A stretch of DNA of 64,000 nt from Pirellulales bacterium (GTDB lineage Bacteria; Planctomycetota; Planctomycetia; Pirellulales; UBA1268): NCBI GenBank assembly GCA_016779265.1, contig JADHNY010000007.1, forward strand, positions 1 through 64,000. The letters are read 5' to 3'. The position numbers and the translations under genes are program-made. The notes below the pieces were generated by a model. It saw only the letters and a program-made list of their open reading frames with translations. It ran no database searches and was not told the origin of the DNA. Shown here piece by piece: positions 1 to 64,000 of this stretch. Numbering within the stretch: position 1 is the first letter of the stretch; each line of letters starts with the position of its first letter.

Positions 1-2812
1 TCAAAGGGCAGCCCCCAGGGATCGATGCCTTCATGGCAACCGGTGCAGCCCCGGGCCGAGCGGTGCTGCTCCAGCCGCTCCCGGAGCGAGAGCTGGGTCA
101 GGTCTTCCAGTGTGGGAACGTTCGGCGGAGGATCGGCCGGGGGACGGGCGATGATCTTCCGGGCCAGCCACGCACCCCGCTTGACCGGATTGGGCTCGCG
201 GCCATCGGACAGCCCAGCGAGCACCGCGGGCAGCGTGAGCAGCCCTCCAAGATCTTCACGGACATGGCTCACCGGCACAAAGGCGAAACCACTCTCCACG
301 GGTGTGTCGAGGCCGTAGTAGTCGGCCACGGCTTCATTCACCACAAGCGTGTCGCTCACAATCAGCTCCCGCGGCGACGCGTTGCGACGCATCAGATGGG
401 CCAGCAGCCTCGCGGGCTCCTCCCGCAGGTGCGGCCGAACATGCCGGCGAAGCCGAGGGAAACGCTCCGCATCAATCTCCAGGACATCAAAGCGATCGAG
501 CCTCAGCCACTCACTGGCAAACACCTCAGCAAACGCCTCAAACCGAGGGTCATCGATCAGCCGATCGGTCTGCGCAGCAAGGCCAGCCTGCAGGCTGCCT
601 GCCGCGGCCTGCGAGAGTAGTTCGGCATCCGGGGGCGCGTTCCAGAGAAAAAACGACAGTTTCGACGCAAGCTCATAGCCACCCAGGGGCTCAGGCTCCG
701 GCGTGCTGCTCTCCTCAATCAAAAACAGAAACTGCGGGGCCACCAGCACCGCCACGAGGCCATCGCGAAGGGCCTGCCGTGGGCTGCCGGTCGCAGCATG
801 GCTCTGCTGCCAGATCGCCAGCAGCCCGTCGCGTTCTTCGACCGTGATCGGCCGCCGCCAGGCCCGCTCGGCAAATGCGGCAAGGATCGCCGCAGCGCGT
901 TCCTTCGGCTCCGCCGCGTCGGCACCAGGCACGTTCACAATGCGGGCATAGGGCTCCGGTGGCCACTGCTCGTGCAGCGGCCCTTCAAACTCCACGCTTT
1001 TCACCAGCAGCCGCGGCATGTCGCGTTCGCTGGTGTATTCACTGCGGACGGCGATCTCCCGCAGGCCGGCGAGGTAGTTGGGATTGCCGGCTTCCACCTG
1101 CGGATCCGGGAAGTTGGCGATCGCTCCTGCAAAGACGTAGTCACGAAGTTCCGAGGAGTCGACCCGCTGCGGTGGGCCAACCGGGGCGAGCGTGCTGCCG
1201 CAGTCACGGCGGAGGCCAAGATGCACACCCAGCCACGGCCGCCGCTGCTCCATATCGGTCAACCGCCGTGCGAGCGGATGGTCGTCCTCCAACCGAATGA
1301 GCTGAATCTGCTCAATCGCGTCGGGGCCTGCGGAGTGCGGCTCAATCGTCACCTCGCCCGCGGGGAGCCGAACCACAGCAAAGTCTGGCTGCATCCAGCG
1401 GGCGGTGACCTGCCGCGTGCTGCCTGCAGCCGTGATGGACACAGCAAGCTCCTGAGAATCGGTGGCCGGCTGTCCGTCGGCCTGCGGCTGCTTCGCCTCC
1501 ATGCCTGCCAGCCTGACCCGCACCACCGCGATGCCCGGCTCGGCAACCTGCCCCCGCCAACGGCTCGGCGTCTCCTGACTGAGCTCGGCTCCTGTCGGCG
1601 CTGACACCGCCTCACGAACCACGCTGGCTGTGCCCGGCGGCACCACCAGCAGATCGTCGCAGCAGGCCGCCCGCACGGTCACGCGAAACCGGCCACGATG
1701 CGGCAGCTCTCGCACCGCGACTTTGAAGTTGGGCAGCGGGCCATACTTGCTGCCCACACCGAGGTAGCGGGCCGATGGAATCGACGGCCGCAGCAGCAGC
1801 CCCTCGGGCACAACCTGATGGCCACGCCCCCGTGGGTCAATGAAGTCCTTGACGTCGTCGCCGTCCGATCCGCGGAGACAGGCAAAGACGGCATGCTCCA
1901 TCCCGGCAAACTCCCGCCAGCCTCGCACCGTGTCGTTGCCTTGATAGCCCTCAATGAAGCGAAACTGCCGCTGCATGGCGACCGGCGCAAAAGGAAATGA
2001 CTTCTGCACGGCAGGCTCGGTGATCCACACATCCGCTGCCGGGATGAGCCTGCTGATGTGGCCAAGAATCAACGGCTCGTCGGTAGGGGCCGGATTCACG
2101 CCGGTGCCCAGTTCCATGCGAAACTGCTGGATGGCAGGAGGCTCCACAGGATCGATCATCACCAGATCGACGGCTCGCTCGGCCGCCTCGACCGCCGCTT
2201 CAAGCTGACGCGGCGAGAGCTGCAGCGTGGCGGCCTGGTTGGTGAAGCCTTCCTTTGAGATGGCGTCAGCCGGCATGCCTCCCGTGACATCGTCTTCGAT
2301 CCCCAGCAGATCGCGGAGGGCCTGCCGAACCTGGGCCACGGTCAGCCGCCGCACCGAGCCGTTGCGGGGAACCGGACGGGCCTCGAACGCTGCCAAGCCG
2401 TCTTCCGCCCAGGCCAGCAGTGGCTCACAGTCAGACGCCGGCAGCGGCTCGGCCTCTTCCGGAGGCATCGTGCCGTTGTGCAGTTCGTGGATCACACGCT
2501 GAAATACCGAACGGGTGGCCGCGTCGGGCACGGCGTCGATCGTTTCTAGATCCACACCACCTTCGTGCGTGTCGGCATCGTGGCAGTCGAGGCAGTGGGC
2601 CGCGATCAGGGGCCGCACCTGTTCAAACTGCTTCCTGACCGCTGCCTCGCGGACCGCCTCGCTGGTGGGCAGGCCCTCAGCGACCTCAGCAGCCACCGCC
2701 CAGCCTGGCCATGCAACCGCGACCAGCAGCAGCACTCCGCACCACCACCGGCGCAGCATCCATGCGGCCAGCCGCTCATTCGCACAGGTTGGAGAACCGC
2801 CCAGACCGTTCA
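1..2812 (-). CDS. Planctomycete DUF1592/DUF1588/DUF1587-type cytochrome c domain protein (C-terminus truncated by window edge)
   Basis: Manual minus-strand translation from ATG at 2812 (MNGLGGSPTCANERLAAWMLRRWW...) is open to position 1; N-terminal AHCLDCHD heme motif, later GCTGCHEGIDPWG typical of this family. Absent from the ORF track because it runs off the edge. Confidence 0.85.
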
Positions 2813-2830
2813 TGAGCAGCGTTCCCACGC

Positions 2831-4318
2831 TCACGCCTTCGGCAGCTCGTAGCCCTGGCGATACTCGCGAGCGAACAGGCGGTTGGCTTCGGCATCGCTC
2901 GACTTCTCGGTGACAGGATCGATCACGAGCTCGCGACCCACGGCATAGGGCGTTTCAGCGACGTCCACGTTGTTGGCCGCCAGGTGTTTCTCGAAGGAAG
3001 CAAAGGTGTCCGACACCGCCTTCGAGGCGGTGTCTCCGGCGACCGAGAAGTCTGGCCGACTGCCGAGATCCGCCGCCTCTCCGAGCTTCCAAGAGACATT
3101 GCCGAGGTGTGCCAGGGCGCTGGAGAGATGACCGTCTTCGATGTCGAGATGGAGATCCTCGTGGTTGCGGCTCTTCACGCCTTTCACAAAGTTGGCGAAG
3201 TGCAGCTGGTCGCTGCCGCCTTGCCACTTGCCCAGTTCGTTGCCGTCGTAGTCAAAGGCCACACCAGTGCGATAGTTCGGGCTGACCGCATAGCCCTCGG
3301 TCCCCCACCAGATGTTGGCCACCCGTAGCGGCCCGGCCTTGAGGCCAAAGTCTTCATCTTCGGTGATCTCCAGGCCTCGCACCTCGGAGATCAGCAGGGC
3401 GTCGTCCCAGGCGAAGAGCGTCAACTGGCTGTTGGCGGCATCGCCGTTGTCGACATAGCCGAGCCGCCCGCCCGTGCTGACCACCCGCTTGGGCAGTTCC
3501 TGCTTACCCAGACCCCAGCGGGCCTTGTCGATCTCGTGCGGGTTCTGATTGCCGAGGTCGCCATTGCCGGTGCGAAGATCCCAGTGCCAGTCGTAGTGCA
3601 GCCGCTCCCGGATCGGCACAACTGCCGGCGAAGGTCCAGCCCAGAGGTCGAAATCGAGTCCCTTCGGCAGCGGCGCTGGTGTGTCTACCAGGCCGATGCT
3701 CTTCCGCCGCTTGTAGCAGAGGGCATGGGCCACTTTGACCTCACCCAGTTTTCCACTGTGCACGAAGGCCAGCGTGTCCCGCATGCCAGGCATGCTGCGG
3801 CTCTGAGCCCCCATCTGGCAGATGCGGCCGAGCCGGCGGGCATGGTTGACCATCACCCGGCCTTCTTCAACCGTGTAGCTGCAGGGCTTCTCCACATAAA
3901 CATCCTTGCCAGCCTGCATCGCCCAGACCGTCATCAACGCATGCCAGTGGTTGGGCGTGGCGATGGAAATGATGTCGATCTCTTTGTCGTCAAGAAGCCG
4001 GCGGAAGTCAGACTCAAACCGTGGAGGATTGAGCATGTCTTGAAAACGCTTCTCGTACCGAGCCTGGGTGTTTGGGTCGCAGTCAGAGACCGCCACAAGG
4101 TCCGCATCAGGATTGGCAATCCATTCCCCGACATGCGTGCTGCCGCGGCCATTGAGCCCGATCACCGCCACGCGAAGCTTCTCACTGGGACCGACCGTGC
4201 GTGTGATCCGCTTTGGCAGGTCAGCTGCACTCGCCTTCAGGCCGGCCAGAGACACCGCTGCGGTCGCCAGCGCCTGCTCGACAAAACTCCGACGATTGAG
4301 CTGAGGAAGGTCACGCAT
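2831..4318 (-). CDS. Gfo/Idh/MocA family oxidoreductase with export-type N-terminus
   Basis: MRDLPQLNRRSFVEQALATAAVSLAGLKA leader, then LRVAVIGLNGRGSTHVGEW Rossmann motif and VYVEKPCSYTVEEGR signature. Confidence 0.9.
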   Translation of the reverse strand: MRDLPQLNRRSFVEQALATAAVSLAGLKASAADLPKRITRTVGPSEKLRVAVIGLNGRGSTHVGEWIANPDADLVAVSDCDPNTQARYEKRFQDMLNPPRFESDFRRLLDDKEIDIISIATPNHWHALMTVWAMQAGKDVYVEKPCSYTVEEGRVMVNHARRLGRICQMGAQSRSMPGMRDTLAFVHSGKLGEVKVAHALCYKRRKSIGLVDTPAPLPKGLDFDLWAGPSPAVVPIRERLHYDWHWDLRTGNGDLGNQNPHEIDKARWGLGKQELPKRVVSTGGRLGYVDNGDAANSQLTLFAWDDALLISEVRGLEITEDEDFGLKAGPLRVANIWWGTEGYAVSPNYRTGVAFDYDGNELGKWQGGSDQLHFANFVKGVKSRNHEDLHLDIEDGHLSSALAHLGNVSWKLGEAADLGSRPDFSVAGDTASKAVSDTFASFEKHLAANNVDVAETPYAVGRELVIDPVTEKSSDAEANRLFAREYRQGYELPKA

Positions 4319-4539
4319 CACATGCACTCCTAGTAAAGGTGGTCTGGCTCGCAACGGCCTGCACTGGTTCCCCGAAAGTGTCTCCAGATTACCTGAGCGG
4401 CGGCGGGCTTGCGAACAGGGCCACTCACTCAGCCGGACCGCGATCGACACCGCGTCTTTCGGCTCCTAGCATTGTTGAAGACCTGTGTTCCCATCGTTGC
4501 GAAAATGGATCATCTGTTTGCTTGAGTGAGGCTCCGATC

Positions 4540-6711
4540 ATGCCGAACGTTGCTCCCAAACGCCAACACGCCGCAGCAGTGCCCGCTCGTCGCAGGGCGT
4601 TCCGCAGTGCTGTTCTTAATAGTGCTGTTCTTCGCAGTGCCGGTCTTCGCCGTGCCGGCGTAGGCGGCGTCGGGCGTTCGGTCACTGGCTTTTCTGGCGT
4701 CCTGTGGCTGGGGGTGGCCTTGCTGGGTGTTGTGTTCGGACCAGCTTCGTCTGCCCTGGCAGTGCCGACAGAGCCGGTTCGCCGGGGACCAGTGCCGCTC
4801 AAGCCGGGCACGCATGGCGTTGGCCAGCTCGTTCCGGCAACTCGCTTTACCGATCTCAACGGCACCACACACACCGTTGGTGATCAGGAGGGCTCTACGA
4901 TCTACGCCGCAACCGGCACGTCCTGCCCGTTGAGTGTGCGATACCTGCCAACGCTTGTGCAGCTCGCCAAGACCTTGCCTGACACCTTTTCACTGGTGCT
5001 GATCAATCCCACGGCAACAGATGACCGCGACGCGATGCGTCGTGATGCCGATCAGTTCAGCAACACCGTGGCGTATGTCCATGACACCAACGGCAGTCTC
5101 TCTGCTGCTCTTGGGCTGCAGACGACGACTGACGTCGTGATCATCGACGCTGCCCGCACGGTTCAGTACCACGGTGCGATCGACGATCAGTATGGATTTG
5201 GCTACGCCCTCGACGCTCCGCGGCACACGTATCTTGCCGACGCGATAGCCGCCTTGGCTGCTGGTCGCGAGCCAACGATTGCTGCCACCGACGCCCCCGG
5301 CTGCGAACTCGAAACAGCCGCACGGCTCACACCGACGGACGAACTGACCTACCACCGTCAGATCTCCCGACTCGTGCAGCGACACTGCGTCGACTGCCAT
5401 CGCGACGGTGGCGTCGGCCCCTTTTCCCTCGACAGCTACGACGACCTGGTGGCCCACGCTGGTATGGTCCGGGAGGTGCTCCGTCGCGGCACAATGCCCC
5501 CTTGGTTTGCAGCAGACGATGCGGCCACACACGACAACGAGGTCTCCTCAGAGCGACCTCTCACCTGGGCCAACGAGCGGTCACTCGCACCGACGGAGAA
5601 GGCAACACTGCTGTCCTGGCTGGAAAGCGAGAAACCGCTCGGCGATGCCCGCGACGCGCCGCAGTCCACGACCTACCCCGATGGCTGGCTGATCGGGCAG
5701 CCCGATCAGATCTGGAACTTTGCAGAACCGCAGCCGGTCAAAGCCACCGGCGTGATGCCATACCAGAACATCGTCGTCGACACCGGCCTGATCGAGGACC
5801 GTTGGGTCCAGGCCATCGAGATTCGTCCTGGGAGCCCTGAGGTTGTGCACCATGTGCTCGTGCATGTGCTGCATCCAGAGGATGACGAGGTGCCCCGAGA
5901 AGATCGCGAGGGCTACTGGGCCGTCTATGTGCCTGGGCAGAGTGTGCAGAGCTATCCCGAAGGCTTTGCTCGCAAGCTGCCTGCCGGTGCTCGACTCAAC
6001 TTTCAGATGCACTACACCCCCAACGGCACCGCCACCACCGACACCACGCGAATCGGCGTCGTCTACAGCGACACACCCGATCACGAAATCCGGACCACGG
6101 GAATCGTGAACACGCGGCTGGAGATCCCCCCCGGGGCAAGCAACCACCGTGAAGATGCCTCCATCACGATCCCGACCGACGCGATGGTGCTGGCGTTTCT
6201 GCCACACATGCATCTGCGTGGGAAAGCCTGTCGTTACGAGCTCACACGAGAAGGGGCAACAACCACTCTTCTCGATGTGCCACGCTACGACTTCAACTGG
6301 CAGCTGATCTACCGGCTCGCCGAACCTCTTTCACTCAGCCGTGGAGACCGGCTGAGCTTCACCGCCTACTTCGACAACAGCAGCAGCAACCCAGCCAATC
6401 CAGACCCGACCGAGACCGTCCGCTGGGGGCCTCAGACCTTTGAGGAAATGCACCTCGGCTACATCGAGTATTACCTGCCAGGCGTGCAGCCTGGGCGAGA
6501 GCCGGGTGAGGATTCCTGGTGGGGCGAGCTGGTCTCACGGCTGAGAAACACCGATCTCGATGCCGCATTCACGAGGCTCGACACCAATGAAGATGGCGAA
6601 CTTGTCCGCGAGGAACTGCCCGATCACCTCCGTGACCGACTGATGCGGCTCGACCTCGACAAGAGCGGTGGAGTTTCGCGTGAAGAAGCTGCCCGCCTCC
6701 ACAAACGCTAG
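4540..6711 (+). CDS. Multidomain secreted protein: redoxin-like + cytochrome c (CVDCH) + Cu type II monooxygenase-like + C-terminal EF-hands
   Basis: GTSCPLSVRYLP redoxin-like segment; QRHCVDCHRDGGVGPFSLDSY; HHVLVHVLHP and PHMHLRGKA Cu-ligand-type His motifs; DTNEDGELVREE and DLDKSGGVSREE EF-hand loops. Confidence 0.85.
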   Translation: MPNVAPKRQHAAAVPARRRAFRSAVLNSAVLRSAGLRRAGVGGVGRSVTGFSGVLWLGVALLGVVFGPASSALAVPTEPVRRGPVPLKPGTHGVGQLVPATRFTDLNGTTHTVGDQEGSTIYAATGTSCPLSVRYLPTLVQLAKTLPDTFSLVLINPTATDDRDAMRRDADQFSNTVAYVHDTNGSLSAALGLQTTTDVVIIDAARTVQYHGAIDDQYGFGYALDAPRHTYLADAIAALAAGREPTIAATDAPGCELETAARLTPTDELTYHRQISRLVQRHCVDCHRDGGVGPFSLDSYDDLVAHAGMVREVLRRGTMPPWFAADDAATHDNEVSSERPLTWANERSLAPTEKATLLSWLESEKPLGDARDAPQSTTYPDGWLIGQPDQIWNFAEPQPVKATGVMPYQNIVVDTGLIEDRWVQAIEIRPGSPEVVHHVLVHVLHPEDDEVPREDREGYWAVYVPGQSVQSYPEGFARKLPAGARLNFQMHYTPNGTATTDTTRIGVVYSDTPDHEIRTTGIVNTRLEIPPGASNHREDASITIPTDAMVLAFLPHMHLRGKACRYELTREGATTTLLDVPRYDFNWQLIYRLAEPLSLSRGDRLSFTAYFDNSSSNPANPDPTETVRWGPQTFEEMHLGYIEYYLPGVQPGREPGEDSWWGELVSRLRNTDLDAAFTRLDTNEDGELVREELPDHLRDRLMRLDLDKSGGVSREEAARLHKR
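4603..4662 (+). repeat. Four tandem 15-bp units (cgcagtgctgttctt / aatagtgctgttctt / cgcagtgccggtctt / cgccgtgccggcgta)
   Basis: Direct reading; encodes RSAVL-NSAVL-RSAGL-RRAGV in the N-terminal leader of the 4540..6711 CDS. Confidence 0.8.
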
Positions 6712-7517
6712 CCACCCGTAACCACAGCCACCTGCACCCGGTGATCGAGGGCTGTGGTCGCCCCCCAGGTGAGTCGCTGCTCAATCGCAGCGGTGATAAA
6801 CCGCTTACCACGGGCCACCGCGTCGCTGAGAGAAAGCCCCTGGGCGAGCCCTGTCGCAATCGCTGCTGAGAAGGTGCAGCCGGTGCCATGGGCATCGACA
6901 CCTCGCCTGAAGGGTGCCGAAAACTGTTCCGATTCCTGCGAGGTGATCAGGATGTCGACGGCCTCATCGGTGCCAAGGTGGCCTCCCTTTGCCAAGAAGC
7001 AACAACCGAATCGCTCTACGAGCATCCGGCCTGCTTCCTCCATCTCCTTCAGATCGCCACAGGGCAGACCACTGAGCATCCGCAGTTCGTCGAGGTTGGG
7101 TGTCACCAGCGTCGCCAGCGGAAACAGCTCCGAGCGGTAGGCCTCAATCGCCGCAGGCTCAAGCAGCGACTCACCACTCGAGGCCACCATCACCGGATCG
7201 ACCACCAGTGGTATCTCAGGAGCACGCTCCTTTAGCACCTTGGCCACTGTCGTCACGATCGCTGGCGAGAAGAGCATCCCCGTCTTGATCGCCTGCACGG
7301 GGAATGCCTGTAGCGAGAGACGAACCTGGGCCTCGATCACGGAAACGTCGATCGGCTGGATCGTTTCCACCGCGCCAGGCACTTCGGCAACCACGCAGGT
7401 GATCGCTGTCTGCGCGTAGCCACCAAGGGTGGTGATCGTCTTTAGGTCTGCCTGAGCACCGGCGCCGCAGGAGTTGTCGGAGCCGGCAATAGTGAGGACT
7501 GCAGGAGGTTGATTCAT
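6708..7517 (-). CDS. thiD: Hydroxymethylpyrimidine/phosphomethylpyrimidine kinase
   Basis: MNQPPAVLTIAGSDNSCGAGAQADLKTITTLGGYAQTAITCV and VDAHGTGCTFSAAIATGLAQG, canonical ThiD. Confidence 0.93.
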   Translation of the reverse strand: MNQPPAVLTIAGSDNSCGAGAQADLKTITTLGGYAQTAITCVVAEVPGAVETIQPIDVSVIEAQVRLSLQAFPVQAIKTGMLFSPAIVTTVAKVLKERAPEIPLVVDPVMVASSGESLLEPAAIEAYRSELFPLATLVTPNLDELRMLSGLPCGDLKEMEEAGRMLVERFGCCFLAKGGHLGTDEAVDILITSQESEQFSAPFRRGVDAHGTGCTFSAAIATGLAQGLSLSDAVARGKRFITAAIEQRLTWGATTALDHRVQVAVVTGG

Positions 7518-7648
7518 GACGGCCCACTCTAGCCTCCCCCAGGCTGCCCATCCATCCTGCCTGACCGGCTCAAGCCTCCTAGGTGTTTTGACCGATCTCA
7601 TCCGATGGGTCTGCCTCTGAACCCACCGTCACCGTCCACGAGCTGAGC

Positions 7649-8518
7649 ATGGCCTCTTCCTCACCTTCCCAGACTCCCCCTTCAAGCGGCCCCGTCGGCT
7701 GGATTGCCGGCCGGGTGGCAGATGTGGGGGCAGCAGCCGTCAACATGGTGGCGGCGGTCGGGGATGTGGCAATCTTCTCGGTGAGCACCCTCGGCTGGCT
7801 GTTCTGGCGGCGGCCGCGGCGTGATGTGCTGCTGCCGAGTTTCTATTCCATCGGCGTAATGTCGCTGCCTGTGGTGGCGCTCACAGGCCTGTTCTTGGGC
7901 ATGGTCTTGGCCGTGCAGAGCTACTCGCAGTTCCGCGCCCTCGGCCTGCAGACACGGCTCGGCTCCGTGATCAACCTCTCACTCGTTCGCGAGCTCGGTC
8001 CGGTGCTTGCTGCCACCATGCTTGCCGGACGCGTTGGCAGTGCGATGGCCGCCGAGCTCGGTACCATGCGGGTGACCGAACAGATTGACGCCCTCGAGAG
8101 CATGGGGGCCAACCCGATTTACTACCTCGTTGTACCGAGGTTTCTCGGCTGCCTGCTGCTGATACCGCTGCTGACGGTGATGGCCGACTTCATGGGTGTG
8201 CTCGGGGGCTTTGTCTACTCGTATGTCTTGCTCGACATCGACTACCACCACTACTGGACCAACTCGCGGGCCTACGTAGGTGGCTTCGACCTGGCGATGG
8301 GCGTCTTTAAGAGTTTCTTTTTCGGTGCAGCGATCGCCATCGTCAGCTGCCACCGTGGATTCCACTGCGCCCCCGGTGCAGAAGGTGTGGGGCGGGCTGC
8401 TACCAACGCCTTCGTGCATTCGTTCGTGCTGATTCTCGTGCTCGACCTGTTCCTCGGCATCTTCCTCGACGACGTCTACGAGCTCATCCAACCGGAGGGT
8501 GCCCGACGGCTGCTGTGA
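7649..8518 (+). CDS. MlaE family ABC transporter permease
   Basis: [67 protein letters not shown]: MlaE signature. Confidence 0.93.
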
Positions 8519-9399
8519 TGTTTGCCACCGCCGACGCTCCCGCTGCGACACCACCCCGGTCTGAGGGCCCGCTCCTCGAGGTCGACAGCCTCGGCATGCA
8601 GTTTGGTCGCCAGCAGGTGTTGCGAGACGTGTCGATCTCCGTCGCCACTGGCGAGACGCTGGTGATCCTCGGTGAGAGCGGCTGCGGAAAGACGGTCTTG
8701 CTGAAGACGATGATCGGCCTCATCCAACCCACACAGGGAGAAGTCCGCTTCGAAGGGAAACCCCTCGCCCGCATGCGGAGTCGCGAACTAGCCCACCTCC
8801 GCACCCGCTACGGCTTTGTGTTTCAGCAGGCGGCCCTCTTCGACAGCCTCACCATCTTCGACAACATCGCCTTTCCACTGCGGGAGCACACACGGATTGG
8901 TCGCCAGGAGATTGCCGAGATCGTCCATGCACTGCTGGCAGAGGTGGGACTCCCGGAATCCGTCGGCGGGAAAAAGCCGGCAGAGCTCTCCGGCGGCATG
9001 CGGAAGCGTGCCGGGCTGGCGCGAGCCCTCGCGCTCGACCCCCAGCTGATCCTCTACGACGAGCCGACCACCGGCCTCGATCCGATCATGAGCGACGTGG
9101 TCAATGAGCTGATTCTGAAGGTTCGTCAGCGGCCGGAGGTGACGAGCGTGGTCGTCACGCATGACATGCAAACCGCCCGCAAAGTCGCTGACCGGATCAT
9201 CATGCTCTATCCACTGCTTCGCCTCGCCGACGACGAGCCGCAGATTGTTTTTTCCGGCACGCCTGCAGACCTCGATCGCAGCACCGACCCTCGTGTGCGG
9301 CAGTTTGTGCAGGGCAATGCAGGCAACCGCCTGATGGAGATGCAGGAGACGCGACCGGGCAGTCTCCGTGGGAGCCATGAGGAGACGCACGCATCATGA
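8518..9399 (+). CDS. MlaF-like ABC transporter ATP-binding protein
   Basis: Walker A GESGCGKTVLLK, ABC signature LSGGMRKRAGLARAL, Walker B LILYDEPTTGLDP; ATGA overlap with preceding permease. Confidence 0.95.
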   Translation: MFATADAPAATPPRSEGPLLEVDSLGMQFGRQQVLRDVSISVATGETLVILGESGCGKTVLLKTMIGLIQPTQGEVRFEGKPLARMRSRELAHLRTRYGFVFQQAALFDSLTIFDNIAFPLREHTRIGRQEIAEIVHALLAEVGLPESVGGKKPAELSGGMRKRAGLARALALDPQLILYDEPTTGLDPIMSDVVNELILKVRQRPEVTSVVVTHDMQTARKVADRIIMLYPLLRLADDEPQIVFSGTPADLDRSTDPRVRQFVQGNAGNRLMEMQETRPGSLRGSHEETHAS

Positions 9400-10463
9400 A
9401 CGAACGCGTCATGCAGTTTCGAGTCGGTGTGATGGTGCTCGCCACCGCGATCATCGCCGGCATTCTGATTGTGTTGTTTGGAGACCTGCCATCGTTGGTG
9501 CAGGCCACCTACCCTCTGCAGATGAAGTTCGACAACGCCCGCGGGGTTGCTGAGGGCACTCCCGTACTCAAAAACGGGATCCTCGTCGGCAGGGTTGCGA
9601 GTGTGTCGCTCGACGAACTCGGTGGTGTTCGCGTGATCGCAGCCATCGATTCCTACGTGCCGATCTACCGAGACGAGAACCCGCGGATCAAAACCACGCT
9701 CCTCGGTGACGCAGAAATCTCACTCGTCCCAGGACAGATCGTTCCACCACGGATGCGACTCGATGCCGATGAGGTGCTGGTGGGCGGTGTCACCCGTGAC
9801 CCGTTTGAAGTCTTCTCTGATCTCGAACCGAAACTCGGACTCGCCCTCGATTCACTGGTCGCAGCCAGTGGCACGGTCAACAAACTCGCTGAGAACATCG
9901 ATTCGCTGATGGTGGAAGATGGCCAGCGGGTCGGTCAGCTGATGGAGAAAACGGAACGGGCTCTCGACGGCTTCTCGGTGGCGATGACAAACGTCAACGA
10001 CATCATGGGTGACGCCCAGGCTCGAGAGAACCTCAAGCAGTCGATCAACGCGCTACCGAGCGTGCTCGACGACCTGCGGGGCACCGTCTCGGGCATCAGC
10101 TCAACGATCGACTCGGCAGACCGCAACCTCCGCAATCTTGAAGGCCTCACCAAACCGCTTGGTGACCAAGGCGAAGCCATGGTCAGTCGCTTGAACGGCA
10201 CGATCGGCAGGCTCGACGAGGTGCTGATGCAGGTTGCTGGCTTTGCCCAAGCCCTCAACGAGTCTGACGGCACCCTTGGTCGGCTGGTCAAAGATCCCGG
10301 TGTCTACGAAGATCTCGCTGTCGCCGCCACCAATGTCAAACGCCTGACTCAGGAACTGCGGCCGATCGTCAATGACGTGAGGGTCTTCACCGATAAGATT
10401 GCACGCCATCCCGAGCAGCTCGGCGTCCGCGGTGCCCTCGACCGTGGCATGGGCGTGAAATAG
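9396..10463 (+). CDS. MCE/MlaD family substrate-binding protein
   Basis: N-terminal TM, MKFDNARGVAEGTPVLKNGILVGRV MCE motif; overlaps upstream ATPase. Confidence 0.92.
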   Translation: MNERVMQFRVGVMVLATAIIAGILIVLFGDLPSLVQATYPLQMKFDNARGVAEGTPVLKNGILVGRVASVSLDELGGVRVIAAIDSYVPIYRDENPRIKTTLLGDAEISLVPGQIVPPRMRLDADEVLVGGVTRDPFEVFSDLEPKLGLALDSLVAASGTVNKLAENIDSLMVEDGQRVGQLMEKTERALDGFSVAMTNVNDIMGDAQARENLKQSINALPSVLDDLRGTVSGISSTIDSADRNLRNLEGLTKPLGDQGEAMVSRLNGTIGRLDEVLMQVAGFAQALNESDGTLGRLVKDPGVYEDLAVAATNVKRLTQELRPIVNDVRVFTDKIARHPEQLGVRGALDRGMGVK

Positions 10464-10870
10464 GCCCACCGACAACGTGTCTCTCCGGCGGATGCCCTCT
10501 CTCCCGCCGACGAAGCGGTCATCTCGCCGCGAGTAGCCAGCCGGCATGCTTTGCGCCGTCTGCCTGGCCTTCCAGACCAGATTCTCGCCGACTGCGAACT
10601 TAGACGAGCTGCGCCGGTCGCACCGCCGAAACTGGAAAAACTTCGGAAAAAGGGCACTCTGAACCGGGGTCACGCTCTTGCGACCCCCCGCTGTCGGATT
10701 AGTCTCAAGTTTTGGAGACCGCGACCCGACAGCGGCTCCCCTTCGTAGAATCGGCAGCATGGCGGTCACCGCATGCTGCCAGCTTGAGTTCGGCTCGGAG
10801 TTTCACGCAGTCCTCTTTGGATGCCCTTCGCATGCACCCGACCTACCGTTGCCCGGAGACGTGTTTCACG

Positions 10871-12550
10871 ATGACCAGTCGCACCACAACTCGTCGATTC
10901 GCGATCGTTCTCCTCGCCGCCGCTGTTGGAAGCCCAACACACGTGCTCGCCCAGTGTGGCTGCACGACGGCCGCTCCCGTGGCAGCTCCCACGACCACGC
11001 AGACCTACCGGCTCGACTATCGCACGGTCTACGACGAGCAGCAGGTGACTGCCTATCGCGTCGAGTACGAGACCGTCTACGACGAGAAGACGATCACCGT
11101 GCAGAAGCCTGTCTGGGAAACCGAGACACGCGAGCGTCGCTACACCGTGCAGAAGCCTGTCTGGGAAACACAGACCCGCGAAGAGCGGTACACCGTGCAG
11201 AAGCCCGTCTGGGAAACCGTGGTGGAAGACCGCAGCTACGACGTCGTTCGTGACGTGGTGGAAACGAGCACTCGCGAAGAGCGGTACACCGTGATGAAGC
11301 CGGTGTATGAGACGAGCATGCAGCAACAGACACAGGTGGTTCGCCGTCCCGTCTACGAAACGAGCACCCGTGATGAGGCCTACACCGTCACTGAGCCGGT
11401 GACCACGATGCAGACGGCATACTCCTACGGGACTCAGGCGATCGACACAGTCACGCCCGTCGTCACGCCAGGCAGCACGTCACTTGCCTGGGCCCAGGGC
11501 AACTGGGTGATCAACCCATACACTGGCCTTGCCACGTGGCAGCGAGGTGGCCTGACCTGGGTTCAGCAGCCCGGCGTGGTCACCAACCAGGTCAACCGGG
11601 TTTACCAGCCAACCGCCACACCGGTGCAGGTGCCACAGACAACCTACGTCAACCGCACGCTCACCCGGAAGGTGCCGGTGCAGTCGGTCCGCTACGTCGA
11701 CGAGCAGGTGACGACAGAGGTTCCCGTCCAGACGATGCGGATGGTGCCCGAGGAGCAGGTTCGCCAGGTGCCGGTCCAGACCGTTCGCAAGGTTGTTGAA
11801 CGGGTCGAGAACCAGGTGCCCGTTCAGGTCTGCAAGATGGTCACCGAGGAACAGGTCCGTCAGGTTCCTGTGCAGGTCTGCAAAATGATCACCGAAGAAC
11901 GGGTTGAGCCGGTGCAGGTGCAGGTGATGAAGTACGTCACCGAAGAACGCACTGTCCAGGTTCCACGCACCGTCGAGAAGCGGGTGCCGGTCACGTACAC
12001 ACGCAAGGTGCCGCGGACCGTTGTGATGCGTGTGCCTCTCGATGCCTGCGGCAACCCACTACCGACAGCGACCTCGGCCGTGCCAGCCCCCACCAGCAGC
12101 AGTGCGACGGCGGCACCGTCTGCAGCTCCGACGCTGATGCCAGAGTCGGCAACAGGCCGCACCTACTCCGAGCGACAGACGTCAGCAGAACAGCCTGGCG
12201 ACGATGCCGAAGAGGTCAGCTCGGGATGGACTGGCTCAGACCTCGAACATGTCGATCCGCAGGCCACCGAGGCCGGCGACCGTCAGGAGGCTCTGCGTCC
12301 GATCGCTGAGCCCTCAAACGACACGCCAGCACCCAAGACCAAGAAGAACGCTGAGCCGATTCCTTCGCCAGCAGCGACTCCCGAGGAGACCGAGCAATCA
12401 GACGCTCCCGCCTTTGAGTCCTCCCGTGCGTTGCCTGCGAGTGGCCCCGCTGTTGAGCCAGCCATGCCTGCCTTCGACCGCAGTCCGCTGCGACTCGATG
12501 AGCCACGCCTTGTGCCCATCGTGATGCCCTCGCGAGATCTGGAAACCTGA
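10871..12550 (+). CDS. Secreted YTV-repeat-type protein with two arrays of 16-residue repeats
   Basis: Signal peptide MTSRTTTRRFAIVLLAAAVGSPTHVLA; repeats YTVQKPVWETxTRExR and VPVQTxRxVxEEQVRQ. Confidence 0.8.
   Translation: MTSRTTTRRFAIVLLAAAVGSPTHVLAQCGCTTAAPVAAPTTTQTYRLDYRTVYDEQQVTAYRVEYETVYDEKTITVQKPVWETETRERRYTVQKPVWETQTREERYTVQKPVWETVVEDRSYDVVRDVVETSTREERYTVMKPVYETSMQQQTQVVRRPVYETSTRDEAYTVTEPVTTMQTAYSYGTQAIDTVTPVVTPGSTSLAWAQGNWVINPYTGLATWQRGGLTWVQQPGVVTNQVNRVYQPTATPVQVPQTTYVNRTLTRKVPVQSVRYVDEQVTTEVPVQTMRMVPEEQVRQVPVQTVRKVVERVENQVPVQVCKMVTEEQVRQVPVQVCKMITEERVEPVQVQVMKYVTEERTVQVPRTVEKRVPVTYTRKVPRTVVMRVPLDACGNPLPTATSAVPAPTSSSATAAPSAAPTLMPESATGRTYSERQTSAEQPGDDAEEVSSGWTGSDLEHVDPQATEAGDRQEALRPIAEPSNDTPAPKTKKNAEPIPSPAATPEETEQSDAPAFESSRALPASGPAVEPAMPAFDRSPLRLDEPRLVPIVMPSRDLET
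11003..11402 (+). repeat. Array of 48-bp (16-aa) repeats, YTV type
   Basis: caccgtgcagaagcc[t/c]gtctgggaaac at 11095, 11143, 11191 (exact 48-bp spacing); caccgtgatgaag at 11287 keeps the phase. Confidence 0.9.
11672..12043 (+). repeat. Second array of 48-bp (16-aa) repeats, VPVQ type
   Basis: VPVQSVRYVDEQVTTE / VPVQTMRMVPEEQVRQ / VPVQTVRKVVERVENQ / VPVQVCKMVTEEQVRQ / VPVQVCKMITEERVEP etc., 16-residue period. Confidence 0.88.
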
Positions 12551-12713
12551 TCGCCCGCGAGTTCAAGACGCATCGACGCATTCCGGGAAACTTTCGTCCC
12601 GCTTTGCCATGCGGTACATTCCCAGGCGTTCTCGGCCTGGGGTCGTGAGACGTGTGAGCGGCTGAATGCCACACGCCCAGGCACTACTGCTCGAGGGAGC
12701 CGCGGTCGCAGTC

Positions 12714-13688
12714 ATGGATGTCGATGCGGTGTGTGGCCGCTATACACTCGGGATGATGGCTGAACTGATCGGGGTTCCGATCGCTGTGGTTCGGCACTGG
12801 CGGCGACGCTCGCTGCTGGAGCCCGTGCGACGCTCCGGCAGTCTTGAGTGGTTTGAGTATGGCGAGCTCGTCGTGGGGCGTCGGCTCGGTCGACTGCTCG
12901 ACGCGGGCCTCTCGCTTCATGAGATCGACCGGCAGCTGAGCCAGCTTCCAGGTGATCCCCTGACAGTCGCCCGTGGCCATGAGCCGCTCTACATTGACGA
13001 CGGGCGACTCTACGTTCGTCGGGGCGGTCGTTACGTCGGCGCTGGTGGCCAGCTCGCCTTCTCGTTTGCAGCAGCCGAGCCGCTCGACTGTGAATGCGAG
13101 GCCTGTCCAGACGTGCCTGCAGATGACGAAGCGGTGATCTGCAGCCTGCCAGTAAACCCAGACCTGTCCGCCGACTACCGCGACGGCTGGGAAGAGACCT
13201 GGGAGTCGATTGACGAGCTGCTCTGCCTTTCCGCCGATCTTGAGCGATGCGGCCACCTTGTCGAGGCTGCTGAAGCGCTGAGAGCGGTACTGCAGGCGAC
13301 ACCTCCAACGGCCCAGCTCGTCTTCCTGCTCGCTGAACTGCTCTACCAGTCAGGCGATCTGACCGCAGCCCGCGAGCGGTACTACATGACCATCGAACTA
13401 GACCATGACCACCTCGAGGCTCGCACCAGCCTCGGCTGTGTGCTCGAAGAGCTCGGCGACCATGAACTGGCGAAAGCTGCCCTCGAGGGCGTCGTCCGCC
13501 AGGAACCAGATCATGCCGAAGCCCACTGGCATCTCGCCGGCGTGCTGGAGTCGCTTGGCCAGCGAGCGGATGCCGCCCGTCACCTGCTCGTGTTTATGGC
13601 CTTGGCCCCGCAGAGTCCCTGGTGCGATGTCGCCCGCAACCGTCTGGCAATGCGAGAGGCCGCAGCCCGAAAGCCACGGCCCCGCTAG
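12714..13688 (+). CDS. MerR-like HTH domain fused to TPR repeats
   Basis: GMMAELIGVPIAVVRHWRRRSLLEPVRRSGSLEWFEYGELVVGRRLGRLLDAGLSLHEID; TPR-like ARERYYMTIELDHDHLEARTSLGCVLEELGDHELAKAALEGVVRQEPDHAEAHWHLAGVLESLGQ. Confidence 0.85.
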   Translation: MDVDAVCGRYTLGMMAELIGVPIAVVRHWRRRSLLEPVRRSGSLEWFEYGELVVGRRLGRLLDAGLSLHEIDRQLSQLPGDPLTVARGHEPLYIDDGRLYVRRGGRYVGAGGQLAFSFAAAEPLDCECEACPDVPADDEAVICSLPVNPDLSADYRDGWEETWESIDELLCLSADLERCGHLVEAAEALRAVLQATPPTAQLVFLLAELLYQSGDLTAARERYYMTIELDHDHLEARTSLGCVLEELGDHELAKAALEGVVRQEPDHAEAHWHLAGVLESLGQRADAARHLLVFMALAPQSPWCDVARNRLAMREAAARKPRPR

Positions 13689-13709
13689 GTGAGTCGGTAC
13701 TCGTCCGGC

Positions 13710-14093
13710 CTACCAAGGGCCGCGAATGGGATATACGCCGAACTGCACGGTATCGCTTGGCGTCGACGGGGTGGGCATCATCCGGGTCGAGCCGCGAACC
13801 GCTCCCGCTCCTGGATACGACCGGTCAAACTGGTGATAGATCGGCTCAACGCGTGATGATGGGACGCCCCATGAATACTGCGACATGAACTCCGCAGTCG
13901 GAGGCACCACCAGGGCCATCGGACGACCAATCGAAGGGTCGTACCAGCCGCTGTGCCAGCTCCGGGTCTGGCTGCGGATTCTGTATCGCTGCTGTGCAGC
14001 ACGTGAACCACCAGCGAATGCCTCGCTGACCGTGGCCAGCGTCAGGGTCGCTGCGATGGCGACCAGCAGAGTTGTGCGTGAGAACCACTTCAT
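13710..14093 (-). CDS. Small secreted protein of unknown function
   Basis: MKWFSRTTLLVAIAATLTLATVSEAFA signal peptide; Tyr/Pro-rich mature region. Confidence 0.7.
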   Translation of the reverse strand: MKWFSRTTLLVAIAATLTLATVSEAFAGGSRAAQQRYRIRSQTRSWHSGWYDPSIGRPMALVVPPTAEFMSQYSWGVPSSRVEPIYHQFDRSYPGAGAVRGSTRMMPTPSTPSDTVQFGVYPIRGPW

Positions 14094-14152
14094 AGGTCAG
14101 CTACCTTTACAGAAAGCGATACGGAAGAATCTGAAGCCAACAGGCTTTGGGA

Positions 14153-14521
14153 TTAGTACCAGTAGGCCCGGGTGTCCGTCTTGAAGCCTTCGCACCCGCC
14201 CGGTCGCACATAACGACGACGGTGCTTGTAGAGAAACTCGTGTGGCATCAGTGGTGGGTAGGTGATCCAGGTGTGTCCCACGCGTGGTGGCACTGGCCGT
14301 GGCGACACATAGAGTTGGGCACCCATTCCCGGGTAGCTGCCCGCCTGAACCGGCGGCACCCAGTAGTTGTAGAAGACGTCGGGCGTGGGAGCTTCAACGC
14401 CAGCTTCAACTGGAACGGCCTCTGCCCTGCCCACAGTCCACACGGATGCCACGGCGACAACCGCCGTAGCGATGATGGTGCGTCGCAGAACGCTCCGGCT
14501 CCCTGGTGCGCGACTCTGCAT
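14153..14521 (-). CDS. Small secreted protein of unknown function
   Basis: Met at 14521, SVLRRTIIATAVVAVASVWTVGRAEA leader; Pro/Tyr-rich; same strand, just upstream of the 13710..14093 gene. Confidence 0.65.
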   Translation of the reverse strand: MQSRAPGSRSVLRRTIIATAVVAVASVWTVGRAEAVPVEAGVEAPTPDVFYNYWVPPVQAGSYPGMGAQLYVSPRPVPPRVGHTWITYPPLMPHEFLYKHRRRYVRPGGCEGFKTDTRAYWY

Positions 14522-14872
14522 GGCTCGTTCCCTTCCCTTGTGTGGTGTGTGGCGTGCGTCCGTGCCTCGCCGTAGAGAACACTTCGGCTGTCGACCAAAG
14601 GAGAGGTGAACTGCGGCCAGACCACTCGAAACCTCCTCCGCGACAGCCACAACCGGTGCCATAGGGGTGACCCGATTGACCGCCACGACGGGTGCCTGCA
14701 AAACAGACCACACAACCCGCAGAGTCTTCCCCCCTTGCCAAACCTCTCGTCCGCAACGACAGTCGGAGACAGCCGCCAGGGCGGCCCGACGATACGCGTG
14801 AGCCCTTTGAGGACTCCAACACACCGCTGCCCCCCGCTTTTCCAAGCCCGTTTTCCTGGAAACGACCGACTC

Positions 14873-17050
14873 ATGGCCCGCACCCGCACGACCAACTCGA
14901 CAAAGCCGGCTGCCACCCCGGCCGCCGATGCCAGCACCCAGGTGAAAGCCGCTGCCAGTCCATCGGGCGGCAGGAAACGTCGGGCGACCGCACAGACGAT
15001 GGCCGCCGGCCAACGGGACATCTCGGTCAGTGAGTTCTTCGCCAAGAACCGTCATCTGCTCGGCTTCGACTCACCGCGGAAAGCCCTCCTGACCACGGTC
15101 AAGGAAGCGGTCGACAACGCCCTTGATGCCTGTGAAGAGGCGGGGATCCTGCCGGAGATCTGGGTGCATGTGGAGGAGTCCGAAGCAGGACGCTACCGGG
15201 TGGGCATTCAGGACAACGGTCCTGGCATCGTCAGCAAGCAGATCCCTCTGATCTTCGGCAAGCTGCTCTACGGCTCTAAGTTTCACCGGCTACGGATGAG
15301 CCGTGGTCAGCAGGGTATCGGCATTTCAGCAGCAGGCATGTATGGCGTGCTGACAACCGGAAAGCCGGTGAAGATCATCTCCAAAACAGCCGCTCGCAAG
15401 CCGGCCCACTACTACGAGCTGCGGATTGACACCAAGCTCAACAAGCCGGAGATCCTCAACGGCCGTGGTGAAGGCGTCGACATCCCCCCAGGCAAGGCCG
15501 GCGATGACCTGAAGAAGAAGCACGGCATCGAATGGATTGAGGTCAACGCCTACGGCGAGCCGGTCAACCATGGCACCCGTGTCACGATCGAACTCGAAGC
15601 GAAGTATCAGCGAGGGCGAGGCAGCGTTGAGGAGTACCTCGAACAGACTGCCATTGCGAATCCCCACGCCCGCATCAACTTCACCGCCCCCGACAGCACA
15701 GAACGAGCCATTGACCGGGCCACTGATGATCTCCCACCTGAGCCTCGGGAGATCAAGCCGCATCCCTACGGCGTAGAACTCGGCCGTCTGGTGACGATGC
15801 TTCAGGAGCATCCTCAAGACACTGTCGCACAGTTCCTGACCACGAGCTTCTCGCGGGTCGGCGCGGGAGTGGCACGACGCATCTGCGAGACCGCCAAACT
15901 CTCCACCCGAGCCAAGGCCGCAAAGATTGGCCGCGGGGAAGCTGATGCCCTCTACCGGGCGATTCAAGACACCCGCATTCCTCCACCAGCAACAGACTGT
16001 GTGGTTCCGATCGGTGAGCAGAGGCTGCTCGCTGGCCTGCGGCAGGTCGTGCCCGGCGAGTTCTTTGTGGCTGCCACGCGGCCCCCAGGGGTCTATCGGG
16101 GCAACCCGTTCGTGATCGAGGCAGCCCTGGCCTACGGCGGCACACCAGCCGCGCGAAAAGTGACACTCGAAGCCCTCACCGAACTCGCCGAACAGAGCGA
16201 TGCCCGTAGCCTCCGACAGTTTCTGCTGACCACCTTCGCGGGTGTCGGCCCGGATGCGGTTGAGAAAATCCTCAACGCAGCCAAGCTCACCCCACGGCAA
16301 AGCCCTTCGAAGCTGAAGAAGCAGTCACTCAAGGTCCTGCATGAGTCGATGCAGCATGTGAACCTTGATGAGGGGCAGAGCATGAACGTGCTGCGGTATG
16401 CCAACCGCGTACCGCTGCAGTTTCAGCATGGTGCCTGCGCCGTGACCCAGACGATCCTGGCAAACAACTGGCGGTCATATGGACTCTCGCAGTCACGGGG
16501 CAGCCTGCCGAGTGGCCCAGTGACGGTGATGGTGCACGTGGCAAGCGTATGGGTGCCCTTTACGAGTGAATCGAAGGAAGCGATCGCGTCCTACCCAGAG
16601 ATCACCAAAGAGATTCGTCTCGCCCTCCAGGCTGTGGGCCGCAAGCTCGGCATGTACCTTCGCCGACGTCAACGGGTTGCCCAGGAAGGACAGCGGCGGC
16701 AGATCTTCTTGAGATACCTCGGCGAAGTGGCTTCGGCCGTCTCGCAGATCAACGGTACGGATCGGCAGCAGGTCTACGATCAGCTGCTCGCGGTGGCCAA
16801 AAAGAAGACCGCAGAGGCTGACGTGAAGCTTGACGAAAGTGGCAAGCCCATCGAACACGACGAGCCAATGGACCTGGGCGATAACGTGATCATCGTGCCG
16901 CCAACGGTGCCTGGCGTCGACACCAGCCCCGCACCTGAACCCGCTGCAGACGACAGTGCCGACACGGACGAAGACGCTGCCGAGAGCGTGCCCGTTCGCC
17001 GCCGTAAGAAGAAGCTCGTCAAGCGGGTGAAAAAGAAGCGGCGGGGCTAA
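14873..17050 (+). CDS. top6B: DNA topoisomerase VI subunit B
   Basis: GHKL ATPase motifs KEAVDNALDACEEAGILPEIWV, VGIQDNGPGIVSKQIPLIFGKLLYGSKFHRLRMSRGQQGIGISAAGMYG; Lys/Arg-rich C-terminus RRRKKKLVKRVKKKRRG. Confidence 0.93.
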   Translation: MARTRTTNSTKPAATPAADASTQVKAAASPSGGRKRRATAQTMAAGQRDISVSEFFAKNRHLLGFDSPRKALLTTVKEAVDNALDACEEAGILPEIWVHVEESEAGRYRVGIQDNGPGIVSKQIPLIFGKLLYGSKFHRLRMSRGQQGIGISAAGMYGVLTTGKPVKIISKTAARKPAHYYELRIDTKLNKPEILNGRGEGVDIPPGKAGDDLKKKHGIEWIEVNAYGEPVNHGTRVTIELEAKYQRGRGSVEEYLEQTAIANPHARINFTAPDSTERAIDRATDDLPPEPREIKPHPYGVELGRLVTMLQEHPQDTVAQFLTTSFSRVGAGVARRICETAKLSTRAKAAKIGRGEADALYRAIQDTRIPPPATDCVVPIGEQRLLAGLRQVVPGEFFVAATRPPGVYRGNPFVIEAALAYGGTPAARKVTLEALTELAEQSDARSLRQFLLTTFAGVGPDAVEKILNAAKLTPRQSPSKLKKQSLKVLHESMQHVNLDEGQSMNVLRYANRVPLQFQHGACAVTQTILANNWRSYGLSQSRGSLPSGPVTVMVHVASVWVPFTSESKEAIASYPEITKEIRLALQAVGRKLGMYLRRRQRVAQEGQRRQIFLRYLGEVASAVSQINGTDRQQVYDQLLAVAKKKTAEADVKLDESGKPIEHDEPMDLGDNVIIVPPTVPGVDTSPAPEPAADDSADTDEDAAESVPVRRRKKKLVKRVKKKRRG

Positions 17051-17080
17051 CCCAGACGCAGCGGTAACCGTCCTGCGATG

Positions 17081-17115
17081 AAAAAAACGTAGCCGGGCTC
17101 GAAAGCCCGGCTACG
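17081..17115 (-). terminator. Intrinsic terminator, minus strand: 12-bp perfect stem followed by T7
   Basis: cgtagccgggct-cgaa-agcccggctacg (17088..17115) preceded on + by aaaaaaa (17081..17087); on the minus strand this is hairpin + TTTTTTT, downstream of the 17160..18026 gene. Confidence 0.85.
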
Positions 17116-17159
17116 CACCTGTCATCACAAGTCTTCTCTGAAAGCGATTCGGAGCCTGC

Positions 17160-18026
17160 TCAGTCCTCGTCAGCACGCAGCCGACGAACCTCAGCCTCAA
17201 GCCGTCGCAGCCGGATCTCCATCTCCATCAGCTTCTGCCGAAGCATCTGTGCCTGCGCAGCCTCACCCTCAGGACCTCGCGGGCCGCGACCCGCCTCACG
17301 TGGAGCCTGTGGTCCACGGGGCCCCTTGGCATCAGGACCACGACGACCCGGCTCGCCCCGTGAGCCCATCCATGGAGGTGGGCCGCTCTGCCCTCGCAGC
17401 CATGGTGGCCCCATCATCGGCCCCATCGGCCCGGGGCCCTTCGGGCCAGCTCCCATTGGCCCACGCATCTGTGGTGACGGTGGACCACCCAGACCTCGCA
17501 GCCACGGAGGCCCCATCATTGGCCCCATTGATGGAGGGCCTTTCCGACCTGCATCCTTGGGACCACGCATCATGGGTGATGGAGGGCCTCCCGCAGTGGG
17601 GCGACGGCTCATGCCAGGCCCCCGAGACGGCCCGCCGGCAGCATGTTCTGGCTTCTGCGGCCCACGTCGCTCGGCTCGCGGACCATCTGCCTCAGGACGT
17701 CCACGCGGTGGCCCCGCTTCCGGACGGCCCCGCTGATGCTCATGCTGCGTCCCCCGAGGATGCTCACCTCGCTCCGCCCGTGTAGCGGGTTCACGTCGCT
17801 GACCACGTTCACCATGCTCACCATGCTCACCCCGCTCAGCATGGCCGTGCGAGCGACCCTCCTCAGCAACCGCCATTACAAGCAGCCCAGGCAGGCTGCT
17901 GAGGCTGCCACTGAGTTCACTCAGTGACGATGTCTGCAAGAACGCCGGTGAAGCCACCACGGAAGATGCCCAGGCAGTCAGCCCGGCACACGTCAGCCCA
18001 ACGGCCATCAATCGTTGCCATCTCAT
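17160..18026 (-). CDS. Low-complexity secreted Gly/Pro/Arg/His-rich protein with C-terminal coiled coil
   Basis: MRWQRLMAVGLTCAGLTAWASSVVAS leader; HGHAERGEHGEHGERG; repeated GPMMGPPWLRG; C-term MLRQKLMEMEIRLRRLEAEVRRLRADED. Confidence 0.65.
   Translation of the reverse strand: MRWQRLMAVGLTCAGLTAWASSVVASPAFLQTSSLSELSGSLSSLPGLLVMAVAEEGRSHGHAERGEHGEHGERGQRREPATRAERGEHPRGTQHEHQRGRPEAGPPRGRPEADGPRAERRGPQKPEHAAGGPSRGPGMSRRPTAGGPPSPMMRGPKDAGRKGPPSMGPMMGPPWLRGLGGPPSPQMRGPMGAGPKGPGPMGPMMGPPWLRGQSGPPPWMGSRGEPGRRGPDAKGPRGPQAPREAGRGPRGPEGEAAQAQMLRQKLMEMEIRLRRLEAEVRRLRADED
17392..17595 (-). repeat. Imperfect 102-bp (34-aa) tandem repeat
   Basis: cctcgcagccatggtggccccatcat (17392) recurs as cctcgcagccacggaggccccatcat (17494), 102 bp apart. 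Confidence 0.7.
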
Positions 18027-18244
18027 TGGAATCAAACTCCTGTTCGTAATAGGCCAGCAGGCCAACGCAACGAAGGTCGCGTGACCATGTTCGCGTGATG
18101 CTCTCCACCGCCCCTCTGCTCTCTTCAACGCCCCACATCCCCGCAGGTTTCGCGCAGTCGCCACAACCAGGCCCAACCGGCAGGTCCTCATCGTCAGCAT
18201 CGAATGCAAGGCTGGCTACCAGACGAGGCTCCTTCAGATCGGGC

Positions 18245-20272
18245 TCAGGCCCCCATTTCCGCCTCAGCCTCGGCATGATCCTGTAGGTGCTGTCCATTCC
18301 TGTAGATCAGGGCGATCGGAATGAAGACCACGCCCGCCGCGGCCATGCAGCCTGTCCAGAACCAGAAATAATCGGCGCCTTCGAGGGTGACGAGACCTCC
18401 GATTGAGGTGTCGGCATCGATTCGCGTTTCCGGCGCCTCACCGCGATCCGCCTCAACCTGCCGCTTTCCCTCCTCGCCACGGAGTTCGATGATCCGCTTC
18501 TCTCGCCAGGTCAGCGGCTTGTCTTTGAGCCGAGCTGCTTCCTCAGGATCAGCCCGTACCACCGTGGCATGGAGCACGATGTCGTCAGGCGTGAGCCGCG
18601 CCGCGTCTGGGCCATCAGCAACGAGCCGATAGCGGTCACGCGTGATGCGGTGGTAGCCGATCGGCTGACCAGCTGAATCGTTCACCCCGTTGAGCAGCTC
18701 AAGACCTGCCTCATCAGCAGGGAGTTCTTTGGCCGCATCATCGTCTGCCGACGCGAAGAAGGCCGCATCGATCCGCTCCTTGGCTGCCGCCAACGCTTCG
18801 TCTTCCTGTGTGGACACCGCTACCAACGAACCGAACCGATTGAAAGCCAGCACGGCATCGTCTGGCGTGCCAAAGTTCCCGTCACCACCGGCAAGGCGTA
18901 TCTCACGCACGGTGGCAGACTCCTCGATGTACTCCCAGGCATCACGGCGTTCGAGATCGACCACACGAATCTTTCTCCCGGCCACATCCTCAGACTGACC
19001 CTCCGCCGTTGGCTCAAGCTGCGTCGCCTCTGCCACGAGCCCACTGATGCCTGGCACCTGGATGGAGTGGTTGACCGCCGCGGTCACAAAGTTGCCTAGC
19101 GAAACGGAGAACAGCCACACAGCCATGATCACCGATTTCATCGTCTTTGGAGCCTGGGCATAGGAGAACTCCAGGCCCGTGATCGAGATCATGATTTCGG
19201 CAGCTGTCACGATCACATAGCCAAGAAACTGCCAGGCCACGCTCGGCCGTCCGCCTTCGTCAATCCAGCCCTGAACCACCGCCGACAACCCAAAGCCTGC
19301 CGCCATCACAAACAGCCCGATGCCGATCTTGCGAAGCGGTGTGAGCGGAAAGACTCGGTCGATCGCCGGATACACGAGAAACTGAAACAGCGGAATCATC
19401 GCCATCACCAGCAGCGGATTGAGCACCTGGATCTGTGACGGAAGCCACTCGATCCCCAGCCACTGCAGGTTCATGTCTTCCGCCTGCAACACCCAGGCAG
19501 AACTCGTCTGGTCAAACAGCGCCCAGAAGACAGCGATCACCAGATAGACCATGCCCAGCCGCAGAATCGTCATCAGTCCGTTGCGGCTAAAGACCTCCTT
19601 CAGGAAGGCTAGGCCTCCCGCCGGCACATGGATGAAGGTGTTGCGTCCGAGCCAGAACATCAGGGTGGCGATTGCCATCAACACACCGGGCACACCAAAC
19701 GCCACATGCGGCCCGTACCATTCCAAGAGCCAGGGTGTGAGGATCGTGGAGAGGGTCGAGCCGAAGTTGATTGAGAAGTAGAACCACTGATAGACCTTCT
19801 CCATCAGATGCTGGTTCCGCGTGCCAAACTGGTCGCCCACATGGGCCGAGACGCACGGCTTGATGCCGCCGGATCCCAGGGCAATCAGAAACAACCCCAG
19901 CCACATCCACTGCTCAGGCGAGAGGCCGCTCCCCCCCATCAACGCCAGCGCCAGGTGCCCCAGGCAGTAAAGCACCGACACGACCATAATGATCCGGTAC
20001 TTGCCGGTCACCGCATCGGAGAGAATGGCCCCAATGATGGGAAAAAAATAGACCCACGAGGAGAAGGTGTGGTAGTGCTCCTGGGCCTCCGCCTTGCTCA
20101 TCGCCGGCAGAATGGTCTCGCCCATCAGATGCAGATAGCGAAACATGAAGACGGTCAGGATCGTCCGCATGCCATAGTAGCTAAACCGTTCGGCAGCCTC
20201 GTTGCCGATGATGTACGGGATGCCCGGAGGCATCTTGTCGGTGTCTGGTGGTGTGGTCTGATAGTCGGCCAT
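18245..20272 (-). CDS. POT/PTR family peptide MFS transporter with large hydrophilic insertion
   Basis: IPYIIGNEAAERFSYYGMRTILTVFM, LIALGSGGIKPCVSAHVGDQF, FYFSINFGSTLSTILTPWLLE are PTR2 signatures. Confidence 0.92.
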   Translation of the reverse strand: MADYQTTPPDTDKMPPGIPYIIGNEAAERFSYYGMRTILTVFMFRYLHLMGETILPAMSKAEAQEHYHTFSSWVYFFPIIGAILSDAVTGKYRIIMVVSVLYCLGHLALALMGGSGLSPEQWMWLGLFLIALGSGGIKPCVSAHVGDQFGTRNQHLMEKVYQWFYFSINFGSTLSTILTPWLLEWYGPHVAFGVPGVLMAIATLMFWLGRNTFIHVPAGGLAFLKEVFSRNGLMTILRLGMVYLVIAVFWALFDQTSSAWVLQAEDMNLQWLGIEWLPSQIQVLNPLLVMAMIPLFQFLVYPAIDRVFPLTPLRKIGIGLFVMAAGFGLSAVVQGWIDEGGRPSVAWQFLGYVIVTAAEIMISITGLEFSYAQAPKTMKSVIMAVWLFSVSLGNFVTAAVNHSIQVPGISGLVAEATQLEPTAEGQSEDVAGRKIRVVDLERRDAWEYIEESATVREIRLAGGDGNFGTPDDAVLAFNRFGSLVAVSTQEDEALAAAKERIDAAFFASADDDAAKELPADEAGLELLNGVNDSAGQPIGYHRITRDRYRLVADGPDAARLTPDDIVLHATVVRADPEEAARLKDKPLTWREKRIIELRGEEGKRQVEADRGEAPETRIDADTSIGGLVTLEGADYFWFWTGCMAAAGVVFIPIALIYRNGQHLQDHAEAEAEMGA

Positions 20273-20320
20273 AGGTTCCTCCCGCGGACAAGATAGCCGA
20301 AATCACGGCAGTGGCATGAG

Positions 20321-21151
20321 ATGGATGCACCAGAACGGATCACAAGTTCTGCCAACCCGCGGGTGAAGGCAGCTGCCCGCCTGCGGGATGCCGCAGAGCG
20401 TCGCACGCGAGGGCTGACCCTGATCGATGGCCGGCGTGAAGTTGAGCGAGCGGCAGCGGCGGGCGTGCGGTTTGCAGAGGTGTATGTCGATGAGGCGGCT
20501 CCTCCTCCCGATGCACTCCTCGACCGTCTCATGGCCGCCGGTGGCCAGCCTGTCTGGCTCGCCCCGGCTGCGTTTTCCAAGGTGGCCTACGGAAGTCGTA
20601 ACGAAGGCCTCGTGGCTGTCGCCCAGATCCCCTCGTTTGGACTCGACCAGTTCAGACCCCGCTCCGTTGGCTGCCTGCTCGTCCTCGAAGGGGTTGAGAA
20701 GCCTGGCAACCTCGGTGCCATCCTGAGGACGGCTGATGCCTCAGGCGTCGCCGGTGTGCTCGTCGCTGATGGCCGAACAGACCCCACCAATCCGGCCGTG
20801 ATCCGGGCCAGCCTCGGCACCGTCTTCTCCATACCCCTGGCGGTCGCCTCGGGAGCGGAGTCCATCAACTGGCTCGCCGCGTCTTCTCGTCGTGTTGTGG
20901 TGGCGGTTCCCGAGGCGGGTCAGCCTTGGCATGCGGTGCGCCTGTCTGATGCAGCGATCGTGCTCGGCAGTGAGGCTCATGGCATCTCCGAGGCGTGGCA
21001 GGCGGCTGATGCCGACGGTACGCTCGATCTCTCCGCCGTGACCCTGCCCATGCTCGGTGTGGCCGACAGCCTGAATGTGTCTGCCACCGCGGCGGTGCTT
21101 GCCTACGAAGCATTGCGGCAGGCTTCGGCCGACGCATCGGGCAGTAGCTGA
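20321..21151 (+). CDS. TrmH/SpoU family RNA methyltransferase
   Basis: EKPGNLGAILRTADASGVAGVLV, IVLGSEAHGIS, LPMLGVADSLNVSATAAVLAYEALRQ: SPOUT motifs 1-3. Confidence 0.93.
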   Translation: MDAPERITSSANPRVKAAARLRDAAERRTRGLTLIDGRREVERAAAAGVRFAEVYVDEAAPPPDALLDRLMAAGGQPVWLAPAAFSKVAYGSRNEGLVAVAQIPSFGLDQFRPRSVGCLLVLEGVEKPGNLGAILRTADASGVAGVLVADGRTDPTNPAVIRASLGTVFSIPLAVASGAESINWLAASSRRVVVAVPEAGQPWHAVRLSDAAIVLGSEAHGISEAWQAADADGTLDLSAVTLPMLGVADSLNVSATAAVLAYEALRQASADASGSS

Positions 21152-21214
21152 TTGCTTCACCCCGTTCCTGAATGCCCCCGCATCTGTCCGCTTCCTTTCT
21201 CTCAGGTCTGCCAC

Positions 21215-22486
21215 GTGACTGCTTCTCTTCCTGCTGATCTCTTTGAACGGCTCACCCACACCGTCGATGCCGAGGGTGTGCCGGCCATGCTCTCCGCCCT
21301 CGGCGAAGAACTTGTCCGCGACCGCCGGTGGCATGCCTTGTTTGACCTGCGGCTGATCGAGGCCCGCTTTGCCCAAGGGCTGCCTGTCGTCGGCGAGACC
21401 GGTGTGCTCCCAGCAGCGGCGCGTGATGCCTTTGAAGAGCGGTCGCGTCTGGCATGCCTGGAGGTGGGCTGGCCACTGCTGGAAGAAGGTCAGGTCGCGT
21501 CTGCCTGGATGTATCTGCGAGCCTCCGCAGAGCTCGAAGACGTCGCCAGTCGACTCGAGCAGGTGGCGAGCACGCTGGAAGGACGTGAGGACGATGACGC
21601 CCGACGTCTGCTCGAAGAGCTGGTGCACGTCACCCTTTGGGAAGCAGTGCATCCTCCGTTAGGACTCAAGCTGCTGCTCGTCCACAACGGCACCTGCAAC
21701 ACGGTGACTGCCTACGATCAGTCGGTCAGTCGACTGCCGCCAGCGCGTCAGGCAGCGGCAGCAGAAGTGATGGTCAACCACCTCACCGAAGAACTGATCG
21801 CCAATCTCCAGAGTGACCTCACCCGCCGAGGTCTGAAGGTGGCAGACATCACCACCCTGCCCGGACTGCTCGAGGCTGCCGGTGACCCCGCCGCACCTCT
21901 CGGCCCACACGTCGACGTCTCGCACCTGCACTCAGTGCTCCGATTTGGACGCGTCTGCACCGACGCTGGCATCCTGCAGAAGAGTCTCGACCTGGCGGTC
22001 TACGCCGACCGTCTGCCTGAAGAGCTGCGGTATCCAGGCGATGGCCCGTTCACTGAGATGGCGAAGGCGTCGCGACTGTTCTACGGGGCCTGCCTGGGAG
22101 AAGCGATCGAGGAGGCCGTGTCCTTCTTCACCGAAAAGGCTGCACTCGGGCCAGCCGGATCCGAGCCAGACGCGGCGACCTCCCGTGGGCCGCTCGAACA
22201 GCTGGCAACGGAGTATCTGATCGTGCTGCTCGCTCGTGGTGGCCGGCCGGCCGCGGCCCTCGAGCATGCCCTTGCCTACCTGCCGAAAGCGGGTGAACAG
22301 GCGGCCTCAACTGGACTGGTGCCACCGGTGGTTCAGCTTGCGGTGGCGGCTGAAGCGGCGGAGCCCGGCTGCATGCAGCGACTGCTCGATGCCTGCCGCG
22401 AGCGGGGTGATGCGGTCACGTTTGCGCAGGCACTCGCTGTTGGCGGTGCAGCACAAACCGCACACACGAACAGCAGCAGCGACTGA
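21215..22486 (+). CDS. Conserved-looking hypothetical protein
   Basis: 424-codon ORF from GTG at 21215 (MTASLPADLFERLTHTVDAEGVPAM...); no family recognised. Confidence 0.7.
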   Translation: MTASLPADLFERLTHTVDAEGVPAMLSALGEELVRDRRWHALFDLRLIEARFAQGLPVVGETGVLPAAARDAFEERSRLACLEVGWPLLEEGQVASAWMYLRASAELEDVASRLEQVASTLEGREDDDARRLLEELVHVTLWEAVHPPLGLKLLLVHNGTCNTVTAYDQSVSRLPPARQAAAAEVMVNHLTEELIANLQSDLTRRGLKVADITTLPGLLEAAGDPAAPLGPHVDVSHLHSVLRFGRVCTDAGILQKSLDLAVYADRLPEELRYPGDGPFTEMAKASRLFYGACLGEAIEEAVSFFTEKAALGPAGSEPDAATSRGPLEQLATEYLIVLLARGGRPAAALEHALAYLPKAGEQAASTGLVPPVVQLAVAAEAAEPGCMQRLLDACRERGDAVTFAQALAVGGAAQTAHTNSSSD

Positions 22487-22514
22487 CCGCTGTCGGCCGG
22501 ACCGCCGCACGCCT

Positions 22515-22531
22515 CCCTGCTGCCAGCAGGG
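22515..22531. terminator. Possible bidirectional terminator hairpin between convergent genes
   Basis: CCCTGCT-GCC-AGCAGGG between the end of the + CDS (22486) and the end of the - CDS (22532); no T tract. Confidence 0.35.
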
Positions 22532-23137
22532 CTACCACCAGGCAGACGTCGGTGTCTTGCAGCCACGGCAGACGCTGACCGGCCCGTAGCCCGCACGCGC
22601 TGGTGGCTGGAAGCCACGGCATGGTGGCAGCTGCCACGGCATCAGCAGTTCCTGCATCTCGTGACCACCACAGTAGCCTCGCCAGCGGTTGCACGAATCA
22701 CAGGGATCGCAGCGGAGCGGCTCGCTGTGATACGCACCCCAGTATCGTGGCCCGCAGCCGCAGCCATCGAAGCTGGGATGCTTCTTCTGAATCTCCGCAC
22801 ACCGCTTGCTCAGCTCTGCCTGCTTTTCCGCTCGCCAGCAGGCAAACGACTCCCGCAGCGAGCCGTCACAGAGCTGTCGCACATCGGCGATTTTGTGCCA
22901 GCGAGGCATCTGAAAGTCAGGCTTGGCATGCCAGTCTGCAAGTGGATTCCAGTTTGCCACCCGGTCCCAGTTGAGAAACGGATTGCGTTCGGCAAAGGGA
23001 CGCAGCCCCGCGAGCGGATGGCAGTCAGGACAGTCATAGCTGTCGCCACCGGCTGCAGATGCAGATCCCACCAGCATCACGACCAGCAGGCCCCAGAAAC
23101 TCACCCCACGTCCAAACGCTTGCCACGTGCGTCGCAT
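22532..23137 (-). CDS. Secreted Cys/Trp-rich hypothetical protein
   Basis: Signal-like GVSFWGLLVVMLVGSASA; multiple CxxC-type motifs (CPDC, CDPCDSC, CGCG, CRGC). Confidence 0.7.
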   Translation of the reverse strand: MRRTWQAFGRGVSFWGLLVVMLVGSASAAGGDSYDCPDCHPLAGLRPFAERNPFLNWDRVANWNPLADWHAKPDFQMPRWHKIADVRQLCDGSLRESFACWRAEKQAELSKRCAEIQKKHPSFDGCGCGPRYWGAYHSEPLRCDPCDSCNRWRGYCGGHEMQELLMPWQLPPCRGFQPPARAGYGPVSVCRGCKTPTSAWW

Positions 23138-23234
23138 CGCATCCCCCCTGCGTCATGCATCCACCTCATCTATGAAGTGGCATCGGCATCGGTCGTAGGC
23201 AGAATCGACAAAATCCGCATGATGCGGCGAATCG

Positions 23235-23912
23235 CTACCCCACCAGTTCAATCGACGACCACGTGGTTGGGTCGCTGTCCCACGGGTATTCCGGTGGGGC
23301 AAACAGGGGAATCTGCCCAAGGCGGCGATCGACCACCGCTGCAAAGAATCCGAGCGTTGACTGCTCGTCAGGATCCCAGCCGGGAACAGCCGCCGCTGAG
23401 AGAACGGCATCGATCTGCCAGCCATCCGGCCGCAGCTGCGAGGTCACGTCCGCCACGCCGGCGGCGAGTGTCGCCGGCAGCTGCATCAGCTCACCATCAG
23501 CTCCTGGCACCACGCTTGACCGTGGAATGGCTGCAGCCACCGCCAACGGATCCTTGGCCTGACGCCCACCACCTGTCGGCAGCAGGGCCAGCCGCCGACA
23601 GAACCGCCCTGCCCGATGGCTCTCACCGGTCGGCCGTGTTGCCAGCCAGAGATGCAGGCCGTCGCTGTCCTCTGGCTTGGTCGCATGACACCACCGCGTG
23701 CTGTCGACGCCACGTGCAACCGCCCGCACCACGAGCCCATCTGGATGCCAACCAATCGCAAGCGTGCAGACATCGGGCACACCAACGACACCTGCAAGCG
23801 AGGGGAGCTGACAGCGAGTCGCCTGCCGTTCGTCAAACGCAGCAAGCTTAGGCAGCTTCTGGCAGGGAAAGCGAAAGCGGAAGACGGCAGCTGGATGAAC
23901 AAGCGGCGACAT
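23235..23912 (-). CDS. Hypothetical protein, possibly CBM9-like C-terminal region
   Basis: IDAVLSAAAVPGWDPDEQSTLGFFAAVVDRRLGQIPLFAPPEYPWDSDPTTWSSIELV resembles CBM9/DOMON-like endings; weak family assignment. Confidence 0.55.
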   Translation of the reverse strand: MSPLVHPAAVFRFRFPCQKLPKLAAFDERQATRCQLPSLAGVVGVPDVCTLAIGWHPDGLVVRAVARGVDSTRWCHATKPEDSDGLHLWLATRPTGESHRAGRFCRRLALLPTGGGRQAKDPLAVAAAIPRSSVVPGADGELMQLPATLAAGVADVTSQLRPDGWQIDAVLSAAAVPGWDPDEQSTLGFFAAVVDRRLGQIPLFAPPEYPWDSDPTTWSSIELVG

Positions 23913-24061
23913 AGCAGGGGTGCCCCCAAGGCAGGGCGATGCGGAAGGTAGCCAACGGATCCCGACGACACACAGACCATGCCGCCGACCGCCGGAAGAA
24001 CCGCGAAGTATACTCGTCTGGAGCCGGTGGCCGGCGTCCCTGATCAAGGAAGACTTACCCC

Positions 24062-25558
24062 GTGCGAGTGCTGCAGGTTGCCAGCGAGGCTGCCCCTTTT
24101 GCCAAGACCGGTGGCCTTGCGGATGTTGCGGGGTCGTTGCCGGCTGCACTCGAACGGATCGGCTGCGACTGCACCCTGATCATGCCTGCCTACAGGCAGG
24201 TCTTTGAAGCGGGCATCCCCATCGAAAAGACCGAACTGGTCTTCGACGTTCCCGTTGGACAGCGACATCTCCGGGCAGAGATCTTTCGCTCGACACTGCC
24301 CGGCTCCAACGTGCCGGTCTACTTCGTCGGCAATGAAGCCTGCTTTGGCCGCCCCACGCTCTACGGTGGCGGGCATGACTACCCCGATAACGCAGAGCGG
24401 TTCATCCTCTTCTCGCGGGCCGCGATGGAGCTGGCAGGTCGTCTTGAAAAGCCCTTCGACGTTCTGCATGGGCACGACTGGCAGGCGGGCCTGATCCCAG
24501 CCTATCGCCGGCTGCTCTATCAGGCCTGGCCGATGCTCGCCCACGCTGTCACGGTTCAGACCATCCACAACATGGCCTACCAGGGCACGTTCTGGCACTG
24601 GGACATGCTGCTCACTGGTATCGATTGGAAGTACTTCAACTGGAAGCAGATGGAGTGCCACGGCCAGCTGAACTTCCTCAAGACTGGTCTCGTGTTTGCA
24701 GACGCAATCACCACGGTCAGTCCGACCTATGCCCGCGAGATCACCGAAGCTCCCGGCGGCTGCGGGCTCGAAGGCGTGGTGGCATCCCGCGCCGAGGTGC
24801 TCTCAGGCATCGTCAACGGCATCGACACAACTGTCTGGGATCCCCAGTCGGATCCTCTAATCCCACGGCACTACCATGCCGCAGACACGTCCTCCGGAAA
24901 GGATGCCGCCCGCATCGCCCTGGCTGCACGGCTTGGTCACCCCGCGCCAGATCCCAGGCCACTGGTCTCCTTCGTTGGCAGGCTTGCCGAGCAGAAGGGT
25001 GTCGACCTACTCGTCGAAATGATCGCTCGAGTCGCAGCCAATGGCCGTGCCCACTTTGTGATCCTGGGCACCGGCGACCCCGGCCACGAGGAGGCCCTCC
25101 GTCGGCTGGCTGCGACCTACCCAGGCACGGTTGACGTGGTGATCGGCTTTGATGAGCTGCTTGCCCACCTGATTCAGGCCGCCAGCGACATCGTGCTGAT
25201 GCCCAGCCGCTTTGAGCCCTGCGGCTTAAGTCAGCTCTACGCCTTCCGCTACGGGGCCATTCCCGTGGTGCGGGCCACCGGCGGCCTGGTCGACACCGTC
25301 GTTGACGCCACACCCGAGAGTCTGGCGAATGGCACCGCGAGTGGGTTTGTGTTTGAGTCGTACAACGCAGTCGCCCTCGAACAGGCGCTCACCCGAGCCC
25401 TCGACGCTCATGCCGACGCTGCCACCTGGCAGCGGCTCGTCACCAGCGTGATGCAGCAAGACTGGTCATGGGACACTAGCGGCCGCAATTACCTGGAACT
25501 CTACACGCAGGTGCTCGCCCGCTCACAAGCCGAGCCCACCTTCGAGCCCGAGACCTAG
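24062..25558 (+). CDS. glgA: Glycogen synthase
   Basis: GTG start; [85 protein letters not shown]. Confidence 0.96.
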
Positions 25559-25692
25559 TAGTTCCCTTTGGGCTGTTGACCACGAAACACCCCCCGTCAA
25601 TGCACGGTCGATAGTCTGCAGTTGCCGCTCCCTCGGGCGGCCATCATGATGCTTTGGCTCATCATGCATCGTCGTTTCGAGAGAAGGGTTTA

Positions 25693-26760
25693 ATGCCGAA
25701 CGCTACGTGTCGCGGGCTGGGGCTAGCTTTCCAGACGTTTGCCTTGGTGGTTGCTGCCACGGCAGTCGCTGAAGAGACCGCGTCGCTGACGCCTGGACCG
25801 ATTCCGGTGATCTTCGACACGGACATCACCGGCGACTGTGACGATGTGCTCGCGTTGGCGATGCTGCATGCGCTGGCCGATCGGGGGGAGTGCCAGATCG
25901 AAGCGGTCACGATCTCAAAGATCAACCCACTCGCCGCCTCCTTTGTCGATGCGGTTAACACGTTCTACGGCCGGGGCGACCTGCCGATCGGTGCAACTCG
26001 CGACGCCCAGCGACGGGAGAGCCGCTACCTCGCGCTGTGCAAAGCCACCGAGCCCGACGGAAGCCAGCGGTATCCACACGACCTGCTCTCGAGTGACCAG
26101 GCCGACGAGGCCGTGCCGCTGCTCCGCCGTACGCTGGCGGCCGCCGAAGACCACCGAATGGTGATCATCCAGGTGGGCATCGCGGCCAACCTTGCCGACC
26201 TGCTCAGCTCACCGCCCGATGCGATCAGCCCACTGACTGGCCAGCAGCTTGTCGAAAAGAAGTGTCGGCTGGCCTCGGTGATGGCTGGCTGCTTTGGTCC
26301 GCTGCCTGAGAAGAAACGTCATCTTGAAGCGAACGTCATCAATGGTATTGCTGCCATGCAGACACTGGCCAACGACTGGCCCGAGAGCGTGCCGATGATC
26401 TGGAGTGACTTCCGTATCGGCCTCGCCACACCGTTTCCCCGTGAGTCGATTGCCCGGGACTTCAACTACGAGCCGCACCACATCGTCCGTGAGGCCTACC
26501 TGCTCCACAGCGGCCCCAACCACGACCGGCCCAGCTGGGATCTCACCAGCGTGCTCCAGGCCATCCGCCCGTTCGATGGCTACTTCGACCTCTCACCCGC
26601 TGGCCGCGTGCAGGTCGACGATGACGGCTTCACCCGTTTTGAGCCACAGCCAAACGGCCGCGACCGCTACCTGATTCTTCACGACGAACAGATCTCCCGC
26701 GTTGTCGCCACCCAGCGAGCACTCACCAGCCAGCCAGCTGTGCAGCCGCCAAGACCGTGA
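25693..26760 (+). CDS. Inosine-uridine nucleoside hydrolase family protein, secreted
   Basis: Signal peptide then PVIFDTDITGDCDDVLALAML Asp-cluster motif. Confidence 0.82.
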   Translation: MPNATCRGLGLAFQTFALVVAATAVAEETASLTPGPIPVIFDTDITGDCDDVLALAMLHALADRGECQIEAVTISKINPLAASFVDAVNTFYGRGDLPIGATRDAQRRESRYLALCKATEPDGSQRYPHDLLSSDQADEAVPLLRRTLAAAEDHRMVIIQVGIAANLADLLSSPPDAISPLTGQQLVEKKCRLASVMAGCFGPLPEKKRHLEANVINGIAAMQTLANDWPESVPMIWSDFRIGLATPFPRESIARDFNYEPHHIVREAYLLHSGPNHDRPSWDLTSVLQAIRPFDGYFDLSPAGRVQVDDDGFTRFEPQPNGRDRYLILHDEQISRVVATQRALTSQPAVQPPRP

Positions 26761-26854
26761 GTGAATCCGCCTTCGCAGTGAGTCCCGCATGAGAAAAGCA
26801 ATCCGCAGCTCTCGAGACAGCGGTGAGCGGGCAGCCTTTCACCGAGTTCTGTAC

Positions 26855-26869
26855 TGGCACATGGCTTGC
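26855..26869 (+). promoter_or_regulatory. Candidate sigma-54 (-24/-12) promoter
   Basis: TGGCAC-atggc-TTGC with GG(-24)/GC(-12) spacing of 10 nt, about 110 bp upstream of the sulfatase start codon. Confidence 0.5.
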
Positions 26870-26978
26870 GGCATCGCGGAGCCGTCGACGGCTGATGCGT
26901 GGTGTCGTGCTCGACGGCGGCTTACACTTGCAGCCCGCGACGTCGCGGCGAGTGAAATCACGCGTGAGGGGAATGACG

Positions 26979-29900
26979 ATGAGCATCATTGAGAAGCGGG
27001 CTCGATTGTTGGGCCACATGAAGGCAGTCGCGGCGGTGGCCCTATCGACGATGCATCTATCGACCGTGATTCTGACGACGATGATGCTGTCGACCATGCT
27101 TCTGCCACGAGCGTGCCTGCAAACAGCAACGGCTGCAGAGGTGTCCGAACGGCCCAACATTCTCTTTCTCTTCGCAGACGACTGGGGCCGCTACGCCTCG
27201 CTGCTTTCCGAGATCGATGGCCCCGGCAGCATCAACGATGTCGTCCGCACGCCCACGATCGACGGGATCGCCAAGCAGGGCGTGTTCTTCCGCAACGCCC
27301 ATGTCAGCGCTCCCTCCTGCACGCCCTGCCGAAGCGCCCTGCTCACCGGCCGACACTTCTGGCAGACCGGCACCGGCTCCATCCTGCAGGGCGCCGTCTG
27401 GAATGCTTCCCTGCCGAGCTTCCCGGTGGCCCTGCGGGATGCCGGCTACGCCGTGGGCTACTCGCACAAGGTCTGGGGCCCGGGCCGTCCGTCCAACTCA
27501 CCCTTCACCAAAGATGAGGCCTTTAACCGTCGCGGCGGCCGGGTGAATCAGTTCTCTCAGGCGGTCACCAAGATGGTGGCCGGCGGCACTGACCGCGAGC
27601 AGGCGAAGGCGGAGATCCTGGAAGAGGTCCGCGGCAACTTCCGCGACATGCTCGCTTCCCGACCCGAGGGCTCGCCGTTTTGCTACTGGTTTGGTCCCAC
27701 CAACGTGCACCGCAAGTGGATCAAGGGCAGCGGCAAGGCCCTCTGGGACATCAACCCTGACGACCTCAAAGGCAAGATGCCGGCCTTCCTGCCCGACGTA
27801 CCGGAAGTACGCGAAGATCTGGCCGACTACTTTGGAGAGATCGCGGCCTGGGACGCGTCGGTGGCCACGATCCTCGATGAGCTCAAGGCACAAGGCATCG
27901 CCGACAACACGCTGATCGTGATCAGCGGCGATCACGGCGCTCCTGGCTTCCCGCACGGAAAGTGCAACCTCTACGACTTCGGCACTGGTGTCTGTCTGTC
28001 GATCACCGGCCCAGGTGTGACTGGTGGCCGCGTGGTCGACGACATGGTGAGCCTGATCGATCTCGCGCCGACCTTCCTGGAGGCGGCCGGGCTCGACTCC
28101 CCAGCCTCGATGACGGGCCGCTCGCTCTGGAATGTGCTCGCCTCGACCAAGAGCGGGCAGGTGGACCCCGCTCGCGATCATGTCTTCACTGGTCGCGAGC
28201 GGCATGTGGAAAACGCCCGTGCCGACTTCACGCCCTATCCGCAGCGGGCGATCCGCACGCACAACCATGTATTGATCCACAACTTCCGGCCTGACCGCTG
28301 GCCACTCGGCGATCCCTACCGCCTCGAAGACGGCCCCGAGCCGACGGTCGACGAACTGGAAAACAACACCCGCGCGACCCTCCCCGACGAAGACGCCGGC
28401 CCAACCAAAGCCTGGCTCGTTGGTGCGAGAAACACCGAGCGATGGCGGGCCCACTTCGACAAGGTCTACGGCAAGCGGCCAGAGGTCGAACTCTATGACC
28501 TTCAGAACGACCCCGAGGAGATGACCAACCTCGCCGACGAGCCAGATGCCGCACAGTTGCGAACTCGGCTCGAAGGCCAGCTGATGGCGGAGCTGAAGCG
28601 AACCGCCGACCCGCGGCTGATCGATGACGGCCGCTTCTATGAGACGCCCCCGATGGCGGGGCCCCTCGCCGCCGGCAAAACCTCCGAGCGGCCCAACGTC
28701 CTGTTCATCGCCATCGATGATCAGAACGACTGGATCGGCCACCTCGGTGGGCATCCGATGGCAAAGACACCCCATCTCGATGCCCTCGCTGCCCGTGGCA
28801 CGACCTTCCTCAATGCCCACTGCCAGGCACCGCTGTGCAACCCATCACGCACGAGCCTGATGCTCGGCCTTCGGCCAACGACCACCGGTGTGTACGGCCT
28901 CGCGCCGTGGTTCCGCACCCTGCCGGAGTGGACTGATCGTGTGGCCCTGCCGCAGCACTTCGCCGCTCACGGCTACCACACCGCCGCCACCGGCAAGATT
29001 TATCACGGCGGCACCGGGCGACGAGCCAAGCCGGGCACAACAGGAGCGGATCAGCCACCGGAGTTTCTCGAGACAGCTCCTTTTGGCGGCGTCGGCTCCA
29101 AGCCTCCCGCGAAACTGATCCCGGCAACACCGATGGGCAACCACCCACTGATGGACTGGGGCGTGTGGCCACCCGACAACGACGACACGCAGAAGGGCGA
29201 CTACCAGGTGGCAAGCTGGACGGTGGAGCAAATCAAGAAGGCTCCCAAAGACAGGCCGTTCTTTCTGGCCGCCGGATTCTTTCTTCCGCACGTTCCCTGC
29301 TACGCCACGCAACAGTGGTTTGATCTCTATCCCGACGACGACTCGGTGCTGCCGCCCTTCCTCGCCGAAGATCGCGACGACACGCCGCGTTTCTCCTGGT
29401 ATCTGCACTGGTCGCTGCCCGAGCCGAGGCTCACCTGGCTGGAGGAAAACAACCAGTGGCGGAACCTCGTGCGGAGCTACCTCGCGTGCACGAGCTTTGT
29501 CGATGCCCAGATCGGAAGGCTGCTGACCGCCCTGGAGGAAGCTGATCTCGCAGACAACACAATTGTTGTCGTCTGGGGTGACCACGGCTGGCACCTCGGT
29601 GAGAAGGCAATCACTGGCAAAAACACCCTCTGGGATCGCGGCACCAAGGTGCCGCTGATCTTCGCCGGCCCTGGCGTCTCCGCTGGCCAGCGGTGCACGC
29701 AGCCTGCCGAACTCCTCGACATCTATCCGACGCTGATCGATCTCGCAGGTATTTCACCCCGAGCGGATCTCGAAGGCATCAGCCTGCTTCCCCAGCTAGA
29801 CGATGCCCAGACGCTTCGGGTTCGCCCGGCAATCACCAGCCACAACCAGGGCAACCATGCCGTGCGGAGCGAGCGGTGGAGGTACATCCACTATGCCGAC

Positions 29901-30128
29901 GGCAGCGAAGAGCTCTACGACATGCAGGCCGATCCTGATGAGTGGAAGAACCTTGCTGCCGAGCCGACGCTCACCAGCGTGCTGGCGGAGCATCGTCGTT
30001 GGCTACCCACAGTCGATCGACCACCAGCTCCCGGCAGTGCCCACCGTGTGCTGACCTACGATCCCGCCACCGATGAGGCCATCTGGGAAGGGGCGACCGT
30101 TCGTCGCACAGACCCGATCCCGCAGTAA
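26979..30128 (+). CDS. Tandem double sulfatase (two complete sulfatase domains in one ORF)
   Basis: Domain 1 ERPNILFLFADDWG ... SAPSCTPCRSALLTG; domain 2 ERPNVLFIAIDDQNDWIG ... CQAPLCNPSRTSLMLG. Start at 26979 chosen because GAGGGG lies about 7 nt upstream. Confidence 0.9.
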   Translation: MSIIEKRARLLGHMKAVAAVALSTMHLSTVILTTMMLSTMLLPRACLQTATAAEVSERPNILFLFADDWGRYASLLSEIDGPGSINDVVRTPTIDGIAKQGVFFRNAHVSAPSCTPCRSALLTGRHFWQTGTGSILQGAVWNASLPSFPVALRDAGYAVGYSHKVWGPGRPSNSPFTKDEAFNRRGGRVNQFSQAVTKMVAGGTDREQAKAEILEEVRGNFRDMLASRPEGSPFCYWFGPTNVHRKWIKGSGKALWDINPDDLKGKMPAFLPDVPEVREDLADYFGEIAAWDASVATILDELKAQGIADNTLIVISGDHGAPGFPHGKCNLYDFGTGVCLSITGPGVTGGRVVDDMVSLIDLAPTFLEAAGLDSPASMTGRSLWNVLASTKSGQVDPARDHVFTGRERHVENARADFTPYPQRAIRTHNHVLIHNFRPDRWPLGDPYRLEDGPEPTVDELENNTRATLPDEDAGPTKAWLVGARNTERWRAHFDKVYGKRPEVELYDLQNDPEEMTNLADEPDAAQLRTRLEGQLMAELKRTADPRLIDDGRFYETPPMAGPLAAGKTSERPNVLFIAIDDQNDWIGHLGGHPMAKTPHLDALAARGTTFLNAHCQAPLCNPSRTSLMLGLRPTTTGVYGLAPWFRTLPEWTDRVALPQHFAAHGYHTAATGKIYHGGTGRRAKPGTTGADQPPEFLETAPFGGVGSKPPAKLIPATPMGNHPLMDWGVWPPDNDDTQKGDYQVASWTVEQIKKAPKDRPFFLAAGFFLPHVPCYATQQWFDLYPDDDSVLPPFLAEDRDDTPRFSWYLHWSLPEPRLTWLEENNQWRNLVRSYLACTSFVDAQIGRLLTALEEADLADNTIVVVWGDHGWHLGEKAITGKNTLWDRGTKVPLIFAGPGVSAGQRCTQPAELLDIYPTLIDLAGISPRADLEGISLLPQLDDAQTLRVRPAITSHNQGNHAVRSERWRYIHYADGSEELYDMQADPDEWKNLAAEPTLTSVLAEHRRWLPTVDRPPAPGSAHRVLTYDPATDEAIWEGATVRRTDPIPQ

Positions 30129-30170
30129 CCTGCCCGACCGAGTAGTCACCGGGCAGCAGGGCCTTCCTGA

Positions 30171-32339
30171 TCAGCCACCGAGGCTCTCCGGCGAAGACCG
30201 ACGGGTCTCCACGGAGTCGATCCGGATCCGCGCAGGCGGCAGACTCGCAATTACCTGTCGCCCGTAGGCCTTGGTGCGGACCCGTGGGTCGAGCAGTACC
30301 ACGATGCCGTGATCGTCACGCCTCCGCACCAGACGCCCAAATCCCTGTTTGAGTTTGATCACCGCCTCCGGCAGCTGGAAGTCGAAGAACGGATTGCCGC
30401 CCGCTCGACGGATGGCCTCAATCCGCGCGGCAATCAGCGGTCGATCCGGCACTGCAAATGGCAGCCGAGTGATGATCACATTCACCAGCTGCTCACCAGG
30501 TAGATCGATACCCTGCCAGAACGAATCGGCCCCTAGGAGCACACCCTTGGGCCCTTGGCGAAACAGTTCCAGCATCCGCGACTTCGGCAGCCCATCAGCC
30601 TGACTGACCAGTCGGTAGCCACGCGCTCCACACCAGCCCGCCAGTTCTCGGGTGGCAAAGGAGAGTGCCTCGTGACTGGTGAAGAGCACCAGCGCTGCCC
30701 CCTCCGTCTCGGCCAGGTAGCGTCGGATCATCTCCAGGCTGCGACGTTCGAAGGTGGACTTGTCGGTCGGGTCAGGCATGCCTTCGACCAACACCAGTTC
30801 CACCTGCTGCTGGTAGTCAAAGGGACTCCCAAACTGCACGCCCTCAGCCTTCTCCAAGCCGAGCCGCTGTCTGGCGTAGGTAAATGCATCGGGGCCGCGA
30901 GTGCCATCAGCCGCGATCACGTTGCCGTCAAGGTCCAGCTCCCGCTCTTCATCATTCCCGTGCGTTGGTGAACCGTCTCCCGCGGTGGACAAGGTGGCAC
31001 TGGAGAGAATCACACTACCGATCCGGCTGAAGAGCTCTTCCCGCAGGGTCTCCCCCACGTCGATCGGTGCGCTGGCGATGCGAATCCGTCGCCGTCCTCG
31101 CCGCCCTCGCGTCGCCTCCACCCACCAGACACTCCCGGGCACGCCCTGTTTGAGCCAGGTCTGAATCGCCCCAGCACTCGCCGACAGCCGGTCCGCCGCC
31201 GCATGGAAATCCAGCCGCTCACTCTCTGCCGATATCCCGTCAGCGGCGTTGCGGATTTTCTTTGAGAGGGACGCCAAGGCATCGCCAAGACTGTCGGGGA
31301 TCAGCCCTGGCTTCTCGATCCGCCACGGCCCGCTGGACTGTTTCTGACCTTCACTACCCGCTGCTGCCTCGAGGAGTTCATCAAAGAACGCCTCTGCCTC
31401 GATTCGGCAACGGGTGACCTCGTGCGCCAACGGCTCCAGCTTGTAGTGCACCAGCAGACCACGATGGGTGCGGTCGTTGTAGAGCTTCGTGAGCACTCGC
31501 TCGATTGCGATATTCGACAGGCCGATCCCTAGGTGTTCACTCGCCACCGCCTCCACGGTGTGGGCCTCATCAAGCACAACGATGTCGTAGGCAGGCAGCA
31601 GGCTTGCCCCACTCCGCCGTAATGCCAGGTCAGCGAAGAACAGGGCATGATTGACGATCACTACATGCGCCCCCGCGAGCCGACGTCGCGCTGCCATGTA
31701 GTGACACTGCTGATGATGGGAGCAGGCGCGACCCAGGCAGTTCGCGGAATCGCTCTGTACCTCTTCCCAGACACTCGAGGCAGGCACCGCGGGTAGGTCA
31801 GCCAGTGAGCCATCGAGCGTCTTCTTTGCCCAGGCTCCGATCGCCTCCAGCTCCGCGACTTCAGTGTCTTCACGAAACAGGCTGCCGGCCCGTTGCTGGG
31901 CCACCTCAAGCCGCCGCAGGCTGATGTAGTTGCCCCGACCCTTGGCGAGCACTGCGGAGAACTCGCGAGGCATCACCGACGCCAGCAGCGGCACATCCTT
32001 ACTGACGAGCTGCTCCTGCAGAGCGATCGTGTTTGTCGAGATCACGACCCGCCGCGGCCTCGCCCCAGCAGCCGGCTCTGCAAACGGATCGTCGTCATCC
32101 GTTGCCGGCACCTTTGTCACCTCCGTCTCCTGGTCAGCGGTCACGGCCAACACCGTCGGCACGAGATAGGCCAGGCTCTTGCCCACCCCCGTTCCGGCTT
32201 CGCAGAGCAGATGTCGCCGCTCCCGCACCGCCGCATCAACCGCACGGGCCATGGCCAGCTGTTCCGGCCGCGATTCCCAACCGGGATGGCGGGCCGCCAG
32301 CCTCCCATCGGCAGCCAGGACGTCGTCGGGAGAGAGCAT
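30171..32339 (-). CDS. dinG: DinG/XPD-like ATP-dependent DNA helicase
   Basis: [39 protein letters not shown], Cys cluster [42 protein letters not shown]. Confidence 0.9.
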
Positions 32340-32532
32340 GAGGGGCCTGAGAGGCGAAGAAAGAACGCCCGAGCTTGCCGAGGAAGCCCTCGGCGGCTGG
32401 GAGCTGAGGGCGGGTGAGCGACCATCCCCAGGGCAATATGGGGGATTTTCACCTTTTTTCCACCCCAGGGGAACATTACAAACTACGGGACTACGGCGGG
32501 ATCCGTCGGTTTTTTGAGAGAGTGAGGCAAAG

Positions 32533-33945
32533 GTGCACGACGGCCCAGGACCGGCCAAGGCGTGGGGCGGCGTATTCTCCGTACCCACCGATGAGCGGAT
32601 GGAAGCGTTCTCCGAGAGCGTTTCTTACGACTGTCGCCTGGCTGAAGACGACATTGCGGGCTCGACGGCCCACGCGACCATGCTCGCCGCCTGTGGCATC
32701 ATCTCTGCTGCAGAGGCAGAGAGCATCGTCACCACGCTCGCTGAGATTGGCCGTGAGATCGCCGAGGGCCGGTTCCCCTTCTCGACCGCACGCGAAGACA
32801 TCCACCTCAACATCGAGGCGGTGCTCACGGAGCGAATTGGAGATGCCGGTCGCAAGCTGCACACCGCCCGCAGCCGCAATGACCAGGTTGCCACCGATCT
32901 GCGGCTGTTCTGCCGCCGGGCAATCGATCGCCTCGATGCAGGCCTGACACAGCTGCAGCGGTCGTTCCTCGACCTGGCCACACGAGAACAGGATCTCGTG
33001 ATTCCCGCCTACACGCACCTCCGCCGGGCCCAGCCCGTCCTCGCTGCCCACCAGCTCCTCGGCTGGTGCGAAAAGCTCGATCGTGACCGTGAACGGCTCG
33101 CCGACTGTCGCAAACGGGTCAATCGTCTGCCTCTTGGCTCAGCCGCGCTTGCTGGCAGCAGCCTGCCAATCGATCGTGAGCAGGTGTCCCAGGCTCTCGG
33201 CTTCGACAGCGTAATGGCCAACAGTCTCGACGCGGCGAGCGACCGTGACTTTGTCTGCGAGCTCGCCTTTGCGATTGCCCTCGCGGGCGTGCACCTTTCG
33301 CAGTGGGCCGAGGAGTGGATCCTCTACAGCAGCGAAGAGTTTGGCTTCTTGCTGCTGCCAGAGAACTTCTGCACCGGCAGCTCGATCATGCCACAGAAGA
33401 TCAATCCCGATGCCCTGGAACTCTCCCGCGGCAAGTCTGCTCGCCTCGTGGGCAACCTGCAGGCCTTGCTGGTGCTGCTGAAGGGCTTGCCAACGGCCTA
33501 CAACCGTGACCTGCAGGAAGACAAGGAGCCGATCTTCGACTCCATCGACACCTTGGAAGCGGTGCTCGGTATTGCCGTTCCGCTGGTTGCTGGCACGCGT
33601 TTCAATCGCGACCGCATCACAGCCGGCATTCACCGTGGCCATCTCGATGCGACGAGTCTGATGGAAGCCTTGATCGCCCAAGGCGTTCCTCAGCGAACCG
33701 CTCATGAGACTGTCGGCAAGCTGGTCCGGGCAGCAATGGACCAAGGCGTGTCTCTTTCTGATCTTTCTGACGACGAGTGCCGGGCCGCTTCTCCAGCGTT
33801 CACCCCGGCAGTGCGAGAAGCCCTCGGCCCACACCAGGCGGTGGCACGGATGCAGAGCTACGGCTCGACAGCACCCGCTCAGGTAGCCCACCAGCTGGAC
33901 CGCTGGCAGGAGCGACTCGCAGACGCAGGAGCCTCGGGCGACTAG
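32533..33945 (+). CDS. argH: Argininosuccinate lyase
   Basis: [71 protein letters not shown] start. Confidence 0.96.
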
Positions 33946-33976
33946 ACAACTCACCTCTTCACGTCACCCCTTCACG

Positions 33977-36475
33977 ATGGACGAACGCATGGATGCCTGT
34001 CCTTCCACCTTGTCGAGCAACACGCTCAATGACGGTTTTGTGCGCGGGCCGCTGGACAGCCGCCAGCTGCTGTCGGCAGGCCTAGTCGTCATGCTGCTGT
34101 GGGCCACGCCGCTGACCGCTGCTGAGCCCCAAGATCCATTGGCTCAGGCGGTCATCGATTCGCTGCGGGCAGACCGCCGCACCACCCCAGAGGAACTGCT
34201 CGAAGCCGTCATTCTGGCGAGTGATGTGGATGCCTACGAACTTGCATCAGAGTTCCTCGGGCAGTTCGTCGACGTTGTGGCGGCGATGGGAGATGAACGC
34301 GAGAGCATGCTCGCCGATCTCGCTGATCTCGATCCTGTCGGTCTGATACGCACAAAGCGACGACTCGGTGCCCTGAATCCAGAAGCGATTGATGTTCTCA
34401 ACGCGGTCCAACAGGCCTCGCTGCGGCGGTATCAGGATCCCGCCTGGCTCTCAGAAGTTTCGGCTGGCCTCTCCAGTCCCTCCTCCAGCGAACGGGGCAA
34501 AGCCTTTGACATTCTCGCCCGGGCAGGCATTCATGCGATCCCCGCGGCCGTCGAGATCCTCAACCAGCCTGAGCCTGCGGATGAACAAGCACGGCTCGGC
34601 CGGGCCCTCGCGTGGCGACTGATCCATGAGCTTGGCAGGCCCGCCCGTGAACCGTTGCTCAACTGGTTAGGGAGTGCGGACGTGGCTCGCTGGCCAGGGG
34701 TGATCCGCGGCCTCGCCGCCTGCGGCTCCCGCCGCGAGGCTGACTACCTCCTCGCCCCCATGCTCGTGATCGATTCGCCTCCCGAGGTTGTCTCCGCAGC
34801 GACCGAGGCCTTCCAAACACTCTCCGGCAGCTCTTCCACCCGTCTGCCTAGCCCCACCCAGGCGGTCGGCCGGCTGACAGGTCGGCTGGACTCAACCCTC
34901 CGTCCAGAAACCCTGCTGCCCGAAGGCATCATTCTCGATGGGGAAGGATCACCCGACTTCACCGCTGATGATCCTGTGGCGGTCGCCACGATTCCACCGC
35001 AGGAACGTGGCGGTGATCCCAATCTGCTGACCACCGCAGCCCTGTTTGATCCGCAGGCAGGCACCGTCGTCCGCAGCCAGCTCAGCCGCCGTTTCGTGCG
35101 GGGCCTGCGGGCAGCGCATCTCTCACGCGACCTGATGGCTCTGGCGACCGACGATCCGCTTGCTGTTCGGCTCGCCATCCTGGCCCAGCTGGAGATGATC
35201 ACGCTCTCCAGTTCACCGACAGATCCGCAGAGCCTGGCGTTGATCAAAGCGTCGCTGACAGGCCCTCGCAGCTTTGATGCTCAGGTGGTCGCGGATGTGC
35301 TTGATGAGGCGGTTGAGCGGGGCATGCACAATGCAGCTGAAGCCGCCGTGCGCGGCATCGTTGATCACTACACCACGACGGGCGACACCGACACAGGGCT
35401 TCCGCAGCAGCTGCGTGAGCCGATGCAGCAACTCCTGTTCACGCCTGACCTCGAGCTTCGGTTTCAGGCAGCTGCAGCTCTGGTCACCCTCACCGATGGC
35501 CCATTCGCCGGATCGAGCCAGGTCGTGGAGACGCTCGCCTTCTGCGCCGCATCTAACGGAGCCGACCGGGTGGTGATCGCCCATCCGCAGCACTCGGTGG
35601 CGGTCAACCTCGAGTCGTATCTCGCCCAGTACGGGTTCCGAGCGGAACTGGCAGCCCGGGGGGTCGATGCGGTCACCGCTGCGACCCACTGCGACACACG
35701 GCTGGTCATGCTCTCGGCGCGGCTCGGAGATCCAGACGCCTTCGAGGTCGCACAGCTCATCCACAAACGAGCGGCCGATGAGCCGATCGCTGTCTTGATT
35801 GCGATCGATCCGGGTGATGATGCAGGAGCCGCTGCGATGCGGAACCGGCTCGAACACCGGCTCAACGGCTTCGAGGGCCAAGGCCTCTACTGGGTGACCC
35901 TCACCGATCGACTCCCCACTCTGTTTGAGGCAGAAATCTCCCCAGACACTGGCGAACCACTCGCTGAGGCACGGCTCGGCAGCATGCTCGATCGGATCGA
36001 TCGCCAGTCGCTGCTGTTGCCAGCGCGGCGTACAAAACTCGCGAACGCCCGGCTCGCTCGAGGGGGCCAGGCGGTGGCACATCTCGCCACACTTGCCGGA
36101 CGTGGTGTCGATGTCGACCTCGCTGTGGAAACCGTCACGCAGCTACTCGAGCGACGCCAGCACGCCGCAGCCTGCATCGCCATGCTCGCTGCGACCGACA
36201 CCAAAGCGGCCCAGGCAGCCCTGGTGGAGACGGCCTGCCGGCCGGTAGAAGCGGACGCCTTGCGGCAGGCCGCCGCGAAAGCACTCGATACGAGCATCGA
36301 CGACTTCGGGATTCTCCTCGACGATGCCTCGGTAGCGACGTTTCTTCGTCGGTACAATGGAGCAACCGACCCGATACGCCGGGCGGTCCTGGAGGTACTC
36401 GCTTCGATCGATCCGATCGTGGCCGCCTCACCTGGCAATGCAGACGGTGGCTCACCTCCGCCGCAGCGTCGCTAG
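33977..36475 (+). CDS. Exported HEAT-like repeat protein with receiver-like segment
   Basis: N-terminal hydrophobic SAGLVVMLLWATPLTAAEP; alpha-helical repeats; segment DRVVIAHPQHSVAVNLESYLAQYGFRAELAARGVDAVTAA resembles a REC fold. Confidence 0.65.
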   Translation: MDERMDACPSTLSSNTLNDGFVRGPLDSRQLLSAGLVVMLLWATPLTAAEPQDPLAQAVIDSLRADRRTTPEELLEAVILASDVDAYELASEFLGQFVDVVAAMGDERESMLADLADLDPVGLIRTKRRLGALNPEAIDVLNAVQQASLRRYQDPAWLSEVSAGLSSPSSSERGKAFDILARAGIHAIPAAVEILNQPEPADEQARLGRALAWRLIHELGRPAREPLLNWLGSADVARWPGVIRGLAACGSRREADYLLAPMLVIDSPPEVVSAATEAFQTLSGSSSTRLPSPTQAVGRLTGRLDSTLRPETLLPEGIILDGEGSPDFTADDPVAVATIPPQERGGDPNLLTTAALFDPQAGTVVRSQLSRRFVRGLRAAHLSRDLMALATDDPLAVRLAILAQLEMITLSSSPTDPQSLALIKASLTGPRSFDAQVVADVLDEAVERGMHNAAEAAVRGIVDHYTTTGDTDTGLPQQLREPMQQLLFTPDLELRFQAAAALVTLTDGPFAGSSQVVETLAFCAASNGADRVVIAHPQHSVAVNLESYLAQYGFRAELAARGVDAVTAATHCDTRLVMLSARLGDPDAFEVAQLIHKRAADEPIAVLIAIDPGDDAGAAAMRNRLEHRLNGFEGQGLYWVTLTDRLPTLFEAEISPDTGEPLAEARLGSMLDRIDRQSLLLPARRTKLANARLARGGQAVAHLATLAGRGVDVDLAVETVTQLLERRQHAAACIAMLAATDTKAAQAALVETACRPVEADALRQAAAKALDTSIDDFGILLDDASVATFLRRYNGATDPIRRAVLEVLASIDPIVAASPGNADGGSPPPQRR

Positions 36476-36522
36476 GGCCCTGCTCCTCGACTGCCGCTGC
36501 GCTAAGCAGCTCCTCCATCGCG

Positions 36523-37578
36523 ATGCTCAACACCCCAGACGACGACGCTTCAGCACCGCCGATTCGCGGTGTCGTCGGCCATGGGAAGGCGATGCAGGAG
36601 GTCTATTGCCTGACCCGTCAGGTGGCTGCTTCAAATGCCTCGGTCCTGCTGACCGGAGAAACGGGAACAGGTAAGGAAGTGATCGCCCGTGCGATTCACG
36701 AGCTTTCCCCGCGGGGCACTGGACCATTCGTACGAGTCAACTGTGGAGCACTCTCTGAGAGCCTGCTTGAGAGCGAGCTCTTTGGCCATGTCCGTGGCTC
36801 CTTTACCGGAGCGGTCACCAACCGGGCCGGACGCTTTGAAGCAGCCCACACCGGCACAATCTTCCTTGATGAAATCAACTCCACCTCACCGCAGCTGCAG
36901 GTCAAGCTGCTGCGTGTCTTACAGGAGCGGGAGTTTGAACGTGTGGGCGACACCGAAACGATCCGAGTCGACACGCGCGTGATCGCTGCGAGTAACCGCG
37001 AACTGCTCGACGAGGTTGCCTGTGAACGATTCCGCGAAGATCTCTACTACCGGCTCAACGTGGTGCCGATCTACCTGCCACCACTGCGGGCCCGCCGGGA
37101 AGACATCCCGCAGCTCGCGCGTCACTTCCTTGAGATCTACAATGAGGAAAACGATCGCTTTGTCGTGCATCTCCAGAAAGATGCCCTCGACGCTCTGGTG
37201 AAGTACCACTGGCCCGGCAATGTTCGTGAACTGCAAAACGTGATCGAACGCTGCGTCGTGCTCGCTCCTGGTGATGAGATCGACCTGGCCCTGCTGCCTC
37301 CTACAATCCGCGGCGAAACGGTGGGGCCTGTTGTGCCTGGTCGCGGAGGTGATCTCGACAGCCTTGCACGAGAGCTGGTCGAGCAGGGGCTCACGACCGC
37401 TGCAGAAGATGACGACAACCTCTTCGAGCGGGTTGTCAGCCGAGTCGAACGCGAACTGATTGCACAGATGCTTGCCGCCTGCGGAGGCGTGCAGCTCAAA
37501 GCCGCCGCACGCCTCGGCATCAACCGCAACACCCTGCGGAAGAAGCTCACCGAACACGGCCTCGAAGACGGCGAGTAG
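36523..37578 (+). CDS. Sigma-54-dependent transcriptional activator (AAA+ and Fis-type HTH, no N-terminal sensory domain)
   Basis: Walker A GETGTGKE, GSFTGA loop, FLDEIN, RFREDLYYRLNVVPIYLPPLRAR, C-terminal LKAAARLGINRNTLRKKLTEHGL. Confidence 0.93.
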   Translation: MLNTPDDDASAPPIRGVVGHGKAMQEVYCLTRQVAASNASVLLTGETGTGKEVIARAIHELSPRGTGPFVRVNCGALSESLLESELFGHVRGSFTGAVTNRAGRFEAAHTGTIFLDEINSTSPQLQVKLLRVLQEREFERVGDTETIRVDTRVIAASNRELLDEVACERFREDLYYRLNVVPIYLPPLRARREDIPQLARHFLEIYNEENDRFVVHLQKDALDALVKYHWPGNVRELQNVIERCVVLAPGDEIDLALLPPTIRGETVGPVVPGRGGDLDSLARELVEQGLTTAAEDDDNLFERVVSRVERELIAQMLAACGGVQLKAAARLGINRNTLRKKLTEHGLEDGE

Positions 37579-37601
37579 CGAGGCACATGCCGGCCTCGTC
37601 G

Positions 37602-38546
37602 TCAGTCGCCCTCATGCATCTCGCGGGCATGGTAGCTCGATCGCACCAAGGGGCCGGAAGCGACGTTGGCAAAGCCCATGGCTCGGGCCTGGTCGCCGAG
37701 TTCGTCAAACTCGTCCGGTGGCACATACCGCTCAACCGGTAGGGCATCGAGAGTGGGCTGGAGATACTGGCCAAGGGTCAAGAAATCGACACTGTTGGCC
37801 AACAGATCCGCAAAGACCTCAAGCAGCTCGTCGCGAGTCTCACCAAGGCCGAGCATCAGTCCACTCTTGGTCTTCACACCAGGCATCAGTCGCTTGGCAT
37901 CTGCCAGCAGCTGCAGGGTCCAGGAATAGCGGCTCTTTCGGCCCCGGACGTGTCGGTAGAGCCGGGGAACCGTCTCGGTGTTGTGGTTAAACACATCCGG
38001 TCCCGCTGCCATTACGATTTCCATCGCCCCTGGCTTGTCGAGGAAGTCGGGAACGAGCACCTCGACCACCGCTCCGCTGACCTCACGGACAGCGCGAATC
38101 GTACGAGCAAAGTGATCCGCTCCACCGTCAGGCAGGTCATCCCGGGTGACACTTGTGATGACCACATGCGCAAGCCCCAGCCGCTTGGCTGCCTCCGCAA
38201 CACGCTCCGGCTCATCTGCCTCCAGGGTTTCTGTTTTTCCCTTCGGTACCGAACAGAAACCACAGGGGCGGGTACAGACATTGCCGAGAATCATGAAGGT
38301 GGCTGTTCTGGACGACCAGCACTCCAGCCGGTTGGGGCACTTGGCGGAAGAGCAGACAGTCTCCAGGCCGAGCTCTTCGACCAGTCTCGCGGTCTCACCA
38401 TGCCCTCCGCCTGGCTCGAGGTTGCGACGAAGCCAGGGAGGCAGCCGTCGACTCGCGGGGAAAGGGCTGCTGCTGCAACTGCCGGTCGCGGAGGCTGCCG
38501 TCTCGAGCGAGAGAATCGGTAGGGAAGAAAGCGGCTCAGCCGACAT
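37602..38546 (-). CDS. lipA: Lipoyl synthase
   Basis: CSSAKCPNRLECW and ATFMILGNVCTRPCGFCSVPKGK (radical SAM CxxxCxxC), GLMLGLGETRDE. Confidence 0.95.
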   Translation of the reverse strand: MSAEPLSSLPILSLETAASATGSCSSSPFPASRRLPPWLRRNLEPGGGHGETARLVEELGLETVCSSAKCPNRLECWSSRTATFMILGNVCTRPCGFCSVPKGKTETLEADEPERVAEAAKRLGLAHVVITSVTRDDLPDGGADHFARTIRAVREVSGAVVEVLVPDFLDKPGAMEIVMAAGPDVFNHNTETVPRLYRHVRGRKSRYSWTLQLLADAKRLMPGVKTKSGLMLGLGETRDELLEVFADLLANSVDFLTLGQYLQPTLDALPVERYVPPDEFDELGDQARAMGFANVASGPLVRSSYHAREMHEGD

Positions 38547-39315
38547 GTCGTCTCGCAGGGTGAGGGGAAGGCGGGCGGGCGGCGGTGGAACCGCCAGGAA
38601 TACCCGATTGTAGGCTGACCACCTCGGCGTTGAAGGCCGCGGCCATCTCCTGAACGATCACCGACCTCGCTTCGGTGGGCGCGGCTCGGCGACGACGTTC
38701 GGCCTCAACGGATCCCATCCCCCCCTGCGGCGTTGTGCGCACCCGGCGACAGACCTCCGTCGCCGTCGCCACATTGACGAAGCCACCGTGCGAAACGACG
38801 CCACGGCGAACAGAGATCCCAACGGCTGCGAGCAGGCCACTGTTTCCAAAAACGCCGGGGATGCCTGGAACACGGCGTGCTGGACACTTCATGGCCGCAG
38901 CCGCTGCAGCCAGACCAGTTTCAAAGCGGTCGACGTAGGCCGCCACATCGTGTTCACCAAGTCCGAGATCGGTCAGTCTGGCAAACAGATAGACGGCCAA
39001 CTGCCCACTCGTGTGTGGCACAGCGCCGCCTCCACGACCGACAAACCGTAGCCGAATACCCATCCGCTGCAGCTCGTCGTCCGTCAGCTCCACATCCCGC
39101 CGCGAGGCCAGGCGACCGAGCGTGATCACGTCAGCATGTTCGCACAGAAGCAGCGTCGGCCCGCAGCCGTCAGGCTCCGCAACCTCAAACGACAAGCGTT
39201 CGGCCACCCGCAGGTAGTCCTCGAAGTCGATCCGCCCAGCAAGCCACACCGACAACCGAGCCGTCGGCATTTGCGGCGGTGCGTTCGTGTCACAAGAGGC
39301 TTTGGAACGAGACAT
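38536..39315 (-). CDS. lipB: LipB (octanoyltransferase) family protein with substituted catalytic residues
   Basis: LLLCEHADVITLGRLA, RFVGRGGGAVPHTSGQLAVYLFARL, PGVFGNSGLLAAVGISVRRGVVSHGGFVNVA align with LipB; overlaps lipA by 11 bp. Confidence 0.8.
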   Translation of the reverse strand: MSRSKASCDTNAPPQMPTARLSVWLAGRIDFEDYLRVAERLSFEVAEPDGCGPTLLLCEHADVITLGRLASRRDVELTDDELQRMGIRLRFVGRGGGAVPHTSGQLAVYLFARLTDLGLGEHDVAAYVDRFETGLAAAAAAMKCPARRVPGIPGVFGNSGLLAAVGISVRRGVVSHGGFVNVATATEVCRRVRTTPQGGMGSVEAERRRRAAPTEARSVIVQEMAAAFNAEVVSLQSGIPGGSTAARPPSPHPARRHVG

Positions 39316-39337
39316 GGCAGTTGCTTGCGACGTTTTC

Positions 39338-42300
39338 TTATTCGTCCCGCTCTTCAGGCATCAACAGCCCTTCAAGAACACTCCACGTCATCGGCTGCCA
39401 GGCGATGGCATCGGGAAGTCGGCCGTGGGGAGAAACCTCAACCCGATGCTCGATGGCCGTATCCACACACCGCCCCAGCTGCTCCAGCCATTCAGGCACC
39501 TCAACACCAGAGCCAGCCGCAAGCCCGAGAAAGCTCTCTGCACGCTGCTCAAGCGCCTCAGCTGCGGGAGTTGGCCCGCCTTGGCGAAGCTCCCGCACGG
39601 CCGGCTCAACCAACGACTCCAGCTCATCCTGCTCAAGCACCGCTGTGAATGGCCGCTGCACGCAGTCAGCCACGCTCGCCAGTCGCAATCCCCAGGTCGA
39701 CTCAATCTCGGCCAGGCGACGCTTGAGACCTTCGGAGGTCGCAGCAGTCTCTTCACGCATGCGGCTTCGCCAGGCGGCTGCGGCTGCCGTCTCGCCGCGA
39801 CCGGCGAGCACCCGATGGGCCATTCCTACCGGCCGCAGCGTCCAGCTGATCCGGTCGTACTCCGCCTTGATCCGCAGAAAGTCAAGAAGAATATGCAGAT
39901 ACTCTCCCCGATCCGACTGTGATGTTGTGGAGTTCCAGTCGCGGTATTCCGCATGGTTCTCGGCGACGCTCTCAAGCACCAGCCGCACGCGTGCCGCCGC
40001 ATGACGCAGTGGGAGTTCACCAGACATGATCGCATTGAGCAGCGGTGGTCGCTCGCTCTCTGGATCAAACTCCGACTTCTCCACCAGGCCTTCAAGCCAG
40101 GGCCGCACTCCACGACGAAGGATGCCGCGCAGTGACGTGGGGGCCATCAGGTGTTGGGTAAACAGCCCACCACCATACCGCTCCACAAAGTCACGGATCA
40201 CCGCGTAGACCTTGTCGTCCCGCATCCGTTCGAGCACCGAGAGCCGCAGCTGCCGGGCATGCGTCATCCACGTCTCAAGCAGCCGTGGCACCAGCTGTGA
40301 CACGCCTTCAAGAATCTGCTCGTTGCGGGCTTCGGTCGTCTCACCGTTGGAGCCGGCCGACTCACAGATCCGCTCGACGAGCGACGTGGTGGCGGCTTCA
40401 AACACGCGGTCAAACTCGCTGACACTGGCCGCCCCAGGCGGCCGGTGCCGCTCCAGCGACTTTGCCAGACGAACAAGCTGAATCGTTTCGGCAATCAATC
40501 CCAGCCGCGGCAGGCTGGAGGCCAGCCGTTCCAGCAGCCGCTCACGACGTCGCGCGGCCACGATCTTGTCGGGGCGTCCTCCGCGGGAGAGCGGCACATA
40601 GAGCACCCGACGGCCAGCCAGCTGATGCTGCACATGCTCAAGCGTCGCACGAGTTGCCTCAACGTTGCCTGTGAGCATCGCTCCAAACAGTACGCCCACC
40701 GCGCCACGTCCGGAGGAGGAGACCTCCGTGCGTCCGTCAGCAATCGCCCGATGAGCGGCGAGCATCCAAAGGGTTTCGGAGAGCTGGACGGCCGACTCTA
40801 GCAGCCGCTCAGCAGCCGCATCCGCCGCGAGCCGCATCCGATCCTCATCACTGGCTGAGAGCATTGGCCCTGCGTCGCTTGAGGCCCGTTCGCTAATCGC
40901 CGCAGACGCGCGGACCATGGCATTCCGCAGTCGACGCAGGACATGCCGCCAGCCTGCCACCGAATCGAGTTCGGCCTCGTGGATCTTCGCCACCCCTTCG
41001 GCGGTCTGATGACACCAGGCGATCACAACCGTCCGCACCAGCCGGGCCACACCCGCAAGAAACTCGGCAGCCTCTTCGACCTCTTCCAACGGCCCAACAT
41101 CGTCGCTCCCTGAGGAGCCCGCCTCGAGCATGCCCCCTTCGACACCGTCATCGGCGGAATCTCGCCAGACCATCGTCTCATAGGCGGCGGCTACACTCTC
41201 GTCGACATCGTCATCATCTTCAGACCGCTTGCCCGCCAGTCCGTTCCCACCGGCACGGTCACCGACCACGAGATCGATCAGATCAGCCACACCCGACGTG
41301 TTGGCTTCGATGAGCTCAAGAAACCGCCGCTGACGGGTGCGTGATGCCGATGAAGGATCGTTGAGCGCACTTGCCAGCCAGGCTTCTGCCGCATGCAGCC
41401 ACTCGTCGCCACTCCGCGAAAGCAGGTCGCCTTCCAGCAGTGACGCCCAGTGCACGATCAGCCCCATGGCCGCATCGAGATCACCTTCACGGATCAGGGC
41501 CGACGCGGCCTCGGCATGACTGCGGGTCGACGAAAAAGCAGCGACTTCCTTCCGCCAGAATCCTGGTGGCGGCGCCTCCGGCCCCGCCTCGCGACGACGC
41601 TCCAAGGCCCGGATCACATCACGGGTTGAGTCAAGAATCTCCCGGCCCGAGAGATGCGACACCCCTGAGACCGTGGTCGTCGCATGGCGATCCCACCAGC
41701 CGGCAAGCCGCTCAAGGGCTCCCTCCGCACGCGAGGCGAGATCGGCCTGACCCGCCAAAGCTGCGGTCCGCCAGGCAGCCGCGGTCCCCTCAAGAACCGC
41801 AGCGGTCATCGACACTAGATCTTCCACGCGAGGGTCAGGCAGGCTCTCTCCACCCGGATCGTGCAGGGGAAACTGCCCGCCGAGGCCGAGAATGTTCCAC
41901 GGATCGACTGCAGCACCACAGGCAACGGCACGAAACAGCAGATCCGTCGCCTCTGCCAGTAGTTCGAGGGCGGCACTGACCTCTCCTCGGACCACCGCCT
42001 CCTCCGCGGCAACGGTGCGACTCATCACTCGCGAGGCCATTCGGGCAGAGGTCGCCGGCACCCGACGAGCCATCCGCTCGGCAGCTGCCTGACGGCCGAG
42101 CCGGGCAAAGACCGACGCCAGCGACACACTCTCCACCTGCTTCGCGCGGGCCGCTGCCAACGTGGTGTTGATATAGCGGCGGACGCCACCAAACGGCTGC
42201 CGCAGCCGCTCTGTCTCATCTTCCAGTCGGGCACGATGTTCCACTGGCAGCGTCGTCATCAGCCACCGATAGAACTCATCGCGATACCCAGCGATCTTCG

Positions 42301-43348
42301 GAAGGAGCTGGGTCAGCGGAAGCCCTGCCTGAAGAGCCCCCGGTCCATGTCCGGAGAGCCCCGCAGCCATCAAAAGCACTCCCGCGAGCACCGCGGATGC
42401 CTCGTGCAGACGCTCGTGGGACGGCGCGCCAGGCTGTTCAGACCAAGACCGAATACCTTCGAGTGTCGCCTGCTGCACCACCAGTCGTCGGTACCAGCCG
42501 CGGCCGTCGATCCGATCGGGATCCCACAGCCCAAAGAGATAGTTGGGGCGACTAGCCGCTGGATGCAAGAAGTCAAAGGCTCGCGGATCAACCGCCAGCT
42601 CCTCAAGCATCGAGAGATCAAAGTCTGCTTGATTGGTGAGGGCCTGGGGAGCCTGCTGCAGGATCTCGAGTGCTCCGGAGATCAGTCCGGAATACCGACC
42701 GTGCGCAACACCTGCTCCCGCGACAAACAGTGGCAGCGGACGCACCCGCTCATGCGGATAGGGTTCGGAGAGACGTTCGTTCTCCAGCACTGCCACCGGA
42801 CGCCATCCGACATAATCATTGAGCGTTCCAATTGCTCGCTCGAGCACAGCGTGCGAGTCGTCGAAGGGGCCACCGGTTGCCAGCACCGCTTGCGCTGCGG
42901 CAGCCATGAAGAAGGGCCGCTCAAGAGCTCCGCTGGGCTGATGCTCCAGGAGGTCTCGATGAAACTCACGATACGCGGTCGGCAGCTGGTCAAACGTCAG
43001 TGAGAGCACATGCCGAGCTTGCTCAGCATTACGAAATGCCGGTGCTTCACGCTCCAGTACCGCGAGGCGTCGCCTGAGCAGGTCCGCAACCGCGGAGAAT
43101 GCCTCGGGGCGTTCGAGACTGCCGACAGCAATGGCACCAGGCGGAGCAGCCGTATCAGCACCACCAGCCTCTGCGGCCTCGGACTCTTCGCTGCTGGCAA
43201 CCGGCTCTCCACCAGGCTCGACCTGGGTGAAGAGCTCGTTCATGGCCTGCCAGACACTGGGATCGAACGCCCCAGAGGAGAAGTTCAGGTATCCGAGCAG
43301 AGTGGCCGCGGGATCGTTGGTCGGTTGCGACGCATCGGCTGTCGTCAT
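39338..43348 (-). CDS. Large (1336 aa) uncharacterised protein
   Basis: Single uninterrupted ORF, helical Ala/Glu/Arg-rich; no recognised domain. Confidence 0.75.
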   Translation of the reverse strand: MTTADASQPTNDPAATLLGYLNFSSGAFDPSVWQAMNELFTQVEPGGEPVASSEESEAAEAGGADTAAPPGAIAVGSLERPEAFSAVADLLRRRLAVLEREAPAFRNAEQARHVLSLTFDQLPTAYREFHRDLLEHQPSGALERPFFMAAAAQAVLATGGPFDDSHAVLERAIGTLNDYVGWRPVAVLENERLSEPYPHERVRPLPLFVAGAGVAHGRYSGLISGALEILQQAPQALTNQADFDLSMLEELAVDPRAFDFLHPAASRPNYLFGLWDPDRIDGRGWYRRLVVQQATLEGIRSWSEQPGAPSHERLHEASAVLAGVLLMAAGLSGHGPGALQAGLPLTQLLPKIAGYRDEFYRWLMTTLPVEHRARLEDETERLRQPFGGVRRYINTTLAAARAKQVESVSLASVFARLGRQAAAERMARRVPATSARMASRVMSRTVAAEEAVVRGEVSAALELLAEATDLLFRAVACGAAVDPWNILGLGGQFPLHDPGGESLPDPRVEDLVSMTAAVLEGTAAAWRTAALAGQADLASRAEGALERLAGWWDRHATTTVSGVSHLSGREILDSTRDVIRALERRREAGPEAPPPGFWRKEVAAFSSTRSHAEAASALIREGDLDAAMGLIVHWASLLEGDLLSRSGDEWLHAAEAWLASALNDPSSASRTRQRRFLELIEANTSGVADLIDLVVGDRAGGNGLAGKRSEDDDDVDESVAAAYETMVWRDSADDGVEGGMLEAGSSGSDDVGPLEEVEEAAEFLAGVARLVRTVVIAWCHQTAEGVAKIHEAELDSVAGWRHVLRRLRNAMVRASAAISERASSDAGPMLSASDEDRMRLAADAAAERLLESAVQLSETLWMLAAHRAIADGRTEVSSSGRGAVGVLFGAMLTGNVEATRATLEHVQHQLAGRRVLYVPLSRGGRPDKIVAARRRERLLERLASSLPRLGLIAETIQLVRLAKSLERHRPPGAASVSEFDRVFEAATTSLVERICESAGSNGETTEARNEQILEGVSQLVPRLLETWMTHARQLRLSVLERMRDDKVYAVIRDFVERYGGGLFTQHLMAPTSLRGILRRGVRPWLEGLVEKSEFDPESERPPLLNAIMSGELPLRHAAARVRLVLESVAENHAEYRDWNSTTSQSDRGEYLHILLDFLRIKAEYDRISWTLRPVGMAHRVLAGRGETAAAAAWRSRMREETAATSEGLKRRLAEIESTWGLRLASVADCVQRPFTAVLEQDELESLVEPAVRELRQGGPTPAAEALEQRAESFLGLAAGSGVEVPEWLEQLGRCVDTAIEHRVEVSPHGRLPDAIAWQPMTWSVLEGLLMPEERDE

Positions 43349-43512
43349 CGTGCCCGCTCCCTCCGCGGCTGGCTCGACACCGACCGCTCCTCTTACTCGC
43401 TCTCACCGGTATGACCGCTACAAATGGTCACCTTTTTCAGACTCTCCAGGTTTGAAGGTATCGTTTCGTGGGGGATGTTTGAAGCAGAGACGCTCCTTCC
43501 GGGAAACAAGCC

Positions 43513-44994
43513 ATGAACCTGTCTTTTTCAAAGACGCTCGCTGCCAAAGCTCACGTTGCGTTGCTGTTCCTCGCGACTTCAGCTCCTTTCGCCCACGGTG
43601 GTGACATCTGCGTTGCTGAAGACCTTGCGGCTGCCAGCGGCTGGCATCTCAACTGGGTGGTGCAGGTGCCTTTTGACACCGACCGCACGGAGCTGGAATC
43701 CCTCGGCATCGGCGACGGCATGGTGGTGGCTACGTCGGGCGACGGTCGAGTGCACGCCTACCGGGAGTCGCCCGCAACACTCCCCGGCACCCTGGCGTGG
43801 AGCCAGCGAATTGGGCATGCCACCGAGCCGGGATTCACCGCACAGATTGGCCCCTCGCTCGTGCTCGCGACCCGCGGTCGCAACCTCTACAGCTTTGATC
43901 GAGAGACGGGTGATCGACTCTGGGCAGACCATCTCGGTCGCATGCCCAACGCGCCAGCCGTCGAAGGTGACAACTGGGTGTATGTCCCTTTTGGTCCGCT
44001 GCGTGTCCTCCGACTGACGGCGTATCCAACAGGCCGCACCACGTCCATGATCAAAGCTGCCTCGCTTGCTGCAGCTGATGCCGAAGCAGCCGAGGTAGCG
44101 AAACTCGGTCGTCGTCGCGCTGCTCTGGAAGACCATGCACCGCTCCTGCTTGAAGCTGGCACGGAGCGAGCGAAAACGATCCACCGACTCGCCCCCTACT
44201 CCATCAGCTGGATCGGTGAAGAGGGCATGCTGGTCACGCTCAACGACCTTGAGAATGGCTGGCGACGCCATGAACTGCGGCTGGGCAGCCTGGCCTCCGG
44301 CGATCTCCTGCACCGAGACGGCTCCATCTGGCTTGCTCTCTCGTCTGGAGACGTGATTCGAGTCGACTCCGATCCTGCCGAAGGCCTCTCGGTTATCTGG
44401 CGAGCTGCGCTGCCTTCTCTGCCTTCAGGACAGCTCCTTCTTGATGGTGACACGCTGCTGGTCTCGTTGGGCGAGTGGGGCCTTGAGGCCCGTTCAGCAT
44501 CCACCGGTGACCTGCTCTGGAAGCGTGATCAGCCTGTGCACCTGCTCTCGGCAGGGGGTGGAATGGCCTGGTGGTTTGACGCCGCTCGCCGGCTGGTGCT
44601 CTGCGACCTGCGCGACGGCCACACCCTCGCCACGCTGAACCCCGGGCGATTCCAGATGCCGATCACCAACACCACGAGTGACCGGCTGTATCTTGCCACC
44701 AGCAATGGCGTCATCGCGTCGCTGGCTCCTACTGCTGCCACGACCAGCCCCGTCGAGGCCGCAGAGGACGTTCCTGCCACAACCGAGGAACCATCTCAGC
44801 CAACGCCCGCAGGCCCCGCAGATCCGTTTGGAGCAGATGACGATCCGTTTGGAGCTGGCTCCTCTGACGATGAGCCGGCTGAGATGAACGAGTCAGACAG
44901 CAACCCCTTCGGAGGTGACGACCCGTTCGGTACTCCTGCAGCCGAAGATGATCCGTTCACCTTCTCACCTCGCGGACGTCGCAGTCCTGCATAG
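43513..44994 (+). CDS. Secreted PQQ/WD-like beta-propeller protein with C-terminal DPFG-repeat tail
   Basis: Signal peptide; YSFDRETGDRLW, ARSASTGDLLWKRDQPVH propeller motifs; tail DPFGADDDPFGAGSS...NPFGGDDPFGTPAAEDDPF. Confidence 0.8.
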   Translation: MNLSFSKTLAAKAHVALLFLATSAPFAHGGDICVAEDLAAASGWHLNWVVQVPFDTDRTELESLGIGDGMVVATSGDGRVHAYRESPATLPGTLAWSQRIGHATEPGFTAQIGPSLVLATRGRNLYSFDRETGDRLWADHLGRMPNAPAVEGDNWVYVPFGPLRVLRLTAYPTGRTTSMIKAASLAAADAEAAEVAKLGRRRAALEDHAPLLLEAGTERAKTIHRLAPYSISWIGEEGMLVTLNDLENGWRRHELRLGSLASGDLLHRDGSIWLALSSGDVIRVDSDPAEGLSVIWRAALPSLPSGQLLLDGDTLLVSLGEWGLEARSASTGDLLWKRDQPVHLLSAGGGMAWWFDAARRLVLCDLRDGHTLATLNPGRFQMPITNTTSDRLYLATSNGVIASLAPTAATTSPVEAAEDVPATTEEPSQPTPAGPADPFGADDDPFGAGSSDDEPAEMNESDSNPFGGDDPFGTPAAEDDPFTFSPRGRRSPA

Positions 44995-45129
44995 GTTCGG
45001 CATCTTCAGCGAGGCGTCGCGGTTCACTGCACCCGTCAGCTGCCCTCAACTGCCGGCTTCGGACCCGCACAAAGTTGCAGCGGCACAGAACTGCAGCGGC
45101 CGAAAGTTGCAGCCACTCATTCGCCGAGC

Positions 45130-45282
45130 TCAGACGTTCGGCTTGATCTCGAAGTTGTACTGAGCGAGATCGAGAGCGAGCATCAGGCATCCCACTGAGA
45201 TGGCCACAAAGGCCAGCAGCAGCATTGCCGTGTAGACATTCACGGGCGGTGTGCCAGCTTTCTGTTCGTCGTTGTCTGCCAT
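45130..45282 (-). CDS. Small (50 aa) single-TM membrane protein
   Basis: Manual minus-strand translation: MADNDEQKAGTPPVNVYTAMLLLAFVAISVGCLMLALDLAQYNFEIKPNV*; GAGGAAG RBS upstream; below ORF-track length cutoff. Confidence 0.7.
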   Translation of the reverse strand: MADNDEQKAGTPPVNVYTAMLLLAFVAISVGCLMLALDLAQYNFEIKPNV

Positions 45283-45326
45283 GACTTCCTCAAAGAGACT
45301 CGGTGACGATACGCCTGGTATCAGAA

Positions 45327-46160
45327 TCAGCCCTTGAGCCGTGACGCCACGCGGTCGCCTCGCTGGATGAAGCCCCGCTTGAACTCGGGGATCACTGTGG
45401 CCACCGCCTTGTCAGGGCGGACAGTGACGATCCGGACGCGACCGAGATAGGTGTCATCGCGGAAAACTTCAAGTTCATGACCCTGCTGAAGGCCATCATC
45501 TCCACCGAGTGAGAGTTCGATCGCCTCGCGGCCCACGGCAGTCACCACACCATCGACGGCGGGTAGCTGATCACGGGGAAGCGAGTCGACATTCAGCCCC
45601 ATCTGCTGCAGCAGAACACGGGCGTTGGCCACCTGCTTTTCCAGCTGGCTCTTCCGCTCGCGGGCGATCACCAGCAGCGACTCTTTTTCGTGGAGTTCGA
45701 CAGCCATGTCGGCAGTCCGCTTCACCTGGTCATCAAGGCTCTGCTGCTGATTCTTGATCGATTCACGAAGGTCGCCGATCTCACCAGTCGCCTGCTCGAG
45801 CTCGCGACTCTTGGCGGCGAGTTCATCCTGAGCCTTGTTGCGATCCTGCTCCTGCTGATCGACCCGCTTGCGAAGTTCCTGCAGCGACTCATTCTTCTCG
45901 CGAAGGGCAGCCTGGATCTGAGCGATCACCGTATCACGAGCGAGCTCTGACTCTTTGACATCTTTGGTGAGTTCGTTGATCTCTTCCTGGAGTTGCGTGG
46001 CGTCGTTTCGCGCGGTCTGTAACTGATCATTCAGTCCACCCGGCTTGACGATCTCGTCCCTCCAGTTGGTATGCGTGGAGTAGAGCGCCACCCCAAAACT
46101 CATGAACACAAGGCTCATGATAAAGACGGCGAAGACGAAGATTTTGCCAATAATATTCAT
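45327..46160 (-). CDS. Membrane-anchored coiled-coil protein
   Basis: N-terminal TM MNIIGKIFVFAVFIMSLVFMSFGVALYST followed by long coiled coil and a beta-rich C-terminus. Confidence 0.75.
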   Translation of the reverse strand: MNIIGKIFVFAVFIMSLVFMSFGVALYSTHTNWRDEIVKPGGLNDQLQTARNDATQLQEEINELTKDVKESELARDTVIAQIQAALREKNESLQELRKRVDQQEQDRNKAQDELAAKSRELEQATGEIGDLRESIKNQQQSLDDQVKRTADMAVELHEKESLLVIARERKSQLEKQVANARVLLQQMGLNVDSLPRDQLPAVDGVVTAVGREAIELSLGGDDGLQQGHELEVFRDDTYLGRVRIVTVRPDKAVATVIPEFKRGFIQRGDRVASRLKG

Positions 46161-46273
46161 ACACTCACCACAGGCAGGTGCTGCGAGGACGACCGCCCCA
46201 TGCGACCACCATAGTTGTCAATCGGCAGGGGGGTCAACGCGTCTGGAAGACATTGCCAACTGCCCGCAACCTC

Positions 46274-48043
46274 TCACACATCGACCTGTTTCACCACAGA
46301 AACCGGTTCTTGTTCAGGTTTTCGGGGCCACTTCTTCCCTGCAAACACCACAAACCCCGCAGCTACCGCAGTCAGCGACGTCGGCAGCCCCCCCCAGACG
46401 AGGAACAAAGACCCGCGACCGTCTGCGGCCACCTCAGCCCGCACAGTCGCCGTCGCTCGCTTGGGGCCGCGTCGCAGCACCCGACCGCTCCCATCAATCC
46501 AGGCGGAGATGCCCGTATTTGCGGCCACGACAATCGGTGTTCGCACCTCAACCGCCCGCAAAACAGCTGAGGCAAGGTGCATATCGAGTTCGCTCGATCC
46601 CCAAAACCAGCCATCATTGGTGAGATTGGCGATCAGATCGGGGCGTTGCTGCTTCGCCGCGAGATCTCGGACAATACTTCGGACGGCTCTCGGCAGCGTG
46701 GTCTCGTAACAGATCGTCGCGGCCACCTCAAAACCAGCAACATTTACGGCGAGCGGCTCGGTGCCAGCGGTCAGGCCTGCTGGCAAAGGCGTCAGCCGAT
46801 AGAGCCAAGGAAACCGGTTGGCCAGGGGCACATACTCCCCAAACATCACCGGAAACATCTTTTCGTAACAGCCCAGCGGCGTCCCCTCTGGAGAGAGAAA
46901 CAGCCCGCAGTTGTAGTTCCGCACACCAGAGGCGGCCCTCGGGGTGATCACCTGTTTATCGAGGCCAACCAGCCAGGTCGCCCCGTAGCGACGGGCAAAC
47001 GCCGAGAGTGACTCCAGTCGTTCGGCGGCCAGCCGCTGGCGTGCTGCTGCCTGAGCGGCCGGACTCTCCGGCGGCAGTTCTTCCTCCGCTGTCTCTCGCA
47101 GTGCCTCTGTGACAACTGCCGCTGGCAGCTGCTCAGCAGCATCAATCTCAAGCAGCCCCCATCGCCACATGGTCTCTGGCCAGACGATCAGATCGGGCGA
47201 CCCATCAGTCTCAAGGCCTGCGAGCGTGAGCTCGTCGTAGTGACGAGCGACCTTCTGTGCGGCTCCAGGTTCGTGCTTCAGTTCGGTGTCGATCGAGCCC
47301 TGCACGAGGAGCACATCAAGACGTTCCTCACTCAGTAACGGTTCACTCGCGAGTCGCCAGTTCCCGTAGCCACAGGCTGCGACCAGGCCCCCACCGGCCA
47401 CGGCCAGCCAGACCATCGTTCGCCGCAGACATGGCCAGGCAGGGCCCTGCCGACTGGCTGCCACCACTGCGGTGATCGCTTCGCTGAGGCACGCCGCCAC
47501 AGCCATCACGAGGCCACTGAGCCCAACGGCCCCAAACAGATCGGCCGTCTGCAGCACCTCGAGCCAGCGGACCTGGGTGTCACACAACCCGCCCATCGTG
47601 AAGCCGCCCAGGAGCCAGCCACGCAGGTGCTCCGTCGCGATCCATGCCACCGTTGCAGCTGCCGCGAACGGCAGCCTGGCATGACTGACAAACCGACGCG
47701 TGACGACCACCCAGAAGGGAACAAAACAGCCGAGATACGCCGCCAGCACCACCCAGCCGATCGACGTGGCGGGATGTGGGAGTCGCAGCCAATGCAGCAC
47801 CGCCAGCCAGAACACCACCCCGCCACACCATACGGCCAGCCAGTCGCGACGACCGAGTGATACCGGAGCACGGGCCAGCTGGAGCCAGGGGATCGGAGCC
47901 AGCCATGCTGCCCACCAGAGATCGACTGGTGGCTGCACAGCTGCCATCGCCACGGCACCACTCAACGCCCACAGCCAGCAGTGACGTTGCTGCAGCGACG
48001 GCTGCTGCCTGCCGCTGGATTGCTCACTCTCTGCGGCCGTCAT
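46274..48043 (-). CDS. lnt: Apolipoprotein N-acyltransferase
   Basis: LIVWPETMW, GCYEKMFPVMFGEYVPL, VAATICYETTLPRAVR (Glu/Lys/Cys catalytic set) with multiple N-terminal TMs. Confidence 0.92.
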   Translation of the reverse strand: MTAAESEQSSGRQQPSLQQRHCWLWALSGAVAMAAVQPPVDLWWAAWLAPIPWLQLARAPVSLGRRDWLAVWCGGVVFWLAVLHWLRLPHPATSIGWVVLAAYLGCFVPFWVVVTRRFVSHARLPFAAAATVAWIATEHLRGWLLGGFTMGGLCDTQVRWLEVLQTADLFGAVGLSGLVMAVAACLSEAITAVVAASRQGPAWPCLRRTMVWLAVAGGGLVAACGYGNWRLASEPLLSEERLDVLLVQGSIDTELKHEPGAAQKVARHYDELTLAGLETDGSPDLIVWPETMWRWGLLEIDAAEQLPAAVVTEALRETAEEELPPESPAAQAAARQRLAAERLESLSAFARRYGATWLVGLDKQVITPRAASGVRNYNCGLFLSPEGTPLGCYEKMFPVMFGEYVPLANRFPWLYRLTPLPAGLTAGTEPLAVNVAGFEVAATICYETTLPRAVRSIVRDLAAKQQRPDLIANLTNDGWFWGSSELDMHLASAVLRAVEVRTPIVVAANTGISAWIDGSGRVLRRGPKRATATVRAEVAADGRGSLFLVWGGLPTSLTAVAAGFVVFAGKKWPRKPEQEPVSVVKQVDV

Positions 48044-48315
48044 AGCTGGCCTTCCGCAGCGGGCGTCGCTGTGAAGAGTGCTAGGGACTCCCCCGGTTCC
48101 ACGGGGTCGTCTTCATCGACGAGTTGACGTGCAAGTCGACCGGTGACCGGCGCGAGCAGATCGACCGTGGCAGCACCCGCAACCAGCTGCACGACACGAT
48201 CTCCGGCCAGGACACAATCGCCTTCACTGACGAGCCACACCGAAACCGTCACCATTCCGGTGGTAAATCCCATCGCTGGTACCTGCAGCACCGCCTGCAT
48301 GGAGGCCTGGCTCAT
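48040..48315 (-). CDS. Biotinyl/lipoyl-like domain protein lacking the attachment lysine
   Basis: AVLQVPAMGFTTGMVTVSVWLVSEGDCVLAGDRVVQLVAGAATVDLLAPVTGRLARQLVDEDDPVEPGESLALF; 4-bp overlaps with both neighbours. Confidence 0.75.
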   Translation of the reverse strand: MSQASMQAVLQVPAMGFTTGMVTVSVWLVSEGDCVLAGDRVVQLVAGAATVDLLAPVTGRLARQLVDEDDPVEPGESLALFTATPAAEGQL

Positions 48316-49277
48316 CGTGGGCCTCGTCCACCCGCCTGCAAACGAGTGAGCCAGTACAGCATCACCCGCCCAACGGTCTCGAGCGAGGCTGCAGAGCAGT
48401 GCTCGGGCGTATCCTTCGTGGTGTGCCAGTGTGGATAGTCGAAGTCGATGATGTCACAGGTCGGGATGCGGCCAATCGTTCGCAGAGGCACGTGGTCATC
48501 CTCCACAGTCGGTCCTGGCCGCGGAACGAACTCACGTGCGCCCACCTCAGCGGCAGCCTGCCAGATGTCATCAACCAGGCCTCGCGTGTCGGGCCAGGTG
48601 ATACTGTGACGCTCCTGAGGCAGGAGCAGATTCTCATCCGCCACCATGTCTAGCAGGACCCCAACCAGATAACGATGCGGCGGCGGATCGGCTACGTAGC
48701 GACGAGCAAAGTGAATGGAGCCGAGGCAGTACGGATCTCGCCGATCGACGACATACTCCTCAGCATCAAAGAACACAAAGTCGACACCGATCGGCCCTGC
48801 GAGAGCCGGCATAAAGCGACCAAGTTCCATCAAGGCTGCCACGCCACTGGCACCATCGTTCGCCCCCACGAACACACCCTCAGGATCCACCGGATCACGG
48901 TCGGGATAGGGCCGGGTGTCGTAGTGCGCAGCGAGCAACACCCGATCGTTGCGGTCAGGATGGAAGGAGACAATCAGGTTTTCCATGACCACTGGCTCGC
49001 CTGTCCGGCGATCACGAATCCGAAATGGCTGCCGGGTGACCTCAGCATCAAGATCGCTGAAGTGCCGCACGATCATGGCACGTTGTTTCTGCATCCCGAT
49101 CGACCCGCTCGGACGGGGGCCGAGTTCGCAGATGGCCTTGAGATAACCGTAGGCCCGCTCGCCTGAGAACTCATTTGCTGCGGCAGGCTCTGCAGCGGAG
49201 AGCAGCTCTCCCTCACTGGCCTTCAGCAGGCAGGCCACAGCCACACAGAGCGACAGCACGGTTCGCAGACGGCTCAT
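48312..49277 (-). CDS. M28 family peptidase / glutaminyl-peptide cyclotransferase-like
   Basis: VLLAAHYDTRPYPDRDP, FVGANDGASGVAALMELGR, VDFVFFDAEEYV metal-ligand motifs. Confidence 0.9.
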   Translation of the reverse strand: MSRLRTVLSLCVAVACLLKASEGELLSAAEPAAANEFSGERAYGYLKAICELGPRPSGSIGMQKQRAMIVRHFSDLDAEVTRQPFRIRDRRTGEPVVMENLIVSFHPDRNDRVLLAAHYDTRPYPDRDPVDPEGVFVGANDGASGVAALMELGRFMPALAGPIGVDFVFFDAEEYVVDRRDPYCLGSIHFARRYVADPPPHRYLVGVLLDMVADENLLLPQERHSITWPDTRGLVDDIWQAAAEVGAREFVPRPGPTVEDDHVPLRTIGRIPTCDIIDFDYPHWHTTKDTPEHCSAASLETVGRVMLYWLTRLQAGGRGPR

Positions 49278-49690
49278 ACCATCGACGCGGCGCCCAGGCA
49301 GCCGCCCTCTGGAGTCAACAACCAGACACATCACATAGCCGCGACCATTCACAGCCAAACGTCACGGCCAAGCGCAGCAGACTCAACCGCCTCCGCAGTG
49401 AGCGTATCACGGGTGTTGCGGACACCGACAGGCCAAACAGCCTCCAGGCCAACTCCTCAAGGAAGACGTGGTAGATTCAGGAGCACGCAGGGTGGCGAGG
49501 AGACAGGGAACGCCCGAGCGGGGAACGGCTCTGAGGAGTGCGGAGTTCGACTCCCCAGAGGCTGTGAGACTGCTTCCTGTCTCTTCCGTTCGACACCCTG
49601 TCCGACTGGCGTCATGTTGGGCTGTCCGGCTGGCGTCCGGTTTGTCTGTACCGCTGTTTGGCTGTATCCCTGTCCGATTGTGGAGTTCGC

Positions 49691-51475
49691 ATGAACAGAC
49701 ATGCTTTCGTGCTCACCTCACTGCGGTGCCTGAGGCGGTGCAGGCGGCGGCAGCTTCTTGGATGCGTTGTGCTCGTCTGCCTGCTGTGCATGCACGGGGG
49801 ACGCGATGCAGCGGCCGGCGGCGGGCCTGAGAATGTTTTTCTCGTCGTCAATCCAGACAGCGCCGAGAGTCTCGCGGTTGCCAATGCCTACGTGGCACTC
49901 CGCAAGGTTCCACCCATCAACGTCTTCATGCTGTCGTGGACAGGCAGCAAGGAAGAGACGAGTGTCGCCACGTTTCGCAGTGCGATTCTTGATCCCGTGC
50001 TGGAAGCCATCGAAGGCCGCGGGCTCGTTCCACAGATCGACGCGATTGTGTACTCCTCTGATTTCCCCTGGCGAATCAGCTTTAAAGACGAACTCCCCGA
50101 GCAGCTGGTGGGCGTCGACAAGTTTCCAGCCGGCTCGCTGACCGGCATGACCACACTCTTCCCATTGGTGAAGTCGTCCGACGGCGGCTGGATCAGTCGT
50201 GACAGCAACCGCTACTACCGCCCCGTTGACACCCGCGGGATTCCCCGTGAGACCGTTGGCTTTCGCGGCTGGTATGGCTGGGGAGCTCAGGGCCAACAGA
50301 TGGAGGCCGGCGGCGTCCGATACCTGCTCTCTGCCATGCTCGGCGTGACCAGTGGCCGAGGCAACTCGGTGGATGAGGTCGTCGCCATGCTCCGCTCGGC
50401 AGTGGCAGCCGACGACACGCACCCAAGCGGCACCGTCTACTTTGTCACCAATAGCGATGTCCGCACCACAACCCGCAGCAGCGTCTTTGACAGCACCGTC
50501 AAAGAACTCATCGATCTGGGCGTCAACGCCGAAGTCGTGTCAGGAAAACTCCCGATAGGTAAACGCGATGTGGCAGGCCTGATGGCTGGCACGCCAAGCT
50601 TTGACTGGAACAGCTCTGGCAGTCGCATTCGTCCCGGGGCGATCTGCGAGAACCTGACGAGCTTTGGTGGCATCTTCAGCCCATCCGCTGGCCAGACACC
50701 ACTCTCCGCCTTCTTGCGGGCAGGGGCTGCAGGTTCGAGTGGCACCGTCATTGAGCCATACGCCGATCAGGCCAAGTTCCCACACCCTTCTCTGCAGGTG
50801 CACTACGCACGGGGAGCGAGTCTCATTGAGGCCTTCTACCAGTCGGTGCACTCGCCATACCAGCTGCTCGTGGTTGGCGACCCACTCTGTCAGCCCTGGG
50901 CGACGATCCCTCGCGTGGATCTGGGGCTCACAGAGAGCGACACACCGTTGACGAGCGCGACACGGCTGAATGGTGAGGTGACCTTCTCGGCGAATGGCAG
51001 CCTGCCAGGCAATCGAACGGTCGACCGCTTCGAACTGTTTGTCGATGGCATGCGGTACGCCCAGTTTGGCAGTGGTGAAACCACCACGCTCGACACCACG
51101 GCCCTTGCCGATGGATACCACGAACTCCGTCTGGTGGGGATTGCGGCCTCCGCAGTTGAGACGCAAGGTCGGCAGATCGTGCCAGCGGTCTTCCAGAACC
51201 ATGGGCGATCTCTCCAGCTGACAGTTGAGCCAGACGTTGTGCCGCTGGATGGCACCGTGCGGATTCGTCTTTCTGGCGAACAGATCGACGGAGCGGTTCT
51301 GTATGCGGCAGGTCGCGTGCTAGGACGCACCACCGGCGAGGCGTCGACCGTCGAGATTCCTGCTCGCCTCTTAGGCGCTGGCCCTGCCACGATTCGAGCC
51401 ACCGGTCGTCGCGGCAGCGGTCAGTCCGGCAGCGTTCACGCGGCGCCGGTGACAATCATGGTGACAGGCGGCTGA
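49691..51475 (+). CDS. TIGR03790-like secreted protein
   Basis: ENVFLVVNPDSAESLAVANAYVALRKVPPINVFMLSW and YQSVHSPYQLLVVGDPLCQPWA resemble this planctomycete-enriched family; assignment from memory. Confidence 0.65.
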   Translation: MNRHAFVLTSLRCLRRCRRRQLLGCVVLVCLLCMHGGRDAAAGGGPENVFLVVNPDSAESLAVANAYVALRKVPPINVFMLSWTGSKEETSVATFRSAILDPVLEAIEGRGLVPQIDAIVYSSDFPWRISFKDELPEQLVGVDKFPAGSLTGMTTLFPLVKSSDGGWISRDSNRYYRPVDTRGIPRETVGFRGWYGWGAQGQQMEAGGVRYLLSAMLGVTSGRGNSVDEVVAMLRSAVAADDTHPSGTVYFVTNSDVRTTTRSSVFDSTVKELIDLGVNAEVVSGKLPIGKRDVAGLMAGTPSFDWNSSGSRIRPGAICENLTSFGGIFSPSAGQTPLSAFLRAGAAGSSGTVIEPYADQAKFPHPSLQVHYARGASLIEAFYQSVHSPYQLLVVGDPLCQPWATIPRVDLGLTESDTPLTSATRLNGEVTFSANGSLPGNRTVDRFELFVDGMRYAQFGSGETTTLDTTALADGYHELRLVGIAASAVETQGRQIVPAVFQNHGRSLQLTVEPDVVPLDGTVRIRLSGEQIDGAVLYAAGRVLGRTTGEASTVEIPARLLGAGPATIRATGRRGSGQSGSVHAAPVTIMVTGG

Positions 51476-51519
51476 TGACCGGCACCGGATGGTGTCGGCA
51501 CAGCTCTCTCCAGATCTGA

Positions 51520-53244
51520 CTAGCGACCGCCAGCCTGGGGAGCAGTCGCCATCCGAACCTGGGAGGCAGGCGGAGCCTGTGACGGAGCGACGGCAGCAGG
51601 CAACTGTGGGTGGCCGTTGTGGGCAGCCGAGAGGTGATCGACGAAGTCTTCACCAGCAGCGGAGAGCACAAACACCTCGCTGCTGCCCTCACCGCCGTGA
51701 GGCCGCACAATACAGATCACTTCAGCCTGCCCCCGATGCTGTCGCACCTGTTCAAGCAGAGCCAGTTCACCTGGTAAGAGCGTGCGTCCGGTGCCAGCAG
51801 ACGCACCACCTGCCGGCGCCGCGTCTGCGACCGATGCGGTAGGCACGGCTGCGGTGCGGTCTCGTCGGTCAAAGGCGACCGACGGCATCGACTCAGGCAT
51901 GGCTGGAGCCGTGTCCGCCAATGGCGTTGGCCCGCCGCTTGGATAGGTCGTCCGATACACAAAGGACAGGCCTGCATCGTCAAGCTGCTCATGGACAGCC
52001 TGGAGGGCGGCATAGAGACCTTCCTGATCCGCCGGGTCTGCAGCATTACAGACACCAATCAGGCTGCCATTGAGGTCAAACAATCCGCCCCCACTGCGAC
52101 CAGGCACGGGCTGACCGGCCACCTGCACATTGGGAGGTCCGAGATACTTATCAACTGCCGTGATCTGACTGAAATGGACCGTTGGATCAGCACCACCATC
52201 ACAGCCAACGGAGGCGACGTGTTCGCCAACGGCGAGTTCACGCTCCGGTCCAGCCACCCGGGCAGGCGTGATCTCCGCATCCGTGAAGACACTCACGAGG
52301 GCCACGTCGCGGTCGAGATCCCACGCCACGAGCTGCCCGGCAAGGCCACGGGTTTCGTCGCTTCCAAAAAGATCGACCGCAATCCGCCCTTCGCCGCCTG
52401 AATCACGAAAGATGTGCGCACAGGTAAGGATCAACGCCTCCCCCTGTCGGCAGTCGATCACCGTACCAGTGCCGCGTGACGATCCCTCGGGGTCTTGGAC
52501 CTGCAGCCGTGCTGTCGCTGCCAGCAGCTGTGACTGCACCATGGCCTGATCGGTCACTGCGGGCATCGTCGCGGGCGCAGCCAGCTGTGCCGGAGCAGGA
52601 CTCTCCTCGAGGGCTGCCAGTGCGGTCGGGCCCACTGGGGCTCGGGCAGGCTGTGTCGCTGTGAGGATGGCGGCATCGCGAGCATGACGCTGCGGTGGGG
52701 TTTGGGTGGGGAGAGCTTCGGTAGCCACCGTGGTCGCCAGCGGGATGCCCGCGACGCTCCCTGCAGCTTCTGAAGTCGGTGGAAGTGGTGTCTGTGGACG
52801 GCCCGTCTGAAGTCCCTTGGCCAGCAATCCCTCGAGTTCACGCTGCGTGGTGGCACCATCAATCCGGCCCACCTGATGTCCCTTCACCAGCAGGATGTAA
52901 CAAGGCACTCCGCTCACTCCGAAGCGACGGACGAGATCATGCTCCTGATCAACGTCGATATGCCGCACGGGCCAGCCTGCCTGTTCGATGCCCTGCACCA
53001 CAGGAGCCATTGCTCGACAGGGGCCGCACCAACTCGCGGAGAAGTCGAGCAGCACTACATCTCCCGGCTGCACGGCAGTCTGGGCAGGAATCGCAGACTC
53101 CGCAGCGACTGCATGCGGTGCTGCAACGAGCCCACTGCATGCCACCATTCCCAGCGACACCATCGCCAGCAACACATCACGAGCGAGATACCGGTGACTG
53201 CGGGCCACGTTCGGCGGTGTGGCATGAGGCTGCGTTGAGGGCAT
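51520..53244 (-). CDS. Thioredoxin-like domain fused to trypsin-like serine protease
   Basis: LLDFSASWCGPCRAMAPVV (Trx), later LTCAHIF / DLDRDVALVSV / PVPGRSGGGLFD (His-Asp-Ser triad contexts). Confidence 0.85.
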   Translation of the reverse strand: MPSTQPHATPPNVARSHRYLARDVLLAMVSLGMVACSGLVAAPHAVAAESAIPAQTAVQPGDVVLLDFSASWCGPCRAMAPVVQGIEQAGWPVRHIDVDQEHDLVRRFGVSGVPCYILLVKGHQVGRIDGATTQRELEGLLAKGLQTGRPQTPLPPTSEAAGSVAGIPLATTVATEALPTQTPPQRHARDAAILTATQPARAPVGPTALAALEESPAPAQLAAPATMPAVTDQAMVQSQLLAATARLQVQDPEGSSRGTGTVIDCRQGEALILTCAHIFRDSGGEGRIAVDLFGSDETRGLAGQLVAWDLDRDVALVSVFTDAEITPARVAGPERELAVGEHVASVGCDGGADPTVHFSQITAVDKYLGPPNVQVAGQPVPGRSGGGLFDLNGSLIGVCNAADPADQEGLYAALQAVHEQLDDAGLSFVYRTTYPSGGPTPLADTAPAMPESMPSVAFDRRDRTAAVPTASVADAAPAGGASAGTGRTLLPGELALLEQVRQHRGQAEVICIVRPHGGEGSSEVFVLSAAGEDFVDHLSAAHNGHPQLPAAVAPSQAPPASQVRMATAPQAGGR

Positions 53245-53664
53245 ACATCTCCTCCCACAGGGAAAGCTGCAGATTGGGCAGACCCGGGCCGGCGAATGCC
53301 TCAAGCCACGGACGGTCTGGCCGCAACGAGATTGAGCGTTGGGATGGGCTTACTGTCGAGTGCGGCCGTGTCTGGTCAGTAGAGGTCCTGTTTTTTCGGC
53401 AACTGGCCCCGTGGCCGTGCCATGCCGATCCACCGGCGATCAAGCTGCCGAAACAGCCTGCTGCTCGCCGGTGCGACTGCCGCCCCTTGAGCGGGCGGAA
53501 TAGTGGCGGCGAACCTGCTTGAGAGCAAGATCATTTTGAGCCGATGATGAGAAGCCGAATGCCAAGGACGCCGCGATTTTCGTTTGCGGCGCGGGCCCGT
53601 ACACTCACGGCTTCCGCGGGGATCATGAGCATCCCTGTCCAGCCTCCTCCCTCATCTGCACCGC

Positions 53665-55767
<2,103 letters not shown>

Positions 55768-55888
55768 GCCGGTTTCCTAAGAGAACTCCAGTCTCAACGG
55801 GCCTGCAGGCCGCCGGCTGCGTAGAATAACAGGGTACGGTCGAGCCTCTTTGCAGGTGATTCCCAACGCCCTTGAGGGAGAAGTCACG

Positions 55889-56326
55889 ATGGCCACGATT
55901 CTTTTTCCAACAGATTTCTCGCACGCCAGCGATGCTGCACTGCAGCATGCTGAAGCCATCGCCAGACAGCAGCAGGCCCGGCTCGTCATCCTGCATGTTG
56001 AAGAGCCACCCCTGGCGTACGGTGGTGGCGAGCTCTACTACGGCCTGCCTGAGCCGAGCTCGGAACGGATCATGAAGATGCTTGAGGATGTGCAGCCGAG
56101 TGATGGCTCGCTCGAGTTCTGCCACAAGCTCACCATGGGCGATCCCGCCTCGGAGATTGTCCGCATTGCCGAAGAGGAAAAGGCTGACATGATCGTGCTC
56201 GGTACGCATGGACGGACTGGCATGTCCAGGCTCTTGATGGGCAGCGTGGCAGAGGCAGTTGTCCGCCGGTCGCCCAGCCCGGTGCTCGTCTACCGAGAGA
56301 CCGCCAAGCTTGTTCCAGAAGCCTGA
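55889..56326 (+). CDS. Universal stress protein family
   Basis: MATILFPTDFSHASDAALQHAEAIA, DMIVLGTHGRTGMSRLLMGSVAEAVVRRSPSPVLV. Confidence 0.93.
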   Translation: MATILFPTDFSHASDAALQHAEAIARQQQARLVILHVEEPPLAYGGGELYYGLPEPSSERIMKMLEDVQPSDGSLEFCHKLTMGDPASEIVRIAEEEKADMIVLGTHGRTGMSRLLMGSVAEAVVRRSPSPVLVYRETAKLVPEA

Positions 56327-56367
56327 CTCTGACAGTTTCTGCTGAGATCTACGAGCCACTGTTTTCC

Positions 56368-57321
56368 ATGCAGCAGACCAAAGACCTCCTCCGCGTGCGG
56401 CAGACCGTGCGGCAGACCCTGCGTCAGGTGTTTGATGAGCGAGGCTTCCTCGAAGTCGACACGCCCGTGTTGTCGATGGAGGTGCTGCCCGAAGCGCACA
56501 TTGACCCGCTACGTGTCACAGTCGCCGGAGGCCACGAGCGATTTCTCCAAGCCAGTCCAGAAGCCCTGATGAAGCGACTTCTGGCTGCCGGTTCTGGTCC
56601 GATCTACCAGCTTGCGCATGTCTTTCGAGATGGCGAACGTGGTCACCGGCATGACATCGAGTTTCTCCTCTGGGAGTGGTATGCCCCCGGCACGGGCCTC
56701 GATGAGACCGCCGAGCTGATCGACGCCGTGATGCGGTCTACACTCGGCACGTCAGGACTCGAACGCATCAGCTGCAAGGAGGCCTTTCACCAACATGCTG
56801 GCGTCGACCTGGCCACGGCCCACGCCGATGCACTCGCCACCGCCGCAACGGATGCCGGCATCACGCTTCCGCAGGGCTGGCAGCTCGACCCTGTCGATGT
56901 TCAGTTCGACCGTCTCTTTGAACTGCTGCTCTCTGAGGCGGTGGCTCCGCAACTGGGGCACTGCCAGCCAACAATGCTCGAGGCGTGGCCTCCGTCGCAA
57001 GCTGCCTTTGCCCGTCTCGATCCCACAACTCCCTCTTCGGCTCGCCGCTTCGAGCTGTTTGTTCGTGGGGTGGAGCTGATCAACGGCTGGGAAGAAGAGA
57101 CCTCCGCTCACGAGCTCCGGAGACGCATCGACGATACGAACACCGCTCGGAAACTCGATAACCGAGCAGCACTGCCGGTCCCAGAGCGGCTGATCGCTGC
57201 CCACGAGGCCGAGATGCCCGAGGGGACTGGAGCCGCTCTCGGTTTCGATCGACTTGTCATGCTCGCCGCCGAACAGGCGTCTATCGATCAGGTGCGGTGT
57301 TTTACGTCCGACAGTGCTTAA
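56368..57321 (+). CDS. epmA: EpmA/PoxA-like elongation factor P lysine ligase (class II LysRS-like catalytic core)
   Basis: LEVDTPVLSMEVLPEAHIDP, LQASPEALMKRLLAAGSGPIYQLAHVFRDGERG..HDIEFLLWEWY, GTGAALGFDRLVMLAA; no N-terminal anticodon-binding domain. Confidence 0.88.
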   Translation: MQQTKDLLRVRQTVRQTLRQVFDERGFLEVDTPVLSMEVLPEAHIDPLRVTVAGGHERFLQASPEALMKRLLAAGSGPIYQLAHVFRDGERGHRHDIEFLLWEWYAPGTGLDETAELIDAVMRSTLGTSGLERISCKEAFHQHAGVDLATAHADALATAATDAGITLPQGWQLDPVDVQFDRLFELLLSEAVAPQLGHCQPTMLEAWPPSQAAFARLDPTTPSSARRFELFVRGVELINGWEEETSAHELRRRIDDTNTARKLDNRAALPVPERLIAAHEAEMPEGTGAALGFDRLVMLAAEQASIDQVRCFTSDSA

Positions 57322-57342
57322 TGGACGCAGTGCTTAATGGGC

Positions 57343-58017
57343 TTAGAGCAGTTCGTGGTCTGTCACGAGCCAGCGGTCAGTGTCACTGGTAAACGGGTCG
57401 CGGCGAACCGTGACGTCCAACAGCACCTCGCCTGTGCCCGACTGATCGCAGGGAATACCGAGCGTAACAATCCAGCTCTTCCCCTCCCTATCCTCCGCCC
57501 GCGCCTGTTCAACCCGCGGCTCCACCGCTCCACAGGAGGTGACCGCAGCGATGCTCGGCATCTTGGCGAACTTTTCCCGCACTTCTTTGCCGGCCTCACC
57601 ATCAAGCGGCCCTGACGACTGCGGCATCAACGTCTCAGGGAGCGCGTCGTAGCGACACATCACCAGAGCATCCTCCCGACGCCCTTCTCCGACAGCCACC
57701 ACAAACGCCTCTGCCACCGCAACCGCCCTGCCCTTGGCTCCGTTCAACGAAACCACCTGATAGACACTCGATTGCAGTGCAAAACCGACAGAGAGCGCAA
57801 GGCCCGCAACGGCCGCAAGACGCCCCGCTTTCGGTGCATCCTCTCGCCCAACATCTGCCAGGGCAGCAACCGAAAGTCCGACGCCAATCAGAGGCACCAC
57901 GAGGAACAGCGGATTCGCCACCGCAGCAGCAGCAGCAACGCCGACAACAGCTGCCGCGACCGCCAGCCGGCTCACCGGGAGATAACCGCCCTCGTGGTCG
58001 TGTGTGTGATCTGTCAT
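57343..58017 (-). CDS. Membrane protein of unknown function
   Basis: MTDHTHDHEGGYLPVSRLAVAAAVVGVAAAAAVANPLFLVVPLIGVGLSVAAL hydrophobic N-terminus; start chosen at MTDHTH. Confidence 0.65.
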   Translation of the reverse strand: MTDHTHDHEGGYLPVSRLAVAAAVVGVAAAAAVANPLFLVVPLIGVGLSVAALADVGREDAPKAGRLAAVAGLALSVGFALQSSVYQVVSLNGAKGRAVAVAEAFVVAVGEGRREDALVMCRYDALPETLMPQSSGPLDGEAGKEVREKFAKMPSIAAVTSCGAVEPRVEQARAEDREGKSWIVTLGIPCDQSGTGEVLLDVTVRRDPFTSDTDRWLVTDHELL

Positions 58018-58072
58018 CGCATCTCTCTTCGTACCCATCAACTCTTGGCAGTCAGAACGAAAGCCATCAACC

Positions 58073-58714
58073 CTACTGAGCCGACTCCGCTCCCAAAGCC
58101 TTCGCATTGCCAGCCCGACGATCGCCATACCGCAGCACAAAATCTGCGTTCCGGTCAAAAACGGGAGCCTCGCCCTCTGCAGCCGTGGAAAAAGGCCCGT
58201 CAGGCCCGGTTCCTCCTCGCACCCAGGCAAGCCACTTTCGATCCGGTGCGAGGCCGAGAAACATTCGTGCGTCCGGCGTTGGCTGTACACCTTCGCGGGA
58301 GAGCGGCGTCATATGGAACGTCATCGCGGTGAAACAGACCACCACCCAGGCCGTTAACACTCCGAGCAGCACACCGCCCCCAAGATCGAGCAGCTTGGGA
58401 AAAGGCACGCGAGTCCGAGACATCAGCCAGGTGACAATGCGGAGCACGAGCAGGATCACAAGAAACAAGGCCCACGCAGCGGCAGCATCGAGGAACTGTC
58501 CAAATGGAGGCATGAGACCTCCTTGGTTTTCGCCTCCGTCAGCAACGTTGACGAAGCGGTCACCAAGCGTGGCGAGCGGCTCATACCAGGCAGTCGCCAT
58601 CGTGGCCGCCACAAGGACATTGAGAAACCGCAGCATCCCACCCCAAAGCCGCTCACGAGCGACGAGCCCCGTGACAGCGAGAAACATCACCACCAACAAG
58701 ATTGTGGGTATCAC
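58073..58714 (-). CDS. CvpA-like membrane protein
   Basis: Four hydrophobic segments incl. WALFLVILLVLRIVTWLMSRTRVPFPKLLDLGGGVLLGVLTAWVVVCFTAM, CvpA-like pattern. Confidence 0.65.
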   Translation of the reverse strand: MIPTILLVVMFLAVTGLVARERLWGGMLRFLNVLVAATMATAWYEPLATLGDRFVNVADGGENQGGLMPPFGQFLDAAAAWALFLVILLVLRIVTWLMSRTRVPFPKLLDLGGGVLLGVLTAWVVVCFTAMTFHMTPLSREGVQPTPDARMFLGLAPDRKWLAWVRGGTGPDGPFSTAAEGEAPVFDRNADFVLRYGDRRAGNAKALGAESAQ

Positions 58715-58735
58715 AGTGTCGCCTTCTTGCCTTCG

Positions 58736-60547
58736 TTAGCTCTTCTGAAGCACCCGCTGCCGCTCTTCGAGAGACGTCTCCCCGGCAAGCACCATGTCGA
58801 GTGCAGCCACACCCAGCGGCCGCATACCATCCTTCACCGCCGCCTGTGAAAGCAGTTTTCGGTCACCCTTGAGGATGGCCTTGGAGAAGTTCTCACCACC
58901 AGCGAGTTCAAAGATGCCTGTGCGACTGGCATATCCAAGACCTCGACAGAGTCGACAGCCGATCGGTGAGGCACGCCACAGCTGTGGCACTCGCTCCACC
59001 GGCACCCGCAGCTTCGCAGCCAGGTCTGGAGGCGTCGCAAAAGCCTCTCGGCATCGAGGACAGAGCCGCCGCAGCAGCCTGCCTGCAAGCACACCAACAA
59101 CGGCGTGCGAGAGTGCCTCACGAGAAACGCCAAGCTTCAGCAGCTGCGCCACGGCATCAATCGCATCGGTTGCTGGCACGCTGACAATCACCAGCTGATC
59201 GCTCGCAGCCATCTCCACCAGCCGCTTGGCGAGTTCTGGATCGCTGAGATCCCGCGTCACAATGCCCTGCGGATACGAACGCATGGCCTGCGTGAGTGCA
59301 TCGAGCGGTGAGATGCCCCCCGCCGCGTCCCAGGTGCACCGCTTCACATTCTGGATCTCGATCGGGGGATCGTGTGCATCTTCAAGAGAGGCAAAATCAC
59401 GGACCATGCGGTCAGCGGCATTCACCACAACGTCAAAGGTTGTGGGAAGGCCATTGGAGGCCGCCGCTGCCAACACGATCAGACCCCGGTCGTAACTCAA
59501 CAGGGTCTGCAGCTTCTCAGCGACCTTTTCGGAGACACCCAGCTCTGTGATCGTCGTCAGCGGCTTGATCGGCAGCTGCAGACTGACCACTGCACGCTCC
59601 AACGCATCGCTCGAGGCCACCTCCAAGCTGAGCGGGATCTTCTTACCATCCGACAGGGCAACACATTTACCTTGGCGACGTGACTTCTTGCCCGGCACAT
59701 CGATGCGACAGACACGCTCCAGTGCAGCAACAGCACCAGCGGCTGCTTTCGGAGTTGGAGCGGGTACGTTCTCCCACTCTTCGTCCTTCTTGCTGGCGAA
59801 GACTCCCTGGGCCGCCGGCTTTCGCGGCGTCGACCAGACCCCATCAACGAGCTGTCGCACCGTTGCGGTGGCTGCGTTTCGCTCCACCATCAGCTTCATG
59901 GACCGAGCCGCAATAGCGATGGAGAGCAGGCCTGCTGCATCCTGGGCGGCCTGCGCCTCATCCTCACTGTTGGCCATCATCGGCGTGCCGTCGGCATCGG
60001 CCAGCTGCACCTCCGGCAGTGAGTCTTTCACTTCCTTCGGTGGACGCTTGATCTTGATGCCCATCGGACGCAGCGCATCGGCCGCACAATCGAGAATGTG
60101 TCCGGGCGTGAGCACTTTTTCATGATTCGGCGCTCGGCCGTTCCGCACAAAGACGTACGTAAAGGTCGGCACCGCCCAGGCCACCCCCATGATCGCGAGC
60201 CCTGCGATCGCCGAGGGAATCCACCAGGCAATCACCGCTGCCAGGAAAAATGGGAACGTCATCGCCATCGGCCAGACAGTGGCCGATAGATTCCAACGCC
60301 CCATGTCTTTGGCAACCCAGCTCGAGCAGCCTGCCCAGAGCGGAATCCAGAGCCACCAGAGCACTACCAGCAGGATCGAAAGCCCACCCCCTGGGCCACG
60401 CTCAAACCAGTTCTTTGAATCTGCAGGCCAGTCGGCTGCAAATACCTGTGAGGCGACCAGCATCCCACAGCACGCCAAGGCCAGTGCTTGAGGAGAGAGC
60501 CCACCGGGAACCGCTGTTAGCTTTGCTGCTCTGTTCACGTGCATCAA
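58736..60547 (-). CDS. GspE/PilB-family ATPase homologue with N-terminal membrane segments and degenerate nucleotide-binding motifs
   Basis: SYDRGLIVLAAAASNGLPTTF (Walker A position), tetra-Cys zinc motif CPRC...CRLCRGLGYASRTGIFEL; 4-bp overlap with pilT. Confidence 0.8.
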   Translation of the reverse strand: MMHVNRAAKLTAVPGGLSPQALALACCGMLVASQVFAADWPADSKNWFERGPGGGLSILLVVLWWLWIPLWAGCSSWVAKDMGRWNLSATVWPMAMTFPFFLAAVIAWWIPSAIAGLAIMGVAWAVPTFTYVFVRNGRAPNHEKVLTPGHILDCAADALRPMGIKIKRPPKEVKDSLPEVQLADADGTPMMANSEDEAQAAQDAAGLLSIAIAARSMKLMVERNAATATVRQLVDGVWSTPRKPAAQGVFASKKDEEWENVPAPTPKAAAGAVAALERVCRIDVPGKKSRRQGKCVALSDGKKIPLSLEVASSDALERAVVSLQLPIKPLTTITELGVSEKVAEKLQTLLSYDRGLIVLAAAASNGLPTTFDVVVNAADRMVRDFASLEDAHDPPIEIQNVKRCTWDAAGGISPLDALTQAMRSYPQGIVTRDLSDPELAKRLVEMAASDQLVIVSVPATDAIDAVAQLLKLGVSREALSHAVVGVLAGRLLRRLCPRCREAFATPPDLAAKLRVPVERVPQLWRASPIGCRLCRGLGYASRTGIFELAGGENFSKAILKGDRKLLSQAAVKDGMRPLGVAALDMVLAGETSLEERQRVLQKS

Positions 60548-61698
60548 CGAACTCCGATGCCCTTGAGCGCCATCTGCAGTGCCTCTTTGTTTGGGGCGAT
60601 TGCAAGGGCATCTTTCCGATCGATCAGTTCCTGGTCGATGAGGCTCTTGAGGCTCATCGTGAAGTCTTGCATGCCTTCCTTCTCCGACTTCTTGATGTGG
60701 TCGGGAAGCGACTCATCCTGACCTTCCAGGACATACTTCCGCACCAGTGGGTCAAACAGCATCAGTTCAACCACCGGCACACGACTCACCCCTGGCTTGA
60801 TCGACTTCAGCAGTTTCTGAGCCACGATGCCCTTCATGTTGAAGGCCAAGGCACTACGAATCGCACCACGTTCTTCCTCTGGAAACAGGTCGAGAATACG
60901 CGTGATCGTGGTCGCCGCACTGGAAGCGTGGATCGTTCCAAACACGAGATGCCCTGTCTCCGCCGCATGCACAGCGGTCATGAACGTTTCATGATCTCGC
61001 ATCTCACCGACAAGGATGATGTCTGGGTCTTCTCGCACCGCATGTTTCATGCCGACCGAGAAGTCGATCACATCCTGCCCCACCTCACGCTGATTGATCA
61101 GGCACTTGTCTTCCGTGAAGACAAACTCGATCGGATCTTCGAGGGTCAGGATGTGCTTGCGGTAGTTCTGATTGATGTAGTTGAGAATCGAGGCGATCGT
61201 CGTACTCTTGCCCGACCCGGTCACACCTGCGAGCAGGATGAGGCCCTGATCAAAATGGCAGAGTTTCTCGATCGCCGGAGGAAGAAACAGCCCTTCAAAG
61301 TTCGGGATGCTGTTGTTGACGCGGCGGGAGACCATCCCAAGCGCTCCCTGCTGCCGCAGGATGTTGACTCGAAATCGCCACACCACGCCATCGACCTCGA
61401 CGGTGTAGGCAAAGTCAGCACCGCCATCACGCTCGAGGATCTCCATGCGACGCTTGTCGAGCATCGGCATGATCAGCTGTTCCATCTTTTCTTCGCTGAT
61501 CACATCCGCCTTGAGGGGCTGCAGTGAGCCCTTGACCCGAACGTAGGGAGGCTTGCCAGACTTCAGATGCAGGTCGCTACCCTCGAGCTTGACCAGGGCG
61601 GTAAACAGCCTGTCAATCTCAAGCTTTCGGCGTTTGCCTTCCGCGGGAACCGGAGCAGGAGCAGACGCCTGAGGAGGCGGAGTCGTGATCGTGGCCAT
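60544..61698 (-). CDS. pilT: Type IV pilus retraction ATPase
   Basis: Walker A GVTGSGKST, Asp box LTLEDPIEFVF, Walker B IILVGEMRD, His box HLVFGTIHASSA; start at MATITTP. Confidence 0.93.
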   Translation of the reverse strand: MATITTPPPQASAPAPVPAEGKRRKLEIDRLFTALVKLEGSDLHLKSGKPPYVRVKGSLQPLKADVISEEKMEQLIMPMLDKRRMEILERDGGADFAYTVEVDGVVWRFRVNILRQQGALGMVSRRVNNSIPNFEGLFLPPAIEKLCHFDQGLILLAGVTGSGKSTTIASILNYINQNYRKHILTLEDPIEFVFTEDKCLINQREVGQDVIDFSVGMKHAVREDPDIILVGEMRDHETFMTAVHAAETGHLVFGTIHASSAATTITRILDLFPEEERGAIRSALAFNMKGIVAQKLLKSIKPGVSRVPVVELMLFDPLVRKYVLEGQDESLPDHIKKSEKEGMQDFTMSLKSLIDQELIDRKDALAIAPNKEALQMALKGIGVR

Positions 61699-61700
61699 GG

Positions 61701-62561
61701 TCACACCGAGCGGGACGAGGAATCGGACAGGGAGGCAGTTGACGGGGCCGACGACACATGCGTTCGATCTCGAGCATCCTCGACAGGACGAACCGGAATC
61801 CCCCGTTTGGCAAACAGCTGCTTTACCTCACGGATCGTACACTGCCCGAAGTGGAAGATGCCAGCGGCCAGCGCCGCATCCGCCATCCCCATGCCAGGGC
61901 CGCGATCGACGGCATCAGCAAGGTGTTCTGGGCAACCTGCACCGCCGCTGGCGACGACCGGAATCGACACGGCCTGACTGACTGCTGCAGTGATCTCAAG
62001 GTCGTAACCGTTGCGGGTGCCGTCACGATCCATGCAGGTCAACACAATCTCGCCCGCACCGAGCTGTTCCACCTGTCGGGCCCAGGCCACCGCCTCCAAG
62101 CCAGTCGGCACACGACCACCGTTGATGAAGACTTCCCAGACTTCGCGACCGTCGCGGACCACCCGCTTCGGGTCGATGTTCACCACCGTGGCACAGCTCC
62201 CAAGTCGATCTGCCACCGCAGTCACCAGCTCCGGCGTTTTCACAGCTGAGGAGTTGATGCTGACTTTCTCAGCACCAGCCTGCACAAGTTCAGCAGCATC
62301 AGCGAGCGTGCGAATGCCACCACCGACGGTGAACGGCATAAAAATCGTCTCTGCCACCTGACGCACCATGTCGAGCATGATCGACCGGCCTTCATGGCTG
62401 GCGGTGATGTCGAGAAAAACGAGCTCGTCAGCACCCTCCGCTTCATACCTGGCTGCAACGGCAACGGGATCGCCAGCATCGACGAGTTCGAGGAACTTCG
62501 TTCCTTTCACCACCCGTCCTTTTTCGACATCGAGGCATGGGATGATTCGCTTCGCGAGCAT
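61701..62561 (-). CDS. hisF: Imidazole glycerol phosphate synthase subunit HisF
   Basis: [60 protein letters not shown]; Ser-rich C-terminal tail. Confidence 0.95.
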
Positions 62562-63466
62562 CAACAAGCCTCCTTTCCTGCCGTCTCGGCCGGACCGCCA
62601 ACGAGGCCAACGTCAGGACTTGAGGCTGTGGCATAGAGCTTCTTGGGAATCCGTCCGGCAAGAAATGCCTGTCGGCCCGCCTCGCAGGCCGCTGCCATTG
62701 CACGAGCCATCCGCAGGGGATCCGCCGCATGGGCGATCGCTGTGTTGAGGAGCACGCCGTCGACACCGAGCTCCATCGCAGCTGCGACGTCACTGGCTGT
62801 TCCCACGCCAGCATCGACGATAACAGGATAGGTCGGATCCCCATCTTTCAGGTATTCCATGCAGATGCGGAGGTTGTTGGCATTGAGGATGCCCTGTCCT
62901 GAGCCGATCGGGCTGCCTGCGGGCATCACACTTGCCGCGCCCGCCTCCTTGAGCCGACGAGCGAGCACGGGATCATCGCTGGTGTAGACCAGCACCGCGA
63001 AACCGTCGTTGACAAGCTCCGCCGTGGCCTCGAGCGTGCCCACGGGATCAGGCAGCAGCGTCTTGGTGTCGCCGAGCACCTCCAGCTTGACCCACTCACT
63101 CCCAGGATTGCCAAGGTCTCGCAGCAGTTCACGCCCCAGCCGAGCAACCCGCACCGCCTCGTCTGCGGTAAAGCAGCCTGCCGTGTTGGGTAAGAGCGTG
63201 TAGCGATCGGTGTCGAGGTGGTCGAGGATGTTTTCGCCTGCCGCATTCACCAGCCGTTCCCGACGCACCGCGACGGTCACGCAGTCTGTCCCCGAGATCG
63301 CCAGGCACTCGGCCATCTCCGCGTAGCTACGGTATTTGCCTGTGCCTACGACCAACCGGCTCGCAAACTGTCGATTGGCCACGACCAGCGGTGGGTCGCG
63401 AGGATCTTCAGCAATGGGGCTCGGCGATCCAGTGGCAGCCGGCGAAGTCGTCGGAGAAGTGGTCAT
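62561..63466 (-). CDS. thiG: Thiazole synthase
   Basis: [62 protein letters not shown]. Confidence 0.95.
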
Positions 63467-63599
63467 CGATACGACGGTTTTCAAAGGAGAGATCGGGTGG
63501 CGGCCGCGGGAGCTGCCTTAGTCAGCCCCGATCATACGACACCCAGCCAGCCGCCCGAAAAAACCGACGGAGAGGTGCCACGACACACACTCGACGGCT

Positions 63600-63848
63600 T
63601 TAGCCACCGCCGACGAGGGTCACGATCTCCAGCTGGTCGCCATCAGCAAGCATCCGCTCACCGAGCAGACGTCGCGGCACCACGGTTCGATTGATCTCCA
63701 CCGCCAGAGGCCGGCCAGCGAGTCCCAGCCTCTCAAGCAGGTCCGTCACGGCTGAGGCTGCGGGCATCCGCAGCGACTCACCGTTGACGACCACAGACAC
63801 TTCGGCCGCCCCGTCTCCGGAGGCAGCTGAATCGGGCGAAGGGCACAT
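63600..63848 (-). CDS. thiS: Sulfur carrier protein ThiS
   Basis: VVVNGESLRMPAASAVTDLLERLGL...VAVEINRTVVPR-type sequence ending in VGGG (C-terminal Gly-Gly). Confidence 0.9.
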   Translation of the reverse strand: MCPSPDSAASGDGAAEVSVVVNGESLRMPAASAVTDLLERLGLAGRPLAVEINRTVVPRRLLGERMLADGDQLEIVTLVGGG

Positions 63849-63872
63849 GCGGGGCTCCGACTGCAGAGAGGG

Positions 63873-64000
63873 TTAGGGTGTCGCGCCCCGCGGATTGGCC
63901 GTATCCAGCAAGACGAGTTCACTCGCGAAGCCCTTTTGAGCCTGCTGTGGACTCCACGGAATCCCGTAGGCGGCCGTCCGTCCTGTCGATGAGTCGGTGA
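63873..64000 (-). CDS. Partial CDS, C-terminus of a gene running off the window
   Basis: Minus-strand open frame ...TDSSTGRTAAYGIPWSPQQAQKGFASELVLLDTANPRGATP*; ends 24 bp upstream of thiS. Confidence 0.45.
   Translation of the reverse strand, partial: TDSSTGRTAAYGIPWSPQQAQKGFASELVLLDTANPRGATP

Follow-up and report, generated by a model that had tools for sequence, protein, structure and literature searches.

A predicted membrane-anchored pseudo-ATPase of the PilB/GspE family encoded next to an intact PilT in Pirellulales

In a stretch of 64,000 nucleotides, hereafter the window, we found a gene for a predicted membrane-anchored pseudo-ATPase of the PilB/GspE family, labelled PSB, which lies directly behind a pilT gene with intact catalytic motifs (Table 1). 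Its sequence gives good support to a PilB/GspE-fold protein that has lost the motifs for both nucleotide binding and hydrolysis. Our preferred reading, to which we assign a probability of roughly 0.55, is that PSB would dock or adapt this PilT together with a neighboring CvpA-type membrane protein. The home order is called Pirellulales because the named relatives of the linked PilT among the matches listed (Pirellula, Rubripirellula, Thermoguttaceae and Pirellulales MAGs) are members of it.

Table 1. Coordinates of PSB, its predicted segments and motif remnants, and its neighbors in the window.
Feature	Position	Strand	Remark
PSB, membrane-anchored pseudo-ATPase of PilB/GspE family (predicted)	58736..60544	-	602 aa from ATG 60544; 603 aa from TTG 60547
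Signal-like/first hydrophobic helix, predicted	60437..60493	-	residues 19-37
TM helix 1, predicted	60296..60376	-	residues 58-84
TM helix 2, predicted	60221..60277	-	residues 91-109
TM helix 3, predicted	60134..60211	-	residues 113-138
Walker A remnant AAAASNGLPTTF	59435..59470	-	Lys to Leu
ASP box remnant DFASLEDAHD	59369..59398	-	Glu389 kept in 95% of home-order homologues
Walker B remnant PQGIVTRDLSD	59240..59272	-	GEIRD lost
His box remnant VIVSVPATDA	59162..59191	-	His lost
Tetra-Cys zinc domain, Cys496/499/531/534	58946..59062	-	invariant
PilT, hisF-linked, catalytic motifs intact	60544..61704	-	stop codon overlaps ATG of PSB
CvpA/Colicin_V family membrane protein	58073..58714	-	conserved next gene
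Small membrane protein ORF315, no Pfam family	57343..58290	-	conserved fifth/last gene in most home-order loci
hisF (imidazole glycerol phosphate synthase)	61701..62567	-	conserved upstream neighbor of pilT across the phylum
thiG	62561..63484	-	overlaps hisF
thiS	63600..63848	-	

The preliminary description of this DNA had recognized a GspE/PilB layout with a tetra-Cys zinc motif, and we confirmed both the open reading frame (58736-60547, minus strand) and the motifs as they had been quoted. Residues 332-597 match the Pfam family T2SSE (PF00437) at 4.8e-27, with 95 bits against a cut-off of 24.9, and the NCBIfam models for TfpB, GspE and PilB give E-values of 1e-26 to 1e-32, although their scores of 94-112 bits stay far below the curated equivalog cut-offs of 630-850 for an active extension ATPase. 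The PilT/PilU retraction ATPase model TIGR01420, which gives the window PilT 400 bits, gives PSB only 18.5, under the family cut-off of 319. PilF, GspE and PilB were the first matches to PSB when PDB sequences were searched by phmmer. Structure prediction likewise returned the expected GspE fold: an AlphaFold2 model built from 43 orthologues has a mean pLDDT of 86.4, and its top Foldseek matches are all PilB, PilF or GspE (TMt 0.89 for 5it5, 0.89 for 5zfr and 0.78 for 1p9r), with a TM-score of 0.89 to both Thermus and Geobacter PilB. Pfam and Foldseek thus agree on the RecA-like N2D/CTD fold of this family. The platform-binding N-terminal domain (MshEN/N1) was not found in PSB, which has no MshEN match at E<=1, unlike the canonical PilBs of the same genome, which carry it.

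The catalytic motifs had been described as eroded, and the comparison bears this out across the order. In PSB the Walker A position reads AAAASNGLPTT in place of GxxxxGK[ST], Walker B reads VTRDLSD without GEIRD and its catalytic Glu, the His box reads SVPATDA without its histidine, and the DxHxEP motif has gone. A first survey of home-order orthologues, preceding the larger set, found none with a Walker A Lys, GEIRD or STLH. We then compared 79 Pirellulales sequences with 54 intact homologues: Gly361 and Lys367 of Walker A, Gly432 of Walker B, His451 and His458 are conserved at 100% in the intact homologues and at 0-3% in the home order, where GEIRD is kept in 0/79, Glu433 in 16%, and Arg most commonly replaces the Walker B Gly (60/79). 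Taken more widely, the near-invariant columns of the intact homologues that are kept in only 0-9% of the home order comprise D218/H220/P223, G361, K367, Y396, Q403, G432, G450, H451 and H458. An intact Walker A Lys in close relatives, which the preliminary description had named as a mark of recent pseudogenization, was looked for and is lacking in 78 of the 79 sequences; the sole keeper (L151) is a divergent second copy of a tandem pair, devoid of TM helices, with a GKST P-loop and with Walker B and His box gone.

Other residues tell the opposite story, since Cys496, Cys499, Cys531, Cys534, Arg493, Glu547, Glu595 and Arg598 are kept in 100% of the 79 sequences, and the set kept at 94-100% extends to R490, L491, G541, R542, G574, G589 and T591. 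Because columns that are fully conserved in intact homologues drop to 0-3% while the zinc cysteines stay at 100%, the losses are not a matter of chance. Zinc stabilizes the hexamer in EpsE and Thermus PilF (PMC5061722), and with the zinc cysteines and C-terminal residues retained it is plausibly the ring architecture that selection keeps in PSB. The conserved N2-domain arginines at columns 307 and 322 remain in only 34% and 13% of the home-order sequences, and ring formation could be the weaker for it.

Could nucleotide still be bound or hydrolyzed at a remodeled site? Gly366 is invariant, the ASP-box Glu is nearly always retained, and a new invariant motif, D379-R380-x-x-R383, has appeared in the home order near the old nucleotide site; with the Lys, the catalytic Glu and the His box all gone, and Arg commonly in place of the Walker B Gly, we nevertheless regard this as very unlikely. 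Still less credence goes to the reading of PSB as a decaying gene or annotation artifact without function, which the eroded motifs and the faster divergence of PSB than of PilT across the order (26-40% vs. about 70% identity) might invite. In nearly all of the 59 relatives searched, the best match to PSB reads as an open frame (26-86% identity), none of the home-order best matches being interrupted, and six close pairs gave dN/dS of 0.06-0.16, against 0.04 for PilT when the window was paired with G003. As judged from sequence, PSB is therefore under purifying selection, given these ratios, its invariant non-catalytic residues and its order-wide retention, and the catalytic loss is fixed, not recent decay. 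An apparent absence of PSB from the same-genus genome G002 was rejected, as the contig ends there just after pilT.

The hydrophobic N-terminus noticed at the outset was recovered in the AlphaFold2 model, which has helices at residues 19-37, 58-84, 91-109 and 113-138. Most orthologues share the arrangement of a signal-like segment, three hydrophobic helices, a positive-rich R-N motif and a cytosolic part, and by positive-inside reasoning the C-terminal domain of PSB would lie in the cytosol. Anchoring is not universal, as a few Pirellulaceae-type loci have copies without TM helices. Tandem PSB genes occur at some of these loci (L151:4253-7601, L193 and L196), and in L151 and L193 one copy has TM helices and one has none; a TM-less copy of about 450 aa stands alone at L152-L156, L194 and L198.

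Comparison of the locus, all of it within the Planctomycetota, placed PSB in a wider frame. A cluster hisF-pilT-X-cvpA is found phylum-wide, and the X of most other orders and classes is a membrane-anchored PilB with its motor motifs intact (mPilB; e.g., L068-L076 and L126-L131), with the same locus and TM N-terminus as PSB but with GPTGAGKST, GEIRD and STVHAND, that is, the Walker A, Walker B and His box that PSB lacks. This intact protein is best regarded as the PSB orthologue. As other orders and classes carry it at this locus, comparison of loci indicates that membrane anchoring predates the catalytic loss and is ancestral to a phylum-wide PilB subfamily; the anchor that the preliminary description had associated with the pseudo-ATPase is supported as a prediction, and it is not tied to the catalytic loss. 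A tree of 141 rows, built after the motif columns had been taken out, joins the home-order sequences in a single group with full support (SH-aLRT 100), and erosion is also seen outside the order (L132, L134, L145, L149/L150, L077/L078 and partly L125). Parsimony counts at least four erosion changes on this tree, a quick one with long branches that leaves the exact number uncertain, and catalytic erosion of mPilB probably arose several times, about four.

The eroded copies outside the home order are all found beside PilT, and seven copies without an adjacent PilT are all intact. This pattern is suggestive and fits PilT taking over as motor, with few independent contrasts behind it, six of the seven PilT-less copies belonging to one family.

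The adjacency claimed earlier is conserved, PilT lying directly upstream of PSB in 63 of the 67 home-order loci with enough flank, and PilT, described as intact, is so both in the window and among all 113 partner PilTs, which retain Walker A, Walker B and His boxes (113/113). An overlap of 4 bp had been reported between the two genes; the overlap stands, but that length needs the TTG start, and the conserved form is TGATG with 1 nt in common. ATG 60544 is the most likely start of PSB because the pilT TGA overlaps it in this way, and TGATG (35) or TAATG (20) marks the PilT stop in 55 of about 76 home-order loci. The order thiG-hisF-pilT-PSB-cvpA-ORF315 recurs in the home family and hisF-pilT-PSB-cvpA across the home order; ORF315 itself probably starts near 58020, as its conserved part begins at about residue 90. 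Pilin, platform and secretin genes are absent from the conserved cluster and are found elsewhere in the genome. The P. limnophila secretion cluster Plim_0401-0410 was considered as a counterpart and set aside, as its identity with the PSB locus could not be established.

The hisF link is itself common to pilT, and simple operon conservation may lie behind the adjacency. Fifteen class-level genomes without a high-scoring X still have the hisF-type PilT; in the 12 that were inspected (L283-L294) hisF lies upstream in 11, and a PSB-like or CvpA-like gene was not found within 1.5 kb downstream of PilT. With hisF-pilT kept where X and cvpA are missing, PilT is the stable element, and X is intact, dead or gone. 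It follows that PSB would be an accessory of PilT and not its obligate partner; of the non-hydrolyzing partner first proposed, the pseudo-ATPase, the anchor and the coupling stood.

We know of no link between CvpA and PilT or PilB. Enterobacterial CvpA is encoded at purF and has been tied to bile-salt resistance (PMC6705877), whereas the window CvpA lies beside PSB and is a member of the CvpA/Colicin_V family by Pfam (PF02674, 34.9 bits vs. a gathering score of 29.3). Of 76 home-order loci, 62 have a CvpA gene downstream of PSB, as have 34 of the 35 other loci downstream of X. In the home family a CvpA-like membrane protein likewise comes after intact membrane-anchored paralogues, the profile match being sub-threshold for L183/C104 (Colicin_V, 27.0 vs. 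29.3 bits), weak to clear for L054, L057, L058 and L159, and negligible or absent for L056, L062, L065 and L066, where the resemblance comes from reading the sequence. Among the loci of these paralogues (L183:15726-18328, L054:2530-5262, L057, L058, L062 and L159), several of the CvpA-like neighbors have a C-terminal stretch like an EF-hand/dockerin Ca-binding loop (DxNxNxxxDxxE). The pairing holds without PilT at the f21 loci (L068, L071, L072, L136, L137 and L139), so that mPilB and its CvpA-like protein look like a module of their own, and CvpA appears as strong a partner of PSB as PilT. One may then ask whether the main partners of PSB are CvpA and the small membrane protein encoded downstream, the three forming an envelope complex to which PilT is a mere operon neighbor. 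Both the PilT-less pairings, at the f21 loci and among paralogues such as L054, L057, L058 and L159, and the survival of hisF-pilT after joint loss of PSB and cvpA agree with this, yet PilT stands immediately upstream in nearly all home-order loci and is mostly start-stop coupled, and we judge it rather unlikely.

The same genome holds a canonical T4aP cluster (two MshEN-PilB, PilT, PilC and pilin), a third PilT, an orphan T2SSF, about 30 N-methyl proteins and secretins. The T4aP-cluster PilT is extended at its N-terminus by about 190 aa (L186:4733-6421), PilT frames of 500-620 aa recur in G005-G012, and further stretches upstream that match the PilT N-terminus suggest that this domain has been duplicated. 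The orphan T2SSF (PilC/GspF-like; L182:5851-7128) lies beside metabolic genes, a lone T2SSF outside the T4aP cluster recurring in the family, and is a candidate platform for scattered motors. At L184:9117-12433 another intact membrane-anchored PilB lies divergent beside a protein of the DUF1559 (SBP_bac_10) group whose N-terminus resembles that of N-methyl pilins; in P. limnophila no paralogue family is larger than DUF1559 (PMC10632474).

With the T4aP cluster, intact anchored paralogues and a further PilT at hand, PSB might instead serve as a pseudoenzyme that regulates other traffic ATPases (T4aP PilB/PilT or the anchored paralogues) by joining or stacking on them, without docking the neighboring PilT, and PilU offers a precedent as a PilT-dependent partner and retraction ATPase (PMC6762196). 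We consider this unlikely, for it is the hisF-linked PilT, not the T4aP cluster, with which PSB is stop-start coupled, and the intact anchored paralogue is family-level whereas PSB is order-wide.

Returning to docking of the neighboring PilT, we infer that PSB would form a PilB-like ring or partial ring at the cytoplasmic face of the inner membrane, with its own TM helices and the CvpA-type protein fixing it there. The co-translated PilT hexamer would bind this ring as the only ATP-burning motor of the pair, and PSB would pass the motion or position of PilT to its membrane partner. The fold, the catalytic loss, the predicted anchor, purifying selection, the operon with its stop-start coupling, the intact PilT and the intact form at the same locus speak for such docking. 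Against it stand the several lineages in which hisF-pilT persists without PSB and cvpA and PilT needs no PSB, the TM-less copies at a few Pirellulaceae-type loci and the largely lost N2 arginines; no difference was shown at a matching surface between PilTs beside eroded and beside intact forms. A doubtful extension would be an envelope machine specific to Planctomycetota, whose PilT hexamer would work on a membrane-fixed PilB-like ring and a CvpA platform, these two taking the place of the soluble PilB/PilC pair of pili, and whose ring in Pirellulales would be a dead structural stator. The target of the machine may be other than a classical pilus, such as the envelope or DUF1559/N-methyl pilin-like proteins; the idea that it assembles the DUF1559 proteins is drawn from one neighboring gene.

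The fold and family of PSB are already known. In the open-access literature, outside which most subscription journals lie, we found no description of a dead PilB that is conserved, membrane-anchored and coupled to PilT and whose locus holds intact orthologues elsewhere, nor, by title or abstract, of the hisF-pilT-mPilB-cvpA cluster, and no full-text paper joining pseudoenzyme, type IV pil and ATPase. PilB/PilT-superfamily traffic ATPases are normally judged by their motor motifs; here structure and anchor appear to have been kept and the motor discarded more than once in a phylum, which sets the structural role of PilB apart from its catalytic one, makes the eroded copies natural loss-of-function mutants and points to the phylum-wide cluster. 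Transposon-library genetics, available in planctomycetes such as Planctopirus limnophila of the order Planctomycetales (PMC10632474), makes the role of PSB testable.

Among known systems, the PilB/PilF/GspE extension ATPases (PF00437; 5it5, 5oiu, 5zfr, 5tsh and 1p9r) have in common with PSB the core fold (TMt 0.75-0.89), the tetra-Cys zinc domain and the C-terminal domain, whereas PSB is without the catalytic motifs and MshEN/N1 and has a signal-like helix and three TM helices. PilU resembles PSB as a second protein of the traffic-ATPase family that may work only with PilT, but it is PilT-like, catalytically competent and free of a TM anchor, whereas PSB is PilB-like, anchored and bereft of its motifs. 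ArlH/FlaH, a soluble protein with a KaiC-like fold that binds ATP, is not of the same family and is likened to PSB by analogy, as the partner of a traffic ATPase. In the archaellum it binds that ATPase and is needed for motor assembly (PMC4858521).
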